DNA from: Prauserella flavalba
GTDB lineage: Bacteria; Actinomycetota; Actinomycetes; Mycobacteriales; Pseudonocardiaceae
Assembly (NCBI RefSeq): GCF_003202235.1
Contig: NZ_MASU01000005.1
Location: forward strand, 620,001-684,000
Direction: 5' to 3'
DNA length: 64,000 nt
Shown here: in pieces, positions 1-64,000 of the stretch
How the letters are laid out: each line of letters opens with the position of its first letter
How positions within the stretch are numbered: the stretch's first letter is position 1
The notes under the pieces: model-generated
What the model was told of the DNA's origin: nothing
What the model saw: the letters and a program-made list of their open reading frames with translations, nothing else
Database searches by the model: none
Program-made: the position numbers and the translations under genes

Positions 1-1
1 C

Positions 2-529
2 GAGATCACACTGACCGACCTCGCCGAGGAGACCGGCATCTCCGCCACCACCCTGTCCCGGCTCGAGGCCGGGCTGCGCCGCCCCACCCTCGAGCAGCTC
101 CTGCCCCTGGCCCGCGCGTACGGCGTCACCCTGGACGAGCTCGTCGACGCACCGCCGACCGGCGACCCACGCGTCAACCTGCGTCCGATCCGCAGCGGCG
201 ACGGATCCACCATCCTGCCCCTGACCCGGCGGCCGGGCGGCATCCAGGCCTACAAGTTCATCCTCCCGGCGGGACGCGACGACACCGAACCCGATCTCCG
301 CACCCACGAGGGTTACGACTGGGCCTTCGTCCTCAACGGCAGGCTCCGGCTCGTGCTCGGCGAGCACGACCTCGTTCTCGAACCCGGTGAGGCCGTCGAG
401 TTCGACACCCGAACCCCGCACTGGTTCGGCGCCACCAGCTCCGGACCCGTGGAGTTCCTCAGCCTGGTCGGCAAACAGGGTGAACGCGCTCACGTCCGTG
501 CCGCCCCCAAGCGGCGCGGCACCGCCTAG
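2..529 (+). CDS. XRE-family regulator with C-terminal cupin domain (5' partial)
   Basis: The open frame runs in from the left edge and stops at TAG 527-529, so the N-terminus is missing. The visible 175 residues begin inside a helix-turn-helix (ETGISATTLSRLEAGLRRP is a typical XRE recognition region), followed by the end of the HTH domain (LDELVD). From about residue 60 there is a single cupin barrel with a GYDWAFVLNGRLRLVLGE strand, an EPGEAVEFDT strand and an H-W-F turn. Proteins of this build bind DNA through the HTH and a small ligand through the cupin, and usually act as repressors of neighbouring metabolic or resistance genes. The ligand cannot be read from the sequence. It is convergent with the reductase gene that ends at 559. 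Confidence 0.9.
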   Translation, partial: EITLTDLAEETGISATTLSRLEAGLRRPTLEQLLPLARAYGVTLDELVDAPPTGDPRVNLRPIRSGDGSTILPLTRRPGGIQAYKFILPAGRDDTEPDLRTHEGYDWAFVLNGRLRLVLGEHDLVLEPGEAVEFDTRTPHWFGATSSGPVEFLSLVGKQGERAHVRAAPKRRGTA

Positions 530-558
530 CCGCGGTTTCGCCGGTGCCGCGGCGCCTG

Positions 559-1137
559 CTAACGCACGACCTGGTAGCGCAGGTGGATCGCGTCGCGGCC
601 CTGGAGTCGCCGGACGAGCCGCAGCTCGACGGGGGCGGCGCCCCGGTCGCCGAACAGGCGCCTGCCCGCGCCGAGGAGGACGGGCACGAGGTGGAGCTCC
701 AGCTCGTCGAGCTGGCCCGCCTCCAGCAGCGCCCGCGCCGCTCCGGCGCCGTGCACGAGGATGGCGCGGTCACCCGCCGCGGCCCTGGCCTCGGCGGCAC
801 AGGCGGCGACATCGGTGTAGAAGCGGGCGCTGCCCGGCGGGTCGTCACCGTCGTCGACGTGATGCGTCAGCACGTGGATCGGCACCCCGTCGTGGTGGTC
901 GCCCTGCCACCGGCCCGCCAGCTCGAACGTCCGCCTGCCGGAGATCACGGCACCGGTCGCCAACGCCTCGCGGAACACCTGCCCGTCCGGCCCCTCGGAC
1001 TGCCTGTGGTCGAGCCAGTTGAACAGGCGCCCGCCGCCCTGGCCGAGTTCCTGGCCAGGCCGGTCGTCCGGCCCTGCGATGAAGCCGTCCAGCGACATGG
1101 CCATGTACAACCTGATCGGCGCGGTCTCTCGTGTCAT
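559..1137 (-). CDS. Dihydrofolate reductase family protein (RibD C-terminal type)
   Basis: A 192-residue protein with the RibD C-terminal / DHFR-like fold. It opens with IRLYMAMSLDGFIAGPDD, the standard first strand and SLDG turn of this family, continues with a GAVISGRRTFELAG NADPH-site segment, and has ILVHGAGAARALLEAG and ELELHLVPVLLGAGRRLF near the end. Family members are NADPH-dependent reductases; few have known substrates, and true antifolate-target DHFR is a different subfamily. The ATG at 1137 was chosen because AGGAAAGGA lies just upstream. The frame stays open much further upstream, but that part is antisense to the peptidase gene and has no start signal. No operon partner is visible. 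Confidence 0.88.
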   Translation of the reverse strand: MTRETAPIRLYMAMSLDGFIAGPDDRPGQELGQGGGRLFNWLDHRQSEGPDGQVFREALATGAVISGRRTFELAGRWQGDHHDGVPIHVLTHHVDDGDDPPGSARFYTDVAACAAEARAAAGDRAILVHGAGAARALLEAGQLDELELHLVPVLLGAGRRLFGDRGAAPVELRLVRRLQGRDAIHLRYQVVR

Positions 1138-1314
1138 CGGATCATCCTTTCCTCGTGACTGCCACTTGCCTACGCGTCGAACACGGGGGGCGCTTTTCGA
1201 CACACCCTGCTCCCGGGCGAGGCCAAGCCGGTGAACCCGGGCCCGCGCCCTTGGTGGGTGCCGGGACGGGGGACGAGACTCTCGGGCGCGGCCGAATCCG
1301 AGGGAGGACCATCC

Positions 1315-2700
1315 GTGCTGTCCGAGTGGCTGGTCAAGGAGATCGACGAGGTTCCTCCGTTCACCGCGTTCGCCGGGGTCGACGAGCTGCACCGGCGGCT
1401 GCGTGCCGTGGCCTCGGCGTACCCGGAGATCACGCGCCTGCGCCGGGTGGGCACGTCGCGGCAGGGGGAGCCGTTGCTGTGCCTGTCCGTCGACGCGGAC
1501 GCGGACCTGCCGGTGGCGCTCGTGTTCGGGCTCCCGCACCCCAACGAGCCCATCGGCGGGCTGACCGCGCTGCACCTGGCCGAGCGCCTGTGTGCCGACG
1601 CCGGCCTGCGGGAACGGCTGGGACACCGCTGGGAGATCATCGCGTGCATCGACCCCGATGGCCTGCGGCTCAACGAGGGCTGGCTCGCCGGACCGTTCAC
1701 CCGCGAGCACTACTCGCGCCACTTCTACCGGCCCGCGGGCGGCGACCAGGTGGAGTGGACCTTTCCGCTCGACTACAAGGACGCCTACTTCGACGCGGCG
1801 CTGCCGGAGACCCAGGCGCTCATGCGGCTGATCGACCAGCTGCGCCCGGCGCTCGTCTGCTCGCTGCACAACAGCGAACTCGGCGGCGTCTACTACTACC
1901 TCAACCGGCCCGAGACCGTGCTGTACCCGGTGCTGCAGGAGATCCCGCAGCTGCTGGGGCTGCCGCTCGACCGCGGCGAGCCGGAGGGACCGCACATGGT
2001 CCGCCTGGCCGACGCCGTCTTCCGCGCCTCGTCGATCCGGCCCGCGTACGACCGGCTGGTGGAGAACGGAGGCCGGTGGCCGGGCGACTCGGGGGACAAC
2101 ACCGCGTCCTATGCCCAGCGCTACGGGGCGCTGGCGCTCATCAGCGAGGTGCCGCACTGGAAGGACTCGGCCACGGCCGACGAGACGCCGTCGGACACGC
2201 CGTACTCCGCGGCGCTCGCCACGAAGGCGAGCCACCTCGACGAGTTGCACGCGGTGCTGCGGGCCGGCCTCGATGCCGTGGAGGGCGGTCTCATGGTCCC
2301 CGACTCTCCGTACTGGCGGGCGACCCGGTTCTTCGCCACCTTCCTTTCCGGTGCGGCGGAATCGGCGCGCCAGCGCAGCGGGCTGGCCGAATCGCGGCGC
2401 CCGGCGACGGTCGCCGAGGTCGCCTCGCTGGCGGGCGACGTCCATTGTTTCCGCCTGCGCTACGGCGGAATCCTTCTCCGCGCGCTGGACGGGGAACTGG
2501 CCGTCGGCAACGTCCGCTCCGCCGTGCGGGCGGCGAGGGAGCGGGTCGCGTCGCGCTACGACCGCTGGCTCGCCGAGGATGCCGCGGTGGAGGCCTACGA
2601 GGTGATCCCGATCCGTCCCCTCGTGGCCACGCAGTACGCCGCCACGATCGCCGCCGCCGAGTACCTCACCTCCCGCGCCGCCATGCCCGCGTCCGGGTGA
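1315..2700 (+). CDS. M14-family zinc carboxypeptidase-like protein
   Basis: A 461-residue protein read from GTG at 1315, which follows GGGAGGA at a good distance; an in-frame ATG at 1231 lacks a ribosome site. The M14 zinc site is visible: the HxxE pair is H75 and E78 (GLPHPNEPIGG), and a third histidine lies in VCSLHNSELGG. ALISEVPHW could supply the catalytic glutamate. Family members cleave C-terminal residues or amide bonds of peptides, and some bacterial forms act on cell-wall peptides or zwitterionic metabolites. There is no signal peptide, so the enzyme is probably cytoplasmic. The stretch after about residue 330 is helical and less conserved. The substrate is unknown. Confidence 0.85.
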   Translation: MLSEWLVKEIDEVPPFTAFAGVDELHRRLRAVASAYPEITRLRRVGTSRQGEPLLCLSVDADADLPVALVFGLPHPNEPIGGLTALHLAERLCADAGLRERLGHRWEIIACIDPDGLRLNEGWLAGPFTREHYSRHFYRPAGGDQVEWTFPLDYKDAYFDAALPETQALMRLIDQLRPALVCSLHNSELGGVYYYLNRPETVLYPVLQEIPQLLGLPLDRGEPEGPHMVRLADAVFRASSIRPAYDRLVENGGRWPGDSGDNTASYAQRYGALALISEVPHWKDSATADETPSDTPYSAALATKASHLDELHAVLRAGLDAVEGGLMVPDSPYWRATRFFATFLSGAAESARQRSGLAESRRPATVAEVASLAGDVHCFRLRYGGILLRALDGELAVGNVRSAVRAARERVASRYDRWLAEDAAVEAYEVIPIRPLVATQYAATIAAAEYLTSRAAMPASG

Positions 2701-2785
2701 ATCGTCCGATACCGCGGGAAAAGCCCGAGTAGCGTCCCCCACGTCGAGAGTCCGAAGAGGACTTGTCGTCGTGGGGAGGGCTGTG

Positions 2786-4285
2786 ATGCGGACCATCGGT
2801 GCCGGACGGCGGACGGTGCTGGGCGCGACGTGCTGTGGGCTTGCGGCCGTCGTGCTGATCGCGGGGATGTCGCCGGGACGGCAGGCCAGCGCCCAGGCCG
2901 AGGCGCCCGTCAACCCGGTGCGCCCCGTGAGCCCCGACGATGTCCAGACCGATCCGAGCCACGGCTTCCTCGTTCTCGTCGAGGGCGACGCCGGACTGTA
3001 CGAGAACGAAACCGAGGGACCGGTCGCCGTCGGCGGCGATATCCGCTTCCGTGCCTACCAGGTCGCGCTCAACAACCCCGGCACCTACGTCGCGCCCGGG
3101 GACGACCACGTGACCGGCCTCGTCGTCGGTGGCGCGCCGGACTACGAGGGCAGCCCCGCCGGCGGACGGCTGAACGTGCTGACCCAGACCTACGCCAAGA
3201 TCGGCGACCTCGGCGACTCCGACGTGCTGCCCACCGGCGGTGAGACCCACGTCGTGCCCGACGGCGGGGGAGAGGGCACCCACCCGCAGGTGGACATCCA
3301 GACCCCGCAGCCGGCCGAGTCGGTCGGCGGCGACAGCGGATTCGACCTGCCCGCGCTGTTCTCGATCTACCGGGACCTCAACACCCGCATGTCGCGGTGT
3401 GCCCAGACCGTCCAGCTGACCGACCAGAACGGGCAGGAGGAGTGGAACGGCACCGACCCGGTCGCCACGCTGGGCCTGCGGCCGGGGCAGAACGTTCTCG
3501 AACTCACCGAGGAGGAGCTCGCGGCGCTGCGATTCATCAACCCCCGCAACGGTTATCTCCAGCCGGGCGACGAGGCGTGGCTGGTGATCAACGTGCAGGT
3601 CGACGGTGACTACACGTGGCCGGTGCCCGAGGTGAGCTGGCAGGGCACGCAGCCCTCGACGCACGTGCTGTGGAACTTCACGACGTCGGGCACGATCACG
3701 CTGCCCGAGGGCTCGCCGACGGTGTGGGGCACCGTGTACGCCCCGAACGCCGGGCTGGTGGACGAGAGCTCGGCCAACATCGAGGGCAACGTCGTGGTCC
3801 GGACCTTCGAGCACGGCGGGGCCGTCAGCGGGTCTGGCGGGGCGAACGGCGGCGAGGTGCATTACGCGCCGTTCGCCGACCTGATCGCTCCCTGCGCGGA
3901 CGTGCCGGAGCCGACGACCGAGCCCACGACGACCGGGCCGACGACCACGGAGCCCACGACCACCGACCCGACCACGGCCACCACCGAACCGACGACGACG
4001 GAGCCGACGCCCACCGGCGACGTGCCGACCACCACGACGGAACCCACGTCCACCACCACCGAGCCCGCGCCGGTCGCGCCGACCTCGCCGGGGGACGCCG
4101 GGACCGGGCCGGAGGGCACCGGCGGCACCGACAGCACGGCTGGGCGACTGTCCGAGACCGGCACGGAGGTCACGCCGTGGCTCGTGCTCGGACTGTCCCT
4201 GCTCGGTGTGGGCGTGCTGCTGCTGGCGGGTCCCGCACTGGTCCGGCCGCGACCGGGCGGCCGGGGCTCAGCGGACGACGGCTGA
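2786..4285 (+). CDS. Choice-of-anchor A family surface protein with sortase signal
   Basis: This 499-residue exported protein starts at ATG 2786, five bases after GGGGAGGG. Residues 1-40 form a Sec signal peptide (arginines, then a Leu/Val/Ala core ending near QASAQA). The body matches choice-of-anchor A domains: GFLVLVEGDAGLYENETEGPVAVGG at its start, and late repeats such as GSPTVWGTVYAPNAGLVDESSANIEGNVVV. About 60 residues of TTEPTTT-type low-complexity sequence then act as a wall-spanning stalk. The end carries LSETG, a hydrophobic segment and a short Arg-rich tail, which is the layout of a sortase substrate with a serine in place of proline. It is therefore probably linked to the cell wall as an adhesin-like protein. 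No sortase gene is nearby. Its 3' end overlaps the convergent ctpJ gene. Confidence 0.85.
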   Translation: MRTIGAGRRTVLGATCCGLAAVVLIAGMSPGRQASAQAEAPVNPVRPVSPDDVQTDPSHGFLVLVEGDAGLYENETEGPVAVGGDIRFRAYQVALNNPGTYVAPGDDHVTGLVVGGAPDYEGSPAGGRLNVLTQTYAKIGDLGDSDVLPTGGETHVVPDGGGEGTHPQVDIQTPQPAESVGGDSGFDLPALFSIYRDLNTRMSRCAQTVQLTDQNGQEEWNGTDPVATLGLRPGQNVLELTEEELAALRFINPRNGYLQPGDEAWLVINVQVDGDYTWPVPEVSWQGTQPSTHVLWNFTTSGTITLPEGSPTVWGTVYAPNAGLVDESSANIEGNVVVRTFEHGGAVSGSGGANGGEVHYAPFADLIAPCADVPEPTTEPTTTGPTTTEPTTTDPTTATTEPTTTEPTPTGDVPTTTTEPTSTTTEPAPVAPTSPGDAGTGPEGTGGTDSTAGRLSETGTEVTPWLVLGLSLLGVGVLLLAGPALVRPRPGGRGSADDG

Positions 4286-6202
4286 CGCCTTCCGCCAGGC
4301 CCTGCCGCCGAGCAGGCGCAGGCCGTTGAGCCCGACGAGCACGGTGGAGCCCTCGTGCCCGGCGACGCCGAGCGGCAGCGGGAGCGTGCCGAGCAGGTCC
4401 CACAGCACCAGGCCGGCGATGAAGGACCCGGCGATCACGAGGTTCGCCGTCACCACCCGCCGCGCCCGCCGTGCCAGTGCGAGCGCGGCGGGCACGGCGG
4501 TGAGGTCGTCGCGCACCACGATCGCGTCGGCGGCCCGCAGCGTGAGATCCGAGCCCGCCCCGCCCATCGCGATGCCGGCGTGTGCGGCGGCCAGCGCGGG
4601 AGCGTCGTTGATGCCATCACCGACCACCGCCACCCGCCGCCCCGCGGCCTCGAGCTCGCCGACCGCGGAGACCTTGTCCGCCGGCAGCAGCCCGGCACGG
4701 ACGTCGGCGATGCCGACCGCCCCGGCCAGCCGGGCCGCGGCGGCGTGGTTGTCGCCGGTGAGCAGCACGGGAGCCGTGCCGGTCAGTGTGGTCACCGCGG
4801 CGACGGCGGGGGCGGCCTCGCGCCGGACCTGATCGGTGATGCCCAGCACCCCGGCGACGTGACCATCGCGCACGACGACGACAGCGGTGTGGCCGCGCCG
4901 TTCCAGTTCGTGGGCGACGGGGTGACCCTCCGGCACCAGCGCGGCGGGGGAGCCCACCCGCACGAGCTCGCCGTCGACCCGCGCCGAGACGCCACGGCCG
5001 GGCTGTGCGGCGAAGTCGTGGGCCGGGGGCAGGTGGAGACCGCGGTCGCGCGCGGCGCGCACGACCGCGCGGGCCAGCGGGTGCTCGCTCGGCTGCTCGG
5101 CGGCGGCCGCCAGGCGCAGCAGACCGTCCGCGTCGAGCCCCGGCACGGGACGCAGCTCGGCGAGCTCGGGAGCGCCCCTGGTGAGCGTGCCGGTCTTGTC
5201 GAACGCGACCCGCGTGGTGCTGCCGAGCCGTTCGAGGGCGACGGCGGACTTGACGAGCACGCCGTGCCTGCCCGCGTTGGCGATCGCGGCGAGCAGTGGG
5301 GGCATCGTCGCCAGCACGACCGCGCAGGGCGAGGCGACGATCATGAACGTCATCGCCCGCAGCAGTGACTCCTCGGCGGACGCGCCCCACAGCAGCGGCA
5401 GGGCGAACACCGCGATCGTCGCGGCCACCATGCCGATCGCATAGCGCTGCTCGATCTTCTCGATGAACAGCTGGGTGCGGGCCTTGGTCCGGCTCGCCTG
5501 CTCCACGAGTGCCGAGATGCGGGCTACCACGGAATCCTCGGCGCGGCGGCCGACGCGGATCCGCAGGGCACCCGTGCCGTTGAGTGTCCCGGCGAACACC
5601 TCGTCGCCCGGTGCCTTGTCCACGGGCAGCGGCTCACCGGTGATCGTGGACTGGTCGACCTCGCTGCCGCCGGACTCGACGGTGCCGTCCGCCGTGAGCC
5701 GCTCGCCCGGCCGGACCAGCACCAGGTCGCCCACCTCGAGGTCGGCCGCGGGCACGGTCTCCTCACCGTCACCGGTGAGCCGGGTAGCGGTCTCCGGGGC
5801 CAGCTCCAGCAGGCCGCGCACGGAGTCCTCGGTGCGCGCGGTCGCCAGCGCCTCCAGCGCGCCGGAGGTGGCGAAGATGACGATCAGCAGCGCGCCGTCG
5901 AGTACCTGCCCGATCGAGGCCGCGCCGAGCGCCGCCACGACCATGAGCAGGTCCACGTCCAGCCTGCGTGCACGCAGTTCCCGCAGCCCGGCGAGCGCGG
6001 GCTCCCAGCCGCCTGCCACGTAGCAGCCGAGGTAGAGCGCCCACCACAGCCACGCGGGGCCGCCGAGCAGGTCGGCGGCGAGTCCCGCGAGGAACAGCGC
6101 GAGCGCGGCGGCCGCCCACCGCGTCTCGGGCAGGGCGAACGGGCTCCGGCCGCGCACGGGCGTGGACGGGCGAGGCGGGGCGGTGAACGAGGAGATGACC
6201 AC
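4268..6202 (-). CDS. ctpJ: P1B-4 type metal-exporting ATPase (CtpJ/NmtA-like, Ni/Co)
   Basis: A 644-residue P-type ATPase. The order of motifs is TGE (about residue 188), SPC in membrane helix 4 (about 291-293), DKTGTLT with the phosphorylated Asp near 335, and GDGINDAPAL. A HEGST sequence sits in the last membrane region. SPC with HEGxT defines the P1B-4 group, which exports cobalt, nickel or iron(II) and lacks the N-terminal metal-binding domain; none is seen here. The gene is divergent from nmtR, the same pairing as Mycobacterium tuberculosis NmtR with its target pump. The start is uncertain: GTG 6202 is the best in-frame choice, and a TTG lies at 6223 inside the operator. Expression should be relieved by Ni/Co through NmtR. 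Confidence 0.92.
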   Translation of the reverse strand: MVISSFTAPPRPSTPVRGRSPFALPETRWAAAALALFLAGLAADLLGGPAWLWWALYLGCYVAGGWEPALAGLRELRARRLDVDLLMVVAALGAASIGQVLDGALLIVIFATSGALEALATARTEDSVRGLLELAPETATRLTGDGEETVPAADLEVGDLVLVRPGERLTADGTVESGGSEVDQSTITGEPLPVDKAPGDEVFAGTLNGTGALRIRVGRRAEDSVVARISALVEQASRTKARTQLFIEKIEQRYAIGMVAATIAVFALPLLWGASAEESLLRAMTFMIVASPCAVVLATMPPLLAAIANAGRHGVLVKSAVALERLGSTTRVAFDKTGTLTRGAPELAELRPVPGLDADGLLRLAAAAEQPSEHPLARAVVRAARDRGLHLPPAHDFAAQPGRGVSARVDGELVRVGSPAALVPEGHPVAHELERRGHTAVVVVRDGHVAGVLGITDQVRREAAPAVAAVTTLTGTAPVLLTGDNHAAAARLAGAVGIADVRAGLLPADKVSAVGELEAAGRRVAVVGDGINDAPALAAAHAGIAMGGAGSDLTLRAADAIVVRDDLTAVPAALALARRARRVVTANLVIAGSFIAGLVLWDLLGTLPLPLGVAGHEGSTVLVGLNGLRLLGGRAWRKASAVVR

Positions 6203-6223
6203 GGGCCGACCATAACAGAACAA

Positions 6224-6239
6224 ATGAAGACGTCTTCAT
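6224..6239. promoter_or_regulatory. NmtR operator palindrome between ctpJ and nmtR
   Basis: ATGAAGAC-GTCTTCAT is a perfect 16-bp palindrome, placed 22 bases from the ctpJ start and 27 from nmtR. It lies in an AT-rich island within very GC-rich DNA, and ArsR/SmtB proteins bind sites of this ATGAA...TTCAT kind. It could control both promoters. Confidence 0.8.
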
Positions 6240-6266
6240 ATAAGTTGCCTGCGCTACACTCCGGCC

Positions 6267-6629
6267 ATGGGACACGGCGTGGAGGGCAGGGACCGGCCCG
6301 CGGCGCGGCTGGACGCCGACGCCGCCACCCACGTCGCCACCACCCTGCAGGCGCTCGCGACGCCGAGCAGGCTGCTGATCCTCACCGAGCTGCGGCAGGG
6401 GCCCCGGCCCGTCACCGAGCTGGCCGAGGCGGTCGGCATGGAGCAGTCCGCCGTCTCCCACCAGCTGCGGCTGCTGCGCAACCTCGGCCTGGTCAGCGGC
6501 ACGCGCTCAGGCCGCAGCATCGTCTACAGCCTCTACGACACCCATGTGGCACAACTGCTCGACGAGGCGGTCTATCACATCGAGCACCTGCGCCTCGGTC
6601 TCGCCGACCGGCCCGGGGCCGCCGGCTGA
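6267..6629 (+). CDS. nmtR: NmtR-like ArsR/SmtB nickel/cobalt-sensing repressor
   Basis: A 120-residue winged-helix repressor whose length and sequence follow M. tuberculosis NmtR nearly throughout, from MGHGVEGR at the N-terminus to the end. The recognition helix is MEQSAVSHQLRLLRNLGLV. The alpha-5 metal site keeps D91, H93, H104 and H107 (the DxH-x10-HxxH pattern), and the N-terminal Gly2-His3 that takes part in nickel binding in NmtR is present. Two C-terminal histidines of the mycobacterial protein (109 and 116) are Arg and Pro here. Metal binding would release it from the operator at 6224 and switch on ctpJ. It converges on the nitroreductase gene. Confidence 0.93.
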   Translation: MGHGVEGRDRPAARLDADAATHVATTLQALATPSRLLILTELRQGPRPVTELAEAVGMEQSAVSHQLRLLRNLGLVSGTRSGRSIVYSLYDTHVAQLLDEAVYHIEHLRLGLADRPGAAG

Positions 6630-6643
6630 CCGTCCTCAGTGGA

Positions 6644-7159
6644 CTACGGCTGGAAGTGGGTCAGCAGTTCGCGCACCGGTTTGCGGCCGGCCGGGATCGC
6701 CGGACGCCCCGGCGGCACCGGTGCGGGATGGCCGAGCGCGATAGCGTGGTCGGCGCGCCACGGCGCGGCAAGGCCCACGAGCCGCGCCGCGGCGCGGGCG
6801 TTGTCCTCCGGGTAGAGGGAAACCGGGCAGCTGCCCAGCGACCGGGCGTGTGCCGCGAGCAGCACCGACTGGCAGACGCGGCCGAGGTCGAACTCGGTGT
6901 CCCGGCCACGGTCGGGGCCCGACAGCAGGAGCAGCACCGTCGGCGCGTGCGCGAGGACCTGGGCGTACTGCCCGAGGCGGGAGAGTCCGGCCCGCACCCC
7001 GTGATCGCTCACCGACACGAACCGCCAGGGCTGCCGGTTGCGCGCCGAGCCCGTCCAGCGGGCGACGTCCACGATCGCCTCGATGTCCTCAGGCGGCACG
7101 GCCCGGTCGAAGAAGAAGCGGGTCGCGCGCAGCGACGTGATGAGGCCGGTGTCGGTCAT
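6644..7159 (-). CDS. Nitroreductase family protein
   Basis: A 171-residue FMN-dependent nitroreductase-fold protein. The N-terminal ATRFFFDRAVPPEDIEAIV and ARNRQPWRFVSVSD segments carry the Arg and the S/N-x-Q-P-W-R flavin-binding motif, and GRVCQSVLLAAHARSLGSC forms the central helix that contacts FMN. Such enzymes reduce nitro groups, quinones or related compounds with NAD(P)H, usually as dimers; the real substrate is not evident. ATG 7159 is the only start that gives a normal family N-terminus. The gene ends 14 bases from the nmtR stop and is divergent from the ABC-F leader, so it stands alone. Confidence 0.85.
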   Translation of the reverse strand: MTDTGLITSLRATRFFFDRAVPPEDIEAIVDVARWTGSARNRQPWRFVSVSDHGVRAGLSRLGQYAQVLAHAPTVLLLLSGPDRGRDTEFDLGRVCQSVLLAAHARSLGSCPVSLYPEDNARAAARLVGLAAPWRADHAIALGHPAPVPPGRPAIPAGRKPVRELLTHFQP

Positions 7160-7231
7160 GCCGCCATCGTCGCAGCCGCCGGCGACGTAATTCACGAGCG
7201 GCTCGCGATCTTCGTCTGTTACCGTGGAGCC

Positions 7232-7255
7232 GTGCAGTACCTCTTCTTCCTCTGA
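7232..7255 (+). CDS. Putative 7-residue leader peptide of the ABC-F gene
   Basis: GTG followed by CAG TAC CTC TTC TTC CTC and TGA would give the peptide MQYLFFL, 118 bases ahead of the ABC-F start. The aromatic/leucine-rich content resembles leader peptides that stall ribosomes when an antibiotic is bound. There is only a GGAG two bases upstream, which is too close for a normal ribosome site. A TGTTAC at 7217-7222 could be a -10 element, which would make the message nearly leaderless. This is an inference from position and content only. Confidence 0.4.
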   Translation: MQYLFFL

Positions 7256-7310
7256 GCAGCCGAGCACCTGGCCGCCCGTGTCGTCTCCGGGCCGGGCCGG
7301 GCATGTCCTC

Positions 7311-7373
7311 GTTCGCTCGAACTTCCCGGATCGTTCGCCCATGCGCGCGAGGTCCGGACCATTCGGAGGAAGT
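7311..7373 (+). promoter_or_regulatory. Possible attenuator with alternative hairpins ahead of ABC-F
   Basis: CGAAC at 7318-7322 can pair either with GTTCG at 7311-7315 or with an identical GTTCG at 7333-7337, so two structures exclude each other. ACTTCC at 7321-7326 is exactly complementary to GGAAGT at 7368-7373, which overlaps the ABC-F ribosome site GGAGGA (7365-7370). Folding could hide the start, and ribosome stalling on the leader peptide could expose it. No folding energies were computed. Confidence 0.45.
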
Positions 7374-8999
<1,626 letters not shown>

Positions 9000-9002
9000 T
9001 CG

Positions 9003-9039
9003 CCCGGGGGTGCCGGGACCCGAGCCCGGCACCCCCGGG
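9003..9039. terminator. Bidirectional terminator hairpin
   Basis: CCCGGGGGTGCCGGG pairs perfectly with CCCGGCACCCCCGGG (15 bp) around a 7-base loop. It sits between the convergent stops of the ABC-F and VOC genes. It has no U tract, as is common in actinomycetes. Confidence 0.85.
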
Positions 9040-9045
9040 GCACGG

Positions 9046-9504
9046 CTACTCGCCCTGCCAGCGCGCGATGTCGGCGTCGGTGATCTCGACCGGGCCGTCG
9101 GCGAGCTGCGTGATGCGGAGGTGGTTGCCGAACGGGTCGCGCAGGGCGCAGTCGATGCCGTAAGGCTGTTTCGTGGGTTCCTCGGTGAATTCGACACCGC
9201 GGGCGCGGAGGGTCTCGTACGTCTGCTGGCAGTCGTCGGTGTTGAGGATCGCGGCCGTGCCCAGCGCGCCCTTGGTCACCAGGTCACGGACCTGCGCGGC
9301 GACCTCGTCGCTCAGCGCCGGCGGGCCGGGTACCTCCAGCAGCAGCTGGCGGTCGGGGTCGGACGGCAGCGCGACGGTCAGCCAGCGCATGAAGCCGAGG
9401 TCGACGTCCGAGGAGACCTCGAAGCCGAGCTTGCCGACGTAGAAGTTGAGCGCTTCCTGCTGGTCGAGCACGGGTACGGAGTGGATGCTGATGCGGGTGA
9501 ACAT
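9046..9504 (-). CDS. VOC family (glyoxalase/dioxygenase-like) protein
   Basis: A 152-residue protein of the vicinal oxygen chelate fold with two beta-alpha-beta-beta-beta units. The first begins RISIHSVPVLDQQEALNFYVGKLGFEV and the second contains GTAAILNTDDCQQTYETLRARGVEFTEEP, ending in ALRDPFGNHLRITQL with the usual D-P-F-G-N turn. Members include glyoxalase I, dioxygenases and drug-binding proteins. The metal ligands cannot be assigned with confidence here. ATG 9504 gives the normal N-terminus. It lies 35 bases downstream of an AraC-type gene on the same strand, so the two are probably one transcript and the regulator controls this gene. Confidence 0.88.
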   Translation of the reverse strand: MFTRISIHSVPVLDQQEALNFYVGKLGFEVSSDVDLGFMRWLTVALPSDPDRQLLLEVPGPPALSDEVAAQVRDLVTKGALGTAAILNTDDCQQTYETLRARGVEFTEEPTKQPYGIDCALRDPFGNHLRITQLADGPVEITDADIARWQGE

Positions 9505-9539
9505 GACCAGAACCGTAGGCGGTCGCGGGCCGCGGCGGC

Positions 9540-9947
9540 TTATCCGAAACGACTCGGCCGGGTCCACGCCTTGACGAAGCACACCGGCACCGAGAGCGGC
9601 CGCGCGCTCGCCCGGTACTCGCTCGGGGACCGGCCGGTGACGGCGCGGAACGTGCGGCTGAACGTCCCGAGGCTTTCGAAGCCCACCTTCGCGGCCACGT
9701 CGGTGACGGTCGCCGAGGGTGTCCGCAGCAGGGCCATCGCCCGCTCGATCCGCCGCCGGCGCAGGTACTGGTGCGGTGTCTCGCCGAACGTGGTGCGGAA
9801 CGAGCGGGTGAAGTGCGTCGGCGACATCAGCGCGATCCGCGCGAGCGCGGGTACGTCCAGCGGGCAGGCGTAGTCGCGGTCGATCGCGTCCTTGGCCCGC
9901 AGCAGACGCCGGTTCTGATCCTCGCGCGGGTTCAGGAAGGGTGTCAC
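9540..9947 (-). CDS. AraC-family transcriptional regulator (short, DNA-binding domain only)
   Basis: A protein of about 135 residues consisting almost only of the AraC double helix-turn-helix. LDVPALARIALMSPTHFTRSFRTTFGETPHQYLRRRRIERAM is the first HTH and VTDVAAKVGFESLGTFSRTFRAVTGRSPSEYR is the second, with the family's signature end. There is no cupin or other sensor domain, so it resembles SoxS/MarA in size and may respond only through its own level. GTG 9947 is used; a longer form up to 10061 is open but would overlap the divergent oxidoreductase gene. It precedes the VOC gene, its likely target. Confidence 0.85.
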   Translation of the reverse strand: MTPFLNPREDQNRRLLRAKDAIDRDYACPLDVPALARIALMSPTHFTRSFRTTFGETPHQYLRRRRIERAMALLRTPSATVTDVAAKVGFESLGTFSRTFRAVTGRSPSEYRASARPLSVPVCFVKAWTRPSRFG

Positions 9948-10003
9948 GCGGTCATCGTAGAAGGCGGGGAACACAGCGGGAGCTCCCGCGGTTGCGATCA
10001 GGT

Positions 10004-10792
10004 ATGAAGATCGGTGTGTTCCTGCCTGGCCAGGTTCCGGAGGAGATCCCCGCGAGCGCACGATACGCCGAGGAGGCGGGGCTGGAGTCGGTGTGGGCGA
10101 CCGACCAGCTCGTCGCGAGCGGCCCGATACTCGACAGCACGGTGGCGCTCGCGACGGCCGCGGCCGTGACCGAGCGGATCACGATCGGCTACGGCGTACT
10201 GCTGCTGGCGCTGCGCCGCGTGGCCGCGGCGGCCAAGCAGATCAGCAGTCTCCAGCTCGTGTCGGGCGGCCGGCTCGCGGTCGGCGTCGGCACCGGGAAC
10301 CCCGCGCACGGCGACACCGGATGGCGGGCCGCGGGCACGTCGCTCGCCGGAAGGGGCCGCCGCACCGACGAGGCGCTTCGGGTGCTGCCCGCGCTGGTCA
10401 CCGGGCAGCGGACCGTACTCGACGACGGACTGGAGGTGGCGCTCGCGCCGGGTTCGCCGATGCCGCCGGTACTGGTGGGCGGCAACGGCGAGCGGGCGTG
10501 GCGCCGTGCCGCCGAGTTCGGCGACGGCTGGATCTCCATCGCCTCCACCCCCGGCGACGTCGCGGCGGGTCTCGCGACGCTCGGTGACCTCGCCGCCAAG
10601 CACGGCAGGCCCGTCCCGCGCGCGACGGTGGTCGCCCCGGCACTCGACGGGTCGCCCGCGCGCGCCGCCGAGCAGCTGGCCGCCTACGCCGACGCCGGAA
10701 CGGAACGCGTGATCCTCGCTCCCGGCGACGACTGGCGCGCGGGCCACGACTTCGCCGCCGAGGTGCGCGCCGCGCTCGGCTCTCCCGCCTAG
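10004..10792 (+). CDS. LLM-class F420- or FMN-dependent oxidoreductase
   Basis: A 262-residue TIM-barrel protein of the luciferase-like monooxygenase superfamily. It starts MKIGVFLPGQVPEEIPASARYAEEAGLESVWATDQL, the usual first two strands, and has ITIGYGVLLLALRRVAAAAKQISSLQLVSGGRLAVGVGTG around the flavin site and PPVLVGGNGERAWRRAAEFGDGWI near the end. Actinomycete members of this shape commonly use F420. Substrates range from alkanesulfonates to drug-like molecules, and none can be named here. The gene is only 9 bases ahead of an acetyltransferase gene and is probably co-transcribed with it. It diverges from the AraC/VOC pair. Confidence 0.87.
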   Translation: MKIGVFLPGQVPEEIPASARYAEEAGLESVWATDQLVASGPILDSTVALATAAAVTERITIGYGVLLLALRRVAAAAKQISSLQLVSGGRLAVGVGTGNPAHGDTGWRAAGTSLAGRGRRTDEALRVLPALVTGQRTVLDDGLEVALAPGSPMPPVLVGGNGERAWRRAAEFGDGWISIASTPGDVAAGLATLGDLAAKHGRPVPRATVVAPALDGSPARAAEQLAAYADAGTERVILAPGDDWRAGHDFAAEVRAALGSPA

Positions 10793-10801
10793 ACTGGCCC
10801 G

Positions 10802-11332
10802 ATGCCCGCCGAGAACGCCGTGACGCTGCGGCCCGCCGAAGCGGGGGACGCCGCCGCCGTGGCCAGGATCTGGTACCTCGGCTGGCAGGACGGCCACCTC
10901 GGCAATGTCCCCGACGAGCTGCTCGCCATCCGCACCGAGGACTCGTTCACCGCCCGGGCGGCGCAGCGCATCGAAGACACCACCGACACCACCGTCGCCA
11001 CGGTCGACGGCTCCGTCGTCGGTTTCGTGATGGTGGTGGAGGACGAGGTCGAGCAGGTGTACGTGGCCAGGGAGCACCGGGGAAGCGGGGTCGCTGCGCT
11101 GTTGCTCGCCGACGCGGAGCGGCTGGTGGCCGAGGCCGGGTACGAGCAGGCGTGGCTCGCGGTGGTCGGTGGCAACGCGAGGGCGCGCCGGTTCTACGAG
11201 CGCGGCGGCTGGCGCGACGAGGGACGCTTCGACTACGCCGCCGCGAGCGAGGACGGGCCCATTCCGGTGCCCTCGCACCGTTACGTCAAGGACGTCACGC
11301 CACCCGCCCGTAGTACTCCGCCAGCGCCGTGA
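10802..11332 (+). CDS. GNAT family N-acetyltransferase
   Basis: A 176-residue GNAT-fold protein. VTLRPAEAGDAAAVARIWYLGWQDGH is the N-terminal strand and helix. VEQVYVAREHRGSGVAALLLADAERLV contains the acetyl-CoA pyrophosphate loop (R-x-x-G-S-G-V), and GNARARRFYERGGWRDEGRF is the closing motif. It probably transfers an acetyl group from acetyl-CoA to an amine of a small molecule or protein; the acceptor is unknown. It follows the LLM oxidoreductase by nine bases, and its 3' end overlaps the convergent TIM-barrel gene by 38 bases. Confidence 0.88.
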   Translation: MPAENAVTLRPAEAGDAAAVARIWYLGWQDGHLGNVPDELLAIRTEDSFTARAAQRIEDTTDTTVATVDGSVVGFVMVVEDEVEQVYVAREHRGSGVAALLLADAERLVAEAGYEQAWLAVVGGNARARRFYERGGWRDEGRFDYAAASEDGPIPVPSHRYVKDVTPPARSTPPAP

Positions 11333-12302
11333 ACGCGGCCTTGGGTTCCCACGGCACCTCCCGGCCGCGGTCGGCGAGTACCTTCACCACCCCGTAGCTG
11401 GCCCGGTCGAGGTCCGCACGCGGGTCGTCGCGGTGTGGCAGGTGGTAGGAGGCGAAGGTGCACACGAACGCGCTGTCCACACCCGCCGCGCCGAAGACGT
11501 CCAGCAGCTCACGCAGGTAGCCGGCCTGCTCCTGCTCGTCGCGCGCGTAGTCGCCGTCGAGACGGACCGGTCTCGCGCCGTCCCATTCGATCATCAGGTC
11601 GCCCCTGGCTCCCTTGCCGGCCGCGCCCGTGTGCGTGGTGCAGCCGAACTCGGTGATCGCCACGGGTTTGCCCTGCGCCACGAGCGCCCTGATCGCCTCG
11701 GGGAACGTCCCGGCGATCTCGGCGGTGCGGTAGCAGTCGACGGAGACGAAGTCGAACGGGCTCCAGTCCACGGCCTCCAGCGGAATGGACGCGTAGGTGA
11801 CAGGGCCGCCGAACCTGCCACGCACGAGTGAGGCCGCCTCGGCGAGGAAGTCGTTGAGGCGTGCGGGAAGTCCGGCCAGCAGGTCGCGGATTCCGGCTCC
11901 GGCGCCGAGTAGCGCGCCGATCCGGTCGGTGCACACCTCACCCGGCAGGAACCCCTTGGTGAACAGGCTCAGCTCCGCGCCGGTGACGAACACGACCTCG
12001 GCACCGCGTCGCCGGATCCGCTCGGCCCGTTCGGCGCAGTCGGCGAGGACGGCGAGCAGTTCGCTGGTGGTGAGGTCGCACGTGAAGGGGGAGAACCAGA
12101 CCTCGAGGCCGAGGTCGGCGGCGATGGTCGCGGCCAGTTCGAGGCGGTCCGGGTCGGCGCCGGTGACCCGCACCGCGTCGCAGTGCAGTTCCTCGCGGAT
12201 CACGCGCAGCTCGTGCCGCACGAGGCCGGGGTCGAAGTGCTCGCGGGTGCTGACGCCGAGGTTGACGAACCCGGTGTCGTAGGTGATGCCCTTGGCTCTC
12301 AT
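11295..12302 (-). CDS. TIM-barrel glycosidase-like protein (of the type often named 'abortive phage infection protein')
   Basis: A 335-residue protein starting MRAKGITYDTGFVNLG. The sequence alternates strands and helices like a glycoside-hydrolase TIM barrel. AEVVFVTGAELSLFTKGF carries one acidic position and VAITEFGCTTHTGAAGKG carries E in TEFG, which looks like the nucleophile strand of clan A glycosidases; YDYARDEQEQAGYL-like sequence follows. As I recall, relatives in actinomycetes are often labelled abortive infection proteins, but nothing seen here supports a phage role. Operators in the shared 91-bp upstream region suggest it is the target of the divergent TetR regulator. Confidence 0.75.
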   Translation of the reverse strand: MRAKGITYDTGFVNLGVSTREHFDPGLVRHELRVIREELHCDAVRVTGADPDRLELAATIAADLGLEVWFSPFTCDLTTSELLAVLADCAERAERIRRRGAEVVFVTGAELSLFTKGFLPGEVCTDRIGALLGAGAGIRDLLAGLPARLNDFLAEAASLVRGRFGGPVTYASIPLEAVDWSPFDFVSVDCYRTAEIAGTFPEAIRALVAQGKPVAITEFGCTTHTGAAGKGARGDLMIEWDGARPVRLDGDYARDEQEQAGYLRELLDVFGAAGVDSAFVCTFASYHLPHRDDPRADLDRASYGVVKVLADRGREVPWEPKAAFTALAEYYGRVA

Positions 12303-12320
12303 GCCGCTCCTCTCACCATT

Positions 12321-12339
12321 AAGGTACGTCGAGTACCTT
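12321..12339. promoter_or_regulatory. TetR operator 1
   Basis: AAGGTAC-N5-GTACCTT is a perfect inverted repeat, 18 bases upstream of the 12302 start on the minus strand. The same GGTAC-N5-GTACC core recurs at 12378. Confidence 0.75.
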
Positions 12340-12377
12340 GGCGGCGACAGTAGCACGCCAGCTGGCGCCCAGGTGCC

Positions 12378-12392
12378 GGTACGATCGGTACC
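12378..12392. promoter_or_regulatory. TetR operator 2 (autoregulatory)
   Basis: GGTAC-N5-GTACC ends one base before the tetR-type start at 12394, with the same arms and spacing as operator 1. Binding here would block its own gene. Confidence 0.7.
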
Positions 12393-12393
12393 C

Positions 12394-12996
12394 ATGTCAG
12401 AGGAGGCGACGCCGACCCGGCGGCGCGGCGCCGCGCTGGAGCAGGCGATCCTGCGCGCCGCCGCGGATGAGCTGACCGAACACGGCTACGCGGGGCTCAC
12501 GATGGACCGCGTCGCCCGGCGCGCGGGCACGAACAAGAACGCGATCTACCGCCGCTGGCCGACGAAGGGCGCGCTCGGGGTCGCCGCCTACCAGCTGCTG
12601 GTCGAGACCGAGCTGCGCGCCCCCGACACCGGGGACCTGCGGGAGGACGTGCTCACGCTGCTGCGCCGCATCAACCGGGACCTCTCCTCGCCGCGGGGCG
12701 ACGTCCTGCGCGGGCTGCTCGCCGGGGTGAGCGACGAACCGGAGCTGCTGGCCCGGCTGCGGGAGCGGGCGGGGGACGGCGCCCCTGGCGTCTGGCTGAC
12801 GGTTCTGGGGCGGGCGGTGGCCAGGGGGGAGGTCCCGCCCGAGTCCCTCCGCCCCCGGATCGCCACCGTCGCCCTCGTGCTGCTGCGCAACGAGTACGTC
12901 ACGCGCGGGCTCGCCACGGTCTCCGACGACGTGCTCGCCGAGATCGTCGACGAGGTGTACCTGCCGCTGGTACGCGCGGGCGCTACCGCCGGCTGA
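12394..12996 (+). CDS. TetR/AcrR family repressor
   Basis: A 200-residue regulator. Residues 10-60 form the TetR helix-turn-helix (AILRAAADELTEHGYAGLTMDRVARRAGTNKNAIYRRWPTKGAL), and the rest is a helical ligand-binding and dimer domain. The start at ATG 12394 directly follows operator 2, so no ribosome site is available and the mRNA may be leaderless. Two matching GGTAC-N5-GTACC operators in the divergent region imply control of both itself and the TIM-barrel gene. The ligand is unknown. Its last 14 bases overlap the end of a decayed minus-strand gene. Confidence 0.9.
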   Translation: MSEEATPTRRRGAALEQAILRAAADELTEHGYAGLTMDRVARRAGTNKNAIYRRWPTKGALGVAAYQLLVETELRAPDTGDLREDVLTLLRRINRDLSSPRGDVLRGLLAGVSDEPELLARLRERAGDGAPGVWLTVLGRAVARGEVPPESLRPRIATVALVLLRNEYVTRGLATVSDDVLAEIVDEVYLPLVRAGATAG

Positions 12997-13117
12997 GCCG
13001 TCCGTCCACGCGGCTGTCGCCGATCACCAAGTTGTCGAACCTGAGACCGTCCACATTGATCGGTGGGTACCTCCCGCCGAGCTCGCCGGGGTAGTCGAGC
13101 TGGCGGCTGATGAGAGC
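12983..13117 (-). pseudogene. C-terminal remnant of an unrecognised gene
   Basis: Reading the minus strand from 13117, 44 protein-like residues end at TAG 12985-12983. They include RQLDYPGELGGRYPPINVDG and RFDNLVIGDSRVDGRLSRR. The composition (NVDG, FDN, GD) looks like a natural C-terminus, possibly of a secreted or carbohydrate-related protein, but I cannot name the family. No start exists, and the frame upstream turns into nonsense where the mannitol dehydrogenase remnant begins. It is a 3' fragment left by a deletion. Confidence 0.45.
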
Positions 13118-13122
13118 TGCCG

Positions 13123-13404
13123 TTGCGCCTGCTGGGCACGGTCCGCGACCGGCTCGCCGTCGGTGGGACGCCGCGGTGGGCGGCGCTCGGGGTGGCCGCG
13201 TGGATGGTCTACGTCGCGCTCGGGCACGACCGGCGGGGCAGGCCGCCGCTGCCGCTCGACGACCCGCTCGCGGCCCGCCTGCGGGCCGCCGTGGGCACCG
13301 AACCCGCGTCGATCGTCGCCGGGCTGCTCGGGGTCACCGAGCTGTTCGGCGACGACCTGCCCGGGCACGCTGAGTTCCGCGCCCTGCTCACCGACTCTGG
13401 GTGA
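13123..13404 (+). pseudogene. C-terminal remnant of a mannitol dehydrogenase-family gene
   Basis: About 93 residues (GTVRDRLAVGGTPRWAALGVAAWMVY onward, then RGRPPLPLDDPLAARLRA and a GVTELFG helix) match the C-terminal helical domain of the mannitol 2-dehydrogenase / fructuronate reductase family, which normally has about 450 residues. The NAD-binding part and catalytic Lys are absent. It abuts the minus-strand remnant at about 13118, so both probably result from a single deletion. A residual polyol-utilisation function is excluded. Confidence 0.7.
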
Positions 13405-13414
13405 TCGCAGGCCA

Positions 13415-13431
13415 GATTCATTGGATGAATC
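13415..13431. promoter_or_regulatory. Palindromic operator candidate upstream of the fucosidase
   Basis: GATTCAT-TGG-ATGAATC is a perfect 7-3-7 inverted repeat, 97 bases before the GH29 start, in otherwise GC-rich DNA. It resembles sites bound by sugar-responsive GntR-type regulators; no regulator gene is adjacent. Confidence 0.55.
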
Positions 13432-13501
13432 GTGGCTCCCCTTGTCCGGTTTCGGTCACGCTCCTTCGTTGATTGGGTGTTGGTGGGGACTTAACCTCGC
13501 T

Positions 13502-13516
13502 AGAGATCCGATCTCT
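13502..13516. promoter_or_regulatory. Second palindrome overlapping the fucosidase leader
   Basis: AGAGATC-C-GATCTCT is a perfect 7-1-7 inverted repeat, 11 bases from the start codon and immediately before GGGAGG. It could be an operator or a hairpin that affects ribosome access. Confidence 0.5.
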
Positions 13517-13527
13517 GGGAGGCTCGT

Positions 13528-16230
13528 ATGAGGACCGGCAGGGCGGCGCTCGCGGGAATTCTGGCCACGGTCATGGTCGCCGTCGCCCCGGCGCCGGCGG
13601 CTCCGGCTCAGGAAGCCGAACCGGAGCCCGCACCACACGCGGCGCCGAGGTGGTTCAACGACGCCAAGCTCGGCTTCTTCATCCACTGGGGCCCGTACTC
13701 GGTGCCCGCCTACGCACCCGAAACCGGTGGCGCGCGGGACGGTTCCTTCCGCTACGCCGAGTGGTACTGGTACGAGATGAACCACCCGGGCAGCGCGACC
13801 CACCGGCACCACGCGGAGAAATACGGCACCGGCTTTCCCTACGACCGGTTCATCGAGCAGTGGAAACCGGACCGCTTCGACCCTCGGGAGTGGCTGGACC
13901 TCTTCGTGGACGGTGGCGCGAAATACTTCGTGCTGACGTCCAAGCACCACGACGGCGTCGCATTGTGGGACTCGGAGACCACCGGCCGCGACACCGTCCA
14001 GCTCGGCCCGCACCGCGACGTCGTCTCCGAGCTGTTCACCGCCGCCGAGAAGTACCCGCTCAAGAAGGGGCTCTACTACTCGCTCGCCGAGTGGTACCAC
14101 CCGAAGGGCGGCTGGGTGCCGCCGCGCGGGCACAGCCTCGAGGAGGGACCGGTCAACCCGTACACCGGCGAGCCCGTGCCCTACACCGGCTACACCCCGG
14201 TGAACGACGACGTCATGGACCACCAGTACCCGCAGATGGTCGAGCTGGTGGAGAAGTTCGACCCCGACATCATGTGGTGTGACATCGGCATCCACGTGCC
14301 GAACAACAGCGAGGCGTTCGTCGACTACTACTTCGAGCAGGCGGCGAACCGGCCCCGGCCGAAGGACGTCACGGTCAACGACCGCTGCGGCAACGAGCAC
14401 GCGGACTTCACCACCCCCGAGTACGAGACCCAGGCCGACATCGACCCCGCCAAGTGGGAGGCGACCAGGGGCATCGGCCACTCCTTCGGCTACAACGCCG
14501 AGGAGGGACCCGAGGACTACCTCAGCTCCGAGGACCTGGTGGAGAGCTTCGTCGACATCGTCAGCAAGAACGGCAACCTGCTGCTCAACATCGGCCCGAA
14601 GGCCGACGGCTCCATCCCGGAGATCCAGGCCGAGCGTGTCCGCGAGCTGGGCGCGTGGCTGAAGATCAACGGCGAGGCCATCTACGGCAGCACCTACTGG
14701 TCGCACGCCGAAGACGAGTACAGCAACGTGCCGGTGCGCTACACCGAACGGGACGGCAACCTCTACGTCACCGCGCTTGCGTGGCCCGGCGAGGAGCTCA
14801 CGCTCTCCGGTGACCTGCCGCTGGCCGCGTCGAGCCGGATCACCCTCCTGGGCTCCGACGGCGCGAGCCTGCCGTGGCAGCGCGAGGACGGCCGGGTGCG
14901 GATCACGATGCCGGAGCGGGGCGAGTCGGCGACCACGAGCCGCTACGCCTACACGTTCAAGATCGCCACGCCCGGCCTGCGAGCGCCGCTGCACACCGGG
15001 CTGGACCTGCCCGGCCAGCCCGAACCCGGCGAGCCGATCCCGGCGACGGTGACCATCACCAACCCGGGCAGGCACGATGCCCCGGCGACCCGCGTGCGGC
15101 TCGCGGCACCCGATGGCTGGAGCGTCGAACCCGCCCGCGTGAACCAGCCGCCGCTGCGGCCGGGGGAGACGAGGACGGTGAGGTTCACCGTCACGCCGCC
15201 GCGGGGCGCGCCGCCCGCGCACTACCGGCTCACCGCCGACGTCGCCGCGGGCAACGTGGTCTACCAGCCCGCCGGCTCGATCCTGCTGACCGACCTGGTG
15301 CGCGTGCTCCAGCCCGAGAAGCTGACCGACCTGACCATCGCGGGGGCCGGCGTGCGGCCCTACGTCGACCGGAACTGGGCGCTCACCGAGGTACCGGACG
15401 AGCTGACCGGCGCGGTGCTCGTGCCCGGCGCCAACGACGACAAGCGGATCCAGCCGGGGGCGATGTCCGTTGTGGACGGACGGGCGCGGGTAGCGGGCGG
15501 CGACGTCACCCTTGCCGGGACGGGCCACGAGTGGGCCGACTACGACCTGGAGCTGACGGTGCGGCCCACCACGCGCGGCGCCGGCTGGGTGTTCCGGGCG
15601 CCGGACCGGCGCAACGGGTACCTGTGGCAGCTCTATCCCGGCACCGGGCTCACCCCGCACGTCCAGCGGGACGGCACGTTCACGCGGCTGGCGGGCACCA
15701 TCCCGCTCGACGTCGTCGCCGGGCGCGACCACCGGGTCCGGATGGAGCTGCGCGGCCCGCTGATCCGCACGTTCGTCGACGGGATGCTGGTGGACGAGCG
15801 TGAGGACGGCACGTTCGCCGAGGGCACCGTGGGCTTCCGCGAGGCGGCCAACGAGACGGCGGAGTTCGACGACGTGCGCGTGACCGATCCCGCCGGGCAG
15901 GTGCTGCTGGCCGACGACTTCTCGGCGGGCACCGGTCAGTGGGACAACGACACGTTCGCCGACTACCTCGTCTTCGACCTGCGCCGCGACGCCACCGTGT
16001 ACGTGGCATTCGACGAGCGGGGCGCCCCCGAGCGGGACGACTGGTGGCCGGACTGGCTCGCCGAGCTGGGCTTCGAGCGCACCGGTCTCACGGTCGGCAC
16101 CGACGACCCTGGCGGCGCCCGTCTCGTGGTGCACCGCGCCGAACTGCCCGCGGGCCGGATCACACTCGGCCCCAACGGGGCGACCACGGGCAGCTCGTCG
16201 AGCTACGTCACCTTCGTGACCGAGCCCTAA
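13528..16230 (+). CDS. Secreted GH29 alpha-L-fucosidase with accessory domains
   Basis: A 900-residue exported enzyme; residues 1-28 are a Sec signal ending near APAAPA. Residues 40-490 are the GH29 barrel: RWFNDAKLGFFIHWGPYSVPAY is the family's opening, YFVLTSKHHDGVALWDS is the conserved K-H-H-D strand, and D252 in PDIMWCDIG fits the catalytic nucleophile. LLNIGPKADGSIP closes the barrel. Residues 510-590 resemble a NEW3 domain (LPGQPEPGEPIPATVTITNPG), and the remainder resembles a concanavalin-like sugar-binding region with a ...DDFSAGTGQW segment. It should release L-fucose from glycans outside the cell. The start follows GGGAGG, and two palindromes lie upstream. Confidence 0.9.
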   Translation: MRTGRAALAGILATVMVAVAPAPAAPAQEAEPEPAPHAAPRWFNDAKLGFFIHWGPYSVPAYAPETGGARDGSFRYAEWYWYEMNHPGSATHRHHAEKYGTGFPYDRFIEQWKPDRFDPREWLDLFVDGGAKYFVLTSKHHDGVALWDSETTGRDTVQLGPHRDVVSELFTAAEKYPLKKGLYYSLAEWYHPKGGWVPPRGHSLEEGPVNPYTGEPVPYTGYTPVNDDVMDHQYPQMVELVEKFDPDIMWCDIGIHVPNNSEAFVDYYFEQAANRPRPKDVTVNDRCGNEHADFTTPEYETQADIDPAKWEATRGIGHSFGYNAEEGPEDYLSSEDLVESFVDIVSKNGNLLLNIGPKADGSIPEIQAERVRELGAWLKINGEAIYGSTYWSHAEDEYSNVPVRYTERDGNLYVTALAWPGEELTLSGDLPLAASSRITLLGSDGASLPWQREDGRVRITMPERGESATTSRYAYTFKIATPGLRAPLHTGLDLPGQPEPGEPIPATVTITNPGRHDAPATRVRLAAPDGWSVEPARVNQPPLRPGETRTVRFTVTPPRGAPPAHYRLTADVAAGNVVYQPAGSILLTDLVRVLQPEKLTDLTIAGAGVRPYVDRNWALTEVPDELTGAVLVPGANDDKRIQPGAMSVVDGRARVAGGDVTLAGTGHEWADYDLELTVRPTTRGAGWVFRAPDRRNGYLWQLYPGTGLTPHVQRDGTFTRLAGTIPLDVVAGRDHRVRMELRGPLIRTFVDGMLVDEREDGTFAEGTVGFREAANETAEFDDVRVTDPAGQVLLADDFSAGTGQWDNDTFADYLVFDLRRDATVYVAFDERGAPERDDWWPDWLAELGFERTGLTVGTDDPGGARLVVHRAELPAGRITLGPNGATTGSSSSYVTFVTEP

Positions 16231-16233
16231 CCC

Positions 16234-16440
16234 CCGCGAGTCGTGCGTTCGGGACCGCGAGTCGTGCGCTCAGGGCCGCGAGTCGTGCGTTCAGGACCGC
16301 GAGTCGTGCGTTCGGGAACGGGCAACTCGCGGTCCCGAACGCGGAACTCGCCGTCGGGAGCGCACGACTCGCGAACGGGAGCGCACGACTCGCGCCCGGG
16401 GGTGCACGACTCGCGCCCGGGAACGCACGACTCGCGGGGG
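16234..16440. repeat. 21-bp tandem/inverted repeat element, copy 1
   Basis: Four units of CCGCGAGTCGTGCGTTCAGGA-type sequence with a period of 21 bases (starting near 16234, 16255, 16276 and 16297) are followed by about six units in opposite orientation (GCACGACTCGCG cores). The two arms can fold into a very large hairpin. It begins just after the fucosidase stop. It fills most of the 328-bp gap before the USP gene; the rest of that gap shows only the USP ribosome site and no other feature. A second copy lies at 48620. Confidence 0.9.
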
Positions 16441-16558
16441 CGGGTCCTGGGCTTGCGGGTCCGAGGTCACTCGAAGCAGGGGCTTTCGGCCCACGCGTGC
16501 GGCCCGTCGTTCCGGTCACGATGAGGGCACAGTCCCATCACGGAAGGCCGGGGAGCAT

Positions 16559-17455
16559 ATGAGCACGATCGTCGCGGGCGTGGACGGGTCCACCTCTGCT
16601 CTGCACGCGGTGGCCTGGGCCGCCGCCGAGGCGGCACCACGCCGCGAGAAGCTTCGGCTCGTCGCCGCGTACCTGGTGCCCGAGCACGGCTACCCGTCGT
16701 TTCTGACCACGGTGCGCGAGCTCCGTGAAGGGCTGCGCGCCCAGGGCGAGGACCGGCTGCGGGAGGCGAGGGAGGCCGCCGAGAAGGCCGCCCCGGGCGT
16801 GGACGTGGAGACCGTGCTCGTCGAGGCGGATCCGACCGTGACCATGCTCGCCGAGTCCAGGACGGCCCGCGTGGTGGTCCTCGGCTCACGGGGGCTCGGC
16901 GGCTTCAGCGGCCTGCTCGTCGGCTCGACGGCCGTGGCGCTGGCCGCTCACGGGAGCTGCCCGGTCGTGGTGGTGCGCGGGCGGGGCGCCGAGGGAGTGC
17001 CGCCGACCGAGGGTCCGGTGGTGGTGGGCGTCGACGGCTCCCCGGCGAGCGTCGTCGCGATCGAGTTCGCGTTCGCCGAGGCGGCGGCGCGCGACGTGCC
17101 GCTGGTGGCGGTGCGCACCTGGAACGACGCGATGCTCGAGGCGACGGTGCGCATGTACCCGCTCTCGGTGAACCCGGACGACATCGACGCCGAGGAGCGC
17201 GCGCTGCTGGAAGCGCAGGTCGACGCCGTGCGGGAGGACTACCCGGATGTGCCCGTGGAGCCGGTCCTCGCGCGCGGGCGCCCCGCGCGCACACTCCTGG
17301 AGCAGGCCGAGCGCGCTCAGCTGATCGTGGTCGGCAGCAGGGGGAGAGGGGGATTCCGTGGGCTGCTGCTCGGCTCCACGAGCCGGGCACTGGTGACACA
17401 CGCGACGTGCCCCGTCGCCGTGGTGCGCCCGCCGGAAACCGGGGAGAACCGATGA
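16559..17455 (+). CDS. Universal stress protein (two Usp domains)
   Basis: A 298-residue tandem Usp protein. Domain 1 (1-140) starts STIVAGVDGSTSALHAVAWA and ends with VVVLGSRGLGGFSGLLVGST. Domain 2 (about 155-295) starts VVVGVDGSPASVVAIEFAF and ends with VVGSRGRGGFRGLLLGST. Both carry the G-x2-G-x9-G-S/T ATP-binding motif. Tandem Usp proteins of this size are common in actinomycetes under hypoxia or dormancy control. The stop overlaps the next start (ATGA), so it is translationally coupled to the Acg-type nitroreductase. A GTCCC half-site at 16532 recalls DosR boxes, but the full palindrome is not there. Confidence 0.93.
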   Translation: MSTIVAGVDGSTSALHAVAWAAAEAAPRREKLRLVAAYLVPEHGYPSFLTTVRELREGLRAQGEDRLREAREAAEKAAPGVDVETVLVEADPTVTMLAESRTARVVVLGSRGLGGFSGLLVGSTAVALAAHGSCPVVVVRGRGAEGVPPTEGPVVVGVDGSPASVVAIEFAFAEAAARDVPLVAVRTWNDAMLEATVRMYPLSVNPDDIDAEERALLEAQVDAVREDYPDVPVEPVLARGRPARTLLEQAERAQLIVVGSRGRGGFRGLLLGSTSRALVTHATCPVAVVRPPETGENR

Positions 17456-18435
17456 GCACGATCGTCCCGGCGAGCATCACCACACCCGGCATCGAGGCGG
17501 CCCTCGCGGCCGCCGTCCGGGCTCCCTCGCCACACAACACCCAGCCCTGGCGCTTCCGCGTCCATGCGGGACGGATCGACGTCCTGCTCGACCCGGAGCG
17601 GGTGCTGCGAGTGTGCGATCCCGACGCGCGGGAGGCCCTGCTCGCGTGCGGGGCCGCGATCCTCAACATCCGGCTCAGCATCGCCGAGGCGGGCCGGACG
17701 CCGATCGTGGACCTGCTGCCCGACCGCGAGCAGCCCCTGCTGCTCGCCACGATCCGGCCCGGCCGGCCACGCAGCCCGGGCCCCGAGGACATCAGGCTCG
17801 CCGCCGCGATCCAGCGCCGCCACACCAACCGCAGGCCGTTCCTCGACCGCCGGGTGCCGCTGCACCTGCGGCACGCCCTCCGCCGCGCGGCCATCGCGGA
17901 GGGTGCCCGGCTCGTGCTGCTCGACCACCCGGGACAGCTGGACGCCTTCGCGGCGCTGCTGCGGCGTTCCGACCAGCTGCAGACGCAGGACCCGGCGTTC
18001 CGCGCCGAGCTCGCCGCGTGGACGCGCGACGGCGCGGCCGTCGACGGCGTGCCGAGAACGGCGGGCGGGCCGAGGGCACTCGACGGTGGCGTGCTGGCGT
18101 TGCGCGACTACGGCGGGCGTGACTCGGTGGCGGAGCGCCGGTTCGAGCGGGACCCACTGGTCGCCGTGCTGCAGGCTCCCGGCGACACGCGGCTGGCCCG
18201 GTTGCGTGCGGGACAGGCGCTGCAGCGGGTGCTGCTGACAGCGACCGCCCACGGCCTGAGCGCCTCATTCCTGGCGCAGCCCGTCGAGGTGCCCGCGGGG
18301 CGCGCGGTGCTCAAGGCGATGCTCGGCGACCGCGAGCACCCGCAGGCGGTACTGCGCCTCGGCTACGGGTTCCCCGCCACGGGCACACCACGCAGGCCCG
18401 CCCACGCCGTCACCGAGGCACTACCGCAGCGGTAG
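17452..18435 (+). CDS. Acg-family FMN-binding protein (nitroreductase-like)
   Basis: A 327-residue protein of the Acg/Rv2032 group, in which two nitroreductase-like halves form one chain. APSPHNTQPWRFRVHAGRIDVLLDPERVLRVCDPDAREALLACGAA is the typical N-terminus with the S-P-H-N-T-Q-P-W flavin motif. The second half has RRHTNRRPFLDRRVPLHLRHAL and LRAGQALQRVLLTATAHGLSASFL. Acg proteins bind FMN and are thought to store or scavenge it rather than reduce nitro compounds. The ATG lies within ATGA at the end of the USP gene. The USP-Acg pairing is typical of DosR-type dormancy regulons, so a redox or hypoxia role is a reasonable inference. Confidence 0.87.
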   Translation: MSTIVPASITTPGIEAALAAAVRAPSPHNTQPWRFRVHAGRIDVLLDPERVLRVCDPDAREALLACGAAILNIRLSIAEAGRTPIVDLLPDREQPLLLATIRPGRPRSPGPEDIRLAAAIQRRHTNRRPFLDRRVPLHLRHALRRAAIAEGARLVLLDHPGQLDAFAALLRRSDQLQTQDPAFRAELAAWTRDGAAVDGVPRTAGGPRALDGGVLALRDYGGRDSVAERRFERDPLVAVLQAPGDTRLARLRAGQALQRVLLTATAHGLSASFLAQPVEVPAGRAVLKAMLGDREHPQAVLRLGYGFPATGTPRRPAHAVTEALPQR

Positions 18436-18546
18436 GCGCCGCATCCCGGAACGCAACCCGGGGCTGAGGACGCGTTCGCCCTCGCGCTCCTACGTTTCTC
18501 CCCGTGCCGGTGAGGGGCACCGGCGCGGACCGGACGGGAGAAACCT

Positions 18547-19086
18547 ATGGGGCGCAAGGCATGCAGGGCGATGAGCACGGGTACGGCCGTAGCCTTGGTG
18601 GTGGCGGCGATCGTCGGCGGCTCGGCGCTGGTCTCCGCCGCGGAGCCCGGCACCGCGACGCCTGCCTCCGGTTCCGAGCGGGAGCGTGCGCTGGCCGCGT
18701 TCGACCGGATCCGCGAGCAGCAGGCGGACGCCTGGTACCGGGAGGACAGCGCCGCGTTCGCGGCGACCTTCACCTCGGACGCCGACGTCGTGACGTTCAA
18801 CGGCGATCACCTGCGCACCCGCGACGGCATCGAAGAGGGCATGCGGTTCTATTTCGAGCACTACATCGACCACACGCGACTGCGCACCGTGGACGAGCAC
18901 GTCCGGTTCGCCGGGCCGGATCTCGCGATCATCGTGCGCACCGGCTGCCAGCTCGAGCCGCCGAACACCGAGTGCCGCGAGGATTCGTTGTCCCGCAACA
19001 CGAATGTCCTGGTGAAACGCCACGGCCGGTGGCTGCAGCAGTCCTTCCAGAACACCCGGGTGGTGGAACTTCCGAACCCGGCCTGA
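18547..19086 (+). CDS. Exported SnoaL/NTF2-like protein
   Basis: A 179-residue protein beginning with a Sec-type signal (KACRAMSTGTAVALVVAAIVGGSALVSAAE) and continuing as an NTF2-fold (SgcJ/SnoaL) domain: ALAAFDRIREQQADAWYREDSAAFAATFTSDADVVTFNGD is the helical start and cone mouth, DGIEEGMRFYFEHYI and VLVKRHGRWLQQSFQNTRV are the later helix and strands. Such domains bind small hydrophobic ligands or act as isomerases, and the function is not inferable here. The start follows GGGAG at an ordinary spacing. A CQLEPPNTEC pair of cysteines could form a disulfide outside the cell. Confidence 0.82.
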   Translation: MGRKACRAMSTGTAVALVVAAIVGGSALVSAAEPGTATPASGSERERALAAFDRIREQQADAWYREDSAAFAATFTSDADVVTFNGDHLRTRDGIEEGMRFYFEHYIDHTRLRTVDEHVRFAGPDLAIIVRTGCQLEPPNTECREDSLSRNTNVLVKRHGRWLQQSFQNTRVVELPNPA

Positions 19087-19114
19087 GCCAGCCCGAACGT
19101 ACCGGCAGCGCACC

Positions 19115-19493
19115 ACGGCCACGGGCACGGCCGCCGCCGCGGAGGGGGACGACGGGAACGCCGCCGCGAGTGCGCCGGTCTACGTCGTGCTCGGCTACAA
19201 CGACAACGAGGCGTCGGACTGCGCGTCGCTGTGGGGCAACGCCATAGGCTGCGTCGAGCAGCAGGGCAGGTGCCGTTCGTCGCCCGAGACCCTCGCCTAT
19301 CACGGCGGCGACTCGAACTGCGACGTCGACCTCGGCAACGCCACCACGGGCACGCGGAGCAAGACGATCGCGGCGGCCCGAAGTTCAACCTCCGCTGCTG
19401 GCATTCGCGCGAGGGCGAGCCGCACGACACCACGGGCGGCCGGGGCCGCTGGAGACCGCCTACAACGCGCGGGACCGCGACGGCGACGGGTGA
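19115..19493 (+). pseudogene. Frameshifted remnant of a secreted protein
   Basis: The 590-base stretch between the NTF2-like gene and the ferredoxin reductase has no intact gene. Three pieces of plausible protein lie in three frames: APVYVVLGYNDNEASDCASL through NATTGTRSKTIAA, then PKFNLRCWHSREGEPHDTTG, then ETAYNARDRDGDG ending at TGA 19491-19493. The cysteine- and Asp-rich text looks like an extracellular protein with several disulfides. The family is not recognised. At least two frameshifts separate the pieces, so it is either decayed or badly affected by sequence errors. 19494-19676 shows nothing beyond the ribosome site of the next gene. Confidence 0.5.
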
Positions 19494-19676
19494 GCCCGCG
19501 GCGGAGAACGACGGCGGCGGCCACCGCGCTCGCCGCCGTCGCCGCTGGTCAGCGACTTGGGCGCCGGGGTAGCCTGCGCACGACCTCGCGCCGGGTGTGT
19601 TCTACGTCGCGTACCCGGTGCGGTGGTTCGTGACAGGATCGAACGTTGTCGAGCGACGCGGAGGAGAGGCCCAGTG

Positions 19677-20876
19677 GTGAGTCAGCCCGAGCACGTCGTG
19701 GTGATCGGAGCCGGGCTCGGTGGTGTGCGCACGGCCGAGCAGCTGCGAGGCGCCGGGTACGACGGCGAGATCAGCCTGGTCGGTGCGGAGCCACACGCGC
19801 CCTACGACCGCCCGCCGCTGTCGAAGCAGGTGCTCACGGGAGCCTGGCCCGCCGAGAAGGTGGTGCTGCGTGACGAGGACGCGCTCGCCGAGCTCAAGGT
19901 GCGGACCCACTTCGGGGTCGCCGCGGTGGGTGTGCACGACGGCGCGGTGGAACTCGCCGACGGGACACTGCTCAACGCCGACGCCGTGGTGATCGCCACC
20001 GGTGCGCGGGCGCGGACGCTGCCCGGCCAGCCCGACGGCGTGCACACGCTGCGGACGCTCGACGACTCCCTCGCCCTGCAGGCCGCGCTGAAGGACGCGC
20101 GGTCGCTACTCGTCGTCGGCGCGGGCTTCATCGGCGCCGAGGTGGCCAGCGGGGCCCGCGACCAGGGCCTCGACGTGACCGTGCTGGAAGCGCTGCCGGT
20201 GCCGTGCGAGCGCGCACTCGGGCCCGAGGTCGGCACGCTGTGCGGCAGGCTGCTCACCGAGGCCGGGGTCGACCTGCGGCTCGGCGCGCGACTGGAACGG
20301 TTCGTGGACGCCCACACCGTCGAGCTGGCGGGCGGGGAGCGCCTGACGGCCGACGTCGTGCTGGTCGGTGTCGGCGCGGCTCCGATGCTCGACTGGCTGG
20401 GCGGCACCGCGGCGGGCAGGGAGCTCGACGTGAGCGCCGGCTTGGCCTGCGACGAGCGCGGCCGGGTCGTCGGAGCGCCGGGCGTCTGGGCGGTCGGCGA
20501 CGTCGCCGCGTGGGAGGATCCCGCTCGCGGCGCGCGGTCGCGTTGTGAGCATTGGACCAACGCGGTCGACCAGGCCGCGGTCGTGGCCAGGGACATCGCC
20601 GGTGCCGCACCGCCGCCGCCGAGCGTGCCGTACGTGTGGTCGGACCAGTTCGGCATGAAGATCCAGGTCATCGGCAGGCCCGAGCTCGCCGACAACGTCG
20701 CGGTGCTGCAGGGCGAAGGGCTCGCGGGCGGGGCCGTGCGCGGGACCGTGGCCGGTTACTTCGCGGGTGACCGGCTCGTCGGCGTCGCCGGGTTCGGCGC
20801 CGCGCGCCACGTCGCCCGTTACCGGGCGCTCGTCGCCAGGGGCGCCGAGCGGCCCGAGGTGCTGGCCGCGGCCTGA
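19677..20876 (+). CDS. FAD-dependent ferredoxin/rubredoxin reductase-type oxidoreductase
   Basis: A 399-residue flavoprotein of the class that reduces ferredoxin for P450s and ring dioxygenases. HVVVIGAGLGGVRTAEQLRGAGYDGEISLVG is the FAD Rossmann motif, PYDRPPLSK is a hallmark of this class, LLVVGAGFIGAEVASGARDQGLDVTVLE is the NAD(P)H motif, and GVWAVGDVAAW is the second FAD-contact motif. It should pass electrons from NAD(P)H to a [2Fe-2S] or [3Fe-4S] ferredoxin. No P450 or ferredoxin gene is adjacent, and the benzoate dioxygenase has its own reductase. Two adjacent GTG codons (19674 and 19677) follow GGAGAGG; the second has the better spacing. Confidence 0.9.
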   Translation: MSQPEHVVVIGAGLGGVRTAEQLRGAGYDGEISLVGAEPHAPYDRPPLSKQVLTGAWPAEKVVLRDEDALAELKVRTHFGVAAVGVHDGAVELADGTLLNADAVVIATGARARTLPGQPDGVHTLRTLDDSLALQAALKDARSLLVVGAGFIGAEVASGARDQGLDVTVLEALPVPCERALGPEVGTLCGRLLTEAGVDLRLGARLERFVDAHTVELAGGERLTADVVLVGVGAAPMLDWLGGTAAGRELDVSAGLACDERGRVVGAPGVWAVGDVAAWEDPARGARSRCEHWTNAVDQAAVVARDIAGAAPPPPSVPYVWSDQFGMKIQVIGRPELADNVAVLQGEGLAGGAVRGTVAGYFAGDRLVGVAGFGAARHVARYRALVARGAERPEVLAAA

Positions 20877-21004
20877 CGGCGCGGGCGGGTCACGACCGCT
20901 CGGGCACGGTGGTGGTGGCCAGCACGGTCGATGAGGATGGTCATGATGATGAGGAACATACCGCCAGCTCGGTCCGCAGCGCGACCCCAAAGCGGACCAT
21001 CCAT

Positions 21005-22384
21005 CTACTGAGGACTTTCGGTGGCGAGCAGGCGACGGGCCTCGGCTAGCGCGGAGTCGCGGCCCGCCGACAGCTCTGCCTCGGTGAAGACCGGAACGCG
21101 GACATCCGGCGGGATTCCCGTGCCGTCGTAGGTGTTTCCTTCGCTGGTCAGGTACTCCTCGTTCGGCACGACGGCTCGCCAGTCCCGGCCCGGCAGCGCG
21201 CGGTACATCGTGTCGGAGTAGACGCCCTGCGTGTTCTGTCCGATGAGGACAGGACGTGGGCTGCGGTTGGTCAGTGCCTGCACGAACGTCTCGCCCGCCG
21301 ACACGTCGAGGCTGCCGATGAGCACCGCGAGCGGACCGCCGTAGCGCGGTCCCCGGTAGGGGTGCACGAAGAACGGCTCCGGCGTGGTGAACGAGGCAGG
21401 ATCGTGCGCGTCGTCGCGCGCCCGCTTGGCGTAGGCGAAATGCGGGGTGTCCGTGAGCCGCGCGGCGAGCCGCAGGCCTAGCGGGTCGGCACCGCCGCCG
21501 TTGACGCGCAGATCCAGAATCAGGCCGGGCAGCCCGCGGACCCGGGTGGGCGTGAAGATCGCGTCCAGTGCGCGGTCGAGCTCGGCGCGGTCAGCGGCGA
21601 ACGTGCCCGCGTCGGTGTAGCCGGTGAAGCCGGTGACGCGCAGATACCCCATGCCGTCGGGGAGATCAGCGTAGACGAGCTTGCCGTCGGCGAACCGCCG
21701 GAGCTCCATCGCGCCGAGGTTCGCGTCGGTCACCTCGGCGATGCGCCCGCGCAGCGCGGGGTCGCCCGCGTAGTCCGGTGTTCCTGGCCGGGTGTTCACG
21801 CACGGCTCGTGTCCGCTTGCGAGCAGGCCGGTGTGTGCGTCGTGCAGCGGCCGGAGCAGACCGCAGAGGACGCCGTACAGCTCGTCCGGCGTGGTGTCCT
21901 CGGTGATCCGGCTTCGGGCCCGCTCGCCTTCGGCGCGCCAGTTGACGCCCTTGGCCGTGAAGAACGGGTAGTTCTCGGCATAGGTGTGCCAGAAGGTGTC
22001 GAACACCGGCAGCGGGCCGTCCGGCGGCGGAGTCGTGCACGGTGAGGGGAGTGCGGGCAGGCGGGTGAGCGTGCGGGCGCCGAGCATCCCGTCGAAGGTC
22101 AGCCGGGCCCGGTTCCTCCCGTGTGGACGGACCGTCGCCACGAGCCCGTCGGCCGTGCGGAACGTGCGCGGCCCGGTGCGTTCGCCGCGCAGCGCGCCGG
22201 GAAGGCAGCTCACGGCGGTGATGTCGTACCCCGTGAGCGCCCCGTTGCCGATGCTGATGACCGTGCCGTACCCTTCGCCACGCCACACGCCGTCCACACC
22301 ATCCACACCGTCCACGCCGGACACTGGTACCGCCGCGCTCACCACCGCCAGTGCCGCCATGCCGAGCGCTGCGGCCGTGCGCAT
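21005..22384 (-). CDS. Secreted S41-family (TSPc) peptidase-like protein
   Basis: A 459-residue exported protein. ATG 22384 follows GAGGGGGAC and gives a clean signal peptide (MRTAAALGMAALAVVSAAVPVSG). A small beta domain precedes the TSPc core, which contains LPGLILDLRVNGGGADPLGLRLAARL (the conserved D-x-R-x-N-G-G-G strand) and PLAVLIGSLDVSAGETFVQAL with the likely nucleophile Ser in S-A-G-E. The next motif is VLIGQNTQGVYSD, where C-terminal processing proteases have a catalytic Lys; here there is no Lys, as in tricorn/IRBP-like S41 members. Activity is plausible but not certain. A VDGVDGVDGV stretch near the N-terminus comes from short DNA repeats at 22291-22319. Confidence 0.82.
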   Translation of the reverse strand: MRTAAALGMAALAVVSAAVPVSGVDGVDGVDGVWRGEGYGTVISIGNGALTGYDITAVSCLPGALRGERTGPRTFRTADGLVATVRPHGRNRARLTFDGMLGARTLTRLPALPSPCTTPPPDGPLPVFDTFWHTYAENYPFFTAKGVNWRAEGERARSRITEDTTPDELYGVLCGLLRPLHDAHTGLLASGHEPCVNTRPGTPDYAGDPALRGRIAEVTDANLGAMELRRFADGKLVYADLPDGMGYLRVTGFTGYTDAGTFAADRAELDRALDAIFTPTRVRGLPGLILDLRVNGGGADPLGLRLAARLTDTPHFAYAKRARDDAHDPASFTTPEPFFVHPYRGPRYGGPLAVLIGSLDVSAGETFVQALTNRSPRPVLIGQNTQGVYSDTMYRALPGRDWRAVVPNEEYLTSEGNTYDGTGIPPDVRVPVFTEAELSAGRDSALAEARRLLATESPQ

Positions 22385-22527
22385 GCGCCGTCCCCCTCGT
22401 CGGTGTCCCATGATCGCGACGCTAGTCGGCGGGCCACGGCCCCGGAATGTGGCGCGCTCCCTCGGCGGAGGTGGGGACGGCCCTACCCCGTGGTCAGCGG
22501 CACCGATCCGGGCTACCGTGGGAAACC

Positions 22528-23031
22528 ATGCGCGCGCTGGGGACTGCACACGGGTCGGCGCCGGTCATGTTCGGGCAGCCGGCGCCGCCGGGTGAGCTGC
22601 TGCCGTGGGACTGGGCCGAACGGCGCCTCGTCGCCGCGGTCAACTACTGGATCGCGACCGCGGGCCCCGCAGGACGCCCGCATTGCCGACCGGTCTGGGG
22701 AGTGTGGCTGCCCGACGGCTTCTGGTTCAGCACTGGCTCGGTCACGGCCCGGAACCTGTCGGTCAACGCCGAGATCACCGTGCACCTCGAGAGCGGGCAG
22801 GAGGTCGTGATCGTCGAGGGCACCGCGCGCGAGGTCCGCGACCAGCCGTCGCTGCACGCGATGTGCGAGGCGTACGGCCCGAAGTACGACTACCCCGTGG
22901 CGCCGACCCCCGAGCGCACCGTCGCCGACAGCTCGGGCACCGGCGTGCCCGCCTACCTCGTCACCCCGAGCGCGGTGTTCGGCTGGGACGCGGACATGAC
23001 GTCACCGACGAAATGGACCTTCGGCCGCTGA
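22528..23031 (+). CDS. Pyridoxamine 5'-phosphate oxidase family / F420-type flavin reductase-like protein
   Basis: A 167-residue split-barrel protein. LVAAVNYWIATAGPAGRPHCRPVWGVWLPDGFWFSTGSVTARNL is the typical first half, in which a small molecule or coenzyme binds under the barrel, and VTVHL-like and VVIVEGTAREVRD strands follow. Family members in actinomycetes use FMN, F420 or heme, or simply bind them. The substrate is unknown. The ATG at 22528 is preceded by GGGAAA. It is divergent from the S41 peptidase and converges on the response regulator gene. The end, VFGWDADMTSPTKWTFGR, has the usual W-x-F close. Confidence 0.83.
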   Translation: MRALGTAHGSAPVMFGQPAPPGELLPWDWAERRLVAAVNYWIATAGPAGRPHCRPVWGVWLPDGFWFSTGSVTARNLSVNAEITVHLESGQEVVIVEGTAREVRDQPSLHAMCEAYGPKYDYPVAPTPERTVADSSGTGVPAYLVTPSAVFGWDADMTSPTKWTFGR

Positions 23032-23068
23032 CGTTGGCCTGGCCGCCACCTGCCGGGGGAGTGGGCGT

Positions 23069-23722
23069 TCAGCAGAGCCCCGCGTCGTGCACGAGCAGCG
23101 CCACCTGCGTGCGGTTGCCGAGCCCGAGCTTGGTGAGGATGTGGGTGATGTGCGCCTTGACCGTCGCGACGCTGACGAACAGCTCCCCGGCGATCTCGGC
23201 GTTGGACTTGCCCTCCCCGAGCGCGACGGCGACCTCGTGCTCGCGGGTGCTCAGCGCGGCGAGGGCGGTGCGGGCCCGGTCGTAGGCGGTGGCGTCGGTG
23301 GCGGCGCGGTCCATGAGCCTGCGCGTGATGCCGGGGGAGAGGATCGGGTCACCGGCGGCGACCGTGCGCACGGCTTCGGCGATCTCCGCAGGCGGCGAGT
23401 CCTTGAGCAGGAAGCCGCTCGCCCCGGCCCGCAGCGCCCGCAGCACGTTCTCGTCGGTGTCGAACGTGGTTAGCACGATCACCTCGGGCGGGTTCCTCCT
23501 GGCGCGCACCCGGCGGGTCGCGGCGATCCCGTTCACCCTCGGCATCCGGACGTCCATGAGCACCACGTCGGTGACGCGCGTGTCGAGCGCCGCGGGCACC
23601 TGGTCGCCGTCGTCGGCCTCGCCGACCACGACGATGCCGTCGCTGCCGTCGAGCATCATCGTCAGCCCGGCGCGCACCAGCGCGTCGTCGTCGACGATGA
23701 GCACCCTGACCGGTTCCGTCAT
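23069..23722 (-). CDS. NarL/LuxR-family response regulator
   Basis: A 217-residue two-component regulator. The receiver domain runs from RVLIVDDDALVRAGLTMMLDG to about residue 120, with acidic residues D11-D13 and phospho-acceptor D57 in VLMDVRMP, and K in GFLLKDSPP. The C-terminal LuxR-type HTH includes LSTREHEVAVALGEGKSNAEIAGELFVSVATVKAHITHILTKLGLGNRTQVAL. It follows the histidine kinase gene with an ATGA overlap and should be phosphorylated by it. The target genes are not evident. GTG 23731 would give three more residues; ATG 23722 fits the overlap. Confidence 0.95.
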   Translation of the reverse strand: MTEPVRVLIVDDDALVRAGLTMMLDGSDGIVVVGEADDGDQVPAALDTRVTDVVLMDVRMPRVNGIAATRRVRARRNPPEVIVLTTFDTDENVLRALRAGASGFLLKDSPPAEIAEAVRTVAAGDPILSPGITRRLMDRAATDATAYDRARTALAALSTREHEVAVALGEGKSNAEIAGELFVSVATVKAHITHILTKLGLGNRTQVALLVHDAGLC

Positions 23723-24855
23723 GCCGGCCACGGTAGGCGGGCGTGCAGGCGGAACTCGCGGGCCGTGGCCTCGTGGTCGAGCCTGCCCCCGGCGAGCCGC
23801 ACCCGTTCGGTGAGCCCGACGAGGCCCGTTCCGGTGCCGGGGACCGACGACATCGCGCGGTCGGTGAGCGGGTTCGACACCGTGATCACCAGCTGCGTGC
23901 CCGGCGTGCCGTCAAGCGCGATGGTTACCCGCTGGCCCGGCGCGTGCTTGCGGGCGTTGGTGAGCGCCTCCTGCAGCACGCGGTACGCGGTGCGCCCGGT
24001 GGTGCCGGGCAGTGCGGCGGGGTCGGCGAGCCCGTCGCGCACGTTGACGACGGTGCCGGCGGAGCGGGACTCGGCGACCAGTTCCGGCAGGTCCGCCAGC
24101 GCGGGTATGGGCCGGTCGGTGCCCTCGCTCTCCGGGTCCTCACGCAGGAGCGCGATCACGTCCCGCAGCTCGTTCAGTGCCTGGTGCACGGTCAGCCGGA
24201 TCACGCCGGCGGCCTCGGACACCCGCTCGGCGGGCATGCCCGGCCGGTACTCCAGCGCACCCGCGTAGGTGGCCAGCAACGACAGGCGGTGAGCCAGCAC
24301 GTCGTGCATCTCCCTCGCGATGCGCGTGCGTTCGGCGGCCCGCGCCTCGGCGACGCGCCTGCCCTGCTCGGCTTCCGCGCGCTCGGCGCGTTCCCGCAGC
24401 GACGCGATGAGCGCGCGGCGAGCCTCGGCCAGTGCCCCCCAGCCGAGCAGGGCGGCGTGCGCCACGACCAGCAGTGCCAGCCACCACCAGAAGGACAACC
24501 CGCCCAGCGGCCGCCACAACCAGCGCAGCAGGTGCGCGGCGACGCTCACCGCGGCGACCCCCACCGCCACGGGGAACGGCCGCGTGCGCGCGGTGTGCAG
24601 CACACCGACGCTGGCGGCCGGGGTACCGGCGGGCGACACCAGCGCGAGCGCCGTGATCACCAGCGTTGTGGCCGCGGGCCTGCGCAGCAGCACCGGCACC
24701 AGACAGCACCCGGCCACCACGACCGCGAGGTCGATCGCGAGCGGCCAGCCGCGCGTGCCTGCCGCGAACTCCCCCCACGTGGTCGCGGCCGCGCCGAGCC
24801 CCACCACCGCGACGGGCAACGCGGTGCGCGTCGCGCAGAACAGCTCACCAGGCAC
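23719..24855 (-). CDS. NarL-type sensor histidine kinase (HisKA_3)
   Basis: A membrane kinase of about 378 residues. The first 150 residues hold several hydrophobic segments (LPVAVVGLGAAATTW, LAIDLAVVVAGCCLVPVLL, FWWWLALLVVAHAALLGWGAL), which suggests intramembrane or envelope sensing. The HisKA_3 phospho-acceptor is in RTRIAREMHDVLAHRLSLL, followed by a dimerisation helix and an HATPase_c domain (QEALTNARKHAPGQRV, and the GTGTGLVGLTERVRLAGG lid). It is the first gene of a two-gene unit and overlaps its response regulator by ATGA. GTG 24855 was taken as the start because it gives the usual family N-terminus; longer forms are possible. Confidence 0.92.
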   Translation of the reverse strand: MPGELFCATRTALPVAVVGLGAAATTWGEFAAGTRGWPLAIDLAVVVAGCCLVPVLLRRPAATTLVITALALVSPAGTPAASVGVLHTARTRPFPVAVGVAAVSVAAHLLRWLWRPLGGLSFWWWLALLVVAHAALLGWGALAEARRALIASLRERAERAEAEQGRRVAEARAAERTRIAREMHDVLAHRLSLLATYAGALEYRPGMPAERVSEAAGVIRLTVHQALNELRDVIALLREDPESEGTDRPIPALADLPELVAESRSAGTVVNVRDGLADPAALPGTTGRTAYRVLQEALTNARKHAPGQRVTIALDGTPGTQLVITVSNPLTDRAMSSVPGTGTGLVGLTERVRLAGGRLDHEATAREFRLHARLPWPA

Positions 24856-24985
24856 GATCCCGAGCCTACGGCCGGCCCGACGGTGCGCATACCGACCAAA
24901 GTCGAACCCGGACCCGGCCTCGGGACACCGCTCACCCGCCCGGTGGCCGATGTGGGCGACGGCTCCACGCCGCGACGCTGCTGCC

Positions 24986-25585
24986 ATGACCACGAGCTTC
25001 CAGCCGGCCTCGCTGCGGGCCGCCCTGCTCGGACCGTTGCGCGGCACCGTGCTCGAACTGGGCCCCGGTACCGGCGTGAACCTGCCGTACTACGCGCCCG
25101 GCGTCACCTGGATCGGTGTCGAGCCCGACGCGCGGCGCCGCGCCCGGCTCGCCACGGCGGTCGCGCGGCGCGGTGGCGGCGGCGAGGTGCTGGCGGGCCG
25201 GGCCGAGCGGCTCGACGTGCCCGCGCACAGCGTCGACGCCGTCGTGGCGACGTTCGTGCTGTGCTCGGTCGACGACGTCACGGCGGCGCTCGCGGAGATC
25301 CGCAGGGTGCTGCGCCCCGGCGCACGCTATGTTCTCGCCGAGCACGTCGCCGCGCCCGAAGGCAGCTGGGTGCGGCGGGGACAGGACGGCTGGGCGCGGG
25401 CGAGCCGCTGGTTCGGCGCCCAGTGCAGGCCGAACCGGAGCATCGGCCCCGCCATCGAGCGGGCGGGATTCGCGCTCGCCGAGGTCCACCGGTTCGTCGT
25501 GCCGGGTCCGCTGGGGGCCGGCATTCCGCACCTCGCCGGCGCCGCCGTGTGCCCGGCCGACACAGGGAAAGGAACTACCTCATGA
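24986..25585 (+). CDS. Class I SAM-dependent methyltransferase
   Basis: A 199-residue methyltransferase with motif I VLELGPGTGVNLPYY, the acidic GVEPDARRRARL after beta-2 and VVATFVLCSVDDVTAALAEIRRVLRPGARYVLAEH as motifs II-III. It belongs to the Methyltransf_11 group of small-molecule or lipid methylases. It is divergent from the histidine kinase, and its stop overlaps the YceI start (ATGA), so the two are coupled. The acceptor is unknown. YceI proteins bind polyisoprenoids, so a methylated lipid or quinone is conceivable, but this is only a guess. Confidence 0.87.
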   Translation: MTTSFQPASLRAALLGPLRGTVLELGPGTGVNLPYYAPGVTWIGVEPDARRRARLATAVARRGGGGEVLAGRAERLDVPAHSVDAVVATFVLCSVDDVTAALAEIRRVLRPGARYVLAEHVAAPEGSWVRRGQDGWARASRWFGAQCRPNRSIGPAIERAGFALAEVHRFVVPGPLGAGIPHLAGAAVCPADTGKGTTS

Positions 25586-26121
25586 GCGACCCGGCCACGA
25601 CCACGGGCACCGTCGAGATCCCCGCCGAGGGCGGCTACCGCATCGACCCGGAGCACTCCACGATCTCCTTCGTCACGCGCCACGTGTTCGGGCTCGCGCC
25701 CGTGCGCGGGACCTTCTCCCTGGCTGAAGGGCACATCGAGGTGGCGGAGCCGCTGTCGGCGTCCTCGGCGAGGGCGACCATTCCGGCCGCGAGCGTCGAC
25801 ACCCGCAACGCCGCCAGGGACACCACGGTCCGTTCCGCTCAGTACCTCGACGCCGAGAACCATCCGCACATCGGGTTCGTCTCGACCGGCCTGAGCCACG
25901 GCGACGGCGGCTGGGTGCTGAACGGCGAACTCACCGTGCGCGGAGTGACCCGCCCGCTCGCTGTCCGGGTGGAGCGCGCGAGCGCCGGCGGCGGCACCCT
26001 CCGGCTGCGGGCGAGCGCGGAGGTCGACCGCTACGCGTTCGGCATCACCGCGATGAAGGGCATGACGGGGCGGCGCCTGACCATGACCCTCGCCGTCACC
26101 GCTGTGCGCTCACCCGAGTGA
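25582..26121 (+). CDS. YceI family protein (isoprenoid-binding lipocalin-like)
   Basis: A 179-residue YceI-fold protein with the family's sequence landmarks: YRIDPEHSTISFVTRHVFGLAPVRGTF at the start, SARATIPAASVDTRNAARDTTVRSAQYLDAENHPHIGFVS in the middle and LNGELTVRGVTRPLAVRVE near the end. The fold is an eight-stranded barrel that holds a polyprenyl chain. No signal peptide is present, so unlike E. coli YceI it should be cytoplasmic, which is common in actinomycetes. It is translationally coupled to the methyltransferase gene. Its end overlaps a truncated AraC-type gene on the other strand by 12 bases. Confidence 0.92.
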   Translation: MSDPATTTGTVEIPAEGGYRIDPEHSTISFVTRHVFGLAPVRGTFSLAEGHIEVAEPLSASSARATIPAASVDTRNAARDTTVRSAQYLDAENHPHIGFVSTGLSHGDGGWVLNGELTVRGVTRPLAVRVERASAGGGTLRLRASAEVDRYAFGITAMKGMTGRRLTMTLAVTAVRSPE

Positions 26122-26522
26122 GTCCTGCCGGAACTCCGCGGGCGTGCGGCCGGTCTCCCGCTTGCACACCTGCCCGAAGTGGGACGCGTTCGGGAAGCCC
26201 CACCGGGACGCGAGCGCGGCGACCGGCACGTCCCGCAGCAGCGGGTCGGCGAGATGCTCGTCGATGCAGGCGCGCACGCGCTCCAGCAACGCCTCCCTTG
26301 GAGCGGCGCGGCCTTCGGCGCGCTCGCCCCGCTCGGCGCGCAGCATGACCGCGACCAGACCCAGCACGGAACGCACCGCGTGCGGTCCGTTCGCGCCCAG
26401 CGCCGCCACGTTGCGGTTGAGGCTCAGCAGCATGTCCCACACCGCCGAGGGCAGGCCCGGCGCGCAGTCGAACGCGGTGGCCGTGATCCCGGCGAGCGGG
26501 TCGCTGCGCCCGCCGGGATGCG
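26110..26522 (-). pseudogene. 5'-truncated AraC-family regulator
   Basis: The minus-strand frame encodes SDPLAGITATAFDCAPGLPS, a long helix (VWDMLLSLNRNVAALGANG) and then one AraC HTH half ending GFPNASHFGQVCKRETGRTPAEFRQ. The C-terminal two-thirds match AraC regulators with an AraC_binding_2 sensor, normally about 320 residues long, but there is no start and the N-terminal sensor is missing. The frame is broken at about 26523, where a different plus-strand gene remnant begins. A short form from ATG 26442 could still be made and would hold only the HTH, so residual function is not excluded. Confidence 0.6.
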
Positions 26523-26525
26523 TCG

Positions 26526-26872
26526 GTCGACACGGCCCGGTTCCACGCCGAGAACGCGCAGGCGGAGGCGAAGCTGGGGGCGCGAGGGCGGGCGATGGAG
26601 GTGTGGTGGGCGGCGACGGCCGCGCTGCGCAGGGGCGACCTGCAGCGCTACGTGCGCGACCTGCACGCGGGGACCCAGCACGTCACCTCCGGCCCGGTCG
26701 TGCTGCAGAACTGCGGCAGGTGGCTGGCCGGTCTCGCGCCGGACGCGAGGTGGGCGTCCTCGACTCACCGACTGAGGACCAACGACTCTTCGCCCGCCCG
26801 CCGTTCCCGTCGATGCTGGACGCCGGGGACCACGGCCGGGTCCGCGTCCACACTGGAGGGGAGTGCCGATGA
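26526..26872 (+). pseudogene. Frameshifted remnant coupled to gerW
   Basis: A protein-like frame starts without a start codon (VDTARFHAENAQAEAKLGAR) and runs to about 26752 (QNCGRWLAGLAPDAR). A second frame then reads VGVLDSPTEDQRLFARPPFP and on to GECR, and stops at TGA 26870-26872. That stop overlaps the gerW-type start by ATGA, which shows that this was once the intact upstream partner. The family is not recognised. The 5' end is missing as well, at the junction with the AraC remnant near 26523. Confidence 0.5.
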
Positions 26873-27246
26873 AGGTCGAGGAGTTGCTGACGAGGGCCCG
26901 CGACACCATCACGGTCGGCCGCGTGTACGGCGAGCCGATCGAGCGCGACGGCGTCACCGTGATCCCGGCCGCCGCCGTGCTGGGGGGCGGCGGGGCCGGG
27001 CAGGGCGTCGACGAGAAGGGCGCGCAGGGAGAGGGCGGCGGGTTCGGCGCCGCGGCCCGTCCCGTGGGCGCGTACCTGATCCGGGACCGCGCGGTGACGT
27101 GGGTGCCCGCCGTCGACGTCAACCGGCTGCTGATCGTGGTGGGCGTGGTGGTGGCGGTGGTCGTGCTCGTCCGGGCCAGGGTCGCCAGGGCCCGCGCGAA
27201 GGCGCGGGTGCGTCCTGAGGCAACCATCGAACCGGCTGCTCAGTGA
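26869..27246 (+). CDS. GerW (YtfJ) family sporulation-associated protein
   Basis: A 125-residue protein of the GerW/YtfJ family: the first 60 residues (KVEELLTRARDTITVGRVYGEPIERDGVTVIPAAAVLGGGGAGQG) carry the family's conserved V-x-G-x-P-I...V-I-P pattern, followed by a Gly-rich stretch and a conserved GAYLIRDRAVTWVPAVDV. A membrane segment (LLIVVGVVVAVVVLV) and an Arg-rich tail close it. In Bacillus GerW supports spore germination. Actinomycete homologues are widespread also in non-sporulating genera, and their role is unknown. ATG 26869 follows GGAGGGGAG. An upstream partner gene has decayed. Confidence 0.82.
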   Translation: MKVEELLTRARDTITVGRVYGEPIERDGVTVIPAAAVLGGGGAGQGVDEKGAQGEGGGFGAAARPVGAYLIRDRAVTWVPAVDVNRLLIVVGVVVAVVVLVRARVARARAKARVRPEATIEPAAQ

Positions 27247-27382
27247 CCTTCCCCATCCGACGGCGAGGCCCCGGACCGGTCTTCGTCGCGACGTACTTGT
27301 TCGGCATGCCGCGCCCGGTTGGGCTCCACACCGGTCCGGACCACCGGCGCTGAGCCGCTCCTGGACCTCGCGGCACACGGAG

Positions 27383-27414
27383 GGGCCCACCCCGAGTGGC
27401 GGCGGGGTGGGCCC
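27383..27414. terminator. Convergent terminator hairpin between gerW and pcaJ
   Basis: GGGCCCACCCCG pairs perfectly with CGGGGTGGGCCC (12 bp, 8-base loop), 18 bases beyond the pcaJ stop. The remaining bases 27247-27382 show no feature that I can support. Confidence 0.8.
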
Positions 27415-27432
27415 TCCTCGTCGTGCCCGGCC

Positions 27433-28077
27433 TCAGCTGGCCGCGACGGGCAGCTCCAGCGGGGCACCGGTCTTCGCGCGCACCTCGTCCTCGGTGACAT
27501 CGGGAGCGAGGTCCACCAGCCGCAGGCCGTCCGGCGTCACGTCGATCACCGCGAGGTCGGTGATGATCCGGTTCACGACACCCGCACCGGTCAGCGGCAG
27601 CGTGCAGTCGTCGACGATCTTCGGGCTGCCGTCCTTGGCGACGTGGTCGGTGAGCACCACGATCCGGCGGGCACCGACCACGAGGTCCATCGCCCCGCCC
27701 ATGCCCTTCACCAGAGCGCCGGGAATGGTCCAGTTGGCGAGGTCGCCCTTCGCGGTCACCTGCAGCGCACCGAGGATGGCGATGTCGATGTGCCCGCCGC
27801 GGATCATCCCGAACGACGTCGCCGAGTCGAAGTAGCTGGCGCCGGGCACCACCGTCACGGTCTGCTTGCCGGCGTTGATGACGTCGGCATCCTCCTCGCC
27901 CTCGAAGGGGAACGGGCCGAGACCCAGGATGCCGTTCTCGCTCTGCAGGGTCACCTGCACGCCGTCGGGGATGTGGTTGGCGACCAGCGTCGGGATGCCG
28001 ATCCCGAGGTTGACGTAGTCGCCGTCGTTGAGCTCGGCGGCCGCGATCGCCGCCATCTCGTCACGTGTCCAGGGCAT
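27433..28077 (-). CDS. pcaJ: 3-oxoadipate CoA-transferase, beta subunit
   Basis: A 214-residue CoA-transferase family I beta subunit. [23 protein letters not shown] is the family opening and E47 in [12 protein letters not shown] is the catalytic Glu that forms the CoA thioester. [29 protein letters not shown] and [18 protein letters not shown] are the other standard motifs. With the alpha subunit it moves CoA from succinyl-CoA to beta-ketoadipate, the step that feeds the catechol/protocatechuate branch into thiolysis. A succinyl-CoA:3-ketoacid (SCOT) role is hard to exclude by sequence; the nearby cat and ben genes favour PcaJ. It lies 10 bases downstream of the alpha-subunit gene. Confidence 0.88.
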
Positions 28078-28087
28078 GCGGCTACTC

Positions 28088-28822
28088 CTAGGCTCCGACG
28101 GTCTCGCGGGGGCGGACCGTGCGCTTCTCGATGTCCTTGACCCGCTCGCGCGCCCGCACGAGGTGGTTCACGTAGATGCCGGGCGTCGCGACGAGCCCTG
28201 GGTCGATGAACGTGGGTGACACGTGCTCGGCCTCCGCGACCGTGACCTTGCCGCACGTGGCGGCCAGCGGGTTGAAGTTGCGCGCGGTGGCCCGGTAGGT
28301 CAGGTTGCCCGCCTCGTCGGCGGTGTGGGCGTGCACGAGCGCCACATCGGCCACGATCGCGCGCTCCTGGACGTAGGTGTGCCCGTCGAACTCCGCGTGC
28401 GGCTTGCCCTCGGCGATGGGCGTGCCCACGCCGGACCGCGTGTAGAAGGCGGCGATCCCGGCACCACCCGCCCGCATGCGCTCGGCGAGCGTGCCCTGCG
28501 GCGAGAACTCCACGTCCAGCACCTTGTCCAGGTACTGCTGGGCGAACAGCTTGTTCTCGCCCACGTAGGAGGCGATCACCTTGGTCACCTGGCGGTTCTC
28601 CAGCAGCAGTCCGAGCCCCTTGCCGTCGACGCCCATGTTGTTGGACACGATCGTCAGCCCGGTGACCCCGGAGTCCCTCACCACCTCGATGAGATCGTTC
28701 GGGATGCCGCACAGGCCGAACCCGCCGACGGCGATGGTCATCCCGTCGGTCAGCACTCCGGCCAAGGCGGCCTGCGCGTCCGCGCGGAGTTTCGACAACT
28801 CGCCCACCTCTCGGTCGTTCAT
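28088..28822 (-). CDS. pcaI: 3-oxoadipate CoA-transferase, alpha subunit
   Basis: A 244-residue family I CoA-transferase alpha subunit. [35 protein letters not shown] carries the signature GGFGLCGIP loop that binds CoA, and LYTRSG-like ([22 protein letters not shown]) and [23 protein letters not shown] motifs are present. It pairs with pcaJ 10 bases downstream on the same strand and both are probably one transcript. The start at ATG 28822 has a weak upstream GAAGA. The gene is divergent from an IclR-type regulator with a palindrome between them, the usual arrangement for beta-ketoadipate genes under IclR-family control. Confidence 0.88.
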
Positions 28823-28924
28823 TCTTCGAGCGCCCCGAGTCAACGTGCGGACCAGGGGCTTTCGCAAGGAACAGGCCGAAGGGCCCCGGAAATCGGTCGT
28901 CCGGCGGCCGTGATCCGGGCGCAG

Positions 28925-28941
28925 CGTTCACTCAGTGAACG
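28925..28941. promoter_or_regulatory. IclR-type operator palindrome
   Basis: CGTTCACT-C-AGTGAACG is a perfect 8-1-8 inverted repeat just before the IclR gene and about 100 bases upstream of pcaI. It ends 14 bases from the regulator's start codon, which implies autoregulation. Confidence 0.7.
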
Positions 28942-28954
28942 TATGCTCGGCGGC

Positions 28955-29737
28955 ATGGACACGACCCCCTCGGCCCACCTCGTCGGCAGGGTGGGTGCCG
29001 TGCTGCGCGCGCTGTCGACGGTCAACGAGTCCGGGGCGGGCACCGCGGAGCTCGCGCGGGCGGCGGGCCTGCCCAGGCCGACCGTGCACCGCCTGCTCGT
29101 CTCACTCGCCGACGAGGGGTTCGTCGACCGCGACCAGCGCAGCGGCCGGTGGTACCTCGGGCCCGAGCTGTACCTGCTCGGCGAGGCGGCGGGACGGCGC
29201 TACGACGTCACCCAGCACGCACGCGAGAGCGTGCACCGGCTCGCGACGGCGACGGGGGAGAGCGCGTTCTTCTCCGCGCGCCGCGGCGGGGAGACGGTGT
29301 GCCTGGTGCGCGAGGACGGCGACTTCCCGATCCGGTCGTTCGTGCTGTACGAGGGCGCCCGCTTCCCGCTCGGGGTGGTGTCGGCGGGGCTGGTGGTGCT
29401 GTCGTTCCTCACCGACGCCGAGATCGACGCCTACCTGGAGAGCACGGACCTCGTGAGCCGCTGGGGCGCCCCGCACGCGCCGGACGCGGTGCGCGAACGG
29501 ATCGCCCGCACCCGCACCGACGGCTACGCCGTGAACCCCGGTCTCGTGGTCGAAGGCAGCTGGGGCATGGCGGCAGCCGTGTTCGACCGCGCGGGACAGC
29601 CCGCCTGGGCGCTGACGCTGACCGGCGTCGAGACGAGGTTCCGCCCCGAGCGCAGGCCCGAGCTGGGTGCCCTGCTGTTGCGGGAGGCCCACGCGCTCGG
29701 CCGCGTCATCGGCAGCGGAGAGCCCGCGCGCCGCTGA
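28955..29737 (+). CDS. IclR-family regulator of the adjacent pcaIJ genes
   Basis: A 260-residue IclR protein. The winged helix includes VGAVLRALSTVNESGAGTAELARAAGLPRPTVHRLLVSLADEGFVDRD, and the effector domain begins at about residue 80 (RESVHRLATATGESAFFSARRGGETVCLVREDGDFPI) and ends with AAAVFDRAGQPAWALTLTG. IclR proteins such as PcaR, PcaU and PobR respond to aromatic acids or beta-ketoadipate and control these pathways, which fits the divergent pcaIJ. The effector is not determined. ATG 28943 would add four residues and lies right after the palindrome; 28955 gives the usual N-terminus. Without the operator the upstream region has no other regulator gene. Confidence 0.88.
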   Translation: MDTTPSAHLVGRVGAVLRALSTVNESGAGTAELARAAGLPRPTVHRLLVSLADEGFVDRDQRSGRWYLGPELYLLGEAAGRRYDVTQHARESVHRLATATGESAFFSARRGGETVCLVREDGDFPIRSFVLYEGARFPLGVVSAGLVVLSFLTDAEIDAYLESTDLVSRWGAPHAPDAVRERIARTRTDGYAVNPGLVVEGSWGMAAAVFDRAGQPAWALTLTGVETRFRPERRPELGALLLREAHALGRVIGSGEPARR

Positions 29738-29835
29738 GGGCTCCGGCGACCCGCCGCAACGCCGGATTGTCACACCCACCTGCCACGGTGAGGGCAGTCC
29801 GGGAGGGTGCCCTGCCGGACCTTGGGGGGACGAGA

Positions 29836-30079
29836 ATGCCGAGCGATTCTTCAGCGCGTGAGCGGGCTGTGCGGCCGGAGAACCTGAGCAGGTTCGTCGT
29901 GGACCGGCTCAACGCCGGCCGGTGTTCGCGCGAGGAGAGCAGCAGCCGACGCTCCGCACCGGCGAGCTCGCCCTGACCTCGGCGCGGCTCGCCGATGGTG
30001 GGGCCACGGTGGAGGTCGCCCGCCGGCAGGCGGACGGCACCTGGTTGTGGGTGCTGGACCGGCCCAGAGTCCTCGGCTG
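29836..30079 (+). pseudogene. Remnant of an NTF2/SnoaL-like gene
   Basis: ATG 29836, after a GGGGGGA, begins SSARERAVRPENLSRFVVDR and then LNAGR, after which the frame continues as low-quality text. From about 29922, in another frame, comes EQQPTLRTGELALTSARLAD and RRQADGTWLWVLDRPRVLG, a typical NTF2-like end (R-x-x-D-G-x-W-x-x-x-x-D-x-P). The middle of the domain, where the active-site helix should be, is missing. So this is an internal deletion plus a frame change. The gap 29738-29835 shows nothing else. Confidence 0.6.
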
Positions 30080-30080
30080 G

Positions 30081-30734
30081 CTAGCCGTGGCGGTGCCTGC
30101 CGCGGCGCGGCCGCCAATGCCGTCCCCGGCGTGGGCCCGGTTCGGCGTGGGCGAGCATGACGTCGCGGTGGCGCGCGGCGAACTCGGGCGCGGTGATCCC
30201 CATCAGCACGACGTACCGGATGCCGCCCAGCGACAGTTCCGTGTCGCGCAGCCTGGCCTCCTCGCGGAAGCCGAGCGCGCCGTGCAGCGACAGTGAACCG
30301 ACGTTGCCGCCGTAGATGCTCACCTGGCACCGGCGGAAGCTCCGCTCGAAGAACATGAACGACAGCAGCACCGTGATGGCGTCGCTGGCGTAGCCGCACC
30401 GCCGGTGCTGGGCGCCGATGCCGATGCCGTAGCTGAACCGGTCGGACTCGGTGTCGTCCTGGCTGAGGCACAGCGAACCGACGAGCATCCCGCCGCGCAG
30501 CGTCTCGATCGCGAAGTGGCTGTCGCCCGACGCCGGGGCGCCCGCGCGGTGCGCCGCCCAGTGCCGGTACCCGCCCACCTGCGCGGACCGCTCCCGCGCC
30601 GCGGCGCGGTCGAAGCCGATCAGCGTGCGATGGTCGGCGGGATCGATCTCGCGCAGCCGCACCTTGCGTCCGGCCCAGCCCGGCGCCAGCCCACGACCGG
30701 CGGTCAGCGCGGAATGAGGCGGGTGCGTCATCAT
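30081..30734 (-). CDS. GNAT family N-acetyltransferase (RimJ-like)
   Basis: A 217-residue GNAT protein of the Acetyltransf_3/RimJ type. RKVRLREIDPADHRTLIGFDRAAARE is the opening; FSYGIGIGAQHRRCGYASDAITVLLSFMFFE carries the acetyl-CoA loop (Q-H-R-R-C-G-Y-A) and LHGALGFREEARLRDTELSLGGIRYVVLMGI is the closing part with the N-x-x-S-x-x-L-H helix. These enzymes acetylate alpha-amino groups of proteins or small molecules; the target is unknown. The end of the chain (EPGPRRGRHWRPRRGRHRHG) is a basic, repetitive extension. It lies downstream of the cat operon, but a strong hairpin separates them. ATG 30731 is equally possible. Confidence 0.83.
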   Translation of the reverse strand: MMTHPPHSALTAGRGLAPGWAGRKVRLREIDPADHRTLIGFDRAAARERSAQVGGYRHWAAHRAGAPASGDSHFAIETLRGGMLVGSLCLSQDDTESDRFSYGIGIGAQHRRCGYASDAITVLLSFMFFERSFRRCQVSIYGGNVGSLSLHGALGFREEARLRDTELSLGGIRYVVLMGITAPEFAARHRDVMLAHAEPGPRRGRHWRPRRGRHRHG

Positions 30735-30754
30735 CGGCGATGACCATACCGCTA

Positions 30755-30807
30755 CGCCGCAACGGACTCGCAGGGGTGCTCGGCCCCGGCCAGGGTCCGT
30801 TGCGGCG
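30755..30807 (-). terminator. Terminator after the cat operon
   Basis: CGCCGCAACGGAC pairs perfectly with GTCCGTTGCGGCG (13 bp) around 27 bases that hold a smaller GGGG/CCCC hairpin. It lies 22 bases beyond the catC stop and before the GNAT gene on the same strand. Confidence 0.75.
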
Positions 30808-30829
30808 CAGCGGAAACGGTGCGCGTGCC

Positions 30830-31105
30830 TCAGATCTTGGACGGGTGCTTGGCCAGCGGCGTGACCTTGATGTCCATGTACGGGAACAGCGGCAGGCCCG
30901 ACAGGATGTCGTGCAGCTCGTCGCCGGACTCGACGTCGAAGACGGAGAAGTTGGAGTACTCACCCACGATCCGCCAGATGTGCGGCCACTTCCCGGAGCG
31001 CTGCAGCTGCTGGCTGTAGGCCTTCTCGCGGGCAACGATGTCGGCGCGCACCTCCGGGTCCAGGTCCGGGGGCAGGTGCACGTCCATCCGTACGTGGAAC
31101 AGCAT
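30830..31105 (-). CDS. catC: Muconolactone delta-isomerase
   Basis: A 91-residue protein of exactly the normal CatC length. MLFHVRMDVHLPPDLDPEVRADIVAREKAYSQQLQRSGKWPHIWRIVGEYSN contains the family hallmarks (HLP-x-D, EKAYSQ-x-LQ-x-x-GKW, WR-I-x-G-x-Y-SN) and it ends LPLFPYMDIKVTPLAKHPS. It converts muconolactone to beta-ketoadipate enol-lactone in the catechol branch and forms a decamer in Pseudomonas. It is the last gene of the catR-catB-catA-catC unit, 32 bases after catA, and is followed by a terminator-like hairpin. GGAG-type ribosome signal lies upstream of ATG 31105. The enol-lactone hydrolase (catD/pcaD) is not in this window. Confidence 0.96.
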   Translation of the reverse strand: MLFHVRMDVHLPPDLDPEVRADIVAREKAYSQQLQRSGKWPHIWRIVGEYSNFSVFDVESGDELHDILSGLPLFPYMDIKVTPLAKHPSKI

Positions 31106-31137
31106 GGGTGAGTACTCCTTCTCCGCGTCGGTGGTGC

Positions 31138-32001
31138 TCAGGCCTTGACCGGGTCGAGGACGAAGCCGTAGGACACGGTCTCGCCCCTGCCGTCGGCCGC
31201 GGGCTTCGGGTCGAGCACCAGCTCCGGCTTCACGGCCGAGGCGATGTCGTCGTCGTTGTGCTCGTCGCCGGGGAAGTACAGCTGCGCGGTGAGCAATTCG
31301 TGTCCCGGCGCCGACACCTTGACGTGCAGGTGCGCGGGCCGCCAGGCGTGCCAGCCCGCCGCGGCGATCAGCTTGCCGCACGCGCCGTCGGTCGGGATCT
31401 GGTACGGGGCGGGGCGGACGGTACGGATCTCGAAGTAGCCGTCGGCGTCCACGGAGAACGTGCCGCGCAGGTTCCACTCGGGGATGCCGGGCGCGAACTG
31501 CGAGTACAGGCCCTCGGCGTCGGCGTGCCACAGCTCGACCTTGGCCTGGTCGAGAACGCTGCCGTCGGTGGAGGTGACCCGGCCGGTCCACACCAGCGGC
31601 GTGCCCGGCTCGTCGTCGCGCATCGGCACCGCGCCGCGGGAGCCCTGCTCCGGGGAGTCAGGCACGTAGTACGGGCCCTCGATGGTGCCCTTGTTGCCCT
31701 CGCGGTGTTCGGTGGCGACCTCCTCGACGACGTGCTCGACCCAGACGTCCAGGAACAGCGGCCACTCGCCGTCCTCACCGACGCTGATCAGCCACGCCTT
31801 GAGGGCGTTGTACTCGTCGTAGGTGACCTTGTGCTTGCGGATCGTCGCGTGCACGGCCTCGAGCACCTCGCGGGCCAGCAGCGACACGCGCTCCTTGGGG
31901 GTGTCCGCGACGTTGGCGAACTTGTCCGACTTGAACCGCTCGGTGGCGCTGGCGCCGGAGTCCGCCGCGGACGGCGACGGGGCGTGGTGGGTGGCGGTCA
32001 T
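31138..32001 (-). CDS. catA: Catechol 1,2-dioxygenase (intradiol)
   Basis: A 287-residue intradiol dioxygenase. The N-terminal helical dimer domain (KERVSLLAREVLEAVHATIRKHKVTYDEYNALKAWLI) precedes the catalytic barrel. The Fe(III) ligands can be assigned: Y166 (GLYSQF), Y200 (RPAPYQIPTDG), H224 and H226 (RPAHLHVKV), which match the Acinetobacter enzyme within two residues. It opens catechol to cis,cis-muconate. It is the third gene of the cat unit, 30 bases after catB. The first 20 residues are rich in Ala, Ser and His and probably disordered. Production of catechol from benzoate by the adjacent ben genes explains its place here. Confidence 0.97.
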   Translation of the reverse strand: MTATHHAPSPSAADSGASATERFKSDKFANVADTPKERVSLLAREVLEAVHATIRKHKVTYDEYNALKAWLISVGEDGEWPLFLDVWVEHVVEEVATEHREGNKGTIEGPYYVPDSPEQGSRGAVPMRDDEPGTPLVWTGRVTSTDGSVLDQAKVELWHADAEGLYSQFAPGIPEWNLRGTFSVDADGYFEIRTVRPAPYQIPTDGACGKLIAAAGWHAWRPAHLHVKVSAPGHELLTAQLYFPGDEHNDDDIASAVKPELVLDPKPAADGRGETVSYGFVLDPVKA

Positions 32002-32031
32002 GGGATCCTCCTTGATTCCTCGGGGTCGGGT

Positions 32032-33135
32032 TCAGGTGTCCTGGCGGTAGCGGGCGAGCTTGTCCGGGTCGATCTCGACCCCGAGCCCGGCGCCGGGACG
32101 GATGGTGAGCTCACCGTCGTGGATCTCCAGCGGTTCGGTGAGGAGGTCGTCGCTCATGTCGAGGAAGTTCGACAGCTCGCCCGCGCGGCGCGAGGTGAGC
32201 TGGTACGACGAGCCGAACGCGACCGTGCACAGCGAGCCCAGCTGGCCGTCGATCTGGTTTCCCATCACGACCTCGAGGCCGAGCCCCTCGGCGAGGTGGT
32301 GCACGCGCTGCGAGTGCGTGAAGCCGGTGCGGGCGACCTTGATGCTGATCGCCGTGGCCGAGCCGCCCAGCACCTCCCTGGTCACGTCGGCGGGGGTGAC
32401 GGCGGACTCGTCGGCGATGAACGGCACGTCGAGCTGGGACACCAGCCAGCGCCTGCCGAGCACGTCGTCGGCGGGGCACAGCTCCTCGGCGAACAGCAGG
32501 CCGAGGTCCGACATCTCCTTCATCGCCATCGCCGACTCCGAGGCGGTCCAACCCCGGTTGCCGTCGACGTAGAGCTCGACGTCGTCGCCGAGGCCCTCGC
32601 GCAGGGCCCGCACCACGGCGGTGTCGAGGCCGACCGGGCGGCGGCCGACCTTGACCTTGAACGTGGTGATGCCGTGCCGCTCCCGCATGCGCTCCGCCTC
32701 GGCGACCATCGCGGCGGGCTCGTCGAAGCCCAGCATGTGCGACACGCGCATGCGGTCGGTGTAGCCGCCGAGCAGCTCGGTGACCTGCACGTCGAGGGTG
32801 CGGCCGAGCGCGTCCCACACGGCCATGTCGATGGCGGCCTTGGCCGCGGGGTTGCCGACGGTGCGGGCGAGCCTGGTCGCCATCGTCTCGCGCTCCAGCA
32901 GGCTCAGGCCCACCACCTGCGGGGCGAAGATCTTCTCGATCACCGCGAGCACGCCGGCCTGCGTCTCGCCGTAGGTGAACGGGCGCGGCGGGGCCTCGGC
33001 CACGCCGACGACGCCGTCATCGGTGTGCACGCGGACCAGGACGTGCTCGGCCACGTGCACCTCGCCGGAGGCGAACTTGAGCGGCTTGCGGTACGGGATG
33101 GCGAAGGGGATCGCCTCCACGCTGGTGATCTTCAT
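32032..33135 (-). CDS. catB: Muconate cycloisomerase
   Basis: A 367-residue enolase-superfamily lactonising enzyme. Catalytic residues align with Pseudomonas CatB with a constant offset of seven: K160 and K162 in TTFKVKVG, metal ligands D191 (YVDGNRGW), E217 (FAEELCP) and D242 (IADESA), and K266 (SIKVARTG). It converts cis,cis-muconate to muconolactone. It starts in an ATGA overlap with the LysR-type gene and lies 30 bases ahead of catA. It lacks the chloromuconate-type changes that can be checked by eye, so the plain catechol route is preferred. Confidence 0.96.
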   Translation of the reverse strand: MKITSVEAIPFAIPYRKPLKFASGEVHVAEHVLVRVHTDDGVVGVAEAPPRPFTYGETQAGVLAVIEKIFAPQVVGLSLLERETMATRLARTVGNPAAKAAIDMAVWDALGRTLDVQVTELLGGYTDRMRVSHMLGFDEPAAMVAEAERMRERHGITTFKVKVGRRPVGLDTAVVRALREGLGDDVELYVDGNRGWTASESAMAMKEMSDLGLLFAEELCPADDVLGRRWLVSQLDVPFIADESAVTPADVTREVLGGSATAISIKVARTGFTHSQRVHHLAEGLGLEVVMGNQIDGQLGSLCTVAFGSSYQLTSRRAGELSNFLDMSDDLLTEPLEIHDGELTIRPGAGLGVEIDPDKLARYRQDT

Positions 33136-34040
33136 CGGCTGACCTCGAAGGGGTGTGGTTCGGTGGCGATAGCGGTTTCGAGCACGTCGAGGACCGACCG
33201 GACGAGGGGGGAGTCGTTGTCGGCGCGCCAGGCCAGCGCCAGCTCGACGCTGCCGGCGTCGGCGAGGTCGCGGAACACCACGCCCGCCAGCGGCAGCGAG
33301 CGGGCCGACGCGGGCAGGACCGCGACCCCCAGCCCGCCCGCGACCAGCGCGAGCAGCACGGCCGTGCCCGCGGCCTCGTGCTCGCGTTGGGGGGTGAACC
33401 CCGCGGCCTGGCAGCTGCGCTGCACGGCGTCGTTGACCACGGAGTCCTTGCTGGCGTAGACGATGAAGCCCTCGGTGCGCAGGTCGGACATCGACACCTC
33501 GGGCTCGACCGCGAGCCGGTGATCGGCGGGCACGGCGAGGATCAGCGGCTCCACCTCGATGGTGCGCAGCTCGATGCCCTCGCCGCTGGCAGGCGGGCGC
33601 AGCACGCCGAGGTCGAGCGAGCCCGTGCGCAGCCCGTCGCACTGGTCGGGCGTGAGCAGGTCGGCGTGGACCTCCAGCGCGACCTCGGGCACGTCCCGCT
33701 TGACCGCGCGGGCGATGCGGGGCAGCTGCGAGAACGCCGAGGTGCCGGTGAAGCCGACCCGGACGATCCCGAGCCTGCCGTCGGCGATCCGCCGCACGCC
33801 CTGCATGCTCTGCTCGACCGAGTCGAGCACCCTCGTCGCCTCCGCGAGGAGGTACTCACCGGCGGGGGTGAGCCGGACCTGCCGGGTAGTGCGGGTGAAC
33901 AGGGGCGCACCCAGCTCGGCCTCCAGCTGCCGGATGGCGTGCGACAGTGCGGGCTGGGCCATGTGCAGGCGTTCCGCGGCCTTGCCGAAGTGGCAGGTGT
34001 CGGCCACCGCGGCGAAGTAGCGCAGGTGACGCAGTTCCAT
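33132..34040 (-). CDS. LysR-type regulator of the cat genes
   Basis: A 302-residue LysR protein. The N-terminal HTH is MELRHLRYFAAVADTCHFGKAAERLHMAQPALSHAIRQLEAELGAPLF, followed by the linker helix and the periplasmic-binding-fold effector domain (IVRVGFTGTSAFSQLPRIARAV to about residue 300). It belongs to the CatR/BenM/CatM group by context, whose co-inducer is cis,cis-muconate; the binding residues have not been checked. GGGAGG precedes ATG 34040. It is unusual in being the first gene of the operon that it presumably controls, with ATGA overlap to catB. It is divergent from benA, and the 260-bp region between them should hold its sites. Confidence 0.88.
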   Translation of the reverse strand: MELRHLRYFAAVADTCHFGKAAERLHMAQPALSHAIRQLEAELGAPLFTRTTRQVRLTPAGEYLLAEATRVLDSVEQSMQGVRRIADGRLGIVRVGFTGTSAFSQLPRIARAVKRDVPEVALEVHADLLTPDQCDGLRTGSLDLGVLRPPASGEGIELRTIEVEPLILAVPADHRLAVEPEVSMSDLRTEGFIVYASKDSVVNDAVQRSCQAAGFTPQREHEAAGTAVLLALVAGGLGVAVLPASARSLPLAGVVFRDLADAGSVELALAWRADNDSPLVRSVLDVLETAIATEPHPFEVSR

Positions 34041-34300
34041 CGCCGGACCTCCCTTCCTGCTCCACGCCGACGTTGCCGGTGGCCTCGATTGATTCACGGT
34101 AGGTACCGATATTGAGTCAAGACAAGGAGCAGTTTTCGACTGATTGATAGCTGCCATCGATTAATAGCACCCTAGGTCAGGACTAGGTATTCGCCCGGTG
34201 TGACTGGTGCCACCCGCTGCCATGGTCGGGAGAACACGCCACGGCGGCCCCCGGCCGCTGGAGGCCGGTCAAAGCCGATCAAGGCCACCGTGGAGGACCC
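34041..34300. promoter_or_regulatory. Divergent promoter region of the cat operon and benA
   Basis: This AT-richer stretch holds ATTGAT-N7-ATCGAT (34143-34161), close to the dyad form bound by LysR proteins, and two direct copies of CTAGGT (34172-34177 and 34183-34188) spaced 11 bases, one helical turn. Either could be bound by the LysR protein or the BenR-like protein. A GGAGG lies just before benA. No start site can be placed by eye. Confidence 0.55.
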
Positions 34301-35695
34301 ATGACTGACACGCTCGATCGCCTCTCCGCCGTCCTCGCCGACGCCGTCATCGAGGACCGCGAGGCCGGGATCTACCGGGCGAACCGCCGGATCTTCACCG
34401 ACGAGGAGATCTTCGAGCTCGAGATGAAGCACATCTTCGAGGGCAACTGGATCTACCTGGCGCATGAGAGCCAGCTCCCCAACCCCGGCGACTACTTCAC
34501 CACCTACATCGGCAGGCAGCCGGTGGTGATCACCCGGGACAAGGACGGCGAGCTGCACTGCCTGATCAACGCCTGTGCCCACCGCGGCGCGATGATCTGC
34601 CGCCGCAAGACCGACAACCGGTCGACGCTCACCTGTCCGTTCCACGGCTGGACGTTCCGCAACGACGGCAAGCTGCTCAAGGTCAAGGACCCCGACGGCG
34701 CAGGCTATCCCGAGTCGTTCAACTCGGGCGGCTCGCACGACCTGACGCGCGTGGCCCGCTTCGAGAGCTACCGCGGCTTCCTCTTCGGCAGCCTTAACCC
34801 GGACGTGCCGCCGCTCGCCGAGCACCTCGGCGACACGACCAAGATCATCGACATGCTGGTGGACCAGTCGCCGGAGGGGCTGGAGGTGCTGCGCGGCTCC
34901 TCGACCTACACCTACGACGGCAACTGGAAGGTGCAGGCCGAGAACGGCGCCGACGGCTACCACGTCACGGCGACCCACTGGAACTACGCGGCCACGACGG
35001 CGCGGCGCGGCACCGGTGCGTCCACGAACGACACCAAGACGCTCGACGCGGGCAGCTGGGGCAAGTCCGGCGGCGGCTACTGGTCGTTCCCCCAGGGCCA
35101 CCTGTGCCTGTGGACGTGGGCGGGCAACCCGCAGGACCGTCCACTGTGGAACAAGATGGACGACCTGAAGCGCGAGTTCGGCGACGCCAAGGGCGAGTTC
35201 ATGGTCAAGGGCTCCCGGAACCTGTGCCTGTACCCGAACGTGTACCTGATGGACCAGTTCTCCACGCAGATCAGGCACTTCCGGCCCATCGCGCCGGACA
35301 AGACCGAGGTCACCATCTACTGCATCGCGCCGAAGGGCGAGAGCCCCGAGGCCCGCGCGTGGCGCATCCGCCAGTACGAGGACTTCTTCAACGCCTCCGG
35401 CATGGCCACCCCGGACGACCTGGAGGAGTTCCGCTCCTGCCAGCTGACCTTCCGCGCGTCGGCCGCCCCGTGGAACGACATGAGCCGCGGCGCCGAACAC
35501 TGGCTGACCGGGCCGGACGAGGTCGCCGAGACGCTCGGCCTGACCGGCGTCATCTCCGCGGGCCAGAAGAACGAGGACGAGGGCCTCTACCCCGTGCAGC
35601 ACGGCTACTGGGCGGAGACCCTGCGCGCGGCGATCGCCCGGGAACGGGCGGAGTCCGGGCAGGACGACCCGCAGCCGACCGCCGCCACCGCCTGA
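34301..35695 (+). CDS. benA: Benzoate 1,2-dioxygenase, large (alpha) subunit
   Basis: A 464-residue Rieske oxygenase alpha subunit. The [2Fe-2S] ligands are C92, H94 (CAHRG), C112 and H115 (CPFHGW). The mononuclear iron site lies around residues 212-226 ([15 protein letters not shown]) with H221 and H226, plus D218 as the bridging Asp. It dihydroxylates benzoate to 1,6-dihydroxy-2,4-cyclohexadiene-1-carboxylate, with electrons from BenC. The relatedness to toluate dioxygenase XylX is close, so the exact substrate range (benzoate, toluates) is not set by sequence alone. GGAGG precedes the ATG. It is first in benA-benB-benCD-benK, 11 bases ahead of benB. Confidence 0.95.
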
Positions 35696-35706
35696 GGAGC
35701 ATCCCG

Positions 35707-36240
35707 ATGACCGTCACCGCCGACACCACCACCGCCGCCAGTGCGACGAAAACCATCACCCAGAACGACATCGAGCAGTTCCTCTACCGCGAGGCGCGCT
35801 ACCTCGACGACCGCGAGTTCGAGAAGTGGCTCGACTGCTACGCCGACGACGTCGTGTACTGGATGCCCTCCTGGGGCGACGACGACCTGCTCACCGAGAA
35901 CCCGCAGACCGACATCTCCCTGATCTACTACCCGAACAAGGGCGGGCTCGAGGACCGGGTGTTCCGGATCCGCACGGAGCGCTCCAGCGCGACGTCGATC
36001 CCGGAGCCGCGCACGAGCCACAACATCAGCAACGTCGAGCTCATCGAGCGCCGCGGTGACCTCGTGGACGTGCGGTTCAACTGGCACACCATGTACTTCC
36101 GGTACAAGACGGTGGACCCCTACTACGGGACCTCGTTCTACACGATCGACTTCTCCGGCGACGCGCCGCTCATCCGCCGCAAGACTGTGGTCCTGAAGAA
36201 CGACTACATCCACCACGTCGTCGACATCTACCACTTCTGA
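35707..36240 (+). CDS. benB: Benzoate 1,2-dioxygenase, small (beta) subunit
   Basis: A 177-residue ring-hydroxylating dioxygenase beta subunit with the NTF2-like fold. IEQFLYREARYLDDREFEKWLDCYADDVVYWMPSW is the family opening, and ISLIYYPNKGGLEDRVFRIRTERSSATSIPEPRTSHNISNVELIERR with the end TVVLKNDYIHHVVDIYHF are typical of BenB/XylY. It forms the alpha3-beta3 hexamer with BenA and has no catalytic residues. ATG 35707 follows GGAG and lies 11 bases after benA. It is followed by the benCD fusion after 76 bases, so the electron-transfer part is supplied from the same transcript. Confidence 0.95.
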   Translation: MTVTADTTTAASATKTITQNDIEQFLYREARYLDDREFEKWLDCYADDVVYWMPSWGDDDLLTENPQTDISLIYYPNKGGLEDRVFRIRTERSSATSIPEPRTSHNISNVELIERRGDLVDVRFNWHTMYFRYKTVDPYYGTSFYTIDFSGDAPLIRRKTVVLKNDYIHHVVDIYHF

Positions 36241-36316
36241 CAACTGCCCGGAGCGGCTTGCGTTGCGGTGCGGGTGGCTCCGCCGCTTCGGAAAGCCCCG
36301 GTCCCAGGGAGGGGTC

Positions 36317-38965
36317 ATGACTTACCAGGTCGCACTGTCCTTCGAGGACGGTGTCACCCGCTTCATCACGTGTGCGGAGGGCCAGACGGTCGCCGACGCG
36401 TCGTACCGCCAGCGGATCAACATCCCGCTGGACTGCCGGGACGGCGCGTGCGGCACCTGCAAGGCGCTCTGCGAGTCCGGCACCTACGACGGCGGCGCCT
36501 ACATCGAGGACGCACTGTCCGACGACGAGGCGCGGCGTGGCTACGTGCTGCCGTGCAGCATGAAGCCGACCTCGGACCTGGTGCTGCGGATCGCGAGCAC
36601 GTCGGCGGTCGCCAAGACCGAGGCGGCGACCTACCCCGCGACGCTGACCGCGCTGGACCGGCTCTCGCCCACGACGTTCGCGCTGACCGTGGAGACGCCG
36701 GACCGTGACAAGCTGGCGTTCCTGCCCGGCCAGTACGTCAACATCGAGGTGCCCGGCACCGGCGAGACGCGCTCGTACTCGTTCAGCAACGCACCGGACG
36801 ACAAGTCACTGACGTTCCTGGTGAAGCTCACGCCGGGCGGCGTGATGTCGGACTACCTCACCGAGCGGGCCACCGCGGGCGACGAGCTCAGCTTCACCGG
36901 CCCCAACGGCAGCTTCTTCCTGCGCGAGGCCGACCGGCCCGTGCTGCTGCTCGCCGGTGGCACGGGGCTGGCGCCGATCCTGTCGATCGTGCGCACGCTG
37001 CGGGCCACGGGCTCGACGCGGCCCGCGCACCTGATCTACGGCGTGAGCACCGACGACGACCTGGTGGAGCTGGACACGCTCGCCGAGCTGGCCGCGCAGG
37101 TGGAGGGCTTCACCTGGGACTACTGCGTCGCCGACCCGGGCAGCGCCGCTCCCAACAAGGGCTACGTGACGAGCCTGATCGGCGACGAGCACCTGCACGG
37201 CGGGGACGTCGCCGTGTACCTGTGCGGCCCGCCGCCGATGGTCGAGGCGGTGCGCACGCACTTCACCGAGCGGGGCGTGGAGCCGACCGGGTTCTACTAC
37301 GAGAAGTTCGCGCTCTCCAACGCCGCCGCGCAGGCCGGGCCCGCGGTGGTGGAGACGCCGCCCGAGCCGGAGCCCGTCGTGGAACCCGCACCCGAACCCG
37401 AGCCGGTGCGCCCGGTGACGCTCGAGGGCGAGGGCAGGACGATGGCCGGGCAGCGGATCTTCGAGCCCGCCGCGCTGAGCCCGCTGCTCGCGGGCGCCGC
37501 GCGCACGGCCGCCGAGGAGGCCGCCACGGCGAGGACCGTGGCGGGGCAGGCGATCTGGCCCGGCGACGGCGCGGGCACCCACGCCCTCGCGCCCGGCGAG
37601 GCGCCGCTGCCCGCCGGCAACGCCCGTGCGGTCGCGGGCCAGGAAATGCTGCCCCCGGCCGACGACCTCGCGCCGCTCGTGGCGCCGGCCGAGCCGGAGG
37701 GCCGCTACGAGATCGGCGAGGAACACCCGTCGGTGCACGAGTCCGACGCCGTGTTCGAGGCACGGCGGGCACTGGAGCTCGGCGCGCTGGAACTCGTGAT
37801 CGGCAGGCTCACCTCGCAGCAGCTCGCGGGCTACCGGCTGCTGGCCGAGGCGACCGTGCCCTATGTGGACGGTGACCGCTTCGTCGACGCCGCCGCCTTC
37901 ACCGAGACCAACGCGGCCTTCCACGACTACCTGTTCACCCTCACCGGCAACGAGCACCTGCTCCAGGCCTACCGCGCGCTGGGCGTGCAGGGGCACATGG
38001 AGGAGACGCTGCGGGACGCGACGTGGTGCCATCCCCGGTGCACGCAGGACCACCTCGACATCGTCACCGCGTTCGAGGCGGGGGATCGCGCGACGGCCCG
38101 CAGGCTGGTGGTGGAGCACGCCGAGCGCGCGAAGGCCACCACCCGCAGGGCGATGGACGACGCGCGGTCGTCGCGGGCGCCCGCCTTCGTGAGCCCTGGC
38201 CGCTTCGACGGCAAGGTCGTGGTGGTCACCGGTGCCGCGCAGGGCATCGGCGAACGCGTGGCCAGGCGGATCAGCGCCGAGGGCGGCACGGTGGTGCTCG
38301 CCGACCGGGCCGACCTCGTCACCGCGCTGGCCGACGAGCTGACCGGCGAGGCGCTGCCGGTGCTCGCCGACCTGGAGACGTGGGAGGGCGCACAGGCGGT
38401 GGCCGACGCCGCGCTCGCGCGCTACGGCCGGATCGACGTGCTCGTCAACAACGTCGGCGGCGCGATCTGGTTCAAGCCGTTCACCGAGTTCACCCCCGCC
38501 GAGATCGAGGCGGAGATCCGGCGCTCGCTGATGACCACCCTGTTCTCCTGCCGCGCCGCGCTGCCGTCGATGACGGAGCGGGGCCGCGGCGTGATCGTCA
38601 ACGTATCGTCCGCGGCGACGCGCGGCATCCACCGGATCCCGTACTCGGCGGCCAAGGGCGGCATCAACGCCATCACCGCCTCCCTCGCGTTCGAATGCGC
38701 CGACGCCGGAATCCGGGTGGTCGCCACCGCGCCGGGTGGCACCGAGGCGCCCCCGCGCCGCATCTCCCGGGGCGGCTCGGCGCTGGAGACCGAGCAGGAG
38801 CAGACCTGGTTCCAGGCGCACATCGACCAGACCGTGAGCACCTCGCTGATGAAGCGCTACGGCACGCTCGACGAGCAGGCCGCGGCGATCGCCTTCCTCG
38901 CCTCCGACGAGGCGTCCTACATCACCGGCACCGTGCTGCCGGTCGCGGGCGGCGACCTCGGCTGA
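36317..38965 (+). CDS. BenC-FCD-BenD fusion: dioxygenase reductase, FCD ligand domain, cis-diol dehydrogenase
   Basis: One 882-residue chain carries three recognisable units. Residues 1-95 are a [2Fe-2S] ferredoxin (C40, C45, C48, C80); 100-335 are the FAD/NADH reductase (RSYSFS 152-157, GGTGLAP 214-220, CGPPPM 303-308), together BenC. Residues 345-470 form a Pro/Glu/Ala linker with three RxxAGQ repeats. Residues 472-615 match the FCD domain of GntR regulators, with no winged helix. Residues 626-882 are a short-chain dehydrogenase (TGAAQGIG 638-645, NN-VGG 711-715, S764, Y776, K780), the BenD step that makes catechol. No stop or frame change separates the parts. A GGGAGGGG lies before ATG 36317. 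Confidence 0.92.
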   Translation: MTYQVALSFEDGVTRFITCAEGQTVADASYRQRINIPLDCRDGACGTCKALCESGTYDGGAYIEDALSDDEARRGYVLPCSMKPTSDLVLRIASTSAVAKTEAATYPATLTALDRLSPTTFALTVETPDRDKLAFLPGQYVNIEVPGTGETRSYSFSNAPDDKSLTFLVKLTPGGVMSDYLTERATAGDELSFTGPNGSFFLREADRPVLLLAGGTGLAPILSIVRTLRATGSTRPAHLIYGVSTDDDLVELDTLAELAAQVEGFTWDYCVADPGSAAPNKGYVTSLIGDEHLHGGDVAVYLCGPPPMVEAVRTHFTERGVEPTGFYYEKFALSNAAAQAGPAVVETPPEPEPVVEPAPEPEPVRPVTLEGEGRTMAGQRIFEPAALSPLLAGAARTAAEEAATARTVAGQAIWPGDGAGTHALAPGEAPLPAGNARAVAGQEMLPPADDLAPLVAPAEPEGRYEIGEEHPSVHESDAVFEARRALELGALELVIGRLTSQQLAGYRLLAEATVPYVDGDRFVDAAAFTETNAAFHDYLFTLTGNEHLLQAYRALGVQGHMEETLRDATWCHPRCTQDHLDIVTAFEAGDRATARRLVVEHAERAKATTRRAMDDARSSRAPAFVSPGRFDGKVVVVTGAAQGIGERVARRISAEGGTVVLADRADLVTALADELTGEALPVLADLETWEGAQAVADAALARYGRIDVLVNNVGGAIWFKPFTEFTPAEIEAEIRRSLMTTLFSCRAALPSMTERGRGVIVNVSSAATRGIHRIPYSAAKGGINAITASLAFECADAGIRVVATAPGGTEAPPRRISRGGSALETEQEQTWFQAHIDQTVSTSLMKRYGTLDEQAAAIAFLASDEASYITGTVLPVAGGDLG

Positions 38966-39010
38966 CCCCGGCCGGGCGAGCCACGCGCAGTCGTGCGGCT
39001 TCCCGCCGCC

Positions 39011-39034
39011 GGGCGGTCCCATCCGGGGCCGCCC
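39011..39034 (+). terminator. Hairpin between benCD and benK
   Basis: GGGCGG-t-CCC pairs with GGG-g-CCGCCC around a 4-5 base loop, in the 103-bp gap after benCD. It may reduce read-through into benK but has no U tract. Confidence 0.45.
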
Positions 39035-39068
39035 TCCTTCTCCCCACCAACACTCCCGGGAGTTCCTC

Positions 39069-40409
39069 ATGTCCGAAACCGACGCAATGACGCGCCGGCG
39101 CCAGCGCACCGTGTCCTGGGTGGTCGCACTGTCGACCATCGCACTCGTATTCGACGGGTACGACCTCGTCGTGTACGGCACCGTGCTGCCCACCCTGCTC
39201 GCCGACCCCACGCAGCTCGGGGCGATCACGCCCGGCCAGGCGGGCGCGCTCGGCAGCTACGCACTCGTCGGTGTCCTCGTGGGGGCACTGGCCGCGGGCA
39301 GCCTCGGCGACTGGATCGGGCGCCGCAGGATCATGCTGATCAACCTCGCCTGGTTCTCGATCGGGATGGGCGCGACCGCGCTGACCCAGAACGTCACCGC
39401 CTTCGGCGTCGGCCGGTTCCTCACCGGCATCGGCGTGGGCGCACTGGTGGCCACGGTCGGCGCGCTCGTGGCCGAGTTCGCCCCGCCGGGGCGGCGGAAC
39501 CGGCTCAACGCGATCGTCTACAGTGGAGTGCCCGCCGGTGGCGTGCTGGCCGCGCTGCTCGCTCTCGTCCTCGCCGACGCGGTCGGCTGGCGCGGGCTGT
39601 TCTGGATCGGCGCGCTGCCGATCGTGCTGGTGCTCCCGCTGGCCGTGGTGAAGCTCCCGGAGTCGCCGAAGTGGCTGGCCTCGCGGGGCCGCGCCGAGCA
39701 GGCGAGGGTGCTCGCCGAGCGCACCGGCATCGCCCTGTCCGCCGAGCCCGAGGCGCCGGCCGGGACCACCCGCGTGGGCTTCCCGGCGCTGGCCACCAGG
39801 TCGCTGGCGTGGCCGACACTGCTGCTGGGCACGATGAGCTTCGCCGGGCTGCTGCTCACCTACGGCCTCAACACCTGGCTGCCGCAGATCATGGCCGACA
39901 ACGGCTACGGCAAAAGCTACTCCCTGACCTTCCTGCTGGTGCTCAACCTCGGCGCGATCGTCGGCGGGCTGTTCGCGTCGCTGTGGGCGGACCGGGCCGG
40001 CGCCAAGCGCGTCGTCGCCACCACGTTCGTCCTCGCCGCCTGCACGCTCGCACTGCTGCCGCTGCGCCTCCCGCTGGGCGCCCTGCTGCTGGCGGTCGCC
40101 GTGGCGGGCATCGGCACAATCGGCACACAGGTGCTCGTCTACGGCCTGGTGTCGAACTACTACCCGACCAGGGCGCGCGCGGCCGGTGTCGCCTGGTGCG
40201 CTGGGTTCGGCAGGCTGGGCGGCATCGTCGGCCCCGTGGTCGGTGGCGTGCTCGTCGGCGCGGGACTCGGCGGCACCACGGCGTTCTACCTGTTCGCCGC
40301 CGTCGCGCTCACCGCCGCGGTGGTGACGGCGCTGGTGCCCCGTTCGCAACACGCCGGGGAGGAGCTGCCCGAGGTGGCGCCGACGGCCGGCACCCCCCGT
40401 CCGGCGTAG
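39069..40409 (+). CDS. benK: Benzoate/aromatic acid MFS transporter
   Basis: A 446-residue major facilitator of the AAHS (aromatic acid:H+ symporter) family with 12 predicted helices. The helix 1 motif VFDGYDLVVYG carries the D-G-x-D needed for proton coupling in BenK/PcaK, and the helix 2-3 loop GDWIGRRR is the MFS signature. Helices 7-12 start at about residue 250 (LLLGTMSFAGLLLTYGLNTWLPQIM). It should import benzoate with a proton. The position after the dioxygenase genes supports this substrate. A second, unrelated benzoate transporter (BenE) lies 2.7 kb downstream, so uptake is doubly covered. Confidence 0.9.
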   Translation: MSETDAMTRRRQRTVSWVVALSTIALVFDGYDLVVYGTVLPTLLADPTQLGAITPGQAGALGSYALVGVLVGALAAGSLGDWIGRRRIMLINLAWFSIGMGATALTQNVTAFGVGRFLTGIGVGALVATVGALVAEFAPPGRRNRLNAIVYSGVPAGGVLAALLALVLADAVGWRGLFWIGALPIVLVLPLAVVKLPESPKWLASRGRAEQARVLAERTGIALSAEPEAPAGTTRVGFPALATRSLAWPTLLLGTMSFAGLLLTYGLNTWLPQIMADNGYGKSYSLTFLLVLNLGAIVGGLFASLWADRAGAKRVVATTFVLAACTLALLPLRLPLGALLLAVAVAGIGTIGTQVLVYGLVSNYYPTRARAAGVAWCAGFGRLGGIVGPVVGGVLVGAGLGGTTAFYLFAAVALTAAVVTALVPRSQHAGEELPEVAPTAGTPRPA

Positions 40410-40478
40410 GCCGCGGCTGACGGATCCTGTCCCCGCTCGCGGCGGAAAGATCCATCAGCCACGGCCTAGGGTGACCAT

Positions 40479-43157
40479 GTGGTCCACCCCCGTCCTCCGC
40501 TGATCGCCCGCGACGCCGCGCTCGGCGAACTGGAGCGCCTGCTGCACGGCGCAGCCGAGCAGGGACCGGCGTTCGTGCTGGTCAGCGGCAGGTCGGGCGT
40601 CGGAAGGACCACGCTCGCCGACGCACTGGCGGCCCGTCACGACGGGCCGCTGCTGCGTGCCACGGGCGCGGAGTGGGAACGGGACCGGGCCTCTGGCGTC
40701 GTGAGCCAGCTGCTCGGCGAGGCCGGTCCCGCCGACGTCGCCGAGGTGTCGTGCGCGCTCGCCCGGCACGTCGGCGCACTGGGCGGCACCGTGCTCGCCA
40801 TCGTGGACGACGCGCACTGGGCCGACCAGCCGTCGCTGCAGGCACTGGCCTCCGCGGTGCGGCACCACCGGGACACGCGGCTGTTCGTGCTCGCCACCGC
40901 CGTCACCGGCGATCCTGGTGTCCCCGCGCCCGCGGTCGAGCTGCTGCACCGGGTCGCGGACCACGCGATCGCGGTCGAGCCGTTCACCGCGCCCGAGGTG
41001 GGGGAACTCGCCGCCGCGCACGGCGTCCTGCTGCACCCGTCGATGGCGGAACGCCTGTGGCGGCACACGGGAGGCCTCGCGCGGCCGCTGGGGCAGCTGC
41101 TCGCCGAGGTACCGAGGACCACGTGGGCGCGGTTCGACCCGGCACTCCCCGCTCCCGCCGCCGTGGCGGCCACGGTGCGCACGGCGCTCGCCGGGTGCTC
41201 CCAGCAGGCGCGCGGCCTCGCCGAGGCCGCCGCCGTGCTCGGGCCGGGGACCACCGTGCGTGACGCCGCCCAGCTGGCCGGGTTGTCCGGCGACGTGCTG
41301 CCAGCGCTGGACGAGGCGGTCGCCGCGCGGCTGGTGGAGTTCGCCGGACGCGGGCTCACCGAGATCGGCCCGCCGGACCCGATGGTCAGGGCCGCCGTGC
41401 TCGCCGCGATGGGACCAGCCGCGGCCGCCCACGCCCATCGCCGGGCCGCCGACCTCATCGAGGACCCGGTGCGCCGCATGCGGCTGCTGGTCGCCGCCTC
41501 GCCGATGCCGGACCCGGACGTGGCCGACCGGCTCGACGCGCTCGCCGCCGAGCGAGCGGCCGAGGGAGCGTGGGGCGTCGCGGCCTCGCTGCTCAACGAC
41601 GCCAGCAGGCTCACCGAGGACCGCCTCAAGCGCGAGAGCAGACTCACCAGAGCCGTCGACGCCCTGATCGGCGCGGGCGACGCGTTCGCGGCGGCCGCGC
41701 TGGTGCCCGAGGTGGAGAGCCTGCGCGAGACGCCGCTGCGCAACGCCGTGCTGGGCTACCTCGCGATCGTGCGCGGCCGCGCCGCGGAGGCCGAGAACCG
41801 GCTCGGCCGCGCCTGGGACCTCGTGAACACCGAGCGCGAGCCGGACGTCGCCGCGTCGATTTGCCAGCGCTACGTGCTGCACTCGCTGTCCCACCTGCGG
41901 CCGGAGGAACTGGTGTCGTGGGCGGACCGGGCCATCGCGCTGGCGGGCGAGGACGCACCGGCGGGCATCGAGGCGGCCGCGATCCGGGGCCTCGGGCTCG
42001 CCGCCGCGGGCCGGGCTGGCGAGGCGCTCGCCGCGTACGCCGAGCTGGCCGAGCGCGTCCAGCACGGCGCGCAGGCCCAGCGGATCCTGATGGGCAGGGG
42101 CTGGCTCAGCCTCATGGTCGACGCCGTTGACGACGCGAGGGCCGACCTGGAGAGCTCGGTCCCGACGACGTTTCTCGGCGGCTCCACGCGGATCTCGCTG
42201 TGGGCGAGGGCGTGGCTGGCGCGGGCGCAGTTCCTCACGGGGGAGTGGGACGAGTCGCTGCGCACGGTGCGCGAGGCGACGCCGCTGCTCGACCGGGCCG
42301 GGATCGTGCTCGCGGGTCCGCTGCTGCACTGGACGGCCGTGGCCGTGCACGCGCTGCGTGGCGACTGGGACGACGCCGAGCTGGCGCTGCGCCACGCCGA
42401 CGCGGGACCGCAGGACTACGAGATCATGCGCGTGCCGTCGTACCTGGCCCGCGCGCACGTGGCCGAGGCGCGCGCCGACTCGGCGGGGGTGCTGCGGGCG
42501 CTGCGCCCGCTCACGCAGCCCTGGGCGGGCGGTGGCGTCGACCAGCCGGGTCAGTGGCCGTGGGCCGACATGTACGCGCACGCGCTCGTACTGGAGGGCA
42601 GGTACGCCGAGGCGGAGGAGTTCCTCACGCGGCAGGAGGCGCTCGCGGCCGACCGGGGCCCCGGTTCGGCGCGGGCGCGGCTCGGCGCGGCACGGGGGAG
42701 GCTGCTGGGCAGCCAGGGCGAGCTGGACCCGGCGCGCGAGGCGTTCGACGCGGCGCTGCAACTGCTGGAGGACCTGCCGTTGCGCTACGACCGCGCGCGC
42801 GTGAACTTCGCCTACGGCCAGATTCTGCGCAGGGCGGGCAAGCGCCGGGACGCCGACACCGTGCTCACCACCGCGCGCGAGGCGTTCGCGGCGCTGGGCG
42901 CCACGACCTACGTCGCGCGGTGCGACCGCGAGCTGAAGGCGGGCGGGGTGCACCTGCCGAGGACGGAGCGTGGTCTCGGCGAGCTCACGCCGCAGGAGGA
43001 GGCGGTGTCGCAGCTGGTCGCCAGTGGACTGTCCAACCGGGAGGTCGCGGCCGAGCTTTTCCTGTCCACCAAGACGGTGCAGTACCACCTGACGCGGATC
43101 TACGCGAAGCTCGGCATCCGTTCACGGGCCGAGCTGGCCGCGCGCCGTGGGTCATGA
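40479..43157 (+). CDS. LAL-type LuxR-family regulator (BenR-like)
   Basis: An 892-residue large ATP-binding LuxR regulator. The AAA part has VSGRSGVGRTTLADAL (about 35-50), where the Walker A lysine position is Arg, and Walker B LAIVDDAHWAD. The long middle is a repeat-rich helical region (TPR-like). The C-terminal HTH is LTPQEEAVSQLVASGLSNREVAAELFLSTKTVQYHLTRIYAKLGIRSRAELAA. In Corynebacterium glutamicum a LAL protein encoded in the ben cluster activates benzoate genes, and the same order (ben genes, LAL regulator, benK, benE) is echoed here. So control of benABC-D is likely. The start is GTG 40479. Its end overlaps benE by six bases. Confidence 0.88.
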   Translation: MVHPRPPLIARDAALGELERLLHGAAEQGPAFVLVSGRSGVGRTTLADALAARHDGPLLRATGAEWERDRASGVVSQLLGEAGPADVAEVSCALARHVGALGGTVLAIVDDAHWADQPSLQALASAVRHHRDTRLFVLATAVTGDPGVPAPAVELLHRVADHAIAVEPFTAPEVGELAAAHGVLLHPSMAERLWRHTGGLARPLGQLLAEVPRTTWARFDPALPAPAAVAATVRTALAGCSQQARGLAEAAAVLGPGTTVRDAAQLAGLSGDVLPALDEAVAARLVEFAGRGLTEIGPPDPMVRAAVLAAMGPAAAAHAHRRAADLIEDPVRRMRLLVAASPMPDPDVADRLDALAAERAAEGAWGVAASLLNDASRLTEDRLKRESRLTRAVDALIGAGDAFAAAALVPEVESLRETPLRNAVLGYLAIVRGRAAEAENRLGRAWDLVNTEREPDVAASICQRYVLHSLSHLRPEELVSWADRAIALAGEDAPAGIEAAAIRGLGLAAAGRAGEALAAYAELAERVQHGAQAQRILMGRGWLSLMVDAVDDARADLESSVPTTFLGGSTRISLWARAWLARAQFLTGEWDESLRTVREATPLLDRAGIVLAGPLLHWTAVAVHALRGDWDDAELALRHADAGPQDYEIMRVPSYLARAHVAEARADSAGVLRALRPLTQPWAGGGVDQPGQWPWADMYAHALVLEGRYAEAEEFLTRQEALAADRGPGSARARLGAARGRLLGSQGELDPAREAFDAALQLLEDLPLRYDRARVNFAYGQILRRAGKRRDADTVLTTAREAFAALGATTYVARCDRELKAGGVHLPRTERGLGELTPQEEAVSQLVASGLSNREVAAELFLSTKTVQYHLTRIYAKLGIRSRAELAARRGS

Positions 43158-44411
43158 GCGCTCGGCGGCGTAGTCGGCCCGTTCGAGCAACAGCGACACC
43201 GCGACTCCCGCGACGAGGCCCCAGAACGCGGCGCTGAGGTTCAGCGGCTCGACGCCCGAGACGGTCACCAGGAACGCCACGAGCGCGCCCAGCGTGCACC
43301 GGGAGCGGAACGCGGTGACGAACGCGGTCTGCAACGCGCGGAGCATCGCGAGGCCGCCCAGCACCGCGATGAACGCCTCGGGCGTCGCGAGCATGAGCCG
43401 CACGAACGCGGGCGCGAACAGGCCCACCAGCATGGCGAGCAGCCCGCACACGATGGCCGCGGTGTACTGGCGCCCGCGCTCTCCTGAGGCGACCAGCAGG
43501 GCGTTGGTGGGTCCGGTGAGGCAGGTCGGCACGGCGCCGACGAACGCTCCGGGCAGCGACCAGAGTCCGCACAGGACGGTGGAGACGTTCGTCGGCGGCT
43601 CGTGCCCTGCCTGGCGCAGTACGGCCACGCCCTGCCCGTTCTGCACGACGAGGACGGTGATCGCGAGCGGCACCACCAGTTCGAGGATCGCCCGCCACGA
43701 GAACTGCGGTGCCTGCAGGATGGGTGCGGCCAGCCAGCCGGTGCTCGCGGGGTCGGGCGTGAACCGGCCGGACAGGGCCACGGCGAGCACACCGGCCACG
43801 AGGGCGCCGAGGATCGGCGGGAATCGGCGGCCCAGCCCGGGAAGCGCGGACAGCAGCAGGAAGACTGCCACCATCGGCACCGCGATGCCGGGGTCGAGCC
43901 CGAGCGAGTGGATCAGGTCGAGACCGAAGCGGAGGAAGACACCGGCGACCATCGCCATGACCACCGGCATCGGCAGAACCGCCATGACGGGGCGCACCCA
44001 GCCGGTGAGCCCGAGTACGAGGATCAGCAGCGCCGTGCCGACGAAGGCGCCGACGACCTGCGGCCACGGCAGGTGGTCGAGCGAGCCACCGACGACGACG
44101 GCGCCGGGAATGGTCCAGAAGAACGCCAGTGGCTGCCGGTAGAGCCAGGACGCGAGCACGGTGAGCAGGCCGTTGAACAGGAAGGCGCCGAAGATCCACG
44201 ACCCGAGCTGTGCCGGGGACAGATCGCCCTGCGCGCCGACCGCGAGAATCACCGCGACGGGCCCGGTCGCGGAGAACACGATGCCGATGAGGCCGTTGGT
44301 CGCCGTCTCGGTGGTCGTGTCGCGCAGGACGCCGCGCGGTCCCGTGACCGGCCGGGCAGGCCGTTCGAACCGGTGCGGTGCGCCACCGTCGCCCCTGAGG
44401 GTGGTGGTCAA
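43152..44411 (-). CDS. benE: Benzoate/H+ symporter, BenE family
   Basis: A membrane protein of about 419 residues and the BenE family (12 helices by eye). Landmarks are NGLIGIVFSATGPVAVILAVG in the first helix, PLAFFWTIPGAVVVGGSLDHLP, and MAVLPMPVVMAMVAGVFLRFGLDLI; PTCLTGPTNALLVASGERGRQYTAA is a conserved loop. It imports benzoate with a proton. TTG 44411 is chosen because AGGAGG lies four to five bases before it; ATG 44441 has no ribosome site. It converges on the LAL regulator and its presence doubles the benzoate transport capacity of the cluster. No operator was recognised in the 118-base upstream gap. Confidence 0.92.
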   Translation of the reverse strand: MTTTLRGDGGAPHRFERPARPVTGPRGVLRDTTTETATNGLIGIVFSATGPVAVILAVGAQGDLSPAQLGSWIFGAFLFNGLLTVLASWLYRQPLAFFWTIPGAVVVGGSLDHLPWPQVVGAFVGTALLILVLGLTGWVRPVMAVLPMPVVMAMVAGVFLRFGLDLIHSLGLDPGIAVPMVAVFLLLSALPGLGRRFPPILGALVAGVLAVALSGRFTPDPASTGWLAAPILQAPQFSWRAILELVVPLAITVLVVQNGQGVAVLRQAGHEPPTNVSTVLCGLWSLPGAFVGAVPTCLTGPTNALLVASGERGRQYTAAIVCGLLAMLVGLFAPAFVRLMLATPEAFIAVLGGLAMLRALQTAFVTAFRSRCTLGALVAFLVTVSGVEPLNLSAAFWGLVAGVAVSLLLERADYAAERS

Positions 44412-44529
44412 GGAACCTCCTCCGTCGATGCCCGTACGCATGCTGAACACTGAGTCGCAATGCGTACACCCGGTTGTGGCATGTCCCACCCCGGGTGCTG
44501 GAAGGATCCCGTGCCACGCTTCGCGGCGG

Positions 44530-44952
44530 TCAGAGCGCGTAGCGGCTGACGGCCTCCGGGTGGATCACGAGCCGCACGAGGTCCCCGGCCAGCATCTCGG
44601 AGAGGACGTCCGCGCGAGCCGGATCGTCGAGGTCCCAGTAGCGAACGGCCAGGCGGCGGCACAGCTCGTGCGCCCCGCCGGGTTCGACCGTCGTACGGCC
44701 CGCAACGGAAACCCAGCGCTCGGGTTCGCCCACGGGCGCGCCGACGACGATCGAGGCGCGGGGATCGCGGCCCAGGTGCCGCACCTTCGGCGAGTCCGGC
44801 AGGCTGAACAGCTGGATCGTGCCCTCGGCGGTCGCCTCGAACCACACCGGCCGGGGCTGTGGCGGCACGGGGCCTCCGGCCATCGACAGGAACCCGTGCA
44901 GGGGGCGCTGGAGGAACTCGAGGTCGTCGGCGGTCAGCGAACTGGTGCTCAT
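44530..44952 (-). CDS. Pyridoxamine 5'-phosphate oxidase-like (F420/FMN split-barrel) protein
   Basis: A 140-residue split-barrel protein. PRPVWFEATAEGTIQLFSLPDSPKVRHLGRDPRASIVVGAPVGEPERWVSVAGRTTVE is the typical core, with K-V-R-H-L and R-D-P-R-A contacts that bind a phosphorylated flavin or F420. Related actinobacterial proteins reduce quinones or bind heme. The substrate is unknown. ATG 44952 is the start; it faces the AraC-type regulator at 45036 across 83 bases, so the regulator may control it. No other partner is visible. Confidence 0.83.
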   Translation of the reverse strand: MSTSSLTADDLEFLQRPLHGFLSMAGGPVPPQPRPVWFEATAEGTIQLFSLPDSPKVRHLGRDPRASIVVGAPVGEPERWVSVAGRTTVEPGGAHELCRRLAVRYWDLDDPARADVLSEMLAGDLVRLVIHPEAVSRYAL

Positions 44953-45035
44953 GCTGCCGATCCAACCGGGTCGCACTCGGACGATACCATAGGTGAGAAG
45001 CCGGATTGGCTGCGTGATCGTCTAATCTTGCCGAG

Positions 45036-45977
45036 GTGGACGCGTTCAGTGACCTGATCCGTGGGGTGCGTGCCCACGGCTCGCTGTTCGGCAGCTCGAC
45101 CCTGACCCCGCCGTGGGCACTGCACTTCGTGGACGGCGCGCCGCTGACCCTGTGCACCGTTCTCACCGGGGCCGGCTGGATCATGCCCGAGGGCCGTCCG
45201 CCCGAGCCGCTTCGCACCCGCGAGACGATCGTCGTGCGCGGCCCCGCCCCGTTCACCTTCGTCGACGAGGTCGGCACCGCCGCCGAGCCGATCGCGTGCG
45301 GCGAGCACTGCGCGACGCCCGAGCAGGGTGGGACCCGGCACCGCCTCGGCTGGCACGACCCGGGCGACGGTGCCACGACCCTCATCGTCGGCGCCTACCC
45401 GGTGCGCGGCGAGATCAGCAGGCGGCTGCTGGACGCGCTGCCCGTCGTGCTGCGCGCGGACGCCGGGGGCACCGCGGACGCCGTACTCGACCACCTCGCC
45501 GCCGAGGTCGCCATCGACACTCCCGGCCAGCAGGTGGTGCTCGACCGGCTGCTGGACTGGATGCTGGTCTGCACCCTGCGCGAATGGTTCGACCGGCCCG
45601 GTGGCGAGCCCCCGGCCTGGTGGGCCGCGCAGCGGGACCCGGTGGTCGGCCGGGCGCTGCGGCTGCTGCACGCCGAACCGGCGGCGCCGTGGACGGTCGC
45701 CGCACTGGCCGACCACACCGGGGTGTCGCGATCGACACTGGCCAAGAGGTTCGCCGACCTGGTCGGCGAACCTCCGCTGACGTACCTCACCCGCTGGCGC
45801 ATGACGCTCGCGGCGGACCTCCTGCTGGAACGGGACGCGGCGACCGTCGCGGACGTCGCCCGCGCGGTGGGCTACTCCGACCCGTTCGGGTTCAGCGCGG
45901 CCTTCAAGCGGGTCCGGGGAGCCAACCCGAGCGAGTTCCGGCGCCGCGCGGGGGCCGTCACCGCCGGCGGGCCCTGA
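45036..45977 (+). CDS. AraC-family regulator with cupin sensor domain
   Basis: A 313-residue AraC protein. Residues 1-190 are a cupin_6-type sensor (TPPWALHFVDGAPLTLCTVLTGAGWIMP ... ETIVVRGPAPFTFVDE), with a typical SDLIRGVRAHGSLFGSS opening. Residues 215-305 hold the double HTH (TVAALADHTGVSRSTLAKRFADLVGEPPLTYLTRWRMTLAADLL, then VADVARAVGYSDPFGFSAAFKRVRGANPSEFRR). The family usually controls an adjacent oxidoreductase; here the divergent split-barrel gene is the candidate. GTG 45036 is the start. The last 20 bases overlap the convergent methyltransferase gene. Confidence 0.9.
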   Translation: MDAFSDLIRGVRAHGSLFGSSTLTPPWALHFVDGAPLTLCTVLTGAGWIMPEGRPPEPLRTRETIVVRGPAPFTFVDEVGTAAEPIACGEHCATPEQGGTRHRLGWHDPGDGATTLIVGAYPVRGEISRRLLDALPVVLRADAGGTADAVLDHLAAEVAIDTPGQQVVLDRLLDWMLVCTLREWFDRPGGEPPAWWAAQRDPVVGRALRLLHAEPAAPWTVAALADHTGVSRSTLAKRFADLVGEPPLTYLTRWRMTLAADLLLERDAATVADVARAVGYSDPFGFSAAFKRVRGANPSEFRRRAGAVTAGGP

Positions 45978-46557
45978 GCACGGTGTCGTGACTGTGCCGG
46001 GTTCCCTCCGGCGCGGGATCGACCCGAGGCCGCGTCTCGTCGACCTCGACCGTCCACTCGCTACCGAGGAGCCCGGCGATGTCGTGCGGCAGGTAGAAGT
46101 CGCGAGGGTCGTGGCCGCCCTCTCCGGGTTCGGGCCAGTCCGCCACGTCGTGACCGGCGACGAGCAGGGTGCCGCCCGGCGCGACGGCGGCCAGCAGCGA
46201 ACGCAGGGCGCCCTCGCCGCCCTCGCGCAACAGCGGAAAGTACTGTGCGGAGACGAGGTCGAAGGAGCCGGCGGGCGGGCTCGACACGGTGAGGTCGGCG
46301 CGCGTCCACGCCACCCGCTCGGCGACGTCGGCGCCCGCCTTCGCCGCGCGCCGCAGCGCCACGGCGGAGACATCGATCGCGGTGACCCGCCAGCCGCGGC
46401 GGGCCAGCCAGATCGCGTCGCCGCCCTCGCCGCAGCCGACGTCGAGTGCCTGCCCGGGCGGCAGGCCGGAGACCTCGGTGACGAGCACCCCGTTGGGTCT
46501 GCCGCTGAAGAGCTGGTCGCGGCTCGCGTACCGCTCGTCCCAGAACTGTGCGTCCAT
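45958..46557 (-). CDS. Class I SAM-dependent methyltransferase
   Basis: A 199-residue methyltransferase of the TehB-like/Methyltransf_25 group. WDERYASRDQLFSGRPNGVLVTEVSGLPPGQALDVGCGEGGDAIWLARRGWRVTAIDVS contains motif I (DVGCGEGGD) and the acidic motif II. FDLVSAQYFPLL and HDVADWPEPGE are further landmarks. It resembles enzymes that methylate small compounds such as tellurite, thiols or halide ions, but the acceptor is unknown. It is preceded by 13 bases and a possible 27-codon gene, and it converges on the AraC-type regulator. Confidence 0.87.
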   Translation of the reverse strand: MDAQFWDERYASRDQLFSGRPNGVLVTEVSGLPPGQALDVGCGEGGDAIWLARRGWRVTAIDVSAVALRRAAKAGADVAERVAWTRADLTVSSPPAGSFDLVSAQYFPLLREGGEGALRSLLAAVAPGGTLLVAGHDVADWPEPGEGGHDPRDFYLPHDIAGLLGSEWTVEVDETRPRVDPAPEGTRHSHDTVLRARRR

Positions 46558-46570
46558 CGTGTCCTTCCGG

Positions 46571-46654
46571 TCAGAGTCCGTGGCGCCGCTCGCCCATGAC
46601 GAGCTCGCAGATCAGGTTCTCCGTGGTGTGCGTGAACGGATCGGGCTGGTGCAT
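46571..46654 (-). CDS. Possible 27-residue peptide upstream of the methyltransferase
   Basis: ATG 46654 lies nine bases after GGAGGTGG, an unusually good ribosome site, and the frame ends at 46571 after 27 codons. The peptide begins MHQPDPFTHTTENLICELVM and ends GERRHGL. It is followed after 13 bases by the methyltransferase gene on the same strand. It could be a peptide with its own function, a modified-peptide precursor or a translational leader. No family is recognised. The promoter may lie in 46655-46736. Confidence 0.4.
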   Translation of the reverse strand: MHQPDPFTHTTENLICELVMGERRHGL

Positions 46655-46736
46655 GTGTGTCCACCTCCGCGACCCACTGTGCGCTCCTCCCGGCGAAGCT
46701 GACAAAGAACCTTGCCAAAACAGCAAATCGGCGTCG

Positions 46737-47684
46737 TCAACCGCGTGGGTAGAGGGCGGCGAGTTCGGCACCGATCCGGGCCAGTTCCGTGCGTACCGAC
46801 GGGGGTTCCACCACCTCCACGAGTGCTCCCCAGCCCGCGAGGTGCCTCGCGACGTCGAGCGCCGTCGGCGCGCCGAGGCGCACCCGCGCCCGGTTGCCGT
46901 CCGCGTCGCCGTTTGTGTGGCAGTGCCGCCCGAACTGGTCCCGCAGAATCGGCACGAACCGCTGGTCGATGAGCACGGTCGCCCAGGTGCGGGAGCGCCG
47001 CTGCTCGACCTCGCCGACCACCCGGTCCCATGCGGCCGCCAGCGCGAAGTCGTCGGGCCGCTCGGCGGGCTCGTCGGTCGGCTCCGCCGCGACGATCCGG
47101 TCGACGCGGAAGGTTCGTTGCCCGCGCTCGGTCCCCGCGATCAGGTACCAGAGGTCGTCCTTGTCCACCAGGCCCCACGGGTCGACCAGCCGTTCGCTGC
47201 GCTCCCTGGCGCTGTTGGTGTAGGTCAGCCGCACCTTCCGCCTGCGCACCACGGCGGTCTGCAGCAGGCCGACGACCTCGGGCCGGTCGCGGTCGCGCTC
47301 GCCCCACCGCGTCGAGTCGATCATGATCGCGCCCGCGGCGGCCTCGGCCTCGGCACGCAGCGTGGCCGGCAGCGCGCGCACGAGCTTGCGCAGCGCCGCC
47401 TTCGCCTCGCCCGAGACGGCGGCCGCGGGGCCGACCAGAAGGAACAGGGCCTGCGCCTCGGCCGAGGACAACCCGCTCAGATCGGTGCGGGCACCGCCGA
47501 CGAGGGACCAGCCACCGCCGCGGCCCGGCTGCGGGTACACCGGGATGCCCGCGCTGGACAGCGCCTCCAGGTCGCGGCGCGCGGTCGCGACCGAAACCTC
47601 CAGCTCGGTGGCCAGCTCGGCCGCGGTCACCCGCCCCTTCGCCTGCATGAGCAGCAGGGCGGCGACGAGACGGTCTGCGCGCAT
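46737..47684 (-). CDS. WYL-domain transcriptional regulator (YafY/DeoR-type HTH)
   Basis: A 315-residue regulator. The N-terminal HTH (MRADRLVAALLLMQAKGRVTAAELATELEVSVATARRDLEAL) is of the DeoR type. The WYL domain covers the middle (RKVRLTYTNSARERSERLVDPWGLVDKDDLWYLIAGTERGQRTFRVDRI), and a WCX-type end follows. WYL domains bind nucleic acid ligands or other effectors. A perfect 10-5-10 palindrome starts 19 bases upstream, facing the VOC gene, which is therefore the probable target along with the regulator itself. TTG 47705 would give seven more residues; ATG 47684 is preferred. Confidence 0.9.
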   Translation of the reverse strand: MRADRLVAALLLMQAKGRVTAAELATELEVSVATARRDLEALSSAGIPVYPQPGRGGGWSLVGGARTDLSGLSSAEAQALFLLVGPAAAVSGEAKAALRKLVRALPATLRAEAEAAAGAIMIDSTRWGERDRDRPEVVGLLQTAVVRRRKVRLTYTNSARERSERLVDPWGLVDKDDLWYLIAGTERGQRTFRVDRIVAAEPTDEPAERPDDFALAAAWDRVVGEVEQRRSRTWATVLIDQRFVPILRDQFGRHCHTNGDADGNRARVRLGAPTALDVARHLAGWGALVEVVEPPSVRTELARIGAELAALYPRG

Positions 47685-47703
47685 GACGTCCAGCTTCCGC
47701 GAC

Positions 47704-47728
47704 AAAGTGCTCAGTTGGTGAGCACTTT
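47704..47728. promoter_or_regulatory. Operator of the WYL regulator / VOC pair
   Basis: AAAGTGCTCA-N5-TGAGCACTTT is a perfect 10-5-10 inverted repeat (25 bases), centred between the divergent starts at 47684 and 47780. Confidence 0.8.
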
Positions 47729-47779
47729 AGGCGCGAGCATGGGGATTGTCAGCGAGAACCCGACGAAAGGACCGGACCG

Positions 47780-48193
47780 ATGTTGCGTGGACTCACCACC
47801 GTCACCTACTTCGCCGACGACCTCCCCGCCGCGCGGCGCTGGTACACCGAACTCCTCGGCGTGGAGCCGTACTTCGCGCGTTCCGCGGGCGACGAGGTGG
47901 CCTACCTCGAATACCGCATCGGCGACTACCTCGCCGAGCTGGGACTGCTCGACCGGCGGTACGTGCCGGACAGGGCCGCGGGCGCGGGCGCGGGACTGGT
48001 CTACTGGGCCGTCGACGACGTGCGTGCCGCGTTCGACCGCCTGCTCGCCCTCGGCGCCACCGAGCACGAGAAGCCGGTCGAGCGCGGCCCGGGTTTCGTC
48101 ACGGCGTCGGTGACCGACCCGTTCGGCAACGTCCTCGGCGTGATGTACAACCAGCACTACCTCGACGTGCTCGCGGCACGGACGGAGGGATGA
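47780..48193 (+). CDS. VOC family (glyoxalase-like) protein
   Basis: A 137-residue vicinal oxygen chelate protein. LTTVTYFADDLPAARRWYTELLGVEPYFA opens the first unit and LVYWAVDDVRAAFDRLLALGATEHEKPVERGPGFVTASVTDPFGNVLGVMYNQHY the second, with a D-P-F-G-N turn. A Y-x-E-Y pair and E in the second unit suggest a metal or ligand site, but no catalytic type can be named. It is divergent from the WYL regulator. The next gene, YdeI-like, begins one base after its stop, so they are probably one transcript. Confidence 0.87.
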   Translation: MLRGLTTVTYFADDLPAARRWYTELLGVEPYFARSAGDEVAYLEYRIGDYLAELGLLDRRYVPDRAAGAGAGLVYWAVDDVRAAFDRLLALGATEHEKPVERGPGFVTASVTDPFGNVLGVMYNQHYLDVLAARTEG

Positions 48194-48194
48194 G

Positions 48195-48575
48195 ATGAAC
48201 ACCGTGCATCCCGCGACCGTCGCGGACTGGCGGCAGTGGCTCGCCGGAAACCACCGGTCGCACAAGGAGATCTGGCTCGTGATCCCGCGCAAGGACAGCG
48301 GTATCCCGGGCGTGCGCTACGCCGAGGCGATCGAGCACGCGCTGTGCTTCGGCTGGATCGACAGTCAGGCAAGGAAACGGGATCCCGAGTCGATGTTGTT
48401 GCGCTTCACCCCGCGTCGTCCTCGCAGCGCATGGAGCCGGATCAACCGGGAGCGGGCGGAACGGATGATCGCGCGGGGCCTGATGACCGAGTCCGGCGCC
48501 GCGCTGATCGAGGTGGCCAAGGCGAAGGGCACCTGGACGGCCGTGTCCGGCGAGCCCGCCCCGAGAAGCGTGTGA
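48195..48575 (+). CDS. YdeI-like protein, C-terminally truncated
   Basis: A 126-residue protein whose sequence (TVADWRQWLAGNHRSHKEIWLVIPRKDSGIPGVRYAEAIEHALCFGWIDSQARKRDPESMLLRFTPRRPRSAWSRINRERAERMI) matches the YdeI/OmpD-associated family, normally about 190 residues. The usual C-terminal part (the A-x-F-x-x-L-x-P... tail) is missing: the frame ends after TWTAVSGEPAPRSV, 44 bases before the 21-bp repeat element. The protein may still fold but is probably decayed. It begins one base after the VOC stop. Confidence 0.7.
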   Translation: MNTVHPATVADWRQWLAGNHRSHKEIWLVIPRKDSGIPGVRYAEAIEHALCFGWIDSQARKRDPESMLLRFTPRRPRSAWSRINRERAERMIARGLMTESGAALIEVAKAKGTWTAVSGEPAPRSV

Positions 48576-48619
48576 CAGCAACGGATCGCCGTCGCCAGCG
48601 ACCCTGTACTCGGGGCTGA

Positions 48620-48770
48620 CGCGCGAGTCGTGCGCCCAGGACCGCGAGTCGTACGCCCAGGACCGCGAGTCGTACGCCCAGGACCGCGAGTTGTGCGTTC
48701 CCGCGTGCGCCGAACGCACGACTCGCGTGCGGGAGTGCACGACTCGCGTGCGGGAGTGCACGACTCGCGG
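48620..48770. repeat. 21-bp tandem/inverted repeat element, copy 2
   Basis: Four units with CGCGAGTCGT cores (about 48622, 48642, 48663 and 48684) precede three units in reverse orientation with GCACGACTCGCG cores. It is the same family as the element at 16234, here between the truncated YdeI-like gene and the MmcQ-type gene. Confidence 0.9.
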
Positions 48771-48811
48771 TGGGGGTCCGGATTGTCGGTGGGGTGGGGG
48801 AGAATCGCGGC

Positions 48812-49153
48812 ATGGGTGTGCCGAGCGCGGAGTTCCTGCGGATGGTCGACGATCTCGCCGAGGTCGAACAGGCGAAGGCGAGGGACTACACGTCATTCAG
48901 CGTGCGCGGCAAGCGGTTCGGGTACTACTGGCCGCGGACGCAGACCGTCGGGTTGAAGCAGACGCTCTCCGAGCAGGCCGCGCTCGTCGCCGAACGGCCG
49001 GACGTGTTCGAGGTGCAGTTCACCGCGGGCGGGTTCGGCTGGGTGGTCGTGTACCTGCGGGGCATCGACGGCGACGAGCTCGCCGAACTCGTGTACGAGG
49101 CCTGGCGCCTCTCGGCGCCCGAGGAGCTCGTCGCCGAGCACCCCATGCCGTAG
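48812..49153 (+). CDS. MmcQ/YjbR family DNA-binding-fold protein
   Basis: A 113-residue MmcQ/YjbR-type protein. EFLRMVDDLAEVEQAKARDYTSFSVRGKRFGYYWPRTQTVGLKQTLSEQAALVAERPDVFEV and the end FGWVVVYLRGIDGDELAELVYEAWRLSAPEELV follow the family well. The fold is CyaY-like and the function is not known; DNA binding is only a database suggestion. The ATG lies after GGGGGAGAA. The gene stands alone between the second repeat element and the type VII-related genes, with a terminator-like hairpin after its stop. Confidence 0.85.
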   Translation: MGVPSAEFLRMVDDLAEVEQAKARDYTSFSVRGKRFGYYWPRTQTVGLKQTLSEQAALVAERPDVFEVQFTAGGFGWVVVYLRGIDGDELAELVYEAWRLSAPEELVAEHPMP

Positions 49154-49154
49154 G

Positions 49155-49189
49155 CCGGGTGGTGGCGCGGGGGCGGCCACACCACCCGG
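49155..49189. terminator. Convergent terminator hairpin
   Basis: CCGGGTGGTG pairs perfectly with CACCACCCGG (10 bp, 15-base loop). It lies between the stops of the MmcQ-type gene and the PPE-like gene. Confidence 0.8.
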
Positions 49190-49194
49190 CGCGG

Positions 49195-51084
49195 CTACTT
49201 CCAGTCCTCGTCCTTGTTCTTCTTCCAGTCGCCGATCACGGGCGGGGCGATCGCCTGCTCGCCGGCGAAGAGGTTCTCCTCCGCCTCCAGGTAGTCGGCG
49301 ACGCGGTGCTCCTTGTCCTCCTCCTGCTGGCGGCCGGCGCCGCCGGCAGGCATGCCCGCCATGCCCGCGGTCATGCCACGCGCACCCGCGGCGCCCGCGG
49401 CACCCGCGGCGGCTGCGGCGGCTGCGCCCGGAACACCGCCCTTCGCCGCGCCCGACGCCTGGCCCGGGGCGGCCCCACTGGAGGCACCGCCGGCCCCGGC
49501 GCCACTCGCGGCACCGCCGCCCGCGCCGAGCCCGCCCGCGCCGCCGCTGCCACCGGTGCCGAGCGTCGGCGCCGAACCGCCTGGACCACCCGCGCCGCCA
49601 CCGTCGAGGCCGCCGAGCCTGCTGGAGATGCTGTCGCCGTTCACGCCGCCCGACCAGCCGAGCGTGGGCGTCTTCCCGAGCCCCGGCCCCTTCGAGTCCG
49701 GCCGTGGGTACGACGACGGCGTCGTCCTGCCGGGCAGACCCGGCACGACCCCCACACCGCCGGGGCCGGACCCGATGCCCCCCGGACCTCCGGCGCCACC
49801 GATGTTGCCGCCCGTGGGCAGGTCCGGTGTCTTGAGCGGTGGCGGGGCCGACATGGCCGGGGTACTCGACGTGTGCGTGGTGTCGTCGAGGTTCACGCCC
49901 CCGGGAAGGCCGCCGCCGGTCGCGGTGAGCGGCAGCGGCTGACCGGCGGTGGTCCCCGGCGTGGGGGACAGGGGCGGCACGGTCCCGCCCGCCGCCGGGT
50001 CGACACGACCGGGCAGCGCACCGCCGCCCGCGCCCACTCCGGCGCCGACGCCGCCAGCGCCCTCGGGATCACCGATGCCGCCGGTGCCCCCGGGACCGAC
50101 GAGACCCTCGGCACTCGCGCCGGTTCCGGCCAGGCCGGCGACGGCGAGATCCGGCTGCCGCGCCGTGGCACCGGGCGCCCCGGCCCCGCCACCGGCGCGG
50201 GAATCGAGCCGCGCGGCCGTCCTCGCGGTCGCGGTCGCGAGCTTCGGCGGCGGCGCGAACAGCGGCATGTCGATCGCCGTGCCGACCGTGTCGTCGAACT
50301 GGGTCATGATCCGCGCGGCCTGCGCGCGGGCCGCCTGCTGGGCCTGCATGGTCTGGATCGCCTGCGACGCCGCCTGCGCGTACTGCACCGGATCGGTGAT
50401 CTGCATCAGCTGCGCGTTGGCCTCCTGCGCCGAGAACCGCACCGGCGGGTTGGCGGCCAGCTGCTTCTGCGACTCGTTGAGCGTCTGCGAGTGGATCTGC
50501 TGCTGGCGGCCGGTGAGCACCGCGCCCTGCGCGGTGAGGCCGAGCCACTTCGCCACCTCGGTCAGGTGCTCGCGCGCCGCGTCGCCGCCCTCGCCGGTCC
50601 AGTTGCCCATGCTGTCGTCGATGGCGTCGGTGACGGCCCGCTGGTGGAGCGTGAGGTCGTTGCCGAGCCGCACCCATTCCTCGGAGGTCTCGGCGATCGC
50701 GACGGAGTCGGCGTTCGTGTTGAGCACCTCCACCATCTGCTCGTGCGACGCGTTGTCCCACACGGTCGTGGGGCGCTCGCCCGTTTGCCGCAGCTCGAGC
50801 CCGTCGCCGAGGCCCTGCCGCGCGCCGGAGATCGCGTTTAGGTAGCGGCGCTGGATCTCCTGGTCCTTCTGCTTCTCGGCGAGCGCGCTCGCGAGCGGGT
50901 CGTCCTCCACCTGCGCGGTCACCTCGGCGCGGATGTCGTCGCCGGAGCGCGCCGCGTCGTCGACCGGGCCGACGTAGAACCTCGACGACGGGTCGAGGGT
51001 GACGTCGTAGAACGGGCTGGCCGGGTCGTAGTCCTCGCTGCTGGGATCCGACGCCGCTGCGGTCTTGCCGGCGGAACTGGACAC
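49195..51084 (-). CDS. PPE-like type VII secretion substrate with long Gly/Pro tail
   Basis: A 629-residue protein. Residues 60-300 are mostly helical and contain W162-T-G164 in GNWTGEGGDAAREHL, the W-x-G hairpin of ESX/PPE proteins. Residues about 300-560 are Gly/Pro/Ala/Thr-rich, low complexity. The C-terminus has Y598-L-E-A-E, a Y-x3-D/E type VII export signal at the end of a helix, then DWKKNKDEDWK. It is the last of three adjacent genes on the strand (EspG-like, 143-residue protein, this one). It is probably exported with a small partner through an ESX system, whose core genes are not here. The function outside the cell is unknown. Confidence 0.8.
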   Translation of the reverse strand: MSSSAGKTAAASDPSSEDYDPASPFYDVTLDPSSRFYVGPVDDAARSGDDIRAEVTAQVEDDPLASALAEKQKDQEIQRRYLNAISGARQGLGDGLELRQTGERPTTVWDNASHEQMVEVLNTNADSVAIAETSEEWVRLGNDLTLHQRAVTDAIDDSMGNWTGEGGDAAREHLTEVAKWLGLTAQGAVLTGRQQQIHSQTLNESQKQLAANPPVRFSAQEANAQLMQITDPVQYAQAASQAIQTMQAQQAARAQAARIMTQFDDTVGTAIDMPLFAPPPKLATATARTAARLDSRAGGGAGAPGATARQPDLAVAGLAGTGASAEGLVGPGGTGGIGDPEGAGGVGAGVGAGGGALPGRVDPAAGGTVPPLSPTPGTTAGQPLPLTATGGGLPGGVNLDDTTHTSSTPAMSAPPPLKTPDLPTGGNIGGAGGPGGIGSGPGGVGVVPGLPGRTTPSSYPRPDSKGPGLGKTPTLGWSGGVNGDSISSRLGGLDGGGAGGPGGSAPTLGTGGSGGAGGLGAGGGAASGAGAGGASSGAAPGQASGAAKGGVPGAAAAAAAGAAGAAGARGMTAGMAGMPAGGAGRQQEEDKEHRVADYLEAEENLFAGEQAIAPPVIGDWKKNKDEDWK

Positions 51085-51134
51085 GGAACTGGCACCTCAT
51101 TCCGGTCTCGCCCGGTGCGGGCGGAAGCTGGTGA

Positions 51135-51566
51135 TCAGGACAGGTCGGGCTGGAAGCCGCCGAGAGTGGTGCGCGTGCCCGACTCCGTCTCGGCGTAACG
51201 GCGCTTGGCCGTGCGTATGGCCTCGACGTACTGGGGCAGTTCCTCGCGGGCGCGCCGCAGCTGGGTGAGCAGCCCGCGATCGTCGGACGCCGTGTGCACC
51301 GTGTGCTGGGCCACCCACTGCGCCGTGGCCGACGTGCTGAGCGGCGGAGCGGTACCCAGCTTCTCCAGTGCCGCCCACCGCTCGTTGAGGGCGTCGATCA
51401 TGTCCTCGAGCGCGCTGATCATCCGGTCGCCGGTGGTCTCGTCCACCGCGAAGCCGCCCCGGTCGGCGAGCTGCTTGAGTTCCACACCGCTGAGCGCACG
51501 CCTCGCCGACGTCATCGGTGCGGCGGCCTGCTGCCTGCTCAGCTCCTGCACGTTGTCATCGCTCAT
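51135..51566 (-). CDS. Small helical ESX-associated protein
   Basis: A 143-residue protein, mostly helical by eye. LSGVELKQLADRGGFAVDETTGDRMISALEDMIDALNERWAALEKLG and LLTQLRRAREELPQYVEAIRTAKRRYAETESGTRTTLGGF fit two long helices, with W-x-A-L in the turn region rather than W-x-G. The final R-x-Y-A-E-T-E resembles a Y-x3-D/E export tail (YAETE). Actinomycete operons with EspG often encode such partner proteins of the PPE-like substrate. It lies 12 bases after the EspG-like gene and 50 bases before the PPE-like gene. Family assignment is by layout only. Confidence 0.7.
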   Translation of the reverse strand: MSDDNVQELSRQQAAAPMTSARRALSGVELKQLADRGGFAVDETTGDRMISALEDMIDALNERWAALEKLGTAPPLSTSATAQWVAQHTVHTASDDRGLLTQLRRAREELPQYVEAIRTAKRRYAETESGTRTTLGGFQPDLS

Positions 51567-51577
51567 GCTTGCTCCGG

Positions 51578-52405
51578 TCAGTAGGCGCGGGAGACCGCGT
51601 CTCGGATGGCGCGAACCACGTCGTCGTAGCCTGCGGGTTCGTAGCGGGCGACGAACTCACCGCCGTCGCCGGTGGTGTGGACCAGATACCGGCCCGCCTC
51701 GGCGTCGAGCCAGCTGAGCGAGTGCGGGGCGGCCCCGCCGTGGCCGGTGACGGTGATCTGCCCACCGCCGTGCCGTTCACCGGCCAGCACGCGGCGCAGC
51801 CGCCGCTCGTCGCTCTCTCCGTCGCCGCGGTTCCGCTCCGGCGGGGGCTCGACCATGCTGATGATGCTGATGTTGCCGAACGCGTCAGTCTCTTCCTCGT
51901 CGTGCTCGCGTTCGGCCGCTCTGCGGGCCGCGAGCGCGGATTTGTGCTCGGTGACGCTGCTGCGGACCGTGGCCGGGGCACCGGGCGCGGCCTGCGCGGC
52001 GGGCAGCACGCCCGCGAGGACGTCGACGAACTCGTCGTCGGAGAAGAGGGAGAAGAACAGCTCGTCGTCGCCGCGCTGGGTGATGCCGAGTGCCTGGGAG
52101 CCGTCGGTGAAGGCGAGGACGGTGATGTGCTCGCCGAGTCCGTCGATACCGGTGATCGCGACGGACAGGCGGTGGTCGCCGAACAACCCGAACGCGTTCT
52201 GGACTTGGTTGTGCAGTGCGTTGCCGACGACGAGCCTGCGCTTGGCGAGCTCCCCGGTGACGATCTTGGCGAGCTTGATCAGCCGTACCGGGTCGGTGGT
52301 GGTGTTGCGGATCCGCAGCGGGAATCGGCGTACGTCAACGCCCAGCGCCTGTCCGACGACGCTCGCCTCCACACTGCCCAGCACGAATTCGAACCGTTCC
52401 GACAC
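51578..52405 (-). CDS. EspG family type VII secretion chaperone
   Basis: A protein of about 275 residues. FEFVLGSVEASVVGQALGVDVRRFPLRIRNTTTDPVRLIKLAKIVTGELAKRRLVVGN is the EspG opening (a FELxxxxxxVLxxxLGLxxxPFPL pattern), and the end GRYLVHTTGDGGEFVARYEPAGYDDVVRAIRDAVSRAY has the family's strand and helix. EspG binds the helical tip of a PPE protein and keeps it soluble for ESX export; the PPE-like gene two places downstream is the natural client. GTG 52405 is taken because the domain begins there. A longer open frame to 52594 has no family match and no clear start. Confidence 0.82.
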   Translation of the reverse strand: MSERFEFVLGSVEASVVGQALGVDVRRFPLRIRNTTTDPVRLIKLAKIVTGELAKRRLVVGNALHNQVQNAFGLFGDHRLSVAITGIDGLGEHITVLAFTDGSQALGITQRGDDELFFSLFSDDEFVDVLAGVLPAAQAAPGAPATVRSSVTEHKSALAARRAAEREHDEEETDAFGNISIISMVEPPPERNRGDGESDERRLRRVLAGERHGGGQITVTGHGGAAPHSLSWLDAEAGRYLVHTTGDGGEFVARYEPAGYDDVVRAIRDAVSRAY

Positions 52406-52606
52406 GTCGCTGGAGGCCGCCTTTCCGGTGATGTCGCCTCGACCCAGTCCCGGAGCGGACTGTAGCAAATGATCAACAGGGCGGGACACCACGCAGCGAG
52501 GATCACGCCGGTTTCGCTCAGATGAGCGGGTTTCCGGGCTTGTCGTGAAGTTGTCTGGACCGCCCTCGAGCTCGACATGGTCCGATGTGGACACCCAAAG
52601 GGGTGC

Positions 52607-53824
52607 TCAGACGTTCGCCGGGAGCAGGTTGGGGTGGGGTGGCGTCGGCCACTCCATCATGAGCAGCGTGGCGTCGTCGTGGAGCACGCCCTGCTGGTGC
52701 TCCAGCATCGCGTGGCTGATCCTGCGGAGGGTCTCCGGCGCGGGCAGGCCCGCCGCGCAATGGCGTTCGACGAGCCCGGTGAGGCGCTCCACCCCGAACT
52801 CCTCGCCGTGCTCGTCCCGGGCCTGCGTGATGCCGTCGGTGTAGAGCAGGAGCCGGTCGCCCGGCTCGAGTCTCTCCCGGCCGGGAACCACCGGTTTCCC
52901 GCTCAGGTGTTGCAACCCGAGTGGCATCCGCCTGCCGTCCGGCAGCTCCTTGAGCGCCTTGCCCCCGCGCAGCAGGATCGGCGGCGGGTGTCCGGCGTTG
53001 AGGTACGACAGGACGCCCGTGTCGAGCCGCAGCTCCACCAGCACCGCCGTGGCGAAGCGGGAACCGGCCGCGTTCGCGCGCAGGATCTCGTCGGCCTGGC
53101 GCGCCATGTCCAGCAGCGACCGGCCGGCCCTGCGCGCCCGGCGGGTGGCGGCCAGCGCCATCGAGCACACGAGCCCGGCCTGCAGGTCGTGACCGGTCGC
53201 GTCGAACACGGCGACGTGCCCGACGGTGCCCTGCGTGGTGTAGTCGTAGCCGTCGCCGCCCGCCTGGTCGTAGTACTCCACCACGGCGCTCACCGTCAGG
53301 TCGCGGCACGCGAACGTCCTGGGCGGCAGCAACTGCCACAGCAGCTCCGCGGTGACCGCGAGCGCCTTGGGCCGGATCAGCCGGTGCAGCGTGTCGCTCT
53401 GCGGGAACTTGGTGACGCACAGGTGGCCGATCAGCCCCGCCAGCGTCCAGCATCGCGCCGCGAGATCCCGGTCGGCCGCGTTGGCGCCCTCGGGCAGCAC
53501 CACCGACAGCACCCCGATCCGCGCGGTGCCGTCGACGACCGGAACCCACAGCGCCGGTCTGCCGGTGGTGCGGTCGGTGGTGGCGAGCAGCTCGATCAGG
53601 CGAAACGCCCGACCGGCGAGCGTGCTGTCGATGTCGAGCGGCTCGGCCAGGTCGGTGCGGAGCGGATGGAGCTGCCGCTGGGGAAGGTCGGCGAGGTACA
53701 GCTCGAGGTCGAGGCCGACCCGCGAGCCCGCCCGCGCGACGACCCAGGCGAGGTCGTCGCCACCCGCGACGTGGGCGAGCTCCACGACGTCGCGCAGGGC
53801 GGCGTACCAGTTCGGCGCTTCCAC
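52607..53824 (-). CDS. PP2C/SpoIIE-type serine phosphatase with GAF-like domain
   Basis: A 405-residue signalling protein. Residues 1-150 look like a GAF-type sensor (GVLSVVLPEGANAADRDLAARCWTLAGLIGHLC). Residues 160-395 are the SpoIIE phosphatase: GHVAVFDATGHDLQAGLVCSMALAATRRARRAGRSLLDM (metal-binding D and G-H), ATAVLVELRLDTGVLSYLNAGHPPPILLR, and GDRLLLYTDGITQARDEHGEEFG with VLHDDATLLMMEW. Such proteins dephosphorylate anti-sigma antagonists and set the activity of stress sigma factors. The partner is not in the window. GTG 53824 is used. It is followed downstream by the type VII genes but need not be linked. Confidence 0.88.
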   Translation of the reverse strand: MEAPNWYAALRDVVELAHVAGGDDLAWVVARAGSRVGLDLELYLADLPQRQLHPLRTDLAEPLDIDSTLAGRAFRLIELLATTDRTTGRPALWVPVVDGTARIGVLSVVLPEGANAADRDLAARCWTLAGLIGHLCVTKFPQSDTLHRLIRPKALAVTAELLWQLLPPRTFACRDLTVSAVVEYYDQAGGDGYDYTTQGTVGHVAVFDATGHDLQAGLVCSMALAATRRARRAGRSLLDMARQADEILRANAAGSRFATAVLVELRLDTGVLSYLNAGHPPPILLRGGKALKELPDGRRMPLGLQHLSGKPVVPGRERLEPGDRLLLYTDGITQARDEHGEEFGVERLTGLVERHCAAGLPAPETLRRISHAMLEHQQGVLHDDATLLMMEWPTPPHPNLLPANV

Positions 53825-53866
53825 CTGTTCACCGTAGGCGCCGGAGGCGGCGGGCGAAACCGAGGC

Positions 53867-54541
53867 TCAGGCGGCCGCGGCGCCGGCACGCCGGTTCCGC
53901 AGCCCGCGCACGACCACGGCGGTCCCGGCGAGGACCACCACGGCGCCCGCGCCGCCGAACACCCAGGGCTGCCAGCGGACGGGAAGCTTGCCGGTGACGG
54001 TCACGATCCGGCCCTCACCGGGCACGGCCGTCAGGTCCTGCGGCGCGAGGATCCAGTCGCCGGTGCCGAACAGGTCGTTGTCGTCGCGGAAGTCATCCAG
54101 CCCGTCGTAGGTGCCGCCCTCCGAGTCGATCAGCAAGGCCGCGCCGTCGGGCCTGCGCGCGACGTACAGGGTCACCAGTTCCAGCGAACCGTCCTCGTAA
54201 CGGGCCACGATGGACCTCCCGAACAGCTCCCCGCCTGCGCCGGCGAAGTCGTTCCGCGCCTGCGTCACGCGCGTGTTCGGCCTGCACTCCTCGCTCTCGG
54301 CGCAGGGGTACGCCGAGAGCAGCACGGTCTGCAACTGCTCTGGCGTGTACGACGCCGCGAAGTTGGCGAGCCGGTCCTCACCCGAGCTGTCGGTGGGGAA
54401 GCGGTCGTTCTCGACCTCGCCCGACCTGGCGTACTCCATGAAGACGTCCGGCGGCTCGCCCGGCTCGGCCGCGCCGCACGCGGGCAGCGTCAGGGCGAGC
54501 GCCGTCATGACGGCCGCGAGAACTCCGGGTCCGGCACGCAT
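53867..54541 (-). CDS. Putative lipoprotein with C-terminal membrane segment
   Basis: A 224-residue envelope protein. The N-terminus has a signal with TLPAC at the cleavage site, an acceptable lipobox, so the Cys could be lipidated. The middle (residues about 35-175) has no recognised domain but includes PCAESEECRP, which may form a disulfide, and a repeated acidic/aromatic text. A hydrophobic helix (WVFGGAGAVVVLAGTAVVVRGL) and basic end finish it, which is odd for a lipoprotein and may mean that it is a membrane protein with a cleaved signal. It is 42 bases upstream of the phosphatase gene on the same strand, so the two could be functionally linked. Confidence 0.6.
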   Translation of the reverse strand: MRAGPGVLAAVMTALALTLPACGAAEPGEPPDVFMEYARSGEVENDRFPTDSSGEDRLANFAASYTPEQLQTVLLSAYPCAESEECRPNTRVTQARNDFAGAGGELFGRSIVARYEDGSLELVTLYVARRPDGAALLIDSEGGTYDGLDDFRDDNDLFGTGDWILAPQDLTAVPGEGRIVTVTGKLPVRWQPWVFGGAGAVVVLAGTAVVVRGLRNRRAGAAAA

Positions 54542-54629
54542 CGCGGGGCTCCTCTCCAACCGGGGTGAGCCGTCACGGTATCAACGCCACCGCGTACGGC
54601 CGGTGGCGTTGTCCGCAACCTGCCAGCGG

Positions 54630-56936
54630 TCAGCCGGTGTCACGCGCCAGCCACGCGGCGATCTGGGTGCGGGAGGTGAAGCCGAGCTTGCTGAGGATGT
54701 TCTCGACGTGGGTCTCGGCCGTGCGCTGCGAGATCACCAGCGTGCTCGCGATGGCCTTGTTCGACAGGCCCTGTGCGACGAGCTCGGCCACCTCGTTCTC
54801 CCGCTTGGTGAGCGCGGTCGGCGCCGGCCTGCCGGTCTCCGGTGCGGGCGCGCTGGGCTGCTCCTCGAGCGCGAAGTCCAGGCCCTCGGCCGCGCCGAGC
54901 TGCGTGCCCTTCTCCATCGCGCGCCGGACCCGCCGCTCGCCGAGCTCCCGCCGCAGCCGCTCGACGCACTCGTGGTGGGGCCCGACCACCCAGGGCAGCC
55001 TGCTCGCGCTGGTGCCCAGCGCGTCGAAGCGGGCCTCGGCGACGCCGAGCAACACGGCGCCACGCTGCGGGTCGCGCTGGGTGGTCGCCCACGCGATGCC
55101 CTCGATGCACAGTGCGGCGCCGAGCTGGTCGGCGAGGTCCCGTTTGAGCCGCAGCGCGTTGCGCAGCGTCGTGATCGCCCGCTCGGCGTCGCCGCGCTGC
55201 CAGTACATGACGCCGGCGTGCCACAGGCTGTAGGAGCGGAACCAGTAGTCCCCGATCTGCTCGCAGCGGCGCAGGCACTCGGCGTGGCGGCGCAGTGCGG
55301 GCTCGGTCTCACCCGCGGAGCCGTACGCCAGCTGCAGCGAGATCAGCGCGCTGATCTCCTGGTTGACGGCACCGGCCGACTGGAAGACCGTCAGCGCGCG
55401 CTCGTTGTCGGCGATCGCCGTGGCGGGGTCGCCGGTGAGGACCGCGATCATCCCGCTGAGGTTGTCGAACTGCGCGCGCATCACGTCGTCGAGTTCCCTC
55501 GCCGTTGTGCGGCCCCGCTCGATCAGCGGCGCCGCGTAGCCGACGTCGGCCTGCACCACACCCAGCCAGGCGGCGGCGTAGAGTGCCCGCGCGCACGTCT
55601 CGGGGGAGTAGTCACCCCGGGCCAGTAGCAGATCGAACCAGTGCCTGCCCTCGTCGAGGGCACCGGAGCGCAGCCAGTGCTCGCGCAGTCCGCCCGCGAT
55701 GCGCAGACCTTCCTCCTCCTCGCCGGGCTGGTCGACGCAGAAGCCCAGTGCGGCCTGGAAGTTCAGGTGGTCGCGGCGCAGCCGGTCCATCCACTCCCGC
55801 TGCGCGGAGCCGATCCACTCCGCTCCCGACCGGTCGGCCAGCGCGGCGTAGAAGTCGCGGTGCCGGACCCTCGCCGCGTGCTCCTTGCCCGCATCGCGCA
55901 GTCGTTCCAGCCCGTACTGGGCGATCACCTCGAGCATGCGGTAACGCATCCGGCCGCCTGCGTCCTCGGAGACCACAATGGACTTGTCAACCAGGGACAG
56001 CAGGGTTTCCAGCAGCGCCATGGGTTCCACGCCGCAGATCGCCTCGGCCGCGTCGAGTTCGAACCCGCCGGTGAACACCGAGACGCACGCCCACAGGTCC
56101 TGCTCGGTCGGTGTGCAGAGGTCGTAGCTCCAGTCGACGCATCCACGGAGGGTGCGTTGCCGGTCCGGTGCGGTGCGGCTGCCCGAGTTGAGCAGCTGGA
56201 ACCGGTCGCTGAGCCGCTCGGCCAGCTCGGCCGGTGAGAGGCCCCGGAGCCGGACGGCCGCGAGTTCCAGCGCCAGGGGAATGCCGTCGAGGTGGCGGCA
56301 CACGGTGACGACGGCGTCGCGGTTCTCCTCGGTGAGCCGGAAGCCGGGCACGACGGAGCGGGCGCGGTCGACGAACAGGGCGACGGCCTCGTACGCGGTG
56401 GGGTCCGCGCTCGTGCCGGGCTCGTCGGGAGGCACGGGCAGCGGGGCGACCTGCAGCACGTTCTCGCCCATGATCCCCAGCGGCTCCCGGCTGGTCGCCA
56501 GCACGTGCAGCTCGGGGCAGGCGCGCAGCAGCTCGTCGATGAGGCCGGCGCAGGCGCCGAGGAGGTGCTCGCAGTTGTCGAAGATGAGCAGGGCGCTGCG
56601 GGAGGCGAGCTGGTCGACGAGGGAGTCCTCGACCCGGGTGGAGGGCTGCGTCTGCAGGCCCAGCGCCTTGGCCACGGTCCCGGCGAGCAGCGCGGAGCTG
56701 CTGACCGACGCCGCGCTGATGAACCACACCCCGTCGCGGAAGGCCCGCCGGACGTCGGCCGCGGCGCGCTGGCTGAGCCGGGTCTTGCCGACGCCGCCGG
56801 GTCCGGTGAGGGTCACGAGGCGGCTGCCGGAGAGCAGCCGTTTGACGTCGGCGCGTTCCTGCCGCCTGCCGACGAACGTGGTGAGATCCGCGGGCAGGTT
56901 GCCCACGGAACCGCGCAGCATGATCGGCGCAGTCAC
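54630..56936 (-). CDS. LuxR-family regulator with NB-ARC-type ATPase and TPR-like repeats
   Basis: A protein of about 768 residues. The ATPase has TFVGRRQERADVKRLLSGSRLVTLTGPGGVGKTRLSQRAA (Walker A) and LLIFDNCEHLL (Walker B); LATSREPLGIMGENVLQVAPL, IPLALELAAVRLRGLSPAEL and FRLTEENRDAVVTV are the usual NB-ARC segments. A TPR-like helical region follows, and the C-terminal LuxR HTH is LTKRENEVAELVAQGLSNKAIASTLVISQRTAETHVENILSKLGFTSRTQIAAWLA. These regulators act as activators of secondary metabolism or stress. The signal is unknown. GTG 56936 or ATG 56921 may be the start; neither has a good ribosome site. Confidence 0.9.
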   Translation of the reverse strand: MTAPIMLRGSVGNLPADLTTFVGRRQERADVKRLLSGSRLVTLTGPGGVGKTRLSQRAAADVRRAFRDGVWFISAASVSSSALLAGTVAKALGLQTQPSTRVEDSLVDQLASRSALLIFDNCEHLLGACAGLIDELLRACPELHVLATSREPLGIMGENVLQVAPLPVPPDEPGTSADPTAYEAVALFVDRARSVVPGFRLTEENRDAVVTVCRHLDGIPLALELAAVRLRGLSPAELAERLSDRFQLLNSGSRTAPDRQRTLRGCVDWSYDLCTPTEQDLWACVSVFTGGFELDAAEAICGVEPMALLETLLSLVDKSIVVSEDAGGRMRYRMLEVIAQYGLERLRDAGKEHAARVRHRDFYAALADRSGAEWIGSAQREWMDRLRRDHLNFQAALGFCVDQPGEEEEGLRIAGGLREHWLRSGALDEGRHWFDLLLARGDYSPETCARALYAAAWLGVVQADVGYAAPLIERGRTTARELDDVMRAQFDNLSGMIAVLTGDPATAIADNERALTVFQSAGAVNQEISALISLQLAYGSAGETEPALRRHAECLRRCEQIGDYWFRSYSLWHAGVMYWQRGDAERAITTLRNALRLKRDLADQLGAALCIEGIAWATTQRDPQRGAVLLGVAEARFDALGTSASRLPWVVGPHHECVERLRRELGERRVRRAMEKGTQLGAAEGLDFALEEQPSAPAPETGRPAPTALTKRENEVAELVAQGLSNKAIASTLVISQRTAETHVENILSKLGFTSRTQIAAWLARDTG

Positions 56937-56982
56937 GCACCGAAGTCTAGTCGGCTCGGGGGCCCGGAACGGGATTGGAGGA

Positions 56983-57031
56983 GCGCGGCGGGGCGAGGGT
57001 GGCGGGGAGTACACCCTCGGCCCCGCCGCGC
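56983..57031 (-). terminator. Strong hairpin after the zinc-ribbon gene
   Basis: A 19-base arm (56983-57001, GCGCGGCGGGGCGAGGGTG) pairs with 57012-57031 with one bulged G, around a 10-base loop. On the minus strand it follows the zinc-ribbon stop and precedes the large LuxR gene, which separates the two transcripts. Confidence 0.75.
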
Positions 57032-57098
57032 CCTTGGCAGCGCGGTACGGGCGGTGCCTGCTCCGTAACGCGTCGCCTGGCTGGAGGGACCCGCCGCC

Positions 57099-57281
57099 TC
57101 AGGCCGCGCGCGGGGTCACGCGGTCGTCGGTACGCCTCGCCGCCCGCCTGGCCCACGTCGGGGCGCCGCACCGGGGGCGCCAGGTTCCGACGTGAACCCA
57201 CTGGCGGCCCCAGTGGTACGACATCAGCACCGTGGGGCGCCGGCAGTGGGGGCAGGGCTGCGGATGCGAGTCGATGGGCAT
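57099..57281 (-). CDS. Small zinc-ribbon-like protein
   Basis: A 60-residue protein from ATG 57281, after GGAGAG. PCPHCRRPTVLMSYHWGRQW carries a C-x2-C pair (C10/C13 by count from the start) and RPRCGAP a third Cys, with histidines between that might complete a metal site. The end is Arg-rich. It looks like a nucleic-acid- or protein-binding zinc ribbon common as tiny actinomycete proteins. No function is known. The gene lies 82 bases downstream of the GntR-TetR regulator gene on the same strand and could be transcribed with it. Confidence 0.65.
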   Translation of the reverse strand: MPIDSHPQPCPHCRRPTVLMSYHWGRQWVHVGTWRPRCGAPTWARRAARRTDDRVTPRAA

Positions 57282-57363
57282 GGGTCTCTCCGTACCGGGA
57301 ATCGGTCGTGTTCCAGGTTCGCGCGCTCCCGGCCGGGGCACATCGGGAGGGCTACGTACGCAC

Positions 57364-58284
57364 CTACGGAGATTTGCGCTGCCGGGAGAGCCGGGCCACA
57401 CGCAGGGCCAGGCCGTCGAGGTGGCGGGTCAGGCCGAGGTCCAGCACCCCGTCGAGGTCCTCGGCCACCTGGCCGTCGGTCTCGGCGAGGTGGGGGAAGC
57501 GGCCGGTGCCGAGCACGGCACCGACCTCGCCGGACAGCGCCAGCCACCACTGCTGGTTGGTGAGCCCGCTCGCCCGCTCGGCCTCGAGCTCCGCGGTGAC
57601 CGACAGCGCGAGGCCCCTGACGAGCGCGGGTAGCGCCATCGCCTCGCGCAGGCGCTCGTCCGCGCCGAGTCCGAGCCCGTCGAGCGCGGCGAGCGTCCAC
57701 TCGGTGTGGGCCATCGCCTCGGGGATGAGCAGCGGCCGGGTCATCGACACGAGCCCGGGGAGCCACGGGTGCCGCCGGTAGGTGTTCCACTGCAGCCGGC
57801 AGATCAGCTCCAGTTTCGCGCGCCAGCCGGGAGGCCCTGGCATGGGCGGCTGGTTGCGCGCGAAGACGTCCCTCGCCATCAGCAGCACCAGCTCGTCCTT
57901 GCCCGCCACGTGGCGGTACAGCGACATCGCCCCGGCGCCGAGGTCGGCGGCGACGCGGCGCATCGACACCGCGCCGAGTCCCTCCTCGTCGGCGATCGCG
58001 ATGCCGGCCTCGGCGACCCGTCGCCTGGTCAGCGCGCCCTCGGCGGTCCGGCGGACGGGCGGTGCCGACGGGGCGCGCACGACCGTGCCCACGCCGGTGC
58101 GGGCCTCGGCGAGCCCCTCCTGGCGCAGGGTCGCGAGCACCTTGGTCGCGGTGGCCATCGCGACGCCCCATTCGCGGACGATCTGCCGGGCCGACGGGAT
58201 GCGGTCGCCGGGAGCCAGCTCGCCGTCGGCGATGCGGTCCCGGATCGAGGCGACGATGCGGAGGTAGGGAGGCACGGTGTCCAC
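57364..58284 (-). CDS. GntR-TetR double DNA-binding regulator
   Basis: A 306-residue protein with two HTH regions. Residues 1-70 are a GntR winged helix (PPYLRIVASIRDRIADGELAPGDRIPSARQIVREWGVAMATATKVLATLRQEGL). Residues 82-130 are a TetR HTH (LTRRRVAEAGIAIADEEGLGAVSMRRVAADLGAGAMSLYRHVAGKDELV), and the rest is a TetR C-terminal helical domain. This two-HTH design is known in actinomycetes and controls efflux or drug resistance genes. A perfect CTAGTGCACTAG lies 13-24 bases upstream of GTG 58284, so it probably represses itself. The divergent gene is the frameshifted acetyltransferase. Confidence 0.87.
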   Translation of the reverse strand: MDTVPPYLRIVASIRDRIADGELAPGDRIPSARQIVREWGVAMATATKVLATLRQEGLAEARTGVGTVVRAPSAPPVRRTAEGALTRRRVAEAGIAIADEEGLGAVSMRRVAADLGAGAMSLYRHVAGKDELVLLMARDVFARNQPPMPGPPGWRAKLELICRLQWNTYRRHPWLPGLVSMTRPLLIPEAMAHTEWTLAALDGLGLGADERLREAMALPALVRGLALSVTAELEAERASGLTNQQWWLALSGEVGAVLGTGRFPHLAETDGQVAEDLDGVLDLGLTRHLDGLALRVARLSRQRKSP

Positions 58285-58296
58285 CTCTGAAGTGTA

Positions 58297-58308
58297 CTAG
58301 TGCACTAG
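58297..58308. promoter_or_regulatory. Operator of the GntR-TetR regulator
   Basis: CTAGTGCACTAG is a perfect 12-bp palindrome within AGTGTACTAGTGCACT, between the regulator start at 58284 and the acetyltransferase start at 58376. Confidence 0.75.
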
Positions 58309-58375
58309 GTGGGGAGAACCCCCATATTTGTCCTACTCAGAGACTCTTTTGCTCGCGCGTGGGTACGTTGTACGC

Positions 58376-58959
58376 ATGATGATCGACGAGAGTGCGAGCA
58401 TCGGGGTGCTCGTCGCGGCGTTCCAGGACGACCCCGTGTCGTGCTGGCTCTTCCCTGAGGACGAGTCGCGGCCGCGGGCGGCCGAACGGCTGTTCGCGCC
58501 GCTGGTTGCGCGGTCGGCGGCCGACGGCGAGCTGGTCGTGACAGGTGACGGTGCGGCGGTGGCGGTGTGGGTGCCGCTGTCCGCGGGCGAGTCCGTCATG
58601 GGGGACTCCGACGACGAGTTGCCGCCGGAGCTGCTCCCGCACGCGCGACGGCTGGTGACGTTCGCGGAGCTGGCGGCACAGCGGCACCCGCACGACCGGG
58701 CCCACCTGTACCTGCCGTTCCTCGGCGTCGAGCCGGGCCGACGGGGGAGCGGGCTCGGCGGGGCGCTGCTCGCCGAGCGGCTGGCGAGGGCCGACCGGCA
58801 GGGCCTGCCCGCCTACCTGGAGGCCAGCTCCGCCCGCAGCCGACCGCTGTACGAGCGGCACGGGTTCCACGTCACCGCGGCCCGATCACCCTGCCCGACG
58901 GCCCGGAGGTCTGGCCGATGTGGCGCGAACCGGCACAACGACAAGGAGAACTCAGATGA
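58376..58959 (+). pseudogene. GNAT acetyltransferase gene interrupted by a -1 frameshift
   Basis: ATG 58376 (or 58379) starts a GNAT frame with IGVLVAAFQDDPVSCWLFPED at the start and YLPFLGVEPGRRGSGLGGALLAERLARADRQGLPAYLEASSARSRPLYERHGFHV near the end. At 58877-58880 the frame is broken: the expected end, GPITLPDGPEVWPMWREPAQR, continues in another frame to the stop at 58957-58959, which overlaps the C45-type gene by ATGA. A single base loss in an ACCGCGGCC context would explain it. It may be a sequence error or a recent mutation, because the coupled arrangement is preserved. Confidence 0.7.
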
Positions 58960-60107
58960 CCACGCACCACGAGATCGTCGCGGGTGGCCGCGACGGCGAC
59001 TTCATGACCGTCCGCCGCCTGCGGCTCGCCGGCAGCCAGACCGAGATCGGCAGAGGTCTCGCCGAAGCCGCCCGGGAGACCTACGGCTGGTGGCCGCTCG
59101 CCGCCGACCCCCGCCGGGCCCGCGCCCGGCGCGAGTGGTTCGCGAAGCACTGGCCGCAGCACGCCGCCCGCCTGCGCGGGGCGGCCTCGGTGGCCGGGGT
59201 GGATCCGGAGGCCCCGGTGTTCCTCGATCCGATCACCGGCGTGCCCGAGGGCTCGGCCTGCTCGGTGACGTTCTGCCCGCCCTCGCTCACCGAGGAGGGC
59301 CGGGGCCTCGTCGGCCGCAACTACGACTTCTTCCTCACCAGCGAGGCGGCGCTGTTCGCGATGCTCTCCGGCGAGCCGGTCGAGGACGACGCACCGCCGA
59401 TGGCCTCGCTGCCCTACGTGATCACGAGCGTGCCCGACGACGGGCCGGCCACCACGGTGCTCACGATGAACGAACTGGAGGGCTGCATGGAGGGCGTCAA
59501 CGAGCACGGCCTCACCGTGGCGCTGCTGATCGCCGACGCCGAGAGCGCCGGTGCTCCGGTGGACGCGGGCCCGCAGGTCGGCCTCGGCAGCGGGCAGCTG
59601 CCCCGGTTCGTCCTCGACACGTGCGCGACGGCGGAGGAGGCCAGGCTGGCCCTGCTCGCGGCGAAACACTACGACCTCGGCACACCGCTGCACTACCTCG
59701 TCGCCGACGCCTCGGGGGACGCCTTCGTGTGGGAGCGCGGGCCGGGCGGCGACGAGCACATCATCGACGCGGACTCCGCGGCGCTGTGCGTCACCAACCA
59801 CCTTCTCCACTGCCACCCGGACCCCGGGAACCTGCCCGAGGACAACGAGGAGACGATGGAGACCTACCACCGGTACCGCTCGCTGCGGCGGTGGAACGAG
59901 AAGGGCGAGCTGTCCGGTCCGGCGCTGCGGGCGGCGCTCGACGACGTGCGGTACGAGGCGCGCAACGCGGGCGGCTACCCGCTGCGCACGCTGTGGCGTT
60001 CGGTGCTCGACACCGGCGAGCGGACCATGTCGACGCACTTCTACCTCGGCGACAACGCCGACGGTTCCGCGCGCTACAGCGAGGAGCTGGTGTTCGCGGC
60101 GAGGTGA
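58956..60107 (+). CDS. C45 peptidase-like (acyl-CoA:6-APA acyltransferase-like) Ntn hydrolase
   Basis: A 383-residue protein with an Ntn-hydrolase type core. GVPEGSACSVTFCPPSLTEEGRGLVGRNYDFF holds C102, the probable nucleophile that becomes N-terminal after self-cleavage, with NYDF as the family's next strand. NEHGLTVALLIAD and HYDLGTPLHYLVADASGDAFVWERG continue the fold, and CVTNHL is a late landmark. Family members cleave amide bonds or form beta-lactam side chains; the substrate is not known. It overlaps the frameshifted acetyltransferase gene by ATGA and so is likely translated with it. It converges on the GntR-FCD gene. Confidence 0.8.
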   Translation: MTTHHEIVAGGRDGDFMTVRRLRLAGSQTEIGRGLAEAARETYGWWPLAADPRRARARREWFAKHWPQHAARLRGAASVAGVDPEAPVFLDPITGVPEGSACSVTFCPPSLTEEGRGLVGRNYDFFLTSEAALFAMLSGEPVEDDAPPMASLPYVITSVPDDGPATTVLTMNELEGCMEGVNEHGLTVALLIADAESAGAPVDAGPQVGLGSGQLPRFVLDTCATAEEARLALLAAKHYDLGTPLHYLVADASGDAFVWERGPGGDEHIIDADSAALCVTNHLLHCHPDPGNLPEDNEETMETYHRYRSLRRWNEKGELSGPALRAALDDVRYEARNAGGYPLRTLWRSVLDTGERTMSTHFYLGDNADGSARYSEELVFAAR

Positions 60108-60125
60108 TGGGTGAGGGCGGCGCGG

Positions 60126-60791
60126 TCAGGACCCGGCCGCCGCCTCCCGGAGCAGGCTCAGGCGGATGGCGCGCGCGGTGTTCATGTGGTCGGCGGCGAT
60201 GGTCCGCGCGCGCGTCTCGTCCTTGGCCCGCACGGCGTTCAGCAGTGCCTCGTGCTCGCCGAGCGCCTCGGTCCAGCGGTCGCCGACCGACAGCGTGGAG
60301 CGGGGCGCGTGCACCAGGTGCCCGGTGAGCCGCTCCAGGAGGTCGATCAGCACCGGGTTGTGCGTGGCGTGCCACAGCGCGGCGTGGAACTCGAGGTTGG
60401 TGCGCATGCGCGTGGCGTCGTCGGGCTCGGCCAGCTCGCGGTCGCGCGACAGCAGGCCCTCCAGCGTGAGCAGGTCGGTGGTGCGACGGGCCGAGGCCGC
60501 CTGGCCCGCCGCCTCGGCCTCCAGCAGCACGCGCATGTCGTAGATCTGCACGACCTCCTCGGGGTCGATGCTGCGGACCTCCATGCCGCGGGAGCCCGCG
60601 ACGAGCAGCCGGTCCTGCTCCAGCCGGCGCAGCGCCTCCCGCACCGGGGTGCGGGAGACACCGAACCGGCTCGCGAGCGCGGTTTCCCGCAGCGGGTCGC
60701 CCGGCGAGACGGCGCCGGAGAGAATCTCCGCGCGCAACTGGGCGTACACGGTCTGTGCGTCGGTCCGCCCACCTGTGCCGCTGACTGTCAT
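60126..60791 (-). CDS. GntR-family regulator with FCD domain
   Basis: A 221-residue FadR-type GntR regulator. The winged helix covers residues 12-75 (TVYAQLRAEILSGAVSPGDPLRETALASRFGVSRTPVREALRRLEQDRLL). The FCD domain (residues 85-215) has LLEAEAAGQAA, E-F-H-A-A-L-W-H-A-T-H-N-P, H-E-A-L-L-N-A-V-R-A and H-M as its metal-site pattern; here D is replaced by E or N at one place and H is retained. FCD regulators of this group respond to carboxylic acids and bind TGTATACA-like sites. It is 28 bases downstream of tcuA in the same direction, and ACTGTATACAGT lies at the head of the tcuA unit. Confidence 0.9.
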   Translation of the reverse strand: MTVSGTGGRTDAQTVYAQLRAEILSGAVSPGDPLRETALASRFGVSRTPVREALRRLEQDRLLVAGSRGMEVRSIDPEEVVQIYDMRVLLEAEAAGQAASARRTTDLLTLEGLLSRDRELAEPDDATRMRTNLEFHAALWHATHNPVLIDLLERLTGHLVHAPRSTLSVGDRWTEALGEHEALLNAVRAKDETRARTIAADHMNTARAIRLSLLREAAAGS

Positions 60792-60819
60792 CGCCGGGTT
60801 CGTTCCTTTCGCCTCGTGC

Positions 60820-62310
60820 TCAGGCCAGTGTCCCAGCCCGGCGGCCGAACACCGCGCCCGAGGTGAGGCCGGTGCCGCCGGGGTAGTTGCCGCTGAACAA
60901 CCCGCCCAGCATCTCGCCGCAGACGAACAGCCCGGGGATCGCCGCGCCGGAGGCGTCCAGCACCCGCCCGTGCGTGTCGGCCCGCAGCCCGCCGAACGTG
61001 AACGTGATGCCGCACGTGACCGGGAAGGCGTAGAACGGCGCCCGCTCCAGCGGGATGGCCCAGTTGGACTTCGGCGGGTCGACGTGCGCGGCCCTGCCGT
61101 CCTGGACGGCGATGTCGAGCGGAACGTCGGGGTCGATGGACTTGTTGAACTCCCGCACCGTGCGCGCGAGCGCCTCGGCGTCCACGCCCATGCCTGCTGC
61201 GAGCTCGTCGAGGGTGTCGGCCGTGACGACGGAGGCGCCCGGCATGTCGTACTCCTCGGTGCGCAGCTTCGGGCGGGTCTGCGCGTCGAAGACCTGGAAC
61301 GCGAGTCCCTCGGGCTGCGCGAGGATCCGGGAGCCGTACACGGCGTAGGTGTAGTTGCGGAAGTCGGCGCCCTCGTCGACGAACCGCTCGCCACGCTTGT
61401 TGACCACGATGCCGAGCGGGTAGCCGCCTCTGGTCAGCTGGTTGGTGAGCTCGCGGTTGCTCTCGTTGTTCTCGGCCCACGCGTCCCAGGCGACGCTGTG
61501 GCACGTGCTCCAGTCGCCGAAGGTGTCGGCCCCGGCGGCGATCGCGGCGGTGAGCATGTCGCCGGTGTTGAGCGGGGTGCCTCGGACCTTCGCGCGCTGC
61601 CAGCCTTCGCCGAGATGTTCCTGCCGCAGCTCGGGGCTGGCCTCGAAGCCGCCCGCCGCGAGGATCACGGAGTCCGCGTGCACGGCGCCCTCGTTGCCGT
61701 CCTCGCCGGTCCAGGTCAGGCCGGTGACGCGGGCGCCGTCGCGCACGAGGTCGCGCGCACGCACGCCGTAACGGATCTCCACGCCCGCGCGTGCGGCGGC
61801 CGCTGTGTGGTCGGCGATGAGGCCGCGCCCGCCGCCGGTGTTGCCCACGGCGAGTCCGCCCCAGAACACCTGACGGCCCTGGTCGTCGGGGTAGGCCTGA
61901 CGCTCGTACATGAGCCGGTAGCGCAGGCCCTTGGAGTGCAGCCAGCGGATCGTGTCCTGGCTTTCGGCGACCAGCACCTCGGTGAGCGCGGCGTCGTTGC
62001 GCCCGGAGGTCACCTTGGTCATGTCGGCGTGGAACTGCTCGGCCGGGTACGGCGGCAGCTCCGTGACCGCGTGGCGCTCGTCAGGGTCGAGCAGATCGGC
62101 GACGGAGGCGAGGCCGTCGTGCGTGATCCGGACCGCGCCAGCGGTGTAGAAGCTGTTGCCGCCTTCCTGGCCGCGAGCTCCTTTCTCCAGCAGCAGGACC
62201 CGCCGTCCGCGCTCGGCCGCCGCGTGTGCGGCGCTGAAGCCGGCGTTGCCTCCGCCGACCACGACCACGTCGACGTGCTCGGTTCCGGAACCGGGTGCGG
62301 CCTGCGTCAT
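60820..62310 (-). CDS. tcuA: FAD-dependent tricarballylate dehydrogenase
   Basis: A 496-residue flavoprotein of the succinate dehydrogenase/fumarate reductase class, TcuA type. VVVVGGGNAGFSAAHAAAERGRRVLLLEKG is the FAD motif (G19-G-G-N-A-G24), GRGLIADHTAAAARAGVEIRYG and DSVILAAGGFEASPELRQEHL the following parts, and CGITFTFGGLRADTHGRVLD plus GGLFSGNYPGGTGLTSGAVFGRRAG the end. It oxidises tricarballylate to cis-aconitate. A strong GGAGG precedes ATG 62310. TcuB, the usual electron partner, is not visible. It is divergent from a tripartite tricarboxylate transporter, which fits uptake and use of the same acid. Confidence 0.88.
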   Translation of the reverse strand: MTQAAPGSGTEHVDVVVVGGGNAGFSAAHAAAERGRRVLLLEKGARGQEGGNSFYTAGAVRITHDGLASVADLLDPDERHAVTELPPYPAEQFHADMTKVTSGRNDAALTEVLVAESQDTIRWLHSKGLRYRLMYERQAYPDDQGRQVFWGGLAVGNTGGGRGLIADHTAAAARAGVEIRYGVRARDLVRDGARVTGLTWTGEDGNEGAVHADSVILAAGGFEASPELRQEHLGEGWQRAKVRGTPLNTGDMLTAAIAAGADTFGDWSTCHSVAWDAWAENNESNRELTNQLTRGGYPLGIVVNKRGERFVDEGADFRNYTYAVYGSRILAQPEGLAFQVFDAQTRPKLRTEEYDMPGASVVTADTLDELAAGMGVDAEALARTVREFNKSIDPDVPLDIAVQDGRAAHVDPPKSNWAIPLERAPFYAFPVTCGITFTFGGLRADTHGRVLDASGAAIPGLFVCGEMLGGLFSGNYPGGTGLTSGAVFGRRAGTLA

Positions 62311-62343
62311 CGAACCTCCAAAGCTTGTCAACATCTGCACACC

Positions 62344-62355
62344 ACTGTATACAGT
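62344..62355. promoter_or_regulatory. GntR-FCD operator between tcuA and tctC
   Basis: ACTGTATACAGT is a perfect 12-bp palindrome, flanked by CAC and GTG at one base distance, giving a 20-base dyad. The TGTATACA core is typical of FCD-type GntR regulators. It lies between starts at 62310 and 62423. Confidence 0.8.
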
Positions 62356-62422
62356 CGTGTCCAGAAGAGCGAGCCGGTGCGGTGTGATGCCGGTCGGCCA
62401 GATCCGAGACGAGGGACCATCG

Positions 62423-63469
62423 ATGGAGCAACGAGGCTCACCGGCCGAGCAGGTGGGTACGGAGCAGCGCACCCGGCGCTGGACGCGCTGGGTTCCCTGG
62501 ACGGTGGCGGTGGTCGCCACCGGCGCCGTCGTGGCGACCACGCCGACGGGGGAGTCACACGCGGGCTCGACCGTGCAGGACGTGCTCGGCGGGGAACAGC
62601 TGCGGATCATGGCGCCCGCGGCGCCCGGAGGCGGCTGGGACCAGACGTCGCGCGAGATGCAGGGCGCGCTGCGGGAACTCGTCGGGCGCACCGAGGTCTA
62701 CAACGTCGCGGGCGCGGGCGGCACGATCGGGCTCAGCCAGTTCGTCCGCTTCGACGGCGACCCGACCCAGCTGCTCACCACCGGGCTGATCATGGTCGGC
62801 GCCGTGAAGGCGAACGGCTCGGGGCACTCCCTCGCCGACACCACCCCGCTCGTGCGGCTGACCACCGACTACCAGGCGATCGTCGTGCCGGCGGACTCGC
62901 CGTTGCGCGACACCGCCGACCTCGTGGCCGCGATGCGCGAGGACCTGCCCTCGGTGTCGATCGCGGGCGGCTCCGCGGGCGGGGTCGAGCAGATCCTCGC
63001 CGGGATGCTCGCCAAGGCGGTCGGCGGTGACCCCGCGCAGGTGAGCTACGTCGCCCACTCCGGCGGTGGCGAGGCACTCACCACGCTGCTCTCCGGGAGG
63101 GCGACGATCGGGATCTCCGGCGTCTCCGAGATCGAGCCGCAGATCGAGGCGGGCACCGTCCGCGCGCTCGCCGTGTCCAGCCCCGAGCGCCTGCCCGCAG
63201 TGCCGGACGTGCCGACACTGCGCGAGGGCGGGCTCGACGTCGAACTGCAGAACTGGCGGGGCGTGGCCGCGCCCAAGGGCATCAGCGCCGAGGAGGAGCG
63301 GGCACTGGAGGGCCTGCTGCTGGACATGACGCGCACCAGGGAGTGGCGGGACGCGCTCGAACGCAGGGGCTGGGGCGACGCGACGCTCGCGGGCCCCGAG
63401 TTCGAGGACTTCGTCCGGTCCGAACAGGAACGCGTGTCGCGGGTGCTCGACGAGATCGGACTGGGGTGA
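62423..63469 (+). CDS. tctC: Tripartite tricarboxylate transporter substrate-binding protein
   Basis: A 348-residue exported solute-binding protein of the Bug/TctC family. Residues 20-45 form the signal/anchor (WTRWVPWTVAVVATGAVVATTP). The body has LRIMAPAAPGGGWDQTSREMQGALRELVG, YNVAGAGGTIGLSQFVRFDGDP, TDYQAIVVPADSPLRDTADLVAAM and LPAVPDVPTLREGGLDVELQNWRGVAAPKGI, the standard order of this fold. It delivers a tricarboxylate such as tricarballylate or citrate to TctAB. The stop overlaps the tctB start (GTGA). The family's cysteine-free signal is normal here, so lipidation is not supported. Confidence 0.9.
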   Translation: MEQRGSPAEQVGTEQRTRRWTRWVPWTVAVVATGAVVATTPTGESHAGSTVQDVLGGEQLRIMAPAAPGGGWDQTSREMQGALRELVGRTEVYNVAGAGGTIGLSQFVRFDGDPTQLLTTGLIMVGAVKANGSGHSLADTTPLVRLTTDYQAIVVPADSPLRDTADLVAAMREDLPSVSIAGGSAGGVEQILAGMLAKAVGGDPAQVSYVAHSGGGEALTTLLSGRATIGISGVSEIEPQIEAGTVRALAVSSPERLPAVPDVPTLREGGLDVELQNWRGVAAPKGISAEEERALEGLLLDMTRTREWRDALERRGWGDATLAGPEFEDFVRSEQERVSRVLDEIGLG

Positions 63470-63978
63470 GCGACGTGACGGAAACCCTGCCGGTGGAACA
63501 GACCGGGGTGACCGACGACCGCAGGACCGTGCTCGCGACCGCGCTCTTCGGCGGGCTGATGCTCGTGGCCGCCGTGCTCGTGGTGGTGGACGCCGTACGC
63601 CTTCCGGAGACCTCCGGGATCGTGGGACCTGCCGCGGTGCCGCTGCCCGTCGGGGTCCTGCTCGGCGCGGTCGGTGCGGCGCTGCTCGTGCGTGCCCGCA
63701 CTCAGCTGCGCGACGCGCGGCCGGGCTCCCGGCGGCCCGCGCACGGCGCCTTGCGCGTCTGCGGCATGGTCGCCGCGCTCGTCGCGTTCGCGCTGCTGCT
63801 GCCCGTACTCGGCTACGTGGTGTCGTCGGCGGCGCTGTTCGCCGTCACCGCCATTTTGCTCGGCGCGCCGAGGGCCCCGCAGGCGATCGCCTACGGCTGG
63901 GCGCTCGCCGCGCTCGTCTTCCTCGTCTTCGACCGCCTGATCGGCCTCACGCTGCCGACCGGACCCTGGGGGTTCTGA
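63466..63978 (+). CDS. tctB: Tripartite tricarboxylate transporter small membrane subunit
   Basis: A 170-residue membrane protein with four hydrophobic segments: LATALFGGLMLVAAVLVVVD, VPLPVGVLLGAVGAALLV, MVAALVAFALLLPVLGYVVSSAALFAVTAILLG and AIAYGWALAALVFLVFDRLIG, the TctB plan. GTG 63466 overlaps the tctC stop by GTGA. TctB is the small, poorly conserved component that associates with TctA. Its end is followed directly by the tctA start with no gap, so all three are translated as one unit. Confidence 0.85.
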   Translation: MSDVTETLPVEQTGVTDDRRTVLATALFGGLMLVAAVLVVVDAVRLPETSGIVGPAAVPLPVGVLLGAVGAALLVRARTQLRDARPGSRRPAHGALRVCGMVAALVAFALLLPVLGYVVSSAALFAVTAILLGAPRAPQAIAYGWALAALVFLVFDRLIGLTLPTGPWGF

Positions 63979-64000
63979 GTGGACCAGTTCGGACTCCTGC
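63979..64000 (+). CDS. tctA: Start of the large transporter subunit gene (3' partial)
   Basis: GTG 63979 directly follows the tctB stop and encodes MDQFGLL before the window ends. The position and the opening residues fit TctA, the 500-residue permease. Only seven codons are visible. Confidence 0.6.

What the first reader, a model, noticed from the sequence alone, without database searches (positions are those of the whole stretch)
36317..38965. BenC-FCD-BenD: a trifunctional chain joining an electron-transfer reductase, a GntR-type ligand-binding domain and the next pathway enzyme
The reductase and the dehydrogenase that act before and after the benzoate cis-diol are normally two proteins. 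Here they are one 882-residue chain, with a complete FCD domain (residues about 472-615) in the middle. FCD domains normally occur in FadR-type repressors and bind carboxylic acids; no winged helix is present, so this one cannot act as a repressor by itself. Possible roles are allosteric sensing of benzoate, the cis-diol acid or muconate by the enzyme, dimer formation, or channelling of the diol. The NADH made by the BenD part is the same cofactor that the BenC part consumes, so the fusion could recycle NADH locally. I do not know a described protein with this order.
Basis: partly seen in the sequence, partly recalled or inferred. Interest (0 to 1): 0.88.

Follow-up and report, generated by a model that had tools for sequence, protein, structure and literature searches.

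The report
Three-part benzoate enzyme with sensor domain
Many soil actinobacteria, including this one, make two enzymes of benzoate breakdown as one long protein, with a ligand-sensing domain of a gene regulator built in between and a row of short repeated motifs in the flexible link, so the enzyme may sense a pathway compound and adjust its own electron use.

Summary
Window 36317-38965 is one open frame of 882 residues: BenC reductase (3-332), a Pro/Ala-rich linker, an FCD domain (479-603) and BenD dehydrogenase (629-882). It is no local accident. All 80 loci kept from a scan of bacterial genomes have it, and it is the usual form of BenC in this order (27 of 30 loci). The FCD is the best conserved of the three domains. 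The Asn-His-His-His that binds zinc in related regulators is identical in 86 of 86 rows.

First, the FCD was on BenC before BenD was joined, and it groups with FCD domains of flavin reductases, apart from the GntR regulators sampled. This favours a ligand-controlled reductase, like the MarR-type switch of A. baumannii HpaC. Second, the linker carries up to four copies of a motif, R-x-[IVL]-A-G-Q-x-[VMIL]-[FLW]-P, about 31 residues apart. One copy survives as the BenC tail in four genomes that lost the FCD and split BenD off.

Ligand, gating and motif partner are inferred. One genome paper labels BenC as double-function; I found no description of the FCD's role or the repeats.

The parts
36317..38965 (+). 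benC-FCD-benD gene, 882 aa plus stop
   Evidence: open frame and translation; homologous full-length frames in 80 of 80 kept loci
36323..37312 (+). BenC reductase part, residues 3-332 (2Fe-2S, FAD, NAD domains)
   Evidence: NCBIfam BenC above cut-off; nearest solved structure 1krh benzoate dioxygenase reductase; C40, C45, C48, C80 identical in 86 of 86 rows
37313..37705 (+). Pro/Ala/Glu-rich linker, residues 333-463
   Evidence: mean pairwise identity 0.30 against 0.73-0.78 in the three domains; low pLDDT
37436..37462 (+). linker motif copy 1, RTMAGQRIF (374-382)
   Evidence: motif statistics; predicted short hairpin, low confidence
37532..37558 (+). linker motif copy 2, RTVAGQAIW (406-414)
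   Evidence: as copy 1
37625..37651 (+). linker motif copy 3, RAVAGQEML (437-445)
   Evidence: as copy 1
37706..37747 (+). conserved stretch YEIGEEHPSVHESD before the FCD (464-477)
   Evidence: mean pairwise identity 0.84 over residues 464-478
37751..38125 (+). FCD domain (479-603); predicted zinc/ligand residues N532, H536, H579, H601; also R483, E487, R497, R507; C571 and C575 only in BenD-fused forms
   Evidence: Pfam, residue counts, comparison with two C-FCD forms, NanR alignment, model and fold search
38201..38962 (+). BenD cis-diol dehydrogenase part, residues 629-882
   Evidence: NCBIfam BenD above cut-off; S764, S765, Y776 and K780 identical in 86 of 86 rows
34301..35695 (+). benA, benzoate dioxygenase alpha subunit, partner of BenC
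   Evidence: named from its translation; a match in the fetched stretch of 80 of 80 loci
35707..36240 (+). benB, beta subunit
   Evidence: named from its translation; 80 of 80 loci
39069..40409 (+). benK-like MFS transporter downstream
   Evidence: named from its translation; matched in 25 of 80 loci
40479..43157 (+). LuxR-type regulator, probable regulator of the operon
   Evidence: named from its translation; matched in 76 of 80 loci

Best explanation
It is the normal BenC and BenD of the actinobacterial benzoate pathway, joined in one chain and given a ligand sensor. Shown: BenC, FCD and BenD are complete, conserved and encoded with benAB. The FCD has kept the Asn-His-His-His metal site and has no DNA-binding domain. 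Shown by tree: this FCD belongs to a lineage carried by reductase components (BenC and flavin reductases), and it sat on BenC before BenD was joined. Inferred: the FCD binds zinc and a pathway acid in cis. Two ligands are likely: benzoate, or the benzoate cis-diol, which is an alpha-hydroxy acid like 2-hydroxyglutarate and sialic acid (bound by DhdR and NanR). Ligand binding changes how fast the BenC part takes electrons from NADH and passes them to BenAB, so that NADH and O2 are not wasted or the diol does not run ahead of BenD. BenD, held beside it, oxidises the diol and returns the NADH that BenC used. The flexible linker lets BenC swing to the oxygenase, and its short motifs (up to four) probably dock a partner, most simply BenAB.
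For: Domains; catalytic residues identical in 86 of 86 rows; FCD identity 0.78 against 0.73 (BenC) and 0.74 (BenD); N532, H536, H579, H601 in 86 of 86 rows, aligning with NanR D172, H176, H222, H244 (zinc ligands per passages of PMC8012715) and matching in kind the Asn137/His141/His192/His214 site of Atu1419 (passages of PMC7797058); FCD fold; FCD tree with flavin-reductase and BenC FCDs together, 98/94; a flavin reductase-GntR-FCD protein encoded beside an HpaB-type oxygenase; BenC-FCD with separate BenD in two genomes; precedent of HpaC with a MarR domain whose self-inhibition is relieved by 4-HPA (passages of the review PMC10816480); motif: 217 GQ pairs in 84 linkers against 36.9 expected, R four places before the G in 82%; benA and benB in 80 of 80 loci.
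Against: No binding, gating or docking was tested. The FCD can be dispensed with: G008 and the split forms in four genomes lack it, as does the below-cut-off BenC of G876. In the fusion only a short spacer separates FCD from BenD, while BenC is far away on a linker, which fits a BenD-side or assembly role as well. The full-length model gives no trustworthy domain arrangement (pTM 0.48). The sequence profile of the FCD finds no PDB chain at E 0.01 and NanR only at 0.022. One of the four flavin-reductase FCD rows (L191) lacks the [ND]-x-x-[FM]-H pattern. The motif partner is unknown; 7 of 84 linkers have no strict copy, and the two BenC-FCD proteins with separate BenD have none.
Confidence: 0.45

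Rival explanations
1. The FCD is only an assembly module: it dimerises and, with BenD, makes a fixed core from which BenC arms reach the oxygenase; no ligand is sensed.
For: FCD regulators use this domain for dimer and tetramer contacts (passages of PMC7797058); in the fusion the FCD ends close to BenD.
Against: All four metal residues and R483, E487, R497, R507 are identical in 86 of 86 rows, more than a mere interface should need; the FCD was on BenC before BenD was joined.
Confidence: 0.25
2. The FCD captures the cis-diol and hands it to BenD (channelling or protection of an unstable intermediate), without control of BenC.
For: The FCD lies directly before BenD; the diol is an alpha-hydroxy acid (general knowledge), and NanR zinc holds the carboxyl and hydroxyl of its ligand (passages of PMC8012715); DhdR, a close fold match, has a 2-hydroxyglutarate inducer (PDB titles; the abbreviation L2HG read from memory).
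Against: The FCD is also on BenC where BenD is a separate protein (L111, L151); FCD sites are known as sensor pockets, not as carriers (general knowledge).
Confidence: 0.15
3. The FCD and linker repeats are passengers with little effect; the fusion is a chance read-through of neighbouring genes, kept because it does no harm.
For: In L151 the benC-FCD stop overlaps the benD start as ATGA, so joining is easy; the FCD was lost at least once.
Against: The FCD is the best conserved domain; the motif is kept in most linkers (77 of 84 with a strict copy) and in 4 of 4 split forms, while the linker itself is only 0.30 identical.
Confidence: 0.1

Closest known systems
Benzoate 1,2-dioxygenase reductase BenC (1krh) plus benzoate diol dehydrogenase BenD, as separate proteins in Proteobacteria
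   Same: same two enzyme families above curated cut-offs, same gene order: dioxygenase large and small subunit, benC, benD
   Different: here one chain, with an FCD and a repeat-bearing linker between them
BenC of Rhodococcus ruber Chol-4 (PMC6498646, figure-legend passage)
   Same: labelled reductase component / diol dehydrogenase, so the double function is already in print
   Different: no FCD, no linker repeats and no mechanism in the passages seen
A. baumannii HpaC (C1), flavin reductase with a C-terminal MarR domain (passages of the review PMC10816480)
   Same: a regulator-derived domain on a reductase of an aromatic hydroxylase, controlling NADH use on binding the substrate
   Different: MarR instead of FCD, flavin reductase instead of Rieske-type reductase, no dehydrogenase fused
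Flavin reductase-FCD proteins, with or without a detectable GntR wing (L105, L106/L112, L107, L191)
   Same: nearest FCD relatives outside BenC in the tree; L112 lies beside an HpaB-type oxygenase
   Different: different reductase fold; GntR wing still detected in L112; I found no description in the paper searches made (no paper)
FCD regulators NanR, Atu1419 and TM0439 (zinc) and DhdR
   Same: fold and, for NanR and Atu1419, metal residues
   Different: they are DNA-binding regulators; here there is no winged helix

Membership tests
BenC (NF040810) | profile score above the curated cut-off of 430 bits | tested here: met
   490.8 bits, residues 3-332
BenC (NF040810) | 2Fe-2S cysteines and FAD/NAD domains | tested here: met
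   Pfam Fer2, FAD_binding_6, NAD_binding_1; C40, C45, C48, C80 in 86 of 86 rows
BenC (NF040810) | electron transfer from NADH to BenAB | not testable with these tools
   needs enzyme assay
BenD (NF040811) | profile score above the curated cut-off of 380 bits | tested here: met
   413.3 bits, residues 629-882
BenD (NF040811) | SDR glycine motif and Ser/Tyr/Lys catalytic residues | tested here: met
   G639, G643, G645, S764, S765, Y776, K780 in 86 of 86 rows; the roles of these residues, and which Ser is catalytic, are recalled
FCD domain (PF07729) | profile score above the gathering score of 24.3 bits and all-helical FCD fold | tested here: met
FCD domain, metal-binding group | Asn/Asp-x3-His plus two further His | tested here: met
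   N532, H536, H579, H601 in 86 of 86 rows; NanR alignment
FCD domain, metal-binding group | bound metal | not testable with these tools
   needs metal analysis
[quoted passage not shown]
   no GntR match in the protein at E up to 1
Ligand-gated reductase of the HpaC/C1 kind (works like) | regulator-derived domain on a reductase component | tested here: met
   BenC-FCD
Ligand-gated reductase of the HpaC/C1 kind (works like) | substrate binding raises the rate of NADH oxidation | not testable with these tools
   needs kinetics

The most novel reading that the evidence does not exclude
One lineage of zinc-binding FCD sensors left transcription and became a plug-in control domain of NADH-dependent reductases, first on flavin reductases of two-component monooxygenases or on BenC, then within a self-scaffolding benzoate enzyme: BenC arms with tandem hairpin motifs dock the dioxygenase, the FCD reads the cis-diol made by that dioxygenase, and BenD removes the diol and returns the NADH. 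It would be a redox-closed, feedback-controlled Rieske dioxygenase assembly encoded largely in one chain.
Probability: 0.25. Interest if true: 0.85.

Novelty: new variant of a known kind. Interest (0 to 1): 0.62.

Why it matters
Rieske dioxygenases can waste NADH and O2 and release reactive oxygen species when uncoupled (abstract and other passages of PMC9502038 on nitroarene dioxygenases), and they are usually seen as controlled only by gene expression (general knowledge). If the FCD gates BenC, a common soil pathway would have direct metabolite control of its electron supply. It would also show that a repressor's ligand domain can be reused as an enzyme valve in two reductase families. The linker motif is a ready-made candidate for a docking peptide that holds oxygenase, reductase and dehydrogenase together. 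The natural series (separate; BenC-FCD plus BenD; full fusion; split again with the motif kept) makes both ideas directly testable.

Tried and rejected
Sequencing or assembly artefact: rejected, since the same frame is in a same-genus genome at 94% identity and in 80 of 80 kept loci. FCD as repressor: rejected, no winged helix. Motif as a general docking signal of this genome: the DNA pattern for R-x-x-A-G-Q-x-x-[FL] gave 3 places in the 8.1 Mb genome, 2 in this linker (copy 2, with W, cannot match it); the third is in a frame I judge non-coding by eye; the backwards control also gave 3 places. So the pattern is rare and, as far as this test goes, specific to BenC. BenC-like reductase of L008: a different fusion (to an FAD-binding monooxygenase-like part), not related to the FCD story. 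Phage origin: no near match in the phage collection. Foldseek with the full-length model listed only reductase-like and SDR-like chains in the 50 rows shown, so the FCD was modelled alone.

Novelty searches: ten paper searches, in open-access PMC papers only; searches found no paper, and one search was useless because 'bend' and 'benc' match common words. Older subscription papers on Rhodococcus and Corynebacterium ben genes were not available, so 'not described' is limited to these searches. I recall that C. glutamicum BenC is about 512 aa, which would fit BenC-FCD; searches show only that its genome has a BenC above the cut-off.

Rows dropped: '86 of 86 rows' refers to 86 alignment rows (84 distinct sequences) after leaving out L001, which is the window itself. 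Alignment A1 used 68 of 87 rows. The BenC tree used 82 of 115 rows, 33 left out by hand as near-duplicates, and it is a 'quick' tree; of the four split genomes only two (L149, L150) are in it. FCD tree: of 39 non-fusion loci one (L204) gave no hit, 15 scored 10 bits or less and one (L212) was short, all left out, leaving 22; 16 fusions were picked by hand, 38 rows in all. The flavin-reductase FCD rows L105-L107 were found through their likeness to the BenC FCD, which favours their grouping, and L191 through L112; GntR rows found the same way (L108-L110) still fell outside. The order and class samples share genomes. The domain profiles used for the architecture counts were built from the fusions themselves. 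In one search only 15 of the 215 own-genome candidates were scored.

Full report
What is there. The ORF at 36317-38965 (+) codes for 882 residues without a break. Pfam and NCBIfam agree on BenC (residues 3-332), FCD (479-603) and BenD (629-882), all above curated cut-offs. benA (34301-35695) and benB (35707-36240) lie just upstream; a benK-like transporter, a LuxR-type regulator and a BenE-type transporter follow; catR, catB, catA and catC lie on the other strand upstream. These neighbours are named by reading their translations, not by a family search. In a search of the own genome with the whole protein (15 of 215 candidates scored) the next-best BenD-like place is 44% identical and the other BenC-like places 32-37%, so the fusion is apparently the only BenC and BenD of this organism. 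The same-genus genome G002 gives a protein with the same linker as Prauserella endophytica (L021), so the window probably comes from Prauserella (inference).

How common it is. A scan of genome contigs found 120 relatives; the best 80 were kept, and all 80 match nearly the whole chain: Prauserella, Amycolatopsis, Saccharopolyspora, Nocardioides, Mycolicibacterium, Rhodococcus, Gordonia, Williamsia, Kribbella and others, identity 58-93%. In a sample of 298 genomes of the order, 30 have a BenC above cut-off. By domain profiles built here, 27 of the 30 are BenC-linker-FCD-BenD in one frame, 1 (G690) is BenC-FCD with a separate BenD, and 2 (G682, G615) are BenC and BenD separate without FCD. In a sample of 198 genomes of one genus, searched with the split BenC, 25 match at E 1e-110: 22 fused, 3 split without FCD. 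In the class sample, which shares genomes with the order sample, 13 of 394 are above cut-off: 11 fused, 1 BenC-FCD (G067), 1 split. benA and benB are matched in the fetched stretch of 80 of 80 loci, the LuxR-type regulator in 76, catA in 67, benK in 25. The record of a Tsukamurella plasmid names the fused protein simply BenC (all three domains found there).

Order of events. In the BenC tree (82 rows, quick method) all fusions form one clade (99, starred) that also holds the two split forms L149 and L150, which sit among Mycolicibacterium and Mycobacterium fusions (98, starred); their split and loss of the FCD is therefore secondary. The sister rows are two BenC-FCD proteins with separate BenD (L111, L151) and one BenC without FCD (L115); their mutual order has only 87-88 support. 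In L151 the stop of benC-FCD overlaps the start of benD as ATGA, so joining needed little. The FCD tree (38 rows) puts L111, then L151, outside the fused FCDs (99/95 and 98/92), as expected if the FCD came first and BenD was joined later.

A reductase lineage. The nearest FCD relatives outside BenC found in the phylum samples are L105, L106 and L107, proteins with a flavin reductase part (Pfam run on L112, which holds the L106 protein, and on L107; L105 judged by reading). L112 has flavin reductase, GntR wing and FCD, all above cut-off, and lies beside an HpaB-type oxygenase; in L107 the wing is not detected. In the tree all 22 reductase-borne FCDs stand together (98/94), apart from 16 GntR-type rows, 13 of them from this genome; two GntR-type rows (L108, L109) are the next branch outside. 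L191, a Dietzia flavin reductase on a long branch, lacks the [ND]-x-x-[FM]-H pattern. The sampling favours this grouping, as told under Tried and rejected. A known analogue is A. baumannii HpaC, whose C-terminal MarR domain holds the flavin reductase down until 4-hydroxyphenylacetate binds (passages of the review PMC10816480). To my knowledge that domain is not homologous; it shows only that such a switch exists.

The linker. It is 84-251 residues long in 84 distinct sequences, measured to the start of the FCD. A strict motif R-x-[ILV]-[AGV]-[GRA]-Q occurs 165 times, against a mean of 0.4 (at most 2) in composition shuffles and 2 in the rest of the proteins; copies per linker are 0 in 7, 1 in 14, 2 in 39, 3 in 23 and 4 in 1; of 88 gaps between neighbouring copies 72 are 28-41 residues and 16 are 60-77, about two periods. 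Anchoring on GQ alone avoids circular counting: 217 GQ against 36.9 expected; counted from the G, R at -4 in 82% (background 5%), I/V/L at -2 in 94%, A at -1 in 81% and V/M/I/L at +3 in 92%. AlphaFold draws each window copy as a tiny hairpin with an A-G turn, at low confidence. The motif seems specific to BenC in this genome. The split forms in four genomes each end BenC with one copy (RCIAGQLVF in two, RCIVGQLVF, RRIAGQLVF). This argues for a job independent of the FCD, although leftover sequence cannot be ruled out from four related genomes. The two BenC-FCD proteins with separate BenD have none, and two of the 22 fused rows of the genus sample have no strict copy.

Mechanism. Best reading: a redox-closed pair (BenC uses NADH, BenD returns it) with an in-cis acid sensor on the electron supply and flexible, docking-capable arms. 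Shown: architecture, conservation, metal residues, order of gain, motif statistics. Inferred: zinc, ligand, gating, docking partner. Against: the FCD is absent from some operons that look complete, and its close spacing to BenD also fits an assembly or hand-over role.

What is known. The double BenC/BenD function is labelled in the R. ruber Chol-4 genome paper (figure-legend passage of PMC6498646), and 'FCD domain-containing protein' is used for benC in Rhodococcus TG-1 (passages of PMC11858498). A Rhodococcus BUPNP1 table lists benC and benD apart (passages of PMC6328493). In the listings and passages I saw from the ten searches made (listed under Tried and rejected), no paper discusses what the FCD does in BenC, the linker motif or the flavin-reductase kin. 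I therefore call it a new variant of a known kind.

Noticed in passing
L008 (G042), ORF from 1432: A BenC-like reductase (Fer2, FAD, NAD domains) runs on into an FAD-binding monooxygenase-like part in one 857-residue open frame; places of the same weaker BenC class with open frames of 854-937 aa occur in six more genomes of the order sample, whose second part was not checked.
   Followed up: partly
L112:4102-5301 (-) and L112:2610-4058 (-): Flavin reductase-GntR-FCD protein beside an HpaB-type oxygenase: a possible ligand-controlled reductase with the regulator's DNA-binding wing still detectable.
   Followed up: partly
window 60180-60548 (-): Another FCD domain, probably an ordinary GntR regulator; the genome holds 56 FCD stretches in all.
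   Followed up: no
window 37706-37747: YEIGEEHPSVHESD before the FCD is a very conserved stretch (mean identity 0.84), also kept in part in L151, and has no assigned role.
   Followed up: no
window residues 571 and 575 (38027-38041): A W-C-x-P-x-C element next to the metal residue H579, seen in BenD-fused forms but not in L111 or L151; could be a second metal or redox site.
   Followed up: no
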